Source: an uncultured Verrucomicrobiota bacterium
GTDB lineage: Bacteria; Verrucomicrobiota; Verrucomicrobiia; Opitutales; Opitutaceae
Direction: 5' to 3'
Assembly (NCBI GenBank): GCA_913058185.1
Contig: CAJXQX010000035.1
Span: 1 to 38,189, forward strand
DNA length: 38,189 nt
Position numbers and translations under genes: made by a program. Positions within the stretch are counted from its first letter, which is position 1; every line of letters begins with the position of its first letter. Below are positions 1 to 38,189 of this stretch, piece after piece. The notes beneath the pieces were generated by a model. The model was not told where the DNA came from, made no database searches, and saw only the letters and a program-made list of their open reading frames with translations.

Positions 1-874
1 CTTTTTCACCAGCAGTGAAGTAGGTCTGCAGCCCGAGTAGGGCATAGGTCCCTTTGATCAGCAGCGAAACTCCGGAGTCGGAGACCCCGAGATCTTGGAG
101 GAACTCGGTGGCTTCGGCCGGATCGAGATCGATCAGTTCGAATTCGATTTTCGCGCTGATTGGGACGTAGGCGGCGTCGTGATGCGTGCGCACGTATTCC
201 GCGACTTTTTCGACGAAGGGGTTGGCGTCGGCGTCGGCCAGATCGTCTTCTGCCACGTTACAAGCAAAGAGCACGGGCTTGGCGCTGAGTAGTTGAATGA
301 GCTTGAGGATCTTGGCCTCACCGTCGTCCACCTCGAGGAGGTTGGCGGATTTGCCCTCATTCAAGTGAGGCAAAAGTTTTTGCAGCAACTCGAGCTCGGC
401 CTGAGCTTCCTTATCGGAGCCGCGGGCTTTCTTGGCGGTTTTCTCGATGCGTTTTTCGACCATTTCGAGATCGGCTAGGATCAGTTCGGTGGTGATTATC
501 TCAATATCACGGACGGGATCCACGGAACCCATGTTGTGAATCACGTCGTCATCGACGAAGCAGCGCACCACGTGAATAATCGCATCGACTTCGCGAATAT
601 TGGCGAGGAATTGATTGCCGAGGCCTTCGCCCTTACTGGCGCCCTCGACGAGTCCGGCGATGTCGACAAACTCGATCGCGGCGGGAATCACGACCGACGT
701 CTTGGCGATTCCCTGCAACACGGCCAAGCGCTCGTCCGGCACGGTGACCACGCCCACATTGGGGTCGATCGTGCAAAACGGATAGTTAGCAGCCTCCGCC
801 TTGCGGGAGCGGGTGACTGCGTTAAAGAGGGTAGATTTGCCCACATTTGGGAGACCAACGATGCCTGCTTTCAT
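1..874 (-). CDS. ychF: YchF/OLA1-type redox-regulated ATPase, C-terminus cut by window edge
   Basis: Reading leftward from an ATG at 872-874 there is an uninterrupted frame of 291 codons that leaves the window without a stop. It opens with [20 protein letters not shown], a P-loop (GLPNVGKST, residues 7-15), followed by the G3-like segment [20 protein letters not shown]. The usual NKxD specificity motif is replaced by NVAE (in [11 protein letters not shown]), which in the Obg-related YchF family goes with ATP rather than GTP preference. The helical A-domain and the start of the C-terminal TGS-like region are present; the family is about 363 residues, so roughly 70 are missing off the window. 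YchF binds ribosomes and is linked to stress and redox control. It is divergent from rpsP, sharing the 105-base gap. No good Shine-Dalgarno precedes the start. Confidence 0.95.
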
Positions 875-906
875 AAAGAGTCAGACAGAGCGGGTGGAGT
901 CGGGGC

Positions 907-936
907 TTGACAAGCCATTTGTCGAAAGGTCCATTT
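907..936 (+). promoter_or_regulatory. Candidate sigma-70 promoter for rpsP-trmD-rplS
   Basis: A perfect TTGACA lies at 907-912 in the gap between divergent ychF and rpsP. With 17-base spacing the matching -10 would be TCCATT at 930-935, only 3 of 6 matches, so the call rests mainly on the -35 and its position 44-73 bases before the rpsP start. Confidence 0.35.
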
Positions 937-979
937 CTCAGCTTTTCGTCAGTAAAACACCAGTTTTTGAAACACTTCC

Positions 980-1303
980 ATGGCTCTCAAGATTCGCCTC
1001 TCCCGTATCGGCACAACCCACGCTCCTGTTTACCACGTAGTGGTAGCGGAAGCTCGCTCACGTCGCGACGGTCGTCCTGCTGAACTTCTCGGCACCTATA
1101 ATCCTCGCGCAAAAGGCGACCAGCTCACCCTGAACGTCGAACGCGCTGACTACTGGATCAGCCAAGGCGCTAAGCCTACCGATACCGCTAAGTCCCTCAT
1201 CAAGCAGGCCCGTAAGGCTGCTCCGGTTAAGACTGAAACTGCCGAGACCGCCGCTGCTGAGACCGCAACTGCCGCCGACGAGACAACAACTGCCGAGGCC
1301 TAA
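980..1303 (+). CDS. rpsP: 30S ribosomal protein S16
   Basis: This 107-residue protein starts MALKIRLSRIGTTHAPVYHV and carries the S16 signature through LLGTYNPRAKGDQLTLNVER and the ADYWISQGAKPTDTA segment. It is a component of the 30S subunit body needed for assembly. The last 25 or so residues form a Thr/Ala/Glu-rich low-complexity tail, a common lineage-specific extension of S16. The ATG at 980 begins the conserved core directly, so the start is secure. It leads a cluster with trmD and rplS, separated from trmD by a hairpin terminator. The rimM gene that often sits between rpsP and trmD is absent here. Confidence 0.97.
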   Translation: MALKIRLSRIGTTHAPVYHVVVAEARSRRDGRPAELLGTYNPRAKGDQLTLNVERADYWISQGAKPTDTAKSLIKQARKAAPVKTETAETAAAETATAADETTTAEA

Positions 1304-1330
1304 GCGACCGTTCCAAACTATTTTCGATTC

Positions 1331-1356
1331 GCCCCGGCTTCGTCCGGGGCGTTTTT
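1331..1356 (+). terminator. Rho-independent terminator/attenuator between rpsP and trmD
   Basis: A perfect 7-bp GC stem (GCCCCGG at 1331-1337, CCGGGGC at 1344-1350) with a UUCG-containing loop is followed by GTTTTT. Only 17 bases separate it from the trmD ATG, so it probably lowers trmD expression relative to rpsP, a known need in this operon type. Confidence 0.8.
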
Positions 1357-1372
1357 GTATCCCGATCCTGCC

Positions 1373-2074
1373 ATGCCTCTTCGTATTGATGTTCTGACCT
1401 TGTTTCCGCGTATGCTCGATGGATTTTTGGCAGAGAGCATCTTGGGGAAGGGAATATCGAAGGGGTTACTCGATGTCCAAGTCCGCGATTTGCGCGAATG
1501 GTGCACCGACAAGAACCGCACGGCCGATGACCGACCATTTGGCGGCGGCCCCGGTATGGTCATGAAACCCGAACCGGCGATTGCGGCGGTCGAAGCGGTG
1601 CAAACCACCGGTTGTCGCCGGATTTATCTGACCCCAGATGGCACCCCATTCAACGATTCGCTCGCCAGGGAGCTCGCAACCGAGTCTCACCTCGTGCTTT
1701 TGAGCGGGCATTACGAAGGAATCGATCAACGGATTCGAGATTCAGTGATCGACCAAGAGATTAGTATCGGAGACTATGTCCTTACTAATGGGACACTTCC
1801 GGCAGCAGTGATCATTGATGCGTTGGCTCGATTCATCCCTGGCGTGTTAGGTGATGAAAAGTCATTGACGCACGAATCCTTCACCGGCAAGTTGCTCGAC
1901 TTTCCTCAATACACGCGTCCCGCTGAGTTTCGAGGCATGTCCGTTCCCGATGTTTTATTACAGGGAAATCACGGCAAAATCGAGAAATGGCGGACAGCGC
2001 AGAGTGTTGAGAAAACACGCCAAGTCAGACCAGATTTATTCAAAAAACATCTTCATGAATCCGATCATCAATGA
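1373..2074 (+). CDS. trmD: tRNA (guanine-N1)-methyltransferase TrmD
   Basis: TrmD methylates G37 of tRNAs reading leucine, proline and arginine codons, preventing +1 frameshifts. The 233-residue product starts [20 protein letters not shown] and has the SPOUT trefoil-knot landmarks: [38 protein letters not shown] and [14 protein letters not shown]. The family knot sequence SGGELPA reads TNGTLPA here (N139, G140, T141), altering residues near the AdoMet pocket. I chose ATG 1373. An in-frame TTG at 1355 lies in the T-tract of the preceding terminator and adds six unconserved residues. The gene overlaps the start of rplS by 20 bases, implying translational coupling. Confidence 0.96.
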
Positions 2075-2423
2075 GGTTTCCGCCACCCAATTAAAGCAGG
2101 ACATCCCGTCCTTCAAAGTGGGCGACGGCATCCGTGTTCACACCAAGGTGCGTGAGGGCGACAAAGAACGTATCCAGATTTTTGCTGGTATCGTCATTGC
2201 TCGCAAGGGTGGCAGCGTAAACGAGGCTTTCACGGTTCGTCGCATCAGCTACGGCGAAGGTGTCGAGCGCGTGTTCCCACTGCATTCCCCCAATATTGCC
2301 AAAATCGAGATGGATCGTGAGTCCGTTCCGATGCGTGCCCGTCTCTACTACCTTCGTGGTCGTAAGGGTAAGGCTGCTATGGCGATCAAGGCCAAGCGTT
2401 ACGACGGCGCGAAATCCAAATAA
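2055..2423 (+). CDS. rplS: 50S ribosomal protein L19
   Basis: The 122-residue product starts [20 protein letters not shown] and contains the L19 core: [51 protein letters not shown], and a C-terminal [11 protein letters not shown]19 lies at the 30S-50S interface. The open frame extends upstream inside trmD, but the conserved protein begins at the ATG at 2055, 20 bases before the trmD stop, so the two are probably coupled. Two hairpin terminators follow. Confidence 0.97.
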
Positions 2424-2435
2424 TTTCAGTCAAAT

Positions 2436-2458
2436 TGCGACATAGCGTCGCAGTTTTT
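2436..2458 (+). terminator. First hairpin terminator after rplS
   Basis: TGCGAC (2436-2441) pairs with GTCGCA (2447-2452) around a 5-base loop and is followed by GTTTTT. It is weaker than the next hairpin but has proper intrinsic-terminator form. Confidence 0.6.
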
Positions 2459-2465
2459 ACATTTT

Positions 2466-2495
2466 GAGGCGAACCGTATGGTTCGCCTCTTTTTC
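2466..2495 (+). terminator. Strong Rho-independent terminator closing the rpsP-trmD-rplS operon
   Basis: A perfect 10-bp stem (GAGGCGAACC at 2466-2475 with GGTTCGCCTC at 2480-2489), loop GTAT, is followed by a run of T. It is the second of two tandem terminators. Confidence 0.92.
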
Positions 2496-2561
2496 ACCTG
2501 TTAGAGCAGACTTCTGCGTTGCAGGGAGGAGCTGAGACCGGTCGTCTATCAGGCCTGGCTT

Positions 2562-4592
2562 ATGGCTGGGGCTAATATTATCCTTCCGACCGACTCCATG
2601 AAGTTAAACCAAGAGATTCTCGCCCAAGCAGCAAATCAGGCCCGCGGCCTCGCCATCGACGCTATTAATAAGTGTTCGTCCGGCCACCTCGGTCTCCCTT
2701 TGGGTGCAGCCGAAATTGGCGCCGTCCTTTATGGGAATGCGCTTGTCCACAACCCAGCTGAGCCGCGTTGGCTCAATCGCGATCGTTTCGTGCTCTCCGC
2801 TGGGCACGGCTCCATGTTCCTTTACAGCTGGCTCCACCTGAGCGGCTACGGCGTCTCAAACGAGGACGTGCAATCGTTCCGTCAATTACACTCGAAGACT
2901 CCTGGTCACCCTGAGTTCCGCGAAACGCCGGGCGTTGAAGCCACCAGTGGCCCGCTCGGACAGGGAATTGGCAATGCAGTCGGTATGGCGATGTCGGCCA
3001 AAATGGCCGCAGCCCGCTTCAACACCGCAGAACACACGATTTTTGATAACAATGTGGTCTGCCTCGCGGGTGATGGCTGCATGCAAGAGGGTGTCGCACT
3101 CGAATCGATCGCTTTCGCCGGTCACCAGAAGCTCGATAACCTGATCCTCATCTATGATGCCAACGACGTCACACTCGACGCCATGGCAGACAAGACTCAG
3201 GGCGAGAACACCGCCGCTCGCTTCAAGGCAATCGGTTGGGATGTGATCACACTCACGGATGGTCACGATATCCCGGCAATTTCCAAGGCGATCAATAAGG
3301 CCAAGCGCACCAAGTCCGGTAAGCCTCAACTGATCATCGCCAAGACCGAAATCGGTCGTGGTATCCCCGAAGTCTCCGGCACCAGCAAGGGCCATGGCGA
3401 AGGTGGAGCTAAGTTTGCCGATTCTGCTCGCGCCGGTCTCGGTCTGCCGGCTGATAAACTTTTCTACGTCAGCGACGACGTTTCTGAGTATTTCGCCGCC
3501 CACAAGAAGCGGATGGCTCGCCAATATAATAAGTGGAAGAAAACCCACAAGGATTGGGCCGCCGCCAACCCAGAGCTCGCCGCCTTGCTCGCCAGCCGCG
3601 ACGTCGCACCGACCACATCGGACTTGCTCGCTGCGATCCCCGAATTCCCGACGGACGCCAAACTAGCTACCCGCGCCGCCGGTCGTGATGTCCTGCAACC
3701 GATCGCCGAGAAGCTGCCATTGCTCATCTCTGGTAGCGCCGATCTGCATGGTTCCACGCTCAACTACATCAAATCGAGCAAGGATTTCGATCCAGAGAAT
3801 CAAGATGGTCGCAATCTGCGTTACGGTATCCGCGAGCACGGCATGGCCGCCATCAACAATGGCGTCGCCTATGACGGCATCTTCCGCACTTCCTGTGCGA
3901 CCTTCCTAGTCTTCGCTGATTACTCGCGTCCTTCGATGCGCCTCGCCGCTCTCGCAGGTTTGCCCGTTGTCTACCTTTACACCCACGACTCCATCGGAGT
4001 GGGGGAGGATGGACCAACCCACCAACCGGTGGAGACCGTTTCCGGTCTGCGCGTTATTCCAAATCTCGATGTGATCCGTCCCGGTGATCCCGAGGAAGTT
4101 GCCGGCGCCTACGCCTCAGCACTTTCCCGGATCGATGGACCCACGCTGCTCGCGCTCTCGCGTCAGGCCATGCCGATCCAGAACTCGATCGCCGTCGCGA
4201 CCCGTCGTGAAGGAGTTGCGAAGGGCGCTTACGTGGCCGTTGCCGAGACGGCTCCGCTGACCCACATTCTGCTGGCCTCCGGTTCCGAGCTACAGCACGC
4301 GATCAATGCGGCGCAAAAACTAGGACCGTCCGTCCGCGTGGTTTCCGTGCCGTGTTTTGAGCGGTTCCAACGTCAGACCGACGCCTACCGCGAAGAGGTT
4401 CTGCCTAACGCGTGTCGCAAACGTGTCGCTATCGAGGCCGGTGTTACCGGTCTTTGGTCTCAATTTGTCGGGCTCGACGGCAAGGTGATCGGTATCGATC
4501 GCTTTGGTCTGAGCGCCCCGGGTGGTATTGCTATGGCGGAACTCGGCATCACTGCCGATGCCGTGGTCGAAGCTGCCCAATCCCTTGGCTGA
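2562..4592 (+). CDS. tkt: Transketolase
   Basis: Transketolase moves two-carbon units between sugar phosphates in the non-oxidative pentose phosphate pathway with thiamine diphosphate. The 676-residue product has the family order. The N-terminal TPP domain begins SGHLGLPLG (family SGHPGxPLG), with the TPP/Mg motif GDGCMQEG at G170. The Pyr domain carries the catalytic glutamate in REHGMAA (E425) and the phosphate-binding loop [16 protein letters not shown]; the C-terminal domain follows. Length is typical. The start is uncertain: a second ATG at 2598 gives [19 protein letters not shown], closer to where the family starts, and neither ATG has a clear Shine-Dalgarno. It is monocistronic between strong terminators. 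Together with the zwf operon downstream the window encodes much of the pentose phosphate pathway. Confidence 0.96.
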
Positions 4593-4637
4593 TTCCTAAA
4601 TCAGCCTACCACCCCGGTTTGTTGGTTCTGATCGGGT

Positions 4638-4679
4638 GAGGGGAGTCCGCCACAAGCGGACTCCCCTCTTTGTTTTTTG
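4638..4679 (+). terminator. Strong Rho-independent terminator after tkt
   Basis: A perfect 13-bp inverted repeat (4638-4650 with 4656-4668, loop CACAA) runs directly into a T-rich tail (TTTGTTTTTT). Confidence 0.95.
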
Positions 4680-4706
4680 ACCTTTGGCAATTTCTGGGGA
4701 AAGCAC

Positions 4707-4735
4707 TTGCGCTAAATAGTTAGGCAGCTAATCAT
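4707..4735 (+). promoter_or_regulatory. Candidate promoter/operator of the marR-efflux operon
   Basis: The palindrome TTAG-GCAG-CTAA at 4720-4731 sits 25 bases before marR. It lies between a -35-like TTGCGC (4707-4712) and, 17 bases later, a -10-like AATCAT (4730-4735). MarR proteins usually bind such short AT-ended palindromes overlapping their own promoter, so autorepression is plausible but inferred. Both promoter boxes are weak matches. Confidence 0.35.
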
Positions 4736-4755
4736 CTCCTATCTCCCTATTTATT

Positions 4756-5319
4756 ATGCCGTTGTTGATGCTCAAAGACCTACCTCGTTATAATTGTTTG
4801 CTGGAATGCTCAAAACGGTTTCCCGATCTGAATCCCGAAGCGGCCAGTCTGTTCATGCAGTTGCTCCGCACGGCCGATGCACTTTACGAAGTGAAGGCGG
4901 ATTTCCTGCGGAAGCACAATATTTCCAACGGGCGCTTCACCGTGCTGATGCTCCTTACCGCTGCCGGTTCGATGGATGGCCACGCCGAGAAAAACCCGCC
5001 GAAGAGTCCCGCCGACCTCGCCGAGATGGCTGACGTGACCCGTGCGACCATGACTGGACTGATCGATACCCTCGAGAAGGATGGAATGGTGCGCCGCGAA
5101 TCCGATCCCCGCGATCGCCGGGCGATGTTGGTGCATCTGACGCCGAAGGGTGAACGTTTCACGGCCGAGATCTTGCCCGGCTACTTCCGGCAGGTCACCG
5201 CTATCATGGGCTCTTTGCCCCCGGGTGAAAAAATGCAGCTTACCACGATCCTCGCCCACGTTCGGGCCGGGATCGAAAACGCGAGTGAGGTGGCAGTTCC
5301 ACTGGTCTCGCCCGTATAA
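4756..5319 (+). CDS. MarR-family transcriptional regulator
   Basis: The 187-residue product has a winged-helix MarR core. The dimerisation helices come first (around NPEAASLFMQLLRTADALYE), then SNGRFTVLMLL. The recognition region is ADLAEMADVTRATMTGLIDT, and the wing is LEKDGMVRRESDPRDRRAML with the conserved DxRDRR, followed by VHLTPKGERF. It is the first gene of a run with an RND efflux system (24 bases to the membrane-fusion gene), the usual arrangement for a local repressor released by a pump substrate. A palindrome lies just upstream. A second ATG four codons in (4768) is an equally possible start. The ligand cannot be told from sequence. Confidence 0.9.
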   Translation: MPLLMLKDLPRYNCLLECSKRFPDLNPEAASLFMQLLRTADALYEVKADFLRKHNISNGRFTVLMLLTAAGSMDGHAEKNPPKSPADLAEMADVTRATMTGLIDTLEKDGMVRRESDPRDRRAMLVHLTPKGERFTAEILPGYFRQVTAIMGSLPPGEKMQLTTILAHVRAGIENASEVAVPLVSPV

Positions 5320-5342
5320 TTTTAAACACACCTCTACCTGAC

Positions 5343-6464
5343 ATGATCAAACGTTTCATTATCGCCTTTACGGGATTCATAACCGTCGTCGCCCTCTTAG
5401 GTGTCGTCAAAGCCAGCCAGATCCAAGAGATGGCTTCGATGGATCGCAGTATGCCGCTGACGGGAGTTACGACGACCACGGCCGAAAACGCCGAATGGCA
5501 TCCAACCATTAAAGCCATTGGTTCACTCGCTCCTGTGCAGGGCGTGACCATTAGCGCCGAGTTGGAGGGCACGATCACCGAAATTGCAGTCGAGAATGGT
5601 GCCGCCGTCTCCACCGGAGATTTGCTCGTCAGATTGGATACCACGGTTGAAGTAGCACAGCTCAACGCCGCCAAGGCGCGTTCTGACCTCGCTAAGCTGC
5701 AAGTGGATCGTGCCCGCAAGCTGAGCGAGCAGAACACGATTAGTAAGTCCGAGTATGATTCTTCCGCCGCCCAATACGCTCAGACATTGGCGGATGTTGC
5801 CGCCCTTGAGGCCAATATCGCGAAAAAGAACATTCGGGCACCGTTCGCCGGGCGGGTCGGTATTCGTCAAATCAATCTCGGCCAGTATGTCAGTCGTGGG
5901 ACGCCGTTGATCCCACTGCAGAAACTGGATCCGGTGTTCGTAAATTTCTATGTGCCCCAGCGCAACTTGCCGCTATTGGCTGTAGATCAAACGGTCGGCG
6001 TCGCCGTCGATGCGTTTCCGGATCAAATATTTGATGCGCGCGTGGGAGCGATCAACCCCGAGGTGGACAGCGCAACCCGCAATGTGTGGGTTCAGGCGAT
6101 CATCCCGAATCCGGGCGAAAAACTTCGCCCCGGAATGTTTGCCCGAGTTGAAGTCACGCTGCCGCAGGTGAACAACGTAGTCTTGGTGCCCTCTACCTCG
6201 GTTTCGTATGCTTCTTACGGTAATTCAATTTACGTCATCGAAGAAACCACCGCCCCTGATGGTAGCACCTACCTGGCGGCGAGTCAGCACCCAGTAGTTT
6301 TGGGCGCCAAGCGAGGTGATTTGGTTTCCGTGGTCCAGGGATTGGAGGGAGGAGAACAAGTCGTGACATCCGGGGTGTTCAAATTGCGCAACGGACTGCC
6401 CGTGCAGATCAATAACGAAGTGACTCCGTCACAGGACGAAGTGGCCACGCCGCCTAATACCTGA
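5343..6464 (+). CDS. RND efflux periplasmic adaptor (membrane fusion protein)
   Basis: The 373-residue product has an N-terminal membrane anchor (MIKRFIIAFTGFITVVALLG). A biotinyl-lipoyl-like half follows (ISAELEGTITEIAVENGAAV, GDLLVRLD), then a coiled hairpin (about residues 100-160), the second lipoyl half (IRAPFAGRVGIRQINLGQYV), and beta-barrel and membrane-proximal domains ending near VVTSGVFKLRNGLPVQI. This matches the MexH/MdtA-type HlyD family, which bridges inner-membrane pump and outer-membrane channel. No lipobox is seen, so it is probably anchored by the N-terminal helix. It lies 36 bases before the pump gene in a marR-adaptor-pump-channel operon. Confidence 0.94.
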   Translation: MIKRFIIAFTGFITVVALLGVVKASQIQEMASMDRSMPLTGVTTTTAENAEWHPTIKAIGSLAPVQGVTISAELEGTITEIAVENGAAVSTGDLLVRLDTTVEVAQLNAAKARSDLAKLQVDRARKLSEQNTISKSEYDSSAAQYAQTLADVAALEANIAKKNIRAPFAGRVGIRQINLGQYVSRGTPLIPLQKLDPVFVNFYVPQRNLPLLAVDQTVGVAVDAFPDQIFDARVGAINPEVDSATRNVWVQAIIPNPGEKLRPGMFARVEVTLPQVNNVVLVPSTSVSYASYGNSIYVIEETTAPDGSTYLAASQHPVVLGAKRGDLVSVVQGLEGGEQVVTSGVFKLRNGLPVQINNEVTPSQDEVATPPNT

Positions 6465-6500
6465 TCAAACCGGAACGTTTAACCCCGTTTAATTTCCATC

Positions 6501-9500
6501 ATGTTACAACGCAGCTTTACGGATATCTTCGTGCGCAAGCCGGTGATCGCGCTGGTCGTCAATATCGTCATCCTCGTTTTGGGGATGGTCGCATATTCCC
6601 AGCTCAATACCCGCCAATATCCGCGCAGTGACAGCGCGGTGGTGAATATTTCCACGGTCTATTTTGGCGCCAGCGCCGAGACCGTGCGTGGTTACATTAC
6701 TACGCAGATCGAACGAGCCGTTTCCAGTGCCGATGGCATCGATTACATCGAGTCCGAGAGTTTTGCCGGGATGAGCACCATTCGGGTGTATCTAAAACTA
6801 AACTACGACACTAACGCAGCGTTGGCCCAGATGAGTGCCAAAATCGATCAGGTGCGCAACGAGTTGCCGCCCGAGTCGGAATCACCGACGATTTCGGTCG
6901 AATCGAGCGACAACCAATTCGCGTCGGTTTACATGAGTTTCTACTCGGACACGTTGTCCCAGAATCAGATCACGGATTATCTGAATCGCATGGTGCAGCC
7001 GCGGTTGGCTTCGGTCCCCGGGGTGCAAAAAGCGGATGTGTTGGGCGGTCGAGTTTACGCGATGCGCGTGTGGCTGAATCCCGATGAGCTTGCGGCCCGG
7101 AACTTGAGCGCAGCTCAGGTGCGTCAGGCCCTCGTGAACAACAACGCCCTGTCCGCGGTGGGTGCCACCAAAGGCACGATGATGCGGGTGAGTCTGGTCG
7201 CGAATACCGACCTGCAAAGCGTGGAAGAATTTCAAGAGATGGTGGTCGCCGAAAATAATGGTTCGATTGTCCGACTATCCGATGTGGCTGAGGTCGAACT
7301 AGGCGCAGAGAACTATGACACCGAAGTCCGCTTCGGTGGTCAGACCGCGACCTTCATGGGCATCTGGGTGCTACCCACCGAAAGCACAGTGGAAGTGATT
7401 CAACGGGTGAGGGACGTGTATCCCAATATCGTGGCTGATCTACCCGTGGGACTGGAGTCGGACATCGGATACGACTCGACCGAATATATTCAAGACGCGC
7501 TGCGTGAGATTATCACGACGCTGCTGGAGACCCTGTTGGTGGTGATGATCGTCATCTTCCTTTTCCTCGGTTCTCTGCGGTCCGTGTTGGTGCCGATCGT
7601 GGCCATGCCGCTCTCCCTGATTGGCGCGTTGTTCCTCATGTTGACCATGGGGTTCACCATCAACCTGCTCACCCTCCTGGCCATCGTATTGGCGGTGGGT
7701 ATCGTGGTGGATGATGCCATCGTCATGGTGGAAAACGTCGCCCGACACATCCGCGAAGGTCTGACCCCGATCGATGCGGCGATCAAAGGTGCGCGTGAAT
7801 TGGTGGGGCCGGTTATCTCGATGACGATCACACTCGCATCGGTTTATGCCCCAATTGGATTTCAAGGCGGATTGACCGGTGCACTCTTCCGTGAGTTTGC
7901 CTTCACCCTGGCGGGTGCGGTCATGGTATCGGGCTTCGTGGCCTTGACGCTTTCGCCCATGATGAGCGCCTATCTGCTCAAAGGCGGCGACGGTGAAGAG
8001 ACGGGATTTACGGGGATGGTTAATCGTACCTTCGACAAGGTTCGCAACGGCTACGAACGTTTGATCGGCTGCATGCTGGAAATTCGGGAAGAAAAACGCA
8101 CCCCCTGGCGTTTACTGCTGTGGTTTGTGGCCGCGGTGATTCCGGCGCTGATTGTCGTGGTGGCATTGATTGCGTTCTTCCTCGGAACGAGTGCCCTGAG
8201 TGGTGGGCTTATCATGCAAATCGGATTGGGTTTATTGGGAGCGGCTTTCGTCTTCGCGCTGATTACTCTAAGCTTCAATTTACTGTTGGGCCGCCGTTTT
8301 CGTAATGTGCCCATCGTGCTCGCAACGGGTATCTTCCTGACCCTGTTACTCGTGCCTTTCTTCATGTTTGCGGAGAAGGAATTGGCGCCGAAGGAAGACC
8401 AAGGCATTCTCTTCACCATCGTGCAGGGGCCGCCGACCTCGACGGTGGAACAGATGACTCTGTTCACCGAACAGATCAACGAAATGTATAAGACGGCTCA
8501 GGAGTATGATACCTCTTTCCAGCTGACCTTCGGCAATTTTGGCTTCAGCGGTATGCTCATGAAGCCGTGGTCGCAACGGAATCGCCACGTGCTAGAGTTA
8601 CTCGAAGACCTCCAGCCCGCCGCGGCCAAGATCGCCGGGGTGCAGGTGATTCTCAACGCACCCGACCCGTTGCCCTCCGGCGGCACCTTTCCAATCGAGT
8701 TTGTGCTGCGATCGACCGCCGATCACAGCGAGATGCAGGAATTTGCCAACGAATTGGTGTTGTTTGCCAATACGGGTCCTCACCAAAACACGGGCGGCCC
8801 GCCAACCTTCTTTTTTGCCGACTCCGATTTGAAGTTCGATCTGCCGCAGGTCACCATCGATATCGAAAAGGACAAGGTCGCGGCGATGGGACTCAATCTA
8901 ACCGATATTTCACGGGATTTGGGATCCCTCCTCGGTGGCGGTTATGTTAATCGTTTCGTCAATGACGGCCGCAGTTACCGGGTCATTCCTCAGGTCGAAC
9001 GCGACCGCCGGTTGAATCCAGAACAGTTGCTCGATTACCACGTGCGGGGACCGAACGGCCAACTGGTTTCTCTGTCCACCATCGCCACGCTGAATCACTC
9101 GGTTGAACCCCGCGGTCTTAATCGCTTTCAACAATTGAATTCTGTTAAGATCACCGGCGTGGGTCCAAGCGTCGACAAGGCACTGCTGGCATTGGAGCAG
9201 AAGTCAGAAGAGATTTTACCTCCGGGTTATTCGATCGATTACGGAGGCCAGTCCCGCCAACTCCGTTTGGAAGGGGATGCCCTGTGGAAGGCCGGTTTAC
9301 TCGCAGTGTTACTGATCTTCCTCGTGCTCTCCGCCCAGTTTAACAGTTTCCGAGATCCATTAATCATTCTCGGAGGCTCGGTGCCTCTTGCCCTAGCCGG
9401 TGCCATGATCCCGATCTTTCTGGGCGTGACTACGCTAAATATATACTCGCAGATTGGGTTGATTACGCTGGTCGGATTGATTGCCAAAAACGGTATTCTC

Positions 9501-9815
9501 ATCGTGGAGTTCGCTAATGGACTCCAGGAAGAGGGAATAGCTAAAGTGGATGCGATTCGCCAAGCTTCCTCCACCCGTCTCCGTCCCGTGCTCATGACCT
9601 CAGCGGCCACCGTGTTTGGTCACATGATGTTGATCTTCGTCGATGGCCCTGGAGCCGCCGCCCGTAACAGCATTGGTTGGGTGCTCGTGGTGGGTATGGC
9701 AGTCGGCACCTTCTTTACGTTATTTGTCGTTCCCTCCTTTTACATGCTCATTTCCAAGGATCGATCAAAAGCCTCCCCGGGCATGATCGAATCACCGGTG
9801 GAAGTGTCCTCCTAA
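6501..9815 (+). CDS. HAE1-family RND efflux pump with extra two-helix insertion
   Basis: The product is a proton-driven inner-membrane exporter of 1104 residues; AcrB-type pumps are about 1030-1050. The N-terminus RSFTDIFVRKPVIALVVNIV gives TM1. The proton-relay aspartates lie in TM4 (LAVGIVVDDAIVMVENVARH), and the matching TM10 lysine is in LIGLIAKNGILIVEFANGLQ. Porter and docking repeats are present in both halves (e.g. QISQMSAK-like KIDQVRNELP; EKELAPKEDQGILF after TM7). Between the first half and TM7 (about residues 530-600) there are two extra strongly hydrophobic segments, starting LLLWFVAAVIPALIVVVALI and LIMQIGLGLLGAAFVFALIT. These are absent from AcrB-type pumps, predict 14 rather than 12 helices and keep overall topology. 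Substrates are unknown. Confidence 0.94.
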   Translation: MLQRSFTDIFVRKPVIALVVNIVILVLGMVAYSQLNTRQYPRSDSAVVNISTVYFGASAETVRGYITTQIERAVSSADGIDYIESESFAGMSTIRVYLKLNYDTNAALAQMSAKIDQVRNELPPESESPTISVESSDNQFASVYMSFYSDTLSQNQITDYLNRMVQPRLASVPGVQKADVLGGRVYAMRVWLNPDELAARNLSAAQVRQALVNNNALSAVGATKGTMMRVSLVANTDLQSVEEFQEMVVAENNGSIVRLSDVAEVELGAENYDTEVRFGGQTATFMGIWVLPTESTVEVIQRVRDVYPNIVADLPVGLESDIGYDSTEYIQDALREIITTLLETLLVVMIVIFLFLGSLRSVLVPIVAMPLSLIGALFLMLTMGFTINLLTLLAIVLAVGIVVDDAIVMVENVARHIREGLTPIDAAIKGARELVGPVISMTITLASVYAPIGFQGGLTGALFREFAFTLAGAVMVSGFVALTLSPMMSAYLLKGGDGEETGFTGMVNRTFDKVRNGYERLIGCMLEIREEKRTPWRLLLWFVAAVIPALIVVVALIAFFLGTSALSGGLIMQIGLGLLGAAFVFALITLSFNLLLGRRFRNVPIVLATGIFLTLLLVPFFMFAEKELAPKEDQGILFTIVQGPPTSTVEQMTLFTEQINEMYKTAQEYDTSFQLTFGNFGFSGMLMKPWSQRNRHVLELLEDLQPAAAKIAGVQVILNAPDPLPSGGTFPIEFVLRSTADHSEMQEFANELVLFANTGPHQNTGGPPTFFFADSDLKFDLPQVTIDIEKDKVAAMGLNLTDISRDLGSLLGGGYVNRFVNDGRSYRVIPQVERDRRLNPEQLLDYHVRGPNGQLVSLSTIATLNHSVEPRGLNRFQQLNSVKITGVGPSVDKALLALEQKSEEILPPGYSIDYGGQSRQLRLEGDALWKAGLLAVLLIFLVLSAQFNSFRDPLIILGGSVPLALAGAMIPIFLGVTTLNIYSQIGLITLVGLIAKNGILIVEFANGLQEEGIAKVDAIRQASSTRLRPVLMTSAATVFGHMMLIFVDGPGAAARNSIGWVLVVGMAVGTFFTLFVVPSFYMLISKDRSKASPGMIESPVEVSS

Positions 9816-9830
9816 ATCAGATATTCCGAT

Positions 9831-11174
9831 ATGAAGTTCTCTCCATATTTCTACCCGCGCAACTATTCCAAACTACGCGTGGGATTGGCGGCTGCAATGC
9901 TGGGTGCTAGCTCATTGCTTCCGGCCCAGATGCCCGAGGTCTTGGATCTGCCAACGGCTCTTACTTATGCGGTGGATCACAACTTCGCGATCCGCCAAGC
10001 GCGGGAGCGCATCCGTGAACAGGATGGGTTGATCGTGGAAGTGAAGGGGGCGGTTTTACCGAATGTTTCGCTCAACGGCAGCTACAGTCTCGAAGACGAG
10101 GATTTGTCCAACGTGGTCAATTCAGACCAAAACTGGCAGCTGTCGTTACAGGTAACCCAGCGCATCTACTCCGGTGGCGGGGTGCGCGCTGCATTGGACG
10201 TCCAAGACTTGGTCAAGGAATCCGCGTTGCTCGAGCTTGAGACCGTTATCAACGACCAGTTGTTACGGGCACGCACCAGTTTCTTCAACGTGCTACTGGC
10301 CCGGGAGCAGATTGAGGTGCAGGAACAGAATATCTCCCTGCTGGAAGAACAGTTAAAGACGACCCACAATCGCTTTGAAGCGGGCACGGTATCAAATTTC
10401 GAAGTGCTCCGAGCAGAGGTTGAATTGGCCAATGCTCAACCCGCGTTAATCCGCGCTCGTAACAATCACCGCGTTTCGATCGACGAACTGCGTTATGCTC
10501 TAGGCTACGAAGAAACCAATACGACGGATGTGCATCGGACCCCGACTATCGTCGGTGAACTCGAGTTTGACCCCGTCGAATACGAATTAAAATCCGCACT
10601 CAATTCAGCCCGCCTCAATCGCCCCGAGCTCAAGCAACTCGCGACTATTCAAAAGGCCCGTGAAGCCGGCTTGACCATCGCCAAGTCCAACCTGCGCCCT
10701 TCCGTTTCCGTCAATGGCGGCTATGGATTACGCAAGGATTTTGGGAATTCTAGTTTTAGCGGTTCACGCACCGGTTGGTCCCTGGGTGCAGCGGCATCGT
10801 GGTCTATCTGGGATGGCGCTTCTACGCGTGGCCGCATCAATCAAGCACTCTCCTTGAAGGAGCAGGCTCGCCTATCCTTGTTGGACACGTCCCTTGCGAT
10901 CGAAGTCGAAGTGCGCCGCGCGCTTGCCGATCTCGATGGTGCTACCGAACTCGCCGCGGCGGCGACTAAGGTAGTCGATCAAGCGGAGGAAGCCTTGCGA
11001 CTCGCCAACGCTCGTTATGGCGCCGGCACGGCCACTCAACTCGATGTTTTGTCCGCGCAAGTTGCGCTCACCTCAACGCGCAATAACTTGGTTGAAGCCA
11101 ATTACAGTTACATCGTGGCAGCGGCTTCGGTTCGTCGGGCGATTGGGCTGAGCGACGTGCTGATCAATCGCTGA
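9831..11174 (+). CDS. TolC-family outer-membrane efflux channel
   Basis: The 447-residue protein has an N-terminal export signal (hydrophobic LRVGLAAAMLGASSLLPAQM) and two OEP repeats of long amphipathic helices, typical of trimeric TolC-like ducts. Repeat 1 starts LDLPTALTYAVDHNFAIRQA and contains NRFEAGTVSNFEVLRAEVEL. Repeat 2 contains the matching NARYGAGTATQLDVLSAQVA and ends VRRAIGLSDVL. The gene starts 15 bases after the pump stop and completes the tripartite efflux operon. The start ATG at 9831 gives about 16 residues before the hydrophobic core, slightly long but acceptable. Confidence 0.93.
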   Translation: MKFSPYFYPRNYSKLRVGLAAAMLGASSLLPAQMPEVLDLPTALTYAVDHNFAIRQARERIREQDGLIVEVKGAVLPNVSLNGSYSLEDEDLSNVVNSDQNWQLSLQVTQRIYSGGGVRAALDVQDLVKESALLELETVINDQLLRARTSFFNVLLAREQIEVQEQNISLLEEQLKTTHNRFEAGTVSNFEVLRAEVELANAQPALIRARNNHRVSIDELRYALGYEETNTTDVHRTPTIVGELEFDPVEYELKSALNSARLNRPELKQLATIQKAREAGLTIAKSNLRPSVSVNGGYGLRKDFGNSSFSGSRTGWSLGAAASWSIWDGASTRGRINQALSLKEQARLSLLDTSLAIEVEVRRALADLDGATELAAAATKVVDQAEEALRLANARYGAGTATQLDVLSAQVALTSTRNNLVEANYSYIVAAASVRRAIGLSDVLINR

Positions 11175-11225
11175 GAGGCTCCGTAACTTTTCCTCCTAAA
11201 TCCAGTTTTTTATCCAGTCCGCTTC

Positions 11226-14213
11226 ATGAAGAAATCCCGCCGAGTATTATGGATTGGGGCGATCCTTGGAGCGGGTATCGGAGGATTGGTATTGCTGTTG
11301 GCTCTGCCTCGAGTTCAGACCGCCATCGCGCGTCGGGTGCTGACCAATCAACTGAATCTGCAGGCTTCATTGGCTGAGGTGCATATTGGGCTGAACTCGA
11401 TCGAAGTTACGAATTTCACCCTCGTCGATGGCCCCCTCAAAATACGTATTCCATCCTTGCTTGCTGATGTGCCGATTTGGCGACTGTGGCAGACCGCCCC
11501 CCACATTGCCCGCTTGGAGGCGAAGGGGTGGGATTTGCAATGGGATGGTTTAAACCCGGCCGCCGAATCTGCCGATTTACCCACCCCGGTGTCGACCGCG
11601 GGTTGGACTGCAATCTTTGCTGCAATCGAAACGGAGGATGCGCCTCCTCAAGATGTGTTGGGACAAATATCGCAGATGCTCGCGATGACTTTGCCTGTTT
11701 CAGTGGGCCAGGTTGACTTGGCTGGTAATGCGGTTTGGCGAGATGCTGGACCCGGTGCCGATGGTCAGGCGTCCGTTTCGATAATGGGCACGGGCCCTGC
11801 GCCAAATCGATTGAGTGACCTTCGTATCACGATCTCAGCCTTGGGAGAATCGGCGGGCGAGCAGCACATCCAGTCTCTCGCTATTGAATCCAACGTGAAG
11901 TCGAAGTTTGGGCCGAGTGGCCGAATGCGATCGGCGGAAACCACCACATCACTTCGGGCTAGTCGCCAGGGGAGAGATGTTGAAGATGTCTATGGATTGA
12001 GCGTGAGCGTCGATCAGCGAGAGGGTTCACCTCGGCTTCAATTCTCGCTGAGCGAAGGCGCGGAAGAACTATTTTCGGCGCATTTGGCTGCTGATTCGGC
12101 GGGAGTGATCATGGAAGGAGGTTGGGGTGTAAAACTCAGCGATGTTTCGCTGCGCAATTTGATGCTCGGTCGTGATCTGCCGGAGTTTAATTTAGTTGGG
12201 ACAGGTGCATTACGCGCCACCGCACAACTCGATGAAGTAAATTTGTCGGGGGATTTACGTTTTGAAGTCGTCGACGTGTCACAGTTGACCGAAGTCATGG
12301 CGGGGGTGGGTGATATCTCAGGGAATTTGGGTTTTGAAATTCGCCAAAACGGAGGCGATACCCGCTTCACTCGCATGGACCTGGAGGTTGCTGGTGCCGC
12401 ACCCGTATTGGAAGCGCGTTTACTCCAAGGTATTGAAATTGGGGCGAAGCGAGATGAGTTGCGCGTGGCGCGACCTGATGAACCCGTCATCTCGTGTCGT
12501 TTGCTGGGACTTCCCCTGTCTTGGATTCAACCGGCGATTGAACCTTGGGTGATTGATGCCCGACCCATTGAAGGACAAATCGTCGGGCTCGTCACCGCTC
12601 AGGGACTACGTTTCGTAACCAGTAATCCCATTCGGATCGAAGGCGCGGCCGTCGCCAATCAAGGTGAGTCCTATGTCGACGAGGTGGATATCGAAATCGA
12701 CCTCGGTAGTGAGATCACGACGGAAGGGTGGCAGGTAGAACTCGGGCGAGTGGAGATTTTTGGGCCGAAGGGCCGCTTGGTGAATTTCCAAGCGCGGGGA
12801 GGCCGCCTCAAGCGAGACGACGATATCATGAAGTTGGTGGGGCGCATCGATGCCGATCTGGCGGGGATGAGTGTTTGGCCAGGGTTGAGTCATTTGAGTG
12901 GATTACGTAGCGGCCAGTTACATGCGGAGTTTGGGGTCGGGGTCGAAGAGCGCCTCTCGATTGCCACCGCGGTATCAATTACGGATCTCGTTTCCTTGGC
13001 TGGACAGTCGTTACCAAACGTCGATCTCGATGGACGCGTTGATCTGCGGCCGGACAACAGCTTGGAGCTGCACTTGCCGGTCCAAATTACCGCAGATGGT
13101 CGTGCGTCGGATCTCACCTTCAATCTTCGCGCCGAACCGGAAGAGGCGGAATGGATGCTGGAAGGTAGCCTTTCGGGCCCTCGAATCTATTTACAGGACT
13201 TACAAACGCTCAGTGCGCTCATGGGCGATACCGAGCCGGTCCTCGAGGTGGCCGGAGATGATCGGAGTCAGCCCGGGTTATCGCCGGTTCAATCCAACGC
13301 GAATCGTCCGGTGTGGGCGGGATTACGGGGTTCAATTCAAACGGCCTTGGGCGAAATCGTGCTGGAAGACAGTCCAAGTCTATCGCGGCTCGAGGCAGAT
13401 ATCGTGATCGAACCCACTGCGCTTCGCCTGGATGGGTTTTCCCTCGCGGTGGGAGAAGCGGGAAGTGTGCGCGCCGATGCATCGCTTCAATTCGATGCTT
13501 CTCATGCTCGACCCTATCGAGGCATGGCCGGAATCTCTGCCAGCGACGTCGCGGTCGAACCCTGGTTGCGCTGGATCGAGCCTGATTCCACTCCGGTCAT
13601 GGAAGGAAACGTGAATCTCACTGCGAGTTGGCAGGCCGAGATGCGCGATCTCTCCGAGTTGGCCAATGGCGGGCAAATCAAAGCCGAAGTCTCGAGCACG
13701 GGTGGGGTGTTGAGAGCATTGGGGGTAGATGTCGAAAGCTATGTGCAAACAGGGCAAACCGTGGCGGCTTTGGGCGCGCTGTTCGGAGCACTCACTAATA
13801 ATCCCAAATTGGCTGAACAGGCGCAACGCGTGCAAGCAGCCACCAACGTAGCCGAACGCTTGTCCTTGGTGACTTTTGATCAATTGAGCCTGAACATCGA
13901 ACGGGGAGTGACGGGCGACGTGGTCATCAGTGATCTTTCGTTGATCGCACCGGCGCTACGTTTGATCGGGGAGGGTCGGATAACCTACCGGGACAGCCTC
14001 GCCTTTTGGCTTCAACCGCTGGCGCTCAAATTGAATTTGTCAGCCCGCGATGATCTGGGTCTTGCATTGCTAAACTTAGGCCTCGTGAAGTCTCAAGCGG
14101 ATGCATTGGGGTATTTACCTTTGGTCACCGATTTCAATCTCGATGGTTCTTTGGCCAATATTGGCACCGCAGAACTACAAAGACTTTTGGTTCGAGCGTT
14201 TTCCGGACAATAG
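11226..14213 (+). CDS. Large AsmA-like (AsmA/DUF748/TamB-type) envelope protein
   Basis: The 995-residue protein has one N-terminal transmembrane helix (VLWIGAILGAGIGGLVLLLA) and then a long periplasmic beta-rich region of short repeating strands. An AsmA-like start (NQLNLQASLAEVHIGLNSIE, FTLVDGPLKIRIPSLLADVP) is followed by repeated segments of the form L-x-G-x-hydrophobic. The C-terminus (ERGVTGDVVISDLSLIAPAL, RLIGEGRITYRDSLAFWLQP) resembles the AsmA_2 domain. This group forms beta-groove bridges thought to move phospholipids between the membranes. The gene follows the efflux operon by 51 bases without an obvious terminator, so read-through is possible, but a functional link is not shown. 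The family call rests on architecture and C-terminal motifs; subfamily is uncertain. Confidence 0.7.
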   Translation: MKKSRRVLWIGAILGAGIGGLVLLLALPRVQTAIARRVLTNQLNLQASLAEVHIGLNSIEVTNFTLVDGPLKIRIPSLLADVPIWRLWQTAPHIARLEAKGWDLQWDGLNPAAESADLPTPVSTAGWTAIFAAIETEDAPPQDVLGQISQMLAMTLPVSVGQVDLAGNAVWRDAGPGADGQASVSIMGTGPAPNRLSDLRITISALGESAGEQHIQSLAIESNVKSKFGPSGRMRSAETTTSLRASRQGRDVEDVYGLSVSVDQREGSPRLQFSLSEGAEELFSAHLAADSAGVIMEGGWGVKLSDVSLRNLMLGRDLPEFNLVGTGALRATAQLDEVNLSGDLRFEVVDVSQLTEVMAGVGDISGNLGFEIRQNGGDTRFTRMDLEVAGAAPVLEARLLQGIEIGAKRDELRVARPDEPVISCRLLGLPLSWIQPAIEPWVIDARPIEGQIVGLVTAQGLRFVTSNPIRIEGAAVANQGESYVDEVDIEIDLGSEITTEGWQVELGRVEIFGPKGRLVNFQARGGRLKRDDDIMKLVGRIDADLAGMSVWPGLSHLSGLRSGQLHAEFGVGVEERLSIATAVSITDLVSLAGQSLPNVDLDGRVDLRPDNSLELHLPVQITADGRASDLTFNLRAEPEEAEWMLEGSLSGPRIYLQDLQTLSALMGDTEPVLEVAGDDRSQPGLSPVQSNANRPVWAGLRGSIQTALGEIVLEDSPSLSRLEADIVIEPTALRLDGFSLAVGEAGSVRADASLQFDASHARPYRGMAGISASDVAVEPWLRWIEPDSTPVMEGNVNLTASWQAEMRDLSELANGGQIKAEVSSTGGVLRALGVDVESYVQTGQTVAALGALFGALTNNPKLAEQAQRVQAATNVAERLSLVTFDQLSLNIERGVTGDVVISDLSLIAPALRLIGEGRITYRDSLAFWLQPLALKLNLSARDDLGLALLNLGLVKSQADALGYLPLVTDFNLDGSLANIGTAELQRLLVRAFSGQ

Positions 14214-14260
14214 TCCACCCGAAACAGCACCAGTATTCTGACAGGATACATCCTTAGGGC

Positions 14261-14290
14261 TTGATGTTTGTCCTAATTCATAATTATTAA
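14261..14290 (+). promoter_or_regulatory. Candidate promoter for the PL6 lyase gene
   Basis: TTGATG at 14261-14266 and TATTAA at 14285-14290 are 18 bases apart in an AT-rich stretch ending 18 bases before the gene. Both boxes match the sigma-70 consensus at most positions. No operator is recognised. Confidence 0.4.
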
Positions 14291-14308
14291 TTAAGGCACC
14301 TAAACCCC

Positions 14309-17300
14309 ATGTTACACGCCCGAACTCTCCTCATCCTATTGCTGGTCGCACCGGCTTGGTCATTTGCCCAGTCCTACTATTCCAACACCTTTGAATCCGA
14401 TGCTGTCGGTGCAAAACCGGCAGGAGACTTCACTTATTCGCCGAGTGCCAATTCCTCGACCAATGGATTTACCGTAGTTGATAGCAGCTCATCTCCCGCG
14501 AATCCCTTAGGCACCCGGTCGTTCTATTTATTCGACCGCAGCAACGGTGATCCGACGCATTGGCGCGGTCCGTTTTCCGAAGACGTCAACGTTTCCAACG
14601 TGAGGGTAGATTTCGATTTTAGGCGTGGATTCCTCCCGGTGGATGCAGCCGATACCGACACCCGATTCCATTTTGCGGTAGGTCGTGCGGGGAATACTTT
14701 GAATAATTCAGATTTTCGTCCGTTTGAAATCCGTCTCGTGAATAACGGGGACCTCATCGTGAACTCGGTGACAGGGTCGAGCTCCGCCGGAACGCACCTG
14801 ACCGAAGCAGTCAATCATCTCACCGTCCTGGCCAATTCGCATGACACTTTGGCCGTGGCCTATACCGATGCGACGTTGGGCTCAGGTAGTCTCGCCGCGA
14901 ATACGTTAAAGGTGTTCCTCAATAATGTGGATCTCGGCACCTTCACCTTTCATCAGACGCCGGATCCGGCCAATGCACCGCAGGTGAATTTCTACGCGCA
15001 AAACGACGACTTGGGGCAGTTTGCCTTTTACCAGGATACCAGTCGGCAGGGAGAGCTCCTCATCGACAACCTCTCGATTGTCAGTCTCACCGAAGTTCCC
15101 ACGACGATCGTGGCGCCTACGACGTTGACGGCGGTCGCTTCGGGTCCCGCCCAGATTGACCTGACTTGGCAGGACAATGCGGACAACGAACTCTCTTATG
15201 TGATCGAACGTCATAGCGGTTCGGGCACATTTGTAGCGGTTGCTGAACAGGCCGCGAACGCCACCGCCTACTCGGATAAATCGGTATCGGACAACTCGAC
15301 CTACACCTACCAAGTGCGGGCGAAAGCCGGGGCGGTTTCTTCCGAACCCAGCAATTCGGTGATGGTCACGACTCCCGTCCAGGTCTTGCCGTTGATCACT
15401 AGTGTCACGGCTCCTCTCACCGTCGCTGCCGGAGAGACGGCCCAAGTGACGATTTCTGCGCTGGGTCAGGCACCTCTGACTTATCAGTGGTATCAAGGTG
15501 CGTCAGGCGACGTTAGCGCCCCCATCAGTGGCGCCACTGCCGCGATGCTCAGCCTGCCGAATTTGGCCGCTGGTATCTCCGTTTGGGGACGAGTCAGCAA
15601 CGCTTCTGGTATTGATGACACGGATACGAAATCGATTGATGTCAGAATTCCAGGATCCGTGGTTGTGCAAACTGCGGCGGAGTTGGATGCGGCCCTCGCG
15701 TCTACCGGACCGGGTGATGTGATCCTGCTCGCCAACGGCACCTGGGATGATGCGGTCATCCGTCTCTCGGGCGTAGGAACGGCGGCTAGTCCGATAACGG
15801 TTGGAGCCGTGACCCCAGGGAAGGTCATCCTGACGGGCAATTCGCGCGCCCAGATCGGCGGCAGTTACACCGTCCTCCGCGATCTGATCTTCACCGGCAC
15901 CTACACGGGAAACGCTCACGAGATCATTCAATTTCGCAACGGCAGCGCGGGACCGGCCAACAACGCACGAGTCACCAATGTTAGCATCATTGATTATATT
16001 CCCGTCAATGGGGCAGACACGGACTGGGTTGCGTTCTTCGGAACGAACAACCGATTAGATAATTCCTTCCTGAGTGGCCATGATGTGATCGGAGTTACCG
16101 TCGTGGTCGATGTAGGCGGAGAACCCAACAATCACCTGATCGATCACAACCATTTCGCCGACCGAATCAACGGTGGGGCCAACGGGTGGGAGACCATTCG
16201 CGTTGGAGTCAGTTCCGCTTCAATGCAGGACTCCCTAACCGTGGTGGAGCACAATCTCTTCACTCGAATCGATGGGGAAATCGAAATCATCTCCAATAAG
16301 TCCGGTGGTAATATTTATCGCTACAATACGTTCCTCGATTGTTCCGGCACCTTGACCCTGCGTCATGGCAATGGCTGCCGAGTGGATTCGAATCTCTTTC
16401 TCGGACGTTCGCGCGAAGGTAGCGGTGGCGTTCGTATCATCGGTGAGGATCACGTCGTGGTGAACAACCATTTCGAAGACACCCGCGGCCGTGACGGTGC
16501 CGCGATCACGGTTTATACCGGAGCCGATGATGGCCCGCTCAACGAGTATTTTGCCGCTCACCGCGCTTACATCGCTCACAATACATTTGTGAATGTCACG
16601 GGTCTGGCGATCGACATTGGCACGGGACTCGGTTCGCGTGACCGCACGATTCTACCGACTGGTGTGGTCGTCACCAACAACGTGATGACCCGCAGCACCA
16701 CCAACCCGGGTGGATTCGTGAATGAGCAAACGGGAGCGACCGCAACTTGGACCAATAACCTATATAACAATGGCGCGATCGGATTGTCCTCCCCTACCGG
16801 ATTCTCCGAGGCCGACCCATTGATGCGCTTCGATCCGATTCGGATTTATAGTGTGCCGACCACGACCAGCCCGGTGGTGGGCGCAGCGGTAGCCGGCACG
16901 GTTAGTATTCCGTTGGACTTGGACGGCAGCACCCGGGACAGCTCTCCCGATTTAGGCGCCATTGAAGTTTCCGGATTGGCCACGGCACTCGCTGTCGCCA
17001 TGGCGACCACGGCGAATACCGGGCCGGCCTACCTCAATTCCAATCGGACGGTCGGCACCCCCGATGCAAGTCTGGTCAACAGTTCGGTGCGCGCTGTTTC
17101 AGGTAACGGCGATGCCATCCTGATCAACGGTTTTGTCGTGGGTGGTTCTGATCTCAAATCTATCTTGGTTCGAACCGTGGGTCCGGGACTAACCGCTTTT
17201 GGTGTTTCCGATGTTATGGCTCAACCCGCCGTGACCGTTTTTGACCGCAATAACAATGAAATCGCGGCGAATTCCGGTTGGGAAAATGGCGACGCCACAT

Positions 17301-17875
17301 CCATTATCAGCACGTCTGCTCTGGTCGGAGCGTTCCCTCTCGTCGCTGGATCAGCCGACTCGGCCGTGATCGCCACAGTGGCGCCGGGGCCCTACACCGC
17401 ACAGGTCTCGCCGGTCGACGGGCAGGGCGGCTCGATTCTCGTTGAGGTCTACGATGCGACCCCCGGTAGTGGATTTTTACTCAACCAGTCTGCTCGAGGC
17501 GAAATCACCGCGAATCAGACCGTATTGATCGCTGGATTTGTCGTGAGTGGGACCGCATCTCGTCGGGCTTTGATTCGATGTGTTGGACCCGAATTAGCGA
17601 ACTTCGGCGTCACGGCTGCCCTCGGCGATCCCGAGTTGAAGGTGTTTAATTCAGCCGCGACGGAAATTTCGGCTAACGACAACTGGTCGAGTAACGCTAA
17701 TGCGGCGACGATCGTGCAGGCTTCGTCCGATTTAGGGGCCTTTCCGCTCACTGCCGGATCCAATGATGCCGCGGTATTGATTGAGCTTTCGCCCGGTGCC
17801 TACACCGTGCATGCTCGGGGCAATGACGGCACGGTCGGCACGGTTTTACTCGAGGTGTATTTCCTGACTAATTAG
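14309..17875 (+). CDS. Secreted multidomain PL6 polysaccharide lyase with two C-terminal beta-repeats
   Basis: The 1188-residue protein has a signal peptide (LLILLLVAPAWSFA, cleavage near residue 21), a LamG/concanavalin-like region (to about 255), an FnIII domain (about 268-355), an Ig-like domain (about 360-447), a chondroitinase-B/alginate-lyase right-handed beta-helix (about 449-890) and two copies of a 130-residue repeat (about 925-1050 and 1057-1188). The PL6 catalytic pair is K664 (in SNKSGGN) and R685 (in LRHGNG), 21 residues apart exactly as K250/R271 of chondroitinase B. E657 and E659, plus N625 in NGWETIRVG, match its calcium ligands. It should cleave alginate or a glycosaminoglycan-like uronate polymer by beta-elimination; the substrate cannot be told. 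The terminal repeats may aid sorting or surface attachment. Confidence 0.88.
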   Translation: MLHARTLLILLLVAPAWSFAQSYYSNTFESDAVGAKPAGDFTYSPSANSSTNGFTVVDSSSSPANPLGTRSFYLFDRSNGDPTHWRGPFSEDVNVSNVRVDFDFRRGFLPVDAADTDTRFHFAVGRAGNTLNNSDFRPFEIRLVNNGDLIVNSVTGSSSAGTHLTEAVNHLTVLANSHDTLAVAYTDATLGSGSLAANTLKVFLNNVDLGTFTFHQTPDPANAPQVNFYAQNDDLGQFAFYQDTSRQGELLIDNLSIVSLTEVPTTIVAPTTLTAVASGPAQIDLTWQDNADNELSYVIERHSGSGTFVAVAEQAANATAYSDKSVSDNSTYTYQVRAKAGAVSSEPSNSVMVTTPVQVLPLITSVTAPLTVAAGETAQVTISALGQAPLTYQWYQGASGDVSAPISGATAAMLSLPNLAAGISVWGRVSNASGIDDTDTKSIDVRIPGSVVVQTAAELDAALASTGPGDVILLANGTWDDAVIRLSGVGTAASPITVGAVTPGKVILTGNSRAQIGGSYTVLRDLIFTGTYTGNAHEIIQFRNGSAGPANNARVTNVSIIDYIPVNGADTDWVAFFGTNNRLDNSFLSGHDVIGVTVVVDVGGEPNNHLIDHNHFADRINGGANGWETIRVGVSSASMQDSLTVVEHNLFTRIDGEIEIISNKSGGNIYRYNTFLDCSGTLTLRHGNGCRVDSNLFLGRSREGSGGVRIIGEDHVVVNNHFEDTRGRDGAAITVYTGADDGPLNEYFAAHRAYIAHNTFVNVTGLAIDIGTGLGSRDRTILPTGVVVTNNVMTRSTTNPGGFVNEQTGATATWTNNLYNNGAIGLSSPTGFSEADPLMRFDPIRIYSVPTTTSPVVGAAVAGTVSIPLDLDGSTRDSSPDLGAIEVSGLATALAVAMATTANTGPAYLNSNRTVGTPDASLVNSSVRAVSGNGDAILINGFVVGGSDLKSILVRTVGPGLTAFGVSDVMAQPAVTVFDRNNNEIAANSGWENGDATSIISTSALVGAFPLVAGSADSAVIATVAPGPYTAQVSPVDGQGGSILVEVYDATPGSGFLLNQSARGEITANQTVLIAGFVVSGTASRRALIRCVGPELANFGVTAALGDPELKVFNSAATEISANDNWSSNANAATIVQASSDLGAFPLTAGSNDAAVLIELSPGAYTVHARGNDGTVGTVLLEVYFLTN

Positions 17876-18001
17876 TGAAAATGACCGTTTTTACTGTTCC
17901 TTTGCGTGACCTTGCGAGGGCTGAAGCGAAGGGATTAGATGACATCGATTTTCGAGAATGGGTTGAAACTTTCTCAGAGTGCGATCCGTTAGAGATACCC
18001 C

Positions 18002-20239
18002 ATGCCAGTTGCCCCCCGTTTTACTCGATCCACTTTGCCTTGGTTGGTGGAAGTCCTCGTAGCGCTTATTGCGCGATTACTCTATCGCGTCCGCTCGAAC
18101 GGAGCTGATCAATTACCGGAAGGAGGCGCCATCATCGCCGCTAATCATCTGTCCTACGTGGACCCCGTGATGCTGCAGCTTACGTGTCCGCGACCATTGC
18201 GATTTGTGGGTTACGGTGGATTGAAGAACCGACATTGGTTCTTCCGGTTAATTTTCAAACTCAGTGGCGCGATTGCCATCTCACCCGATGATGCGCTCGG
18301 AGCGACTCGGACAATCGTCGATCATCTTAGGCGCGGTGAATTGGTCGTCATCTTTGTCGAGGGAAGTATCTCCCGCACCGGTCAACTGATGAAGTTGCAA
18401 CGTGGCTATGAGGTCATGGCGCGGAAGGCCGGTGTGCCCGTGGTGCCGGTGGCCCACGATGGCCTCTGGGGTTCGATCTTTTCGTTTTCGGGTGGGTGCT
18501 TCATTTTCAATCAACCGCGCCTGATGCGCACGCATGTGCAGGTGGAATGGGGGAAGTCCGAACTCATCGCCGATATTCCCGTGGCTCGGTTGCGGCAACG
18601 CATCCTCGATCTGGGCTGCGCGGCATTTGATCAACGCCCTCAGTTGCGCCGTCATCTCGGCCGCGAAGTCGTGCGTGGACTGGCCCGTCGACCCTGGCGG
18701 GTTGAAATGGTGGACCGCTCGGTGGGTCGCCGTGTGGTAAAGGCGGGCCAATTACTGGCCGCGGCGGCGGCCTTGTCGCGGCATATCAAGCGCACCATTC
18801 CGGAACACCGTGTCGGTATCGTGTTACCGCCGGGGGCTGGTGGCAGCATCGCAAATTTGGCTGTGTTATGTGCGGGCAAGGTGCCCGTGAACCTCAACTT
18901 TACTGCAGGATCGACCGCGATCAATGCGAGCCTCCGACTTTCCGAAGTAGAAACCGTGATCACCGCCAACGCGGTGCGCGCCAAGGTTAAGGATTTTCCG
19001 TGGCCTGAGAAGACACTCGACCTTGCGACTGAAATCAAAGCGCTCGGTGGAAAAAAAGCGATTTTACCGTGGCTGATTGCGGCGTGGGTGCTGCCCAATC
19101 AACTCATTGCGAACCTGCTCGGGCTCCCTAAGCGAGGGGACAATGAGGAAGCAGGATTACTCTTTACCAGCGGAAGCTCGGGTGAGCCCAAAGGTGTGGT
19201 CCTGACGCACCGCAACATCCTGTCGAATTGCTGGCAGGTGCTATCGCTTTGTGTGCTCCCCAATTCGGCTACGATGATTGGGTGCCTGCCGATATTCCAC
19301 TCCTTCGGATTTACCGCGACCATGTGGTATCCCATGATCCGAGCCTGCAAAGTAGTCACGATTCCCAGCCCGCTCGATACCCGGGGCATTATCGATGCGA
19401 TTGCTGAGGAAAAGGCGACGGTGTTGGTGGGAGCACCCACCTTTCTGCGACCGGTGGCTAAACGGGCGGAACCCGCCGAACTCGCTTCGCTTAATTTGAT
19501 CGTCACCGGTGCGGAGAAATTGCCGCCGGATCTGACCAAGATATTCCGCGAAAAATTCTCGCTCGATATGATGCAGGGTTATGGGCTCACCGAGACATCT
19601 CCCGCCGCCAATATCAATCAACCGCATCCGGCCCTACCGTCCGGCCACGGCGCCGAAGTTCAAGAAGCTCACCGGATTGGCTCGGTGGGGCGCATGATGC
19701 CCGGCATGACTTCGCGTATTTTAGATCCGGATACGATGGAGGAGATTCCCGATACCGAGCAGGGCTTAGTAATCTATCGTGGTGGTAATGTTTTTAATGG
19801 TTACCTCAAAAATCCAGAAAAGACGAAGGGCGCATTTCATAACGGTTGGTTTATAACCGGTGATTTGGGTCGTTTCGATGAGGATGGATTCTTGTTTATC
19901 GAAGGTCGCTTGTCCCGCTTCTCCAAAATTGGAGGTGAGATGGTGCCCCATGGCACGATTGAGCAATGCATCATCGATGCGTTCAAATTTGATCAGAGCG
20001 ACGGTTACGTGCTCGCTGTCATGGGTGTGCCCGATCCTGGCAAAGGCGAAGCGCTGGTCCTACTCACGACGCTCGAACTGACGGTGAAGGAACTGCGGCA
20101 GAAGTTACTCGAAGCGAACATCCCGAATCTATGGGTCCCGAAAGTGATCAAGCAGGTGGAAGCGATTCCCGTGTTGGGCACCGGCAAACTTGATTTGAAG
20201 GGTTGTCAGGATGCCGCGCAGGCGGCGCTGAGTTCTTAG
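18002..20239 (+). CDS. Fused lysophospholipid acyltransferase / acyl-AMP ligase (Aas-like)
   Basis: The 745-residue protein combines two enzymes. The N-terminal PlsC-type acyltransferase has NHLSYVD (H49-x4-D54) and EGSISRTGQ (E120). The ANL adenylating domain has LLFTSGSSGEPKGVVLTHRN (about 386), GYGLTETSPAANIN, ITGDLGRFDEDGF and the A10 lysine motif LGTGKLDLKG near the end. This is the Aas arrangement, which activates a fatty acid and re-acylates lysophospholipid at the inner membrane. Aas usually has additional membrane segments between the halves; a hydrophobic stretch around LPWLIAAWVLPNQLIANLLG may serve. The start ATG at 18002 begins the conserved region. Without a lacking partner ACP the acyl carrier is unknown. 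The following oxidase gene begins about 60 bases later. Confidence 0.88.
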   Translation: MPVAPRFTRSTLPWLVEVLVALIARLLYRVRSNGADQLPEGGAIIAANHLSYVDPVMLQLTCPRPLRFVGYGGLKNRHWFFRLIFKLSGAIAISPDDALGATRTIVDHLRRGELVVIFVEGSISRTGQLMKLQRGYEVMARKAGVPVVPVAHDGLWGSIFSFSGGCFIFNQPRLMRTHVQVEWGKSELIADIPVARLRQRILDLGCAAFDQRPQLRRHLGREVVRGLARRPWRVEMVDRSVGRRVVKAGQLLAAAAALSRHIKRTIPEHRVGIVLPPGAGGSIANLAVLCAGKVPVNLNFTAGSTAINASLRLSEVETVITANAVRAKVKDFPWPEKTLDLATEIKALGGKKAILPWLIAAWVLPNQLIANLLGLPKRGDNEEAGLLFTSGSSGEPKGVVLTHRNILSNCWQVLSLCVLPNSATMIGCLPIFHSFGFTATMWYPMIRACKVVTIPSPLDTRGIIDAIAEEKATVLVGAPTFLRPVAKRAEPAELASLNLIVTGAEKLPPDLTKIFREKFSLDMMQGYGLTETSPAANINQPHPALPSGHGAEVQEAHRIGSVGRMMPGMTSRILDPDTMEEIPDTEQGLVIYRGGNVFNGYLKNPEKTKGAFHNGWFITGDLGRFDEDGFLFIEGRLSRFSKIGGEMVPHGTIEQCIIDAFKFDQSDGYVLAVMGVPDPGKGEALVLLTTLELTVKELRQKLLEANIPNLWVPKVIKQVEAIPVLGTGKLDLKGCQDAAQAALSS

Positions 20240-20298
20240 GGCACTTTCGGGTGGAAAATCTGTTGCGGCGTCACCGGGGCGAAGCGCAGGGTGAGTCC

Positions 20299-21741
20299 GT
20301 GTCCAAGTCTGATTTTTCTGCTGCCACTCGACTCCTCCGTCGCCAGTTAGGTGATGGGGTCGTTTATGATGATGTGAAGTCCCGTGAGGCGGCTTCTTAC
20401 GACAGCGGCCGGATGGCGTTCATGCCCGCGGCGGTCGTCAAACCGCGCAAACATGAGGATGTCGGCGTGGTCTTGAAATTGGCCAATGAGCTCGGCGTGC
20501 CTGTGACGCCCCGCGGTCGCGGAACAACCCTGATGGGCTCCGCCACCCCAGTGCAGGGTGGTTGGGTGTTGGACACGCTCCGCCTCAATCGGATTCGCGT
20601 CGATAAGGAGGCCGGATTTGCCCACGTGCAGGCCGGTGCCGTCGTCGCCAAGATTCAGGATAAAGCTGAGAGTATGGGATGGTTTTATCCGCCTGATCCT
20701 TCCTCGAGATCTTACTGCACGATTGGCGGTAATATCGCCTGTAATGCGGGTGGCATGCATGGCGCCAAGTATGGTGTGACGCGTGATTTCATCATCGCCC
20801 TTAAAGGCTATTTGCCGACGGGCGAATATGTGGAGTGGGGCACTGCTACGCGCAAATTTGCGGCCGGTTTTAATCTGCGTGATTTGTGGATTGGAGGGGA
20901 GGGTATGCTCGGGGTCGTGACGGAGGCGGTCCTACGTTTGGTTCCGCAACCCGAGACCCGTTGGACCCTGTTGACGTCTTATCCCGACGAAGTGACCGCG
21001 TTTCGGGCGGCTCGCTCCCTGTTTGCCCGCCGACTTCAGCCTGCCATTTGTGAATTTCTGGATCGTTACAGCGTGGGTTGTGCCGAAGGTGCGATGGGCA
21101 TAACGATCTTTCCGGGACAACCCGGTCGCCCCGTGATGTTGGTGGAATTCGCGGGTGGTGCTGCCGAGGTCAAAGCGGTCAAGCCGGCCGCCCTCGCTTG
21201 GGCCAAGGAATTCGCGCTGGGTCATCGGGCCGCGCGTAATCGTTCGGAGGCGGAATCCTTGTGGGCGGTGCGACGTAAATGTTCGGGCGCGATGTTTGAG
21301 ATGGGGGATGCCAAACTCAACGAGGATGTCACCGTGCCGCTCTCCGCTTATGAGAAATTTGCCCGCTTCCTGGACCGGTTACGAAAGACGTCCGGCTTGG
21401 CTATTCCTACTTTTGGTCATCTCGGCGACGGCAACCTACATGTGAACATTATGTATCACAAAGCCGACCCCGATGAATGTAGCCGGGCCGAAGCGGCGGT
21501 TCTCTCCCTGATGAAGAAAGTCGTAGAACTCGGTGGCGCGATCAGTGGTGAACATGGCATCGGTCTCGCCAAAACTCCGTTTCTTCGCCTGCAACATTCC
21601 GAGGCGGAAATTGGTGCGATGAAAGCCGTGAAACACGCATTGGATCCGAAGAGGATCTTAAACCCCGGAAAGATATTCGAGGTCTTTGAAGTATGGAAAC
21701 ACCCCCGCGTCGACGTGAGTTTTCCGTGGGATCACAAGTGA
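20299..21741 (+). CDS. FAD-linked oxidase of the GlcD/D-lactate dehydrogenase family
   Basis: The 480-residue protein is a two-domain FAD oxidoreductase. The PCMH FAD-binding domain has VTPRGRGTTLMGSATPVQGG and the pyrophosphate-contacting YCTIGGNIACNAGGMHGAKY. The FAD-oxidase C domain has FGHLGDGNLHVNIMYH (metal-site histidines), GGAISGEHGIGLAK and ALDPKRILNPGKIF. It probably oxidises a 2-hydroxy acid such as D-lactate or glycolate, passing electrons to quinone; the substrate is not determined. I chose GTG at 20299, where an AGGGTGAG-like Shine-Dalgarno precedes and the family begins. An in-frame TTG at 20203 and GTG at 20251 would add up to 32 unconserved residues and overlap the previous gene. 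Confidence 0.88.
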   Translation: MSKSDFSAATRLLRRQLGDGVVYDDVKSREAASYDSGRMAFMPAAVVKPRKHEDVGVVLKLANELGVPVTPRGRGTTLMGSATPVQGGWVLDTLRLNRIRVDKEAGFAHVQAGAVVAKIQDKAESMGWFYPPDPSSRSYCTIGGNIACNAGGMHGAKYGVTRDFIIALKGYLPTGEYVEWGTATRKFAAGFNLRDLWIGGEGMLGVVTEAVLRLVPQPETRWTLLTSYPDEVTAFRAARSLFARRLQPAICEFLDRYSVGCAEGAMGITIFPGQPGRPVMLVEFAGGAAEVKAVKPAALAWAKEFALGHRAARNRSEAESLWAVRRKCSGAMFEMGDAKLNEDVTVPLSAYEKFARFLDRLRKTSGLAIPTFGHLGDGNLHVNIMYHKADPDECSRAEAAVLSLMKKVVELGGAISGEHGIGLAKTPFLRLQHSEAEIGAMKAVKHALDPKRILNPGKIFEVFEVWKHPRVDVSFPWDHK

Positions 21742-21761
21742 GCCGGCGGAAGGGCGATTAG

Positions 21762-22907
21762 CTAGTTCTTCAATTTGTAGAGCTCGACCAAAGCTTGGCC
21801 GGTGGTGTCGCCAACTCCGGATACGAGCACGGTATAAACACCTGGTTCGAGGGTGAGAATAGCGGCGGCGTCTTTGCTGTCTTCTTCAAGCGCGAATGCT
21901 CCAGCCCCGTTTGAGGCAGCCACGAGTTCGTCGCGACGAGGGAAGAGTTTCCAATCGTTATTACTGCCCACCGTCTCGCCGTCGCGGAGGACACTAAATT
22001 GAGGATCTGCGAGAACATTGGTGACGCCGTAGGTAGTGAGGGTAGGACCCACCGCTCGAATAAGAACCCGCAGTAGCGCGTCGCCCGCGATCACCACGCC
22101 CGGGACCAACACGTCGTCGCCTGAACCGACGACAGCACGAGAAGATATATTAGTAAGCTGAGCCGAACTTTGCCCCTCGGTCGCGTCGTAGAGTTCGAGT
22201 AGCGCAATGCCGGACTCACCTTGTTTTTCTTCAAGGCGAGCGGTGTAAACTCCGGGTGCATACTCCCGCAACGCAGCGGTGTCCAAACTTCCACTGTTCA
22301 AAGGAAACGCCCCAATACGTTGGGCAGCAACGGAAAGGTTCACCGGATCGCTGGTTTCACCCCAATTATCGTAAGATTCTAGAAAATCTTGGTTGAACGA
22401 GAGCCTGAGGGTGGGGTCACTGATGGTGCCGGCCAAATTGAACGGAGCTCCCGCCAGGGTGGGGGCAACCGCGCGAAGGAGTAGGGGCAACTTACCGGTT
22501 CCTTCGACCACAAATCCCGTCACGAGTTCGCCGCCCCCGGCGATAGATTTTGCTCGGGTAGAAAGGTTGGAGAAACGAGAGATGGGTAGAACCGATAACT
22601 CAAAGGGCTCGTAGTCGATGTCCATAAACGATTGCGATAGGGTGATCGACCAGTCGGTTCGATTTTGCTCCCGCAGGTGTTTCAACGTGGTGTTGTAGAG
22701 ATCGATATCCCCGGCGTGTAGCCATTCGGAATCCGTCTCCCATGAGCTGGATGTTTCGCTATTATAATTCGCGGACTGGGGGTCTTGCGCAATCAGACCG
22801 GTTGCGCAGGAAACCAGAAAACCTAGAACGAGAAACGTCCAGCCAACGGGTCGACCGCACGGATGAATGTTCCGCGCGAGCGTGTTATTTGCAGGACGTG
22901 CAACCAC
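21762..22907 (-). CDS. Secreted protein built of two verrucomicrobial-type beta-repeats
   Basis: The protein is not assigned to a named family. The open frame runs up to a GTG at 22926-22928 (388 residues). I prefer GTG at 22905-22907 (381 residues) because GGTGGAG lies 9 bases upstream and it leaves a shorter lead to the signal segment (WTFLVLGFLVSCATGLIAQD). After a Ser/Asn-rich linker there are two copies of a 130-residue unit (at 121-248 and 260-388 in 388-residue numbering). Each has LLRAVAPTL- or LIRAVGPTL-type strands, a GAFxL...GSxDxAA segment, PGVYT and a final LxELY. The same unit occurs twice at the C-terminus of the PL6 lyase at 14309-17875. The gene overlaps or abuts the DUF4266-like gene upstream, so the two are probably cotranscribed. 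Function unknown; probably exported. Confidence 0.75.
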   Translation of the reverse strand: MVARPANNTLARNIHPCGRPVGWTFLVLGFLVSCATGLIAQDPQSANYNSETSSSWETDSEWLHAGDIDLYNTTLKHLREQNRTDWSITLSQSFMDIDYEPFELSVLPISRFSNLSTRAKSIAGGGELVTGFVVEGTGKLPLLLRAVAPTLAGAPFNLAGTISDPTLRLSFNQDFLESYDNWGETSDPVNLSVAAQRIGAFPLNSGSLDTAALREYAPGVYTARLEEKQGESGIALLELYDATEGQSSAQLTNISSRAVVGSGDDVLVPGVVIAGDALLRVLIRAVGPTLTTYGVTNVLADPQFSVLRDGETVGSNNDWKLFPRRDELVAASNGAGAFALEEDSKDAAAILTLEPGVYTVLVSGVGDTTGQALVELYKLKN

Positions 22908-22911
22908 TGGA

Positions 22912-23145
22912 TTATACTCCACCTGCACCAGCGGTGCTAGGTTCTATGCGAGCGTGAATACCGGATGAATAATCGAACACGGCCGAGTCGGGAAAAGTCA
23001 TATTCGACTTTGAAACCAGGCGTTGTTCGGAGAGGTTCACGGAACCACATGCGGTGCATAGCACGGCGATACTAGAGACAGCAAATAGCCGGCCGTATCG
23101 CGGGGAGAAACGGGATCGTTCGGGAGGCGAGACTGGGGCAATCAT
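22912..23145 (-). CDS. DUF4266-like small lipoprotein with premature stop
   Basis: The 77-residue product has a basic N-region, a hydrophobic stretch and a lipobox ending in AVLCTAC, then a short mature part (SEQRLVSKSNMTFPDSAVFD, IHARIEPSTAGAGGV) that resembles DUF4266 lipoproteins. In the same frame, directly past the TAA at 22912-22914, come eight codons reading SSGCTSCK and then TAA at 22885-22887. As I recall the family, its members end in a Gly-rich, Cys-containing tail like this, so a CAA-to-TAA change (or an assembly error) seems to have removed it. Members often sit with thioredoxin-like and DUF3570 genes; here the only neighbour is a beta-repeat protein. Family assignment is from memory of the motif pattern. 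Confidence 0.55.
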   Translation of the reverse strand: MIAPVSPPERSRFSPRYGRLFAVSSIAVLCTACGSVNLSEQRLVSKSNMTFPDSAVFDYSSGIHARIEPSTAGAGGV

Positions 23146-23454
23146 TTCATTTCAATCGTGTTTGGTGAGCAGGGTAGGTCTAAGCCGATTGGAAGCTGAT
23201 TACTGGAACGTGCATCAGGTTGGAAAACTCACGCACCCTGATGAGAGTGGGGTGAGGCGGATCGAATTCCCTCAAAGTTCTTTTTTTGTGCGGTGCCTTG
23301 CCCACCAGCGAAGGGGACACATTAGTTTTGCCGCGGTTTCCGAATGATCTGGAACACCTCCGGGATCATCCAATGGGTGACCTTAACCCCGAGAGTGGGG
23401 AGCATGATGGGGGGAGAAAACGGTCGAAACTGGAAGCGCCCATGCGCTAGCGCA
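23146..23454. other. Non-coding gap between CBM9-like and DUF4266-like genes
   Basis: The stretch lies upstream of the DUF4266-like gene and downstream of the CBM9-like gene, both leftward. Short open frames on the + strand here have no domain-like composition. I see no clear terminator, riboswitch or tRNA. An A-rich run on the minus strand near 23280 could belong to a promoter, without a convincing box pair. Confidence 0.4.
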
Positions 23455-24213
23455 TCAATCTAGGAATTCCACGTTTCCCCACCTGAGAGGAAGATGCATG
23501 TTTACCGCACCTTGCGGGCTCCAGACCCAGTTGTTTTCCGGGTGCTCCTGTTCTTCAGGGTTGAGACTCTCCGCAATCGGCGTGCCGTGCGGAGGGATAC
23601 GGACATATTTTTCGTCCACGATTTTGTGCTCCCACTGCACTCTGGAGAAATTTAGTTTCCAACGATCTCCGGGTTGGGGAGGGACGTTTCGCTTGGCATG
23701 ATACTGGGCCAAACCCGACCACGGAATCGCGATTTCAACCGTCCATCCCTCATCGCTATCGCACGGGTTGTTTAGGCTGCCGCGGACCTGAACCGCGCTC
23801 TTCAATCCCTCGATGTTGCATCCGAGAATGGGCACGCCGCCTTCGCCATAGGGCTTCGGTAGACTGAGTTCCCAAATGGACCCAAGGGCATTGATCTCGA
23901 ATTCGTAGTAGTTAAGCCCGTCGCAGTCCGGATCGATAAAGACCTCGAAGTCGTTATCTTCAAACATCACCGCATTTTTCTCCGTGATTGTGCCCCAGAC
24001 GTGAGGCTCTTCCAACTCAGCCCCAATGTAGAGAAACTGATCATCCCAGCCCATTTTCATCCGCGTCCGCAAATTGGGTCTCAGCGCGTCATCACCGGTG
24101 ATATCGACGAAGTCCTCCGACCAAGGCAGCGCCTCCCAACTGGGGTCCGTCAGGGTTCCGTCGATCGCGGCAGGCGTGGTGATTCGGTGGCAATAATACT
24201 GTTTTGGAAGCAT
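23455..24213 (-). CDS. Carbohydrate-binding family 9 (CBM9)-like protein
   Basis: The 252-residue protein starts MLPKQYYCHRITTPAAIDGT and follows the CBM9-like/DOMON-type pattern: AAIDGTLTDPSWEALPWSED, then KMGWDDQFLYIGAELEEPHV, then a metal-site-like DNDFEVFIDPDCDGLNYYEF, then EGWTVEIAIPWSGLAQY, and a C-terminal RWKLNFSRVQWEH and WSPQGAVNMHLPLRWGNVEF. Such single-domain proteins are frequent in Bacteroidota and Verrucomicrobiota and are presumed to bind sugars; catalysis is not shown. From ATG 24213 no signal peptide is visible. The frame is open to an ATG at 24378, but that would nearly reach the divergent smc start and adds a Cys-rich unconserved 55 residues. It is divergent from smc. Confidence 0.8.
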   Translation of the reverse strand: MLPKQYYCHRITTPAAIDGTLTDPSWEALPWSEDFVDITGDDALRPNLRTRMKMGWDDQFLYIGAELEEPHVWGTITEKNAVMFEDNDFEVFIDPDCDGLNYYEFEINALGSIWELSLPKPYGEGGVPILGCNIEGLKSAVQVRGSLNNPCDSDEGWTVEIAIPWSGLAQYHAKRNVPPQPGDRWKLNFSRVQWEHKIVDEKYVRIPPHGTPIAESLNPEEQEHPENNWVWSPQGAVNMHLPLRWGNVEFLD

Positions 24214-24383
24214 TTCGGGGAGATGGGTTAGCGCTGAATACTTAAAATTGGGCAGATTAAAGCCGTCGAAGGCTACTCCAGCATGCACATTCGCCCCGAC
24301 AGACAGAGAAAATAGGGGGCAAACGGGTTTTCCCATTGCCGGGGCTAGGCACGACTCTTCAATCGGAGGTTTAAGCACCCTGC

Positions 24384-27300
24384 ATGTATCTCAAAGCGCT
24401 CAAGCTGCACGGCTTCAAATCCTTTGCCGACCCCACCACTCTCCGTTTCGAACCTGGCGTTACTGCCATCGTTGGTCCGAACGGTTGCGGAAAATCCAAT
24501 ATCGCCGATGGCATCCGCTGGGTGCTGGGGGAACAGAGCGCCAAGGCGCTGCGTGGTGGCAAGATGCAGGACGTCATCTTCGAGGGCACGGATTCGCGCA
24601 AACCGGCCCAGATGAGTGAGGTGTCCCTGCTTCTCACCGAGTGTGAAGAGCAACTGGGTAGTGAGTTTCATGAGATTGAGATCATGCGTCGCGTCCACCG
24701 CGACGGAGGCAGCGAATATTTCTTCAATGGGCAATCGTGCCGCCTGAAAGATATCCAGAAACTCTTCATGGATACCGGTATCGGCCGGACGAGCTATTCG
24801 ATCATGGCCCAGGGGCAGATCGACCAAATTTTGTCGGCCAAGCCGGAGGAGCGCCGGGCCGTGTTCGAGGAAGCCGCCGGTATCACCAAATACAAAGCGC
24901 AACGGCGGGAAGCGATGAACAAGCTTTCGCTGACCGAGCAAAATCTCGCTCGAGTTGCCGATGTTATCTCCGAAGTGGGTCGCCAAATTGGTAGCCTCAA
25001 ACGCCAAGCTTCCAAAGCACTGCGCTACAAACGTATCAGCTTTCGACTGCGCCACCTGAGTCTCGCGCACAGCGCCCACCACCATGGCAAATTGGCGGTC
25101 ACCATCGCCGAACTATCCGAGAAATTGGCTGGATTCCGTTCTGAGGCAGCCGAGCGCCGCGCCAAACTCGAATCTGAGCAAGGAGCCTTGGAGGAAAAGA
25201 AAGCCGAGCGCGGCCGACTCAACCAACGAGCCCAGGATGCGCAGCAAGCGGTGTTCGACCTGAAGTCCCAACGCGAAGCTGCTGAAAACAGCTCCAACCT
25301 CGCGCAAATCAAAGGCTCGGGTCTCGCGGATCGCCTCAAGTCTTCCCGTGATAATCTCGGTGAAGTCGAGATGCAGATGCGGGAACTTTCCGATCAAGTC
25401 GACAGCGGGGCGCAAGATAAAGAAGAGCAACTGACCCTTCTCGGGTCCAGTGACCAAGTTTTCCAAAATCGTAACCGCGAGCTGGCTGTCGCCGAAGCGG
25501 AAATGTCGAAACTCGACGACGAGTTGAAGCAGACGAAATTCACCCTGCTACAGATGGAGAGCACCATTGCTCGCCTGCGGACCGACACCACGAGTTTCGA
25601 AGTAGATCAAAAGACGTCCTTCCAGCGGCACGAACTACTCGAGCAACAGATCAACTCCGCCCGAGAAGAACAAGCGGCCGCCGAACAACGCGTTTCGGAG
25701 ATCACCGCTCGCTTGGAAGAAGCGAACGTGACCAAGGCTCGTCGCAGCGAAGAGGCCGGCATCGCCCGGGAAGCGATCTCAACCATCACCGGAGAGTTCC
25801 GGGAGGCGCAGCGTGTCTTGCAGGAAATCGATCGGAACCTCGCCCAGCGCACGGCCCGTCTGAAACTCCTCCAACAACTGCAGGAAAAGTGGGAAGGCTT
25901 CGGCCAAGGTGCCAAAGCGATTCTGCAGGGACGTTTGGACGAAGCACTCGCTGGCTCGACGGTCACTCCAGTGACCCGGGGCCTGCAGGTTGACCCTCAA
26001 GCCGGTAAAGCGGTGGAGGCTCTTTTAGGATCCGCCGTCGAGGCGATTCACGTGACGGATCTGGCAACAGCTCGTCGTATCCTGACCCAGCTCGAACAAC
26101 AGAAGGTCGGTAGCGCAGTCATGCAGATCGACGGAATTTCGTCACCGTCTGCGCCACCCGATGATTTACCGCCGTTTTTGCAACCCGCATCGAAGTCGAT
26201 TATCAACCTCGACGATGAACACCCGGCGGCGGCCTTGTTGAGCGCCTGTTATGTGGCAGATGATTTACACGCCTTTTTAGATTACTGGCAGGCCAATCCA
26301 AATTTTGGTTTTGTCTCCGTTGCGACCCGCAAAGGCGATTTGGTTGACCGCCGTGGGTTGGTTTCGGGAGGGTTTAATAAGAAGCCGGAAAATAGCATCG
26401 TTCAGCGCGAGATTGATTTGCGCGAGACCGCCAAGTCTTTGGCCGATGATCAGCAAAAGCATGACTCACAGAAGAAAGTCATTGATGGGCTGAACCACAA
26501 ATTGGCCGAAGCCGAGGCCGCACTTGAAGCCAAGCGCAACGAGGTTCTGGTCGCGACCCAAGAGGTCGCCGCGTTCGAGTCGGAGGCACGCGGTGCGCAA
26601 AGAGTCGTCACCGAGGGCGTTCAGCGTATCGAGCGTATGCAACGCGAGCTTTCTGCTTTGGAAGCAGCGCGTAACGAGGCTCAAGAGCGTTTCAATAAAG
26701 CTCGGGCAGGTTTAGCCGAAGCCGAACAAGAATCTACCGGTGCTCGCGAGCGGATCAACCAAATGGAAGTCCGTATTGTCGAGATCCGCACCGATCGCGA
26801 TGTGAAACGCGACACGCTCGCTCAGGCCCGTCTCGAACTCGCGGAGCGACGCCAAAAGGTTGAAGTGCTTGATCGAGGCATCGCCGACATGCAACGCCGC
26901 CGTGAACAGATGGCGCAGTTATTTGGTCAACGCCAACAAGAGATTGAAGTGTGGTCCGAACAGATCACTTCACTTGAACACGAATCTGAATCTCAGAAAT
27001 CCCGTGCAGCGCAGATCGGCGAAACTCTCGTCGTCGCCCAGGAACAAGTTGATAAGATTCGTGAAAAACTGACCGTGGTGGAAGGCGATATTGAAGCCGT
27101 GGAGAATGCTCAACATGGTATCCGCTCGGCCTCCGAAACCGCCCAAGGTGAACTGGGGCGTTGCGAAGTGCGTTTAGCCGAAACCAGTTCACGCGCTCAG
27201 TTTATTGCCGAGGATGTCATGCGGGAGTATTCCGAAGAACTCGAGAATCTCAATTGGCGTCAACTGATGTGGCGCTCCGATGATGAGCCTCCGGATATAA

Positions 27301-28202
27301 AAACTCTCGATCTCGAGGAAGATGAAGATCCTGAGGAGAAGACTGAATCCGAATCAACCGAAGGTGAAGCTGGTGCTGAAGCCGCAGAGGCACCAGCGGC
27401 CCCAACTCGCAAACGTCGCCGCAAGGCGAAAGAACCTAAAGGCGATGCGACCGAAGAAGATTTGGCCGCCTTCGATTCAGCGGATTGGACTGAAGTGAAG
27501 TCCGAGGTAGCGGCCCTGCGCCAACGCCTCAATTCGATGGGTGCAGTCAATCTCGTTGCGATCGAGGAATATGCCGAACTTAAGCAACGCTTCGATTTCC
27601 TCAAGGGACAGAGCGACGATTTGACCAATGCGAAGACCGAGCTGCTTACGGCAATTGATGAGATCAATCAAACGTCACAGAAACAGTTCGCGATCACGTT
27701 TGAGCAGATTCAGAAGAATTTCAAATACACCTTCGATACATTATTTGGCGGCGGTGTGGCGCGTCTCGATTTGATCGAAGCTGACGATATTTTGGAGAGT
27801 GGTATCGAGATCACCGCGCAACCTCCGGGGACGAAACTCAAGAGTATCACATTGCTCTCTGGTGGTCAGAAAACCCTCACCGCGGTCGCGCTGTTGTTCG
27901 CGCTCTACATGGTGAAGCCATCACCATTCTGCTTGCTCGACGAATTGGATGCGCCGCTCGACGAATCCAACATCGGCCGATTCACCGCGTTGTTGAAGAA
28001 GTTCGTGAGCGAATCGCAGTTCATCATCATCACCCATAACAAACGCACGGTTTCCGCTGCGGAAGCCATCTATGGAGTGACCATGGAAGAGCGTGGTGTT
28101 TCGAGTACCGTTTCGATGAAGTTTAATCACGATCGGGGCGACACTGAGTCTCATCCTGAAACCATCGCTGAAGCTGTGCGTGGCCTCAGGGATGAACCCT
28201 AG
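24384..28202 (+). CDS. smc: Chromosome segregation ATPase SMC with charged insertion
   Basis: SMC, with ScpA/ScpB, organises and separates replicated chromosomes. The 1272-residue product has an N-head ([20 protein letters not shown], Walker [10 protein letters not shown] about 32-40, Q-loop region [19 protein letters not shown]), long coiled coils, a hinge (about 506-675, with GAKAILQG and [20 protein letters not shown]), a second coiled coil and the C-head with signature [20 protein letters not shown] (about 1157) and Walker [19 protein letters not shown]. Family members are about 1190 residues. The excess lies at about 966-1033, a Glu/Ala-rich acidic run followed by a basic [13 protein letters not shown] patch just before the C-head. 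GGAGG lies 14 bases before the ATG. Confidence 0.96.
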
Positions 28203-28291
28203 ATTGAGTTGGAAAAATTCGCCGCTTTCTCGCCAGGAAGAAGATCAGTTTCAATTGGAAACCCACGATCAGCGGCCGCGAGAAATGGCGT

Positions 28292-28678
28292 TTGGGACTG
28301 TTTATGATCGTGCCGAGCCGCTCAGGGCGCTCTCAGCGATTAAGAGTCATGGTCCGCGGTCTATTGCTGTGGACTCTTGGTCTTGCGGTCGCTAGTTATT
28401 TCGCGCTCACGACGGCTTGGTTCTTTGTGTTGCAACAACGCACCACGAACTACGTCACGTGGATGGATTGTATTTTGGCCCCGGCCAGATGGGGTGAGAT
28501 TGAGCGCAAACGGGGGGATGCCTACCTCGCGGAGGGGTTAAATGCTCTCGAGGAGCGGAAATGGCGTGAGGCAATCTTGAAGATTCGAGCGGGTTTGGCT
28601 ATTACCTTGATGAGCAAGGATCGGCGCAAGGCGCCGGCTGCGTTTGATACGGCCATGGGTAAATGTAGAGTGGATTAA
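28292..28678 (+). CDS. Small membrane-anchored protein with one TPR-like helix pair
   Basis: The 128-residue product has a basic N-terminus, one transmembrane helix (LLLWTLGLAVASYFALTTAW, about 24-48) and a TPR-like helical pair (GDAYLAEGLNALEERKWREA, then ILKIRAGLAI). After that it loses repeat character and stops. I do not recognise a named family. The protein looks like the front end of a longer TPR membrane protein and may be a 3' truncation, which is inference. Another ATG at 28304 is possible. It follows smc by 89 bases, and its stop abuts the next start directly (TAAATG), so it is probably cotranscribed with yraN. Confidence 0.6.
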   Translation: MGLFMIVPSRSGRSQRLRVMVRGLLLWTLGLAVASYFALTTAWFFVLQQRTTNYVTWMDCILAPARWGEIERKRGDAYLAEGLNALEERKWREAILKIRAGLAITLMSKDRRKAPAAFDTAMGKCRVD

Positions 28679-29176
28679 ATGGAGGACTACTCCCAAGCTT
28701 CAGTCCGGTCAGATAAATGGAAGCAGAGGGAAACCTCAGAACTTAGAATGTTAAGGTCGTTATTGTTTCGTTGGTTGAGTCAACGGCGGGGAACGGAAAC
28801 CCGCGGGGAGGCTGGTGAGCGGTTAGCGGAGGCCTATCTGCGTCGCGAATCCGGTTTTAAGCCCGTAGCCCGGAATTGGCGAAATCCCCGCGACCGTCGC
28901 GAAGAAATTGATCTGGTGATGAAGGACGGGGAGGTTTTGGTCTTCGTAGAGGTCAAAACCAGGTCGTCTGACGCGCTCGTTCCGGGATATTACGCCGTCG
29001 ATGAACGTAAGAAAAAGATCATGCGCCGGGCCATTGTGGCCTATTTACGCGGATTATCGACTCCGCCGCGCACCCACCGTTTTGACGTGGTTCAGGTGAG
29101 TTGGCCGAGCGATGAGTCCCAAAACACGCCGGAAGTGCTCCATTTTTCCAATGTCGCATTAAAATCCCGCCGGTGA
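28679..29176 (+). CDS. YraN/UPF0102 family nuclease-like protein
   Basis: The 165-residue product carries the UPF0102 core. GEAGERLAEAYLRRESGFKP matches the GxxGExxAxxyL start, then ARNWRN, then the PD-(D/E)xK-like site EEIDLVMKDGEVLVFVEVKT, then RKKKIMRRAIVAYL and the closing HRFDVVQV. The Glu-Asp-ExK arrangement suggests a Holliday-junction-resolvase-like fold; the role is not established for the family. From the ATG at 28679 there are about 40 residues before the core; the second ATG at 28748 gives a 142-residue product nearer the usual length of about 120, so the start is uncertain. Confidence 0.88.
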   Translation: MEDYSQASVRSDKWKQRETSELRMLRSLLFRWLSQRRGTETRGEAGERLAEAYLRRESGFKPVARNWRNPRDRREEIDLVMKDGEVLVFVEVKTRSSDALVPGYYAVDERKKKIMRRAIVAYLRGLSTPPRTHRFDVVQVSWPSDESQNTPEVLHFSNVALKSRR

Positions 29177-29178
29177 GT

Positions 29179-29243
29179 CCCAAAAGGAGATTTTGGGCGG
29201 TTTCCCCCTTGAGAGGGCGAAAGCCCGCAAATCAGCCTTCGGC
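29179..29243 (+). other. Hairpin-rich leader before zwf
   Basis: Three perfect short hairpins precede zwf: CCCAAAA/TTTTGGG (29179-29197, loop GGAGA), GGGC-GAAA-GCCC (29215-29226, a GNRA tetraloop) and GCC-TTC-GGC (29235-29243). None has a T-tail, so they are not clear terminators. They could be a structured 5' leader or remnants of an intergenic palindrome family. Confidence 0.3.
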
Positions 29244-29283
29244 CTTGCTTCAACTCCGTGGGCAGTTGAGATCGTAGTGATCT

Positions 29284-30813
29284 ATGGCCGAAACACCCCG
29301 CCATCCTTTTCTCCAAGACCTTAGCAAGCACCGTGGCGCTCCGCCGACCGCGGTGGTTATTTTTGGTGCCTCTGGCGACCTCACTGCGCGCAAGCTCATC
29401 CCGGCCGTCTATAATTTGGCTGCCGATAATCTACTCCCGCCGGACTTTCATCTGGTGGGTTATGGTCGTAAACCGATCACCGACGAGGCTTTCCGTGAGT
29501 TGGCCGCGAGTGCGATCAAGGAATTTTCGCGCCGCGAGCTCTCCGACGATGTGTGGTTCCGGATCGCCGAACGCACGACCTACGTAGCGGGAGGCTACGA
29601 CGATCCTGCGGCGTTTGACCGCCTGGCCGACCACCTAGCCAAAATCGATGAAAAGGTCGGCCGCGAAGTGCAGCCGTTATTTTACATTTCCACACCTCCT
29701 TCGGTGTTTGCCCCGATTCTGGAGAATCTCGGATCCAGCAATCTCGCGAAAAAGTACCTCGGCAAACCACACCATGCCAAGGTCATTATCGAAAAACCAT
29801 TCGGCCGTGACTTGGAATCGGCCCGCGAACTGAATAAAACGATCACGGGCGTGCTCGAAGAGCATCAGGTCTATCGGATCGATCACTACCTCGGTAAGGA
29901 GACCGTGCAAGACCTGTTGGTGCAGCGTTTTGCCAACTCGATTTTCGAGCCTCTGTGGAATCGCAACTTCATCGATAACGTCCAGATCACGGTGTCGGAA
30001 GAAGTGGGTGTCGGCACCCGCGGCGGCTACTACGAGCAAAGTGGCGCCCTGCGGGACATGATTCAGAATCACACCATGCAGCTCGTCGCGTTGACCGCCA
30101 TGGAACCGCCGGTGTCCTTGGACGCTGAAGCTATTCGCGATGAAAAGGTGAAACTCTTGCGGGCTATCCAGCCGATCGACCCTGCCGTCGACGTTGCCCG
30201 CGCTCAATACGCCGAGGGCATGATCGCGGGAAAATCGGAGCCAGGCTACCTCGAGGAAGAGGGAATCGCCGAGCAATCTGGCACCGAAACCTACGCGGCC
30301 ATCAAACTTTCGATCAACAACTGGCGGTGGCAGGGCGTGCCATTCTATCTGCGCTCCGGCAAACGTATGGCGCGGCGGGTCACGGAAATCGCCGTGCAGT
30401 TCAAACGTCCTCCGGGCACGTTGTTCGCCGGCGGCGGATTCGATTTGGCGACCAACACGTTGTCATTCCAAATCCAGCCCGACGAGGGACTCAGTCTGAT
30501 TCTCAATGGTAAGGTGCCGGGACTCGAGACCCGCACCCAGCCGGTCAAGATGAGCTTCCGCTACAGCACGACATTCGGTTCCAATACTCCGGAAGCTTAC
30601 GAACGCCTCGTGCTCGATGCCATGATTGGTGACAGCACCCTCTTTATTCGCGGAGACGAAGCCGAAACGTCGTGGAAACTTTACACCCCCTTGCTTGAAG
30701 CATGGGAGGCTGCTGGTCGCGATGGCATGGGCGAATACGCGGCTGGGTCCTGGGGGCCGTCTAATGCCGATGCCCTGCTGGCCGCCACGGATCACGTCTG
30801 GCGTAAGCCTTAG
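29284..30813 (+). CDS. zwf: Glucose-6-phosphate 1-dehydrogenase
   Basis: The enzyme oxidises glucose 6-phosphate to 6-phosphogluconolactone with NADP, entering the oxidative pentose phosphate pathway. The 509-residue product has the nucleotide-binding GASGDLTARKL (about 28-38) and the active-site signature RIDHYLGKE (R198-E206). Family segments VIIEKPFGRDLESARELN, LRDMIQNHTMQLVALTAMEP and WRWQGVPFYLRSGKRM are also present, and length is typical. It is the first gene of zwf-opcA-pgl. The next gene follows after 91 bases holding a small hairpin. Confidence 0.97.
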   Translation: MAETPRHPFLQDLSKHRGAPPTAVVIFGASGDLTARKLIPAVYNLAADNLLPPDFHLVGYGRKPITDEAFRELAASAIKEFSRRELSDDVWFRIAERTTYVAGGYDDPAAFDRLADHLAKIDEKVGREVQPLFYISTPPSVFAPILENLGSSNLAKKYLGKPHHAKVIIEKPFGRDLESARELNKTITGVLEEHQVYRIDHYLGKETVQDLLVQRFANSIFEPLWNRNFIDNVQITVSEEVGVGTRGGYYEQSGALRDMIQNHTMQLVALTAMEPPVSLDAEAIRDEKVKLLRAIQPIDPAVDVARAQYAEGMIAGKSEPGYLEEEGIAEQSGTETYAAIKLSINNWRWQGVPFYLRSGKRMARRVTEIAVQFKRPPGTLFAGGGFDLATNTLSFQIQPDEGLSLILNGKVPGLETRTQPVKMSFRYSTTFGSNTPEAYERLVLDAMIGDSTLFIRGDEAETSWKLYTPLLEAWEAAGRDGMGEYAAGSWGPSNADALLAATDHVWRKP

Positions 30814-30814
30814 G

Positions 30815-30829
30815 CGCGCCTTCGGCGCG
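30815..30829 (+). other. Short perfect palindrome with 3-base loop between zwf and opcA
   Basis: CGCGCC-TTC-GGCGCG starts one base after the zwf stop. It has a strong stem but no T-run, so it may stabilise the zwf mRNA end or act as a weak Rho-assisted stop. It resembles other 3-base-loop palindromes in this window. Confidence 0.45.
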
Positions 30830-30834
30830 AAGTT

Positions 30835-30846
30835 CCAAGTATCAAG
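30835..30846 (+). repeat. Dispersed 12-base intergenic repeat, copy 1
   Basis: CCAAGTATCAAG here recurs in reverse complement at 36325-36336, both in non-coding gaps. A longer family consensus may exist in the genome; only two copies are visible. Confidence 0.35.
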
Positions 30847-30904
30847 TGACAAGTCCCGAACAGCAGACCAACGCACCGCGAAGGCTTCCGCCATTTCTCT
30901 GACC

Positions 30905-31891
30905 ATGCCCTCTGTATTTGAAGCACTGCCCGGTATCGAGGTTCGGGTAGGGGAGATTAAAACCCGCCTCGCTCACATGTGGGAAGACCCCGACCAAGTC
31001 GGGAACGGTTTGCCGGAAGATTCCGCGCGAGCGATGCAGATGAACTTTGTGGTCCATTTTGGATTCGCCACCGAACCGGATGACGCGGTCGCTCAGTTCG
31101 GAACCATCAAGGTTTTTGCCCAACGCTACCCCTGCCGAGTGGTCGTGTTGTGTCCGCTCAAAGCGGATAATGCGGGCACCGAAATGCGGGCCAAGGTTTA
31201 TGGCGAGTGTTTCCTCGGCAAATCGAAGAGCGATACCCGGTGCGTCGAGTTCGTGGTATTGAGCTATCCGATGGCGACGCGTTGTTATCTCGAAAACCAA
31301 GTTTCGATCTGCCTCTCCACCGACTTGCCGACCTACTATTGGGCGCACCGATTTTCGGATAGTGCGCGTCTGGCGGATTACGAGTTCCTACTCAGTCACG
31401 CCAAACGGGTGATGTTCGACACCGCGATCGTGCCGGCCGATGCGGGGACCTATCCTTGGCCTCGGCCCGAAGCAATTCGAGATCTCGTCAGTGCCCGTTT
31501 GTTACCGGTGCGACAGTCTCTGGGACAATTTCTCAGCGGATTCTCGCCCGAGCAATTGGTTGATGGATTACAGCAGGTGAAATTGTATCATCGTGAGCGA
31601 TACGCGCCGGAAGCGCGCGTGCTGTGCGAATGGCTGCGGGTGCGTCTGGAGAATTGCGGCGCTTCCTCCGAGTGCGGCAAGGTGATCAAGCCAAGTGCGG
31701 CCGCCGGGATCGATGACTTCGCGGTCGAATTTTGCTACGAGGGCGGCACGCGCTACTTTAAATGGCGGGCCGATATAGCCCTTAATCACGCGGAGTTTTC
31801 CGCCGACCTGGGTCAAGGGCGAGTCGAACTGACCACCGCCATCCATCTCTTGGATCCTGCGGCCACCCTGTCCGAAGCCACCTTCTTTTGA
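30905..31891 (+). CDS. opcA: Glucose-6-phosphate dehydrogenase assembly protein OpcA
   Basis: The 328-residue product starts MPSVFEALPGIEVRVGEIKT and matches the OpcA pattern: an alpha/beta region with RYPCRVVVLCPL and GECFLGKS, then FVVLSYPMATRCYLENQVSI and LPTYYWAHRFSD, and a C-terminal region with WLRVRL and FKWRADIA. OpcA binds G6PD and promotes its active oligomer; in cyanobacteria it is a redox control point. About ten cysteines are spread along this copy. The frame is open upstream to 30626 inside zwf, but similarity begins at the ATG at 30905. It overlaps pgl by one base (TGATG), indicating coupling. Confidence 0.85.
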   Translation: MPSVFEALPGIEVRVGEIKTRLAHMWEDPDQVGNGLPEDSARAMQMNFVVHFGFATEPDDAVAQFGTIKVFAQRYPCRVVVLCPLKADNAGTEMRAKVYGECFLGKSKSDTRCVEFVVLSYPMATRCYLENQVSICLSTDLPTYYWAHRFSDSARLADYEFLLSHAKRVMFDTAIVPADAGTYPWPRPEAIRDLVSARLLPVRQSLGQFLSGFSPEQLVDGLQQVKLYHRERYAPEARVLCEWLRVRLENCGASSECGKVIKPSAAAGIDDFAVEFCYEGGTRYFKWRADIALNHAEFSADLGQGRVELTTAIHLLDPAATLSEATFF

Positions 31892-32631
31892 TGACTGAGA
31901 AAAAAACCGAATACGGCCGCCTAATCATCGGCGATAAAATGGAATTGTTTGCTGAAGCCGTCCGCCTCGCGGTCGCTGCCGAAAGCACCAGTGAGAGTCA
32001 GAACTTTACTTGGGCCTTCACCGGTGGTTCGACGCCGCAGGCCTGGTATACTTGGGCGCACGAAACCGGCGCGATTCCCGCCGCCGTGATGGCGAAGACG
32101 AACTTCACCGTCAGTGACGAACGTTGTGTTTCGCTCTCTAGTGACGATAGCAATTTCGGCACCGCTGAGCGCAAGCTGCTCGCGCCTAGCGAAGTGCCAG
32201 TCGAGCACCGCCATCCTTGGGTCGTCGCTTACGAACCGGCCCAAGCGGCCGAAGCCTACCGTCGCACGATGCAACTACTCAATCCACCGGGTAAGGCTTA
32301 CGATGTATGTTTTCTCGGGATGGGTGACGATGCTCACACCGCTTCGTTCTTCCCGGGAAGTGCTTTGTTGGAATCCGATGGAGGGGTGTTTTTTACGGCC
32401 ATCGACACGCCTCAAAAAGGCTGGCGCCTCACCATCACACCTACCGGTCTGCAACATTCAGGTCTCGTCGTCGTCATGGCGCTGGGAGCAGGCAAAGCAA
32501 CCGCGCTAAAACGCGTGTTCGAAGGCGACGATACGTTACTCGAAGCCCCGGCTAAGATTCTGAAGACCTGCGCCGAGAAGACGGTCTGGCTAGTCGACGA
32601 AGCCGCCGCCGCTGAGCTAACCGGATCCTGA
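31891..32631 (+). CDS. pgl: 6-phosphogluconolactonase
   Basis: The enzyme hydrolyses the lactone made by Zwf to 6-phosphogluconate. The 246-residue product has the NagB/Pgl-fold landmarks WAFTGGSTPQAWY, VSDERCVSLSSDDSNFGTAE, the family site CFLGMGDDAHTASFFPGS, and WRLTITPTGLQHSG. The family consensus is GMGxDGHTASLFPG; here Ala replaces the glycine before His, a mild change. I chose ATG 31891, whose first base is the last base of the opcA stop; a TTG one codon earlier is less likely. It is the last gene of zwf-opcA-pgl. Confidence 0.94.
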   Translation: MTEKKTEYGRLIIGDKMELFAEAVRLAVAAESTSESQNFTWAFTGGSTPQAWYTWAHETGAIPAAVMAKTNFTVSDERCVSLSSDDSNFGTAERKLLAPSEVPVEHRHPWVVAYEPAQAAEAYRRTMQLLNPPGKAYDVCFLGMGDDAHTASFFPGSALLESDGGVFFTAIDTPQKGWRLTITPTGLQHSGLVVVMALGAGKATALKRVFEGDDTLLEAPAKILKTCAEKTVWLVDEAAAAELTGS

Positions 32632-32674
32632 ACTCCTCGGCACCTCCTCAACACAGCCCGCAGTTAGATGGCAA

Positions 32675-32775
32675 ACTGTCACGTATGAAGTGACCGTTAG
32701 GAATTAGATGTCTGCCTCAGAAGTATATGATATTTAGATAAAAACGAAAAACTGTCACTTCATATATGACAGTTT
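32675..32775. repeat. MITE-like element: two inverted near-identical 26-base palindromic ends
   Basis: The ends at about 32673-32698 and 32750-32775 are inverted repeats of each other (about 23 of 26 positions), and each is itself a dyad: GTCAC-x7-GTGAC at 32678-32694, and GTCAcTTCATATATGAC at 32754-32770. About 50 AT-rich bases lie between. This resembles a miniature element or paired extragenic palindrome. No target duplication is evident. Confidence 0.4.
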
Positions 32776-32778
32776 TTT
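32747..32778. terminator. Bidirectional hairpin terminator after pgl
   Basis: An 11-bp stem (AAAAACTGTCA at 32747-32757 with TGACAGTTTTT at 32767-32777, 9-base loop) has an A-tract before and a T-tract after. It can stop both the zwf operon and leftward transcription of the permease remnant. It coincides with the right end of the inverted-repeat element. Confidence 0.75.
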
Positions 32779-32818
32779 ATTTGGACCCCGTGACGGACAG
32801 GAGATGTGTTTTTTGGGG

Positions 32819-33625
32819 TTACTCGTCGCGGAGGGCTTCGTTGGGCGAGACGAGGGAGGCTTGTCGCGAGGGCAACAGGCTCGCGAGCAGAACGACGCTG
32901 GCCATGATCAGCGCCGTGATTGCGACCAACGTGGGACTGAAGGTTTCGACGCCGAATAGCAGACTCTGCATGGCGCGACCGACTGCCCAGGCTCCGGCTA
33001 TTCCGAATACGATCACAAACACGAGCAACTTGGTGCCGAGGGCGAGAAATTGAGTGAGAATTTGCGAGGGCAGGGCACCGAGCGCCATGCGCACGCCGAT
33101 TTCGCGTCGGCGTTGACCGACTGCGTAAGCCAGCACGCCATAGGTGCCTACTCTCGCCAATAACAACGCCACTCCCGCGAAGATCCCGGCCAACAGCGCG
33201 GGTGAGCGTCGAGCTAACAGGCTGTCATCGATCAGTGATTGCATCACCTTGATGTCATCGACGGGCATGCTCGGATCCAGCCCCGTTACGATCCTTCGCA
33301 AACTTGCCCCCATGGCCTCGGGGTCGAGCTCGGTGCGTATTACAACAGTCATCATTCCGGAATCACGCTCTTTGTATTGGTGGAAAATGGTCCCGAGTGG
33401 GTTGGTTTCGGTGAGATCCGTGGCCCGATTGGGCGCGACTACCCCTACAATAGTAATCGCATCTTCTTCGTTGAATTCGACTCCGTTGGCAAATCGGCGC
33501 CCGATGGCGCTAGAGCCGTCCGGCCAATAGCGGCCAACGAAGTTTTGATCCACCACGGCCACCTTTTGATCACTCAACTGATCGGCCTCGCTGAGGAACC
33601 GCCCGTCCAAGAGCCAACTCACCAA
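32819..33625 (-). pseudogene. C-terminal fragment of an ADOP/MacB-type ABC permease
   Basis: About 268 codons match only the end of FtsX/MacB-like permeases of the ADOP group. The end of the periplasmic domain is present (LLDGRFLSEADQ, VAVVDQNFVGRYWPDGSSAI, DPSMPVDDIKVMQSLIDDSL). Three transmembrane helices follow (around LLAGIFAGVALLLARVGTYG, LLVFVIVFGIAGAWAV, LVAITALIMASVVLLASLLP), with QRRREIGVRMALGALPSQIL between them and LVSPNEALRDE at the end. Full proteins are about 800 residues, so the first 500 or so are missing. The frame meets a stop just beyond TTG 33625, and the matching region ends where an MscS fragment on the other strand begins. It is probably non-functional. Confidence 0.8.
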
Positions 33626-34163
33626 CGGTCTTATCCTGACCTACACGCGAGCCATTCGAGCGGGTGATGTGGTCAAGACGGGCGATTACGAAGGCACGGT
33701 CGTGCGACTCGGTTTCTTCACCACGACGGTGCGCACGTCGCGCGAAGAGTTGGTCAGCCTCCCTAATTCTCAACTGTCCTCCGGTTTGGTGAATTACTCC
33801 ACCCCTCGGAAAGGGAAGGCCGTTCGTTTTTCCGTCTCGGTGGGCATTGGCTACGACACGGCGTGGCAGCAGGTGCACGCGTTACTCAAATCGGCGGCTG
33901 CGAAAGTGGAGGAGATATTGCCCGATCCAGCTCCTGATATCCGGCAAACCGCGCTCAACGATTTTGCCGTGCAATACGATTTACTCTTCAGTCTCGAAGA
34001 TCCGAGCAAACGTCCGGCAGTGACGAGTGTACTCCACGTGCAGATCCAGGACGCCTTCCATAACGCTGGCCTGCAAATCATGTCGCCGCATTACGTGGCG
34101 GATCCGTCGGTCGATAAGATACCTCCCGCGGGGCCGAGTTTGCCGAAGAACACTTCCGCTTAG
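33621..34163 (+). pseudogene. C-terminal fragment of an MscS-family mechanosensitive channel
   Basis: From about 33624 the + frame reads NGLILTYTRAIRAGDVVKTG then DYEGTVVRLGFFTTTVRTSR and EELVSLPNSQLSSGLVNYST, the end of pore helix TM3 and the MscS beta domain. The alpha/beta C-terminal domain follows (VGIGYDTAWQQVHALLKSAA, DAFHNAGLQIMSPHY). TM1, TM2 and most of TM3 are missing, so it cannot form a channel. Upstream of 33621 the frame is not MscS-like and runs through the antisense of the permease fragment. A GTG at 33669 could start a 164-residue soluble piece. Its stop overlaps the lipase stop on the other strand. Confidence 0.8.
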
Positions 34164-35052
34164 TTAGATTTGACCTGCACCAGCCCTTTGGCCCGCGCCC
34201 AGGCTTCTAGTAGCGGCCAGGTTGTTTCCGGTTGGTTCGGCGTCTCCACGGCGTAAATCAGTGCGGGGGTGTTGTGCGTATTCGCAATGGTGCCGTAGTG
34301 GGCCGTGAAACTGGTCAATCCGCCGTAGTGGCGGTAATCGAGTTTTAGGGTGTTGGCGGGCGGTAGGTCGGGCACGAGATCCTCGGTATTGACGACGCGA
34401 TGAGCCTCGACGTCCGCTTCGGCGAGTTTCGCGCAATAGATCGGATCACCCACCCGGGGTGACGCAAAACTGTAGGAAACAATGGACTGATACTTTGCTC
34501 GGTAGCGTGCGACCAAGTCGGGCAAGGCGATACCCGCGACACCCCCGCCGAGACTGTGTCCTGTGACGATGACATCCCGCCCGTTGACGAGAGGCGCGAT
34601 GGCGGCGTGCAGTTCATCGCGCACGGTGTGGTAATACTTTTTGAACCCCTTGTGCACGTTCCCGAAGGATCGGTTTCCGTAGCGGCACCGCACCTGCGCG
34701 AATTGCCCGTTTACCCCCCCCAAAAAAACCACTCCTGACTCAGCGAGGTGCCGCGAAAGACGACAAACACCCGGGTATTGTCATACGCCAGGAGGCCAAC
34801 GGGGTGCTTCGCACCTTCGTTCCCTTACCCTTGCCGCCTCGTTGTTTTTTCTGTCTCCGCACCACAACTTTGATTTCAGCCATCAGCACCTTGGAATAGA
34901 AGAGACCGTTGATGGTGGGCGACGGTGGCGTCCAAACGAAGTTGGACGGATAGCCGCGTCGGCGACTTTGCCGCAGTGCGCTGTAAGCGTGGTCCAGCAG
35001 TAAGCCACAGGTTTGGGCGGTGGGTAAATCGAGTTGAGGGGATAGATTTCAT
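34160..35052 (-). pseudogene. Class 3 lipase gene broken by several frameshifts
   Basis: The C-terminal part (34160-34732) carries the lipase core: VHKGFKKYYHTVRDELHAAI, the nucleophile elbow VTGHSLGGGVAG, YSFASPRVGDPIYC, and the aspartate region VVNTEDLVPDLPP. The preceding segment (DNTRVFVVFRGTSLSQEWFF) lies in another frame; the two meet in a run of seven A and eight C (34714-34728), where one extra base would join them. A third frame further upstream encodes LPTAQTCGLLLDHAY, NFVWTPPSPTINGLFYSKVL and a Lys/Gly-rich stretch. The likely original start, ATG at 35050-35052 (MKSIP), is in yet another phase, breaking at a CCCC run. At least two, probably three lesions are needed to explain it. 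Confidence 0.75.
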
Positions 35053-35071
35053 GAGGGTATTGAGTAGGGGG

Positions 35072-35111
35072 AAAGCAAAAGGCCGTCGCACCTGAGGAGA
35101 TGGACGGCCTT
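35072..35111 (-). terminator. Hairpin terminator for the DUF1080 gene
   Basis: AAGGCCGTC (35079-35087) and GACGGCCTT (35103-35111) form a perfect 9-bp stem with a 15-base loop. Read leftward it is followed by TTTTGCTTTC, a typical tail, 48 bases after the DUF1080 stop. Confidence 0.75.
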
Positions 35112-35158
35112 AGTAAAAGTTCAGCATAAACGGCGATGCGCCGGGTTGCTTCGAATCC

Positions 35159-35953
35159 TTAGTTCAGGTCCAACTCACGCACCCAGATGTTGCGGTAAGC
35201 GACGGGATTGTTGTGGTCCTGCAGGCGCAGTGGTTGGCGCGGGGTGTGGAACTTGTAGGAAGGCTGACCGCGGTATTCGGTCGGTCCGTAGATCGGAGCG
35301 TTGAGCAGCACGACCACGCCATTGTGGACGACGGTGATGTGCGCCTTTTCGAGTAGCGTGCCATCGGGCTCAAATTTCGGTGCAACGAAGAAGATGTCGT
35401 AGGTCTGCCATTCGCCCGGCGGGCGGCAAACGTTGGCGAGCGGGACCTGTTGTTTGTAGATCGAGGCCGTCATGCCGTTCACGTAGGACAAATTTTCGTA
35501 ACAATCGAGCACCTGCACTTCGTAGCGATTCATGAAGAAGATACCACTGTTGCCGCGTTGTTGGCTGACCTTCGACGGATCCGTGACGACGGGTGCACGC
35601 CATTCGAGATGAAGTTGAATGTCACCAAACGCTTGGACCGAAGTGACATCGCTTGAGGGGCTGTTTTTGACCCGAGGGGGCACGATCATCGCGCCATCCT
35701 CGAGCACCCAGTTGGCGGGCTGCATGACCTTTTCGCCTTCGTCGTTTTCCCGGGTGATGAGCCACTCGTCGAGATTCGTGCCATCGAAGAGCACGATAGC
35801 ATCGGAAGGAACGCCGCCTTCCGGAGAGGAAACCACCGGAGGCTGTGGCGTCCAGTATTCGGTCAATTTGGGATCAGGTAATTCGGCCGCTGAGGCGAGA
35901 AGCACAGATCCGAATACAAGTAGGGTGAGGAGACAATTCCGTAGGGAAATCAT
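35159..35953 (-). CDS. Secreted DUF1080 (3-keto-disaccharide hydrolase-like) protein
   Basis: The 264-residue protein has a clear signal peptide (LLTLLVFGSVLLASAAELP) and a DUF1080 concanavalin-like beta-sandwich. Landmarks are SDAIVLFDGTNLDEWLITRE, MQPANWVLEDGAMIVPP, FGDIQLHLEWRAP, RGNSGIFFMNRYEVQVLDCY, PPGEWQTYDIFFVAPKF and a final LRLQDHNNPVAYRNIWVREL. Members studied in Bacteroidota act on 3-keto glycosides or glycans; the substrate here is unknown. I chose ATG 35953 because it places the signal peptide at the start; the frame is open 21 codons further upstream (to 36016) but that lead is not signal-like. It has its own downstream terminator. Confidence 0.9.
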   Translation of the reverse strand: MISLRNCLLTLLVFGSVLLASAAELPDPKLTEYWTPQPPVVSSPEGGVPSDAIVLFDGTNLDEWLITRENDEGEKVMQPANWVLEDGAMIVPPRVKNSPSSDVTSVQAFGDIQLHLEWRAPVVTDPSKVSQQRGNSGIFFMNRYEVQVLDCYENLSYVNGMTASIYKQQVPLANVCRPPGEWQTYDIFFVAPKFEPDGTLLEKAHITVVHNGVVVLLNAPIYGPTEYRGQPSYKFHTPRQPLRLQDHNNPVAYRNIWVRELDLN

Positions 35954-36383
35954 GGTAGCGGGGTTAAGCGAAGAGGGGCGTAAGGCCGTGGCCAAACCCC
36001 TTAATGCACATTTCAAGGCGATGAGTCCAGAAAGGGAATGCCTTTAATTGGAACTTCCCACTAAGTGCGTTGAGGAATGAAAAGCTAGGCGGCAGGATCG
36101 TTTTGCCCACTAAACACCCGACGGAGCGCGGTAGCGCGTAGATGGTGCACTGGAACAGTGTGCCCCGAAAGGGGTGATGAAGTGGGTGCCCTTTTGGGCA
36201 ACTGAAGAACAAATGGCTCCTCTACCGCTACGCGGTGAAACGAGGCTGTGAGGCAGTGCCTGTTTTTAACCACAAAATATACGAAAAACACTAAACCGTC
36301 AGCTTGGTGAATTGGCTCCGTTTTCTTGATACTTGGCACTTACGCAGCAGCGTTTTGTTACTTCAAGCGCGCGGCGCGCTCGT
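35954..36383. other. 430-base gap with a run of small hairpins
   Basis: No convincing gene is found. From 36126 to 36267 there are six small perfect hairpins in a row: GCGC-GGTA-GCGC, CACTG-GAA-CAGTG, CCCC-GAAA-GGGG, TGCCC-TTTT-GGGCA, ACCGC-TAC-GCGGT and AGGC-AGT-GCCT, the last followed by GTTTTT. This could be a small structured RNA on the + strand or a cluster of intergenic palindromes. A dispersed 12-base repeat lies at 36325-36336 and a 7-bp palindrome (AGCGCGC-G-GCGCGCT) at 36366-36380. Confidence 0.4.
36325..36336 (-). repeat. Dispersed 12-base intergenic repeat, copy 2
   Basis: CTTGATACTTGG is the exact reverse complement of the copy at 30835-30846. Both copies flank short palindromic DNA in gaps between genes. 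Confidence 0.35.
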
Positions 36384-37907
36384 TTAGTCCCGCAGGGACG
36401 CAGGCAAGCGCGAGGCGCGGACGTTGTCGTAGCACTTCAAGGCCCCGAAGCGCCGGAGTGATGCGGGGATGCCCACCGCCGTGAATCCGGGGTGGCCTCC
36501 GGCTGGAAACGGTCCGCCATGCACCATGGCGGGCGAGACGGCGACGCCGGTCGGCATCTTGTCGTTCAGGATGCGTCCAGATTTTTGAGCGATGATCGGG
36601 AGCAGTTGATCGTAGAGCGCGTCGTCCGCGCCATCGGCTGCCGTGTAGAAGGAACAGGTGAGCGAGGCGTGGAGCTGTGCGCCGACCGCGAGCAATTCTG
36701 CTTCGTCCGCCGCGACCACAATGAGGGACGCGGGTCCGAACATTTCATTTTGGAAACCGTTCGGGTTAGCGACGAACGCGGCGCCAGCGATTCGCAGGAG
36801 TGCGGGACGACCGCGAGCTCCGGCCTCGGTGGATTCGACCCCGCGCGCCAAGAGTTCGGCGCCTTGATCCGTCAGGTGCTTCACACCCGAATCGAGATGT
36901 TTCGGCAACTCCGGCGTTAGCATCACGCCACTTGCGGCGCCAGCGAACCCTTGCGCGGCTTGAGTGATGAAAGTCTCGGTTGCCTCACCGGCGACGGTGA
37001 GAATGAGTCCGGGGTTGGTGCAAAATTGTCCGACCCCCAATAAGCAGGAACCCGCAAACTCGTCGGCCAGTGCTACGGCCTTTTCTTGCATCACCCCGGG
37101 CAGGAAGGCGACCGGGTTGATACTACTCATTTCCAAATACGCAGGAATCCCCGCGACATCAGCGGCGGCCTTGATTTTACGGCCGGTTGCTTCGCTGCCG
37201 GTGAAACCGATCGCACCGAGGCGGGTGTCGCCGCACAGGGATGCGCCGACTTCCGGATCCATGTGGTAGAATAGCTGAATCATTGCCTGGGGCAGTCCAG
37301 CGGCTTGTGCAGCGCCCTGGGCGAGCTCGGCGAGACGTTGGCTGGTGCCCGGATGCGCGGGGTGAGCTTTGGCGATGATGGGATGTCCGGCAGCCACGGC
37401 AGCGGCGAAGTCGCCGCCCGCGATACCGTTGAATGCGAACGGGAAATTATTGGGACCGATGGTGAGCACGGGTTTGCCCAACGACTCGAGACGCGAACGC
37501 AGGTTGTTGGCGGCGTCGATCACCGGGTTGGTCCATTCATCAGACTGGGCAGCGCCGGCGGCTTGGCGGAGCTGACCGGTGGTGCGGGGGATCTCGACGG
37601 CAGTCAGACGAGGAGCGACAGGCAAACCGGTTTCCGATGTGGCGATAGCGGCGAGTTCTTCGGACGCGGCATCGATGGCGTCAGCGTAGCCGTTGAGGAA
37701 GTCGGCGATCTTGCTGACGTGCAGGGCGCGCAGCTCTTGGGCGGCGACGGTGCCTGCATCGAGTAGATCGTTGATCTCGGCGGCGGATGCGATCGGGTAG
37801 GTCGCGGTCAGCTTTTCGCCAGTGGCAGGATTGAAGGGAGAGAAGGTGGCGGCGTCAGCGGAGGCTGCGCGCCACTCGCCGTTGATGAGCATCGGTTGAG
37901 CGGACAT
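36384..37907 (-). CDS. NADP-dependent aldehyde dehydrogenase, 2-oxoglutarate-semialdehyde type
   Basis: The 507-residue protein starts MSAQPMLINGEWRAASADAA and has ALDH landmarks: the cofactor/substrate loop TIGPNNFPFAFNGIAGGDFA, FTGSEATGRKIKAAAD, the glutamate region YLEMSSINPVAFLPG and the nucleophile in GVGQFCTNPGLI. The QFCTNPG and EMSSINP forms are typical of the 2,5-dioxovalerate (alpha-ketoglutarate semialdehyde) dehydrogenase branch, which ends the oxidative route for pentoses and uronic acids. That would suit a cell carrying a PL6 uronate-polymer lyase, but the two genes are 18 kb apart and the link is inference. ATG 37907 gives the standard N-terminus. Related ALDHs acting on other aldehydes cannot be excluded. 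Confidence 0.87.
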   Translation of the reverse strand: MSAQPMLINGEWRAASADAATFSPFNPATGEKLTATYPIASAAEINDLLDAGTVAAQELRALHVSKIADFLNGYADAIDAASEELAAIATSETGLPVAPRLTAVEIPRTTGQLRQAAGAAQSDEWTNPVIDAANNLRSRLESLGKPVLTIGPNNFPFAFNGIAGGDFAAAVAAGHPIIAKAHPAHPGTSQRLAELAQGAAQAAGLPQAMIQLFYHMDPEVGASLCGDTRLGAIGFTGSEATGRKIKAAADVAGIPAYLEMSSINPVAFLPGVMQEKAVALADEFAGSCLLGVGQFCTNPGLILTVAGEATETFITQAAQGFAGAASGVMLTPELPKHLDSGVKHLTDQGAELLARGVESTEAGARGRPALLRIAGAAFVANPNGFQNEMFGPASLIVVAADEAELLAVGAQLHASLTCSFYTAADGADDALYDQLLPIIAQKSGRILNDKMPTGVAVSPAMVHGGPFPAGGHPGFTAVGIPASLRRFGALKCYDNVRASRLPASLRD

Positions 37908-38189
37908 AGTTTTCGGAGTAAAGGGGGAGAGGCCGGTGCGGTTAATCGCGTTGTGAGTCTAACTAGAGGGTGAAACTAGGACGGAAGGTTTCATCGAATC
38001 CATGGTGTTGGTCCGGGCCAAGGGCATTTTGCGATTCCCGCGGTCGCGAGCTGTAGAAATTTGCGTCTTTGCATGAGAATGGGGGGAGGGAGTCGGAGTG
38101 AGGCCAGGGCAGGAGGGGAGCACCGTAGAGATCTCGGTATCGTCGTTCGCGGCCGTTCACGGCGCGGTCCAGTTGAACAGTATGACCTC

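Follow-up and report, generated by a model that had tools for sequence, protein, structure and literature searches.

A conserved CxxC tail behind an in-frame stop codon: a probable recent nonsense mutation in a partial lipoprotein locus of an uncultured Opitutaceae bacterium

In a stretch of 38,189 nucleotides from an uncultured Verrucomicrobiota bacterium (Opitutaceae; contig CAJXQX010000035.1 of assembly GCA_913058185.1), referred to here as the window, a gene coding for a small lipoprotein of 77 amino acids (positions 22912-23145, minus strand) ends at an in-frame TAA (22914-22912), directly behind which the codons of a conserved tail with two cysteines have been kept. We consider it probable that this stop arose recently, by nonsense mutation, in a displaced and incomplete relic copy of a gene set formed by a lipoprotein ending in CxxC, a predicted beta-barrel protein and a TlpA-like protein, and that this copy is in an early phase of decay.

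The lipoprotein ends with GAGGV, and the eight codons that follow the TAA in the same frame (22911-22888) read SSGCTSCK. They are closed by a second TAA (22887-22885) at the position where the family normally stops, so that tail and stop together occupy 22885-22911 on the minus strand and the reading frame is intact up to the family stop. Unless the first stop is read through, the C-terminal CxxC is absent from the translated product. A GGTGGAG sequence (22923-22917) and three GTG codons in frame with the next open reading frame (22928, 22922 and 22907) flank the lipoprotein stop. The initial annotation, which drew attention to this site, had already described both the stop ahead of SSGCTSCK and these flanking elements, and every coordinate holds. 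The feature is real and its essentials had been correctly read; only the family was misfiled.

That the stop removes a cysteine-containing tail typical of the family, as had been claimed, is borne out by the orthologues. When the lipoprotein was searched against 57 related genomes with an X at the stop position (matches above E 0.01 being left unused), relatives were found whose alignment covers the tail up to its final residue, among them a further copy on contig C62 of the window genome. Against a family profile of 77 rows from which the window row was left out, the truncated form scores 59.2 bits, which places its body in the CxxC-tailed family, and the read-through form 79.4 bits, a gain of 20 bits with the tail. 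Additionally, among the 2271 stop codons in the six frames of the window, the codons behind this one match the family tail with 23.1 bits, while the next best stop reaches 6.7.

Genome searches with a full-length profile (an alignment of 11 rows) gave the same picture at two taxonomic scales. Among 252 family-level genomes, 29 gave matches, 36 in all; once the one place that is a true DUF4266 gene is left out, the 34 places other than the window that extend to the end of the profile are all stop-free and the window alone has a stop. The 372 order-level genomes, a set that overlaps the former, yielded matches in 31 genomes at 38 places and again 34 of 34 stop-free places other than the window, leaving out three whose match falls short of the profile end (the DUF4266 gene, G330:C1 and one in G295). 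G330:C1 and G295 may be either chance matches or relatives lacking the tail. In the pooled set of distinct family sequences, from which identical sequences and profile matches below 20 bits were dropped, C-x-x-C plus one residue ends 79 of 79 rows, the window row only if read through, although this count is biased, as 51 loci come from a scan of named genomes with a pattern that required the tail. The counts from the 252 and 372 genomes are less biased because they used the full-length profile.

At the column of the stop, 58 of the 79 rows carry Gln, as do all three other members of the clade to which the window copy belongs, in agreement with the earlier guess that a Gln codon had been changed. 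The TAA is most likely a nonsense mutation of recent origin. A further peculiarity of the window row is an E-P/S/T-G motif in which the Gly is missing in this row only (1 of 79).

The identity first proposed for the protein, a DUF4266-like lipoprotein, could not be maintained. Membership by the Pfam model was rejected, since neither the truncated form nor the form read through with an X gave a match to PF14086 at E≤1. Among the 11 aligned family rows, PF14086 matched one (E 0.0066) and DUF6587 matched three (best E 0.0006), and at E≤1 neither the window lipoprotein nor the barrel matched anything in NCBIfam, a G001 relative giving only weak matches. The family, as judged from its sequences, is therefore unnamed in Pfam and NCBIfam and consists of small Verrucomicrobiota lipoproteins ending in CxxC; in the literature searched (titles and abstract openings, most subscription journals lying outside the coverage), it is undescribed.

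There are, nonetheless, similarities between both systems. DUF4266 proteins and members of the CxxC family are small lipoproteins, some 53-55 residues long when mature, that carry a pair of cysteines at the C-terminus, and both are adjoined by genes for thioredoxin-like and other extracytosolic partners. According to Méheust et al. 2021 (PMC8238504), the C-terminal CXC of DUF4266 may undergo redox cycling, and its gene clusters hold DUF3570, ApbE and a thioredoxin-like protein. A true DUF4266 gene with such neighbours (ApbE, a TlpA-like protein and DUF3570) is present in the window genome on contig C10, and matches the CxxC family profile weakly (E 2.4e-4). A comparison of the two profiles gave a probability of 95.6% at full length, signal peptides included, but the mature parts alone gave 5.2% and a score of 15.7, close to the best of 50 shuffles (15.6; reversed profile, 10.0), a borderline result on which the two families may be remote kin.

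By contrast, the C-terminal motif is CxxC followed by R, K or Q in the family and CGCN in DUF4266, where it ends the 19 proteins extracted, an extraction that accepted only CGC-type ends and gave none at one of 20 loci. The family thus has CxxC in place of the CXC of DUF4266, and no Pfam match. Two barrel partners of the CxxC family that were scanned had no match to DUF3570, and an ApbE search with one query found none in ten family regions nor in a set of 19 regions, two of the 19 being without a family lipoprotein. DUF3570 and ApbE do not adjoin the window gene; this genome has them on C10.

The intact loci show the company this lipoprotein usually keeps. A barrel match follows the lipoprotein on the same strand in 48 of 51 named loci, two of these being cut by a contig end (L118, L156) and two partial (L150, L152); of the three others, L126 and L136 end soon after the lipoprotein and L127 has about 3 kb without a barrel. 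TlpA-like matches lie on the lipoprotein strand in 47 of the 51, and two partners taken from intact loci gave matches to the TlpA/AhpC-TSA thioredoxin-like families PF00578 and PF08534. The barrel (24 sequences) was modelled with a mean pLDDT of 89.4, mostly as strands, and, among the 50 structural matches listed, shares with FadL and OmpG an outer-membrane beta-barrel fold (TM-scores by query length 0.28-0.51, 7-14% identity), a likeness generic to barrels that does not make it a member of either family. In three loci, TlpA-like and barrel matches share one open reading frame (L120 844-2706, L129 1740-3704 and L140 6174-7826). In another (L090 / L152, G224:C186), the barrel gene behind a stop-free CxxC lipoprotein breaks off after some 110 residues, beside a long open reading frame that, by eye, looks like a TonB-dependent receptor.

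Within the genus of the window, a reductase/ferredoxin protein also precedes the lipoprotein (C62, G001, G002 and G005), although such a match occurs in only two of the 51 named loci. On C62, it is a 757-residue protein directly upstream of the lipoprotein (L023 13284-15557), YpdA/thioredoxin reductase-like joined to a NapH-like ferredoxin, likenesses that in NCBIfam lie below the curated cut-offs. From these sequence likenesses, we infer that the intact set may pass electrons to the outer membrane by way of thiols.

In the window, little of this set is left. A search of the 38 kb detected no TlpA-like protein, usual at intact loci, and no reductase fusion, and of the barrel gene there is an N-terminal stub only. 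The stub (22602-22742, minus strand, delimited by tblastn and alignment) corresponds to the first strands of the family barrel, the rest being missing, and lies within the downstream open reading frame, listed with 388 amino acids (21762-22928, minus strand), which may well begin at GTG 22907 instead. After a signal-peptide-like N-terminus, about 47 residues align to the barrel's first strands and then continue in frame into a repeated domain, the reading frame being open across the join. When the stub was searched against six loci, picked for closeness from the 51 that are named or related, five matched (E 7e-8, 3.6e-7, 1.2e-5, 0.001 and 0.010, one locus each), with L106 as the best match and none in L128.

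The domain to which the stub is joined, of the SRFSNLSTR...RAVGPTL type, recurs in many copies, both in this genome and in related ones (for instance, at about 17060-17872 and 21765-22586 of the window and at 9521-14582 of L024), where it adjoins these redox loci or is fused into them, and a Pfam scan of one protein that carries it gave no match for it.

Compared with the neighbourhood in G005, the segment 21750-23464 has no counterpart at the same site: 1.7 kb in the window stand against about 50 bp in G005 between the oxidase and CBM9 matches, with flanks that are 89% (oxidase), 90% (SMC) and 72% (CBM9) identical. The segment is likewise absent from G006 and G007, where about 95 and 120 bp, respectively, separate the oxidase and SMC matches. 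G001 has a different open reading frame between oxidase and SMC matches about 1.2 kb apart, while three genomes are uninformative on the site (G002 and G003, where the 1.5-kb flank showed no SMC, and G004, with a distant oxidase only). Since none of G005, G006 and G007 has the segment here, it is most simply read, on this comparison, as an insertion rather than as the result of repeated losses. The oxidase neighbour gene of G007 (L172, G007:C26:4980-6467) has an in-frame TGA of its own.

A recent duplication of the C62 copy was considered as the source of the segment and rejected, as the tree sets both copies in separate clades: the window copy falls beside G057, L120 and L129 (support 99/91), and C62 in the clade of the genus, with G005, G001 and G002. 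The tree was built on 78 rows, the partial copy L114 having been dropped from it and from the profiles, and rests on 73 columns, which are few by the tree tool's own warning. This placement suggests transfer or an old second lineage. The window branch, with a length of 1.26, is long compared with those of its clade mates (0.15, 0.23 and 0.35).

In comparison with G005, about 1.65 kb are missing at the C62 locus, most of the barrel and one TlpA gene being gone, so that the barrel breaks off near codon 136 and runs into a repeated-domain gene that is read in a different frame (L023, G000:C62, ~11335-13262, compared with L026, G005:C138). A search for full barrels found them in G001, G002 and G005, but in the window genome only a fragment at C62 (residues 3-128 of 359), the short stub of the window going unreported. 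Although the assembly is rated 99% complete, no intact barrel of the CxxC family was found in this genome by a query that is 43-47% identical to its full matches, so that a divergent copy could escape it. Four other genomes of the same genus (G003, G004, G006 and G007) had neither a lipoprotein nor a barrel match; absence of the family is nothing exceptional in the genus, which weighs against the reading favoured here.

Despite this disruption, the lipoprotein gene does not look like an old pseudogene, an explanation that was rejected because, in the comparison with its three nearest relatives, dN (0.19-0.26) is far below dS (1.6-3.9, saturated). Among the three clade mates themselves, dN is 0.10-0.16. 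As dN is far below dS, the gene must have been constrained through most of its history, and the data fit a relaxation of this constraint in recent times only. The same values would also suit an error, readthrough or a shortened form that still functions. Many bacterial genes with in-frame stops and low dN/dS have been argued not to be pseudogenes (PMC7918605).

The reading we favour, that of a displaced relic lately struck by a nonsense mutation, would involve the following steps. In an intact set, thiol-disulfide electrons would pass from thioredoxin to the lipoprotein CxxC at the outer membrane. In the window genome, a partial copy sits where three relatives lack the segment; its barrel gene would have been cut and the remnant joined to a different gene, and the CxxC tail would have been lost through a nonsense mutation of recent date. 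The product would be a lipoprotein probably unable to carry out the redox step, and the locus a relic. Observed are the stop, the tail kept in relatives, the barrel stub, the lack of the segment from this site in three relatives and the failure to find an intact barrel in the genome, whereas the redox role, an insertion in place of repeated losses, the recency of the stop and the loss of function are, in this scheme, what we infer.

Other explanations also have to be weighed. The shortened lipoprotein could be functional, its CxxC-less form working with the chimeric secreted protein encoded downstream, and the stop favouring coupled translation. The low dN, the downstream frame left open across the join and the location of the stop between GGTGGAG and GTG 22907 would agree with this, but we judge it unlikely, as in each genome search the 34 other places that cover the profile to its end are all stop-free, all 79 rows have the CxxC (in a set biased to tail-bearing rows) and coding has been kept past the stop. 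Alternatively, the stop may be a sequencing, consensus or assembly error in a gene that is truly full length. The assembly is a draft of 159 contigs with 2.06% contamination, in which the deletions or the stop base could be such errors, and both the wholly kept tail and the low dN relative to dS would be expected of an undamaged gene. However, a single substitution is an unlikely type of consensus error, the neighbourhood has been independently disrupted and another near-universal residue has also changed, and we therefore regard an error as improbable.

It is very unlikely that a redox lipoprotein is turning into a form without the cysteine pair, its stop being fixed and the protein maintained by selection to work with a chimeric secreted partner made of the barrel's export signal and the repeated domain. 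Finally, readthrough at some rate, yielding some full-length protein, seems barely plausible: the tail is kept in frame to the family stop and prokaryotic readthrough has been suggested to be common, but the codon is TAA, whereas the same paper calls TGA leaky and TGA or TAG recoded, and considers many such events short-lived (PMC7918605).

Although the stop itself would be an ordinary loss, it points to an uncharacterised gene set of Verrucomicrobiota, formed by a CxxC-tailed lipoprotein, a barrel and a TlpA-like protein, that resembles the DUF4266/DUF3570 flavin system and yet is distinct from it. In the genome studied here, this set appears to be disintegrating at two loci.
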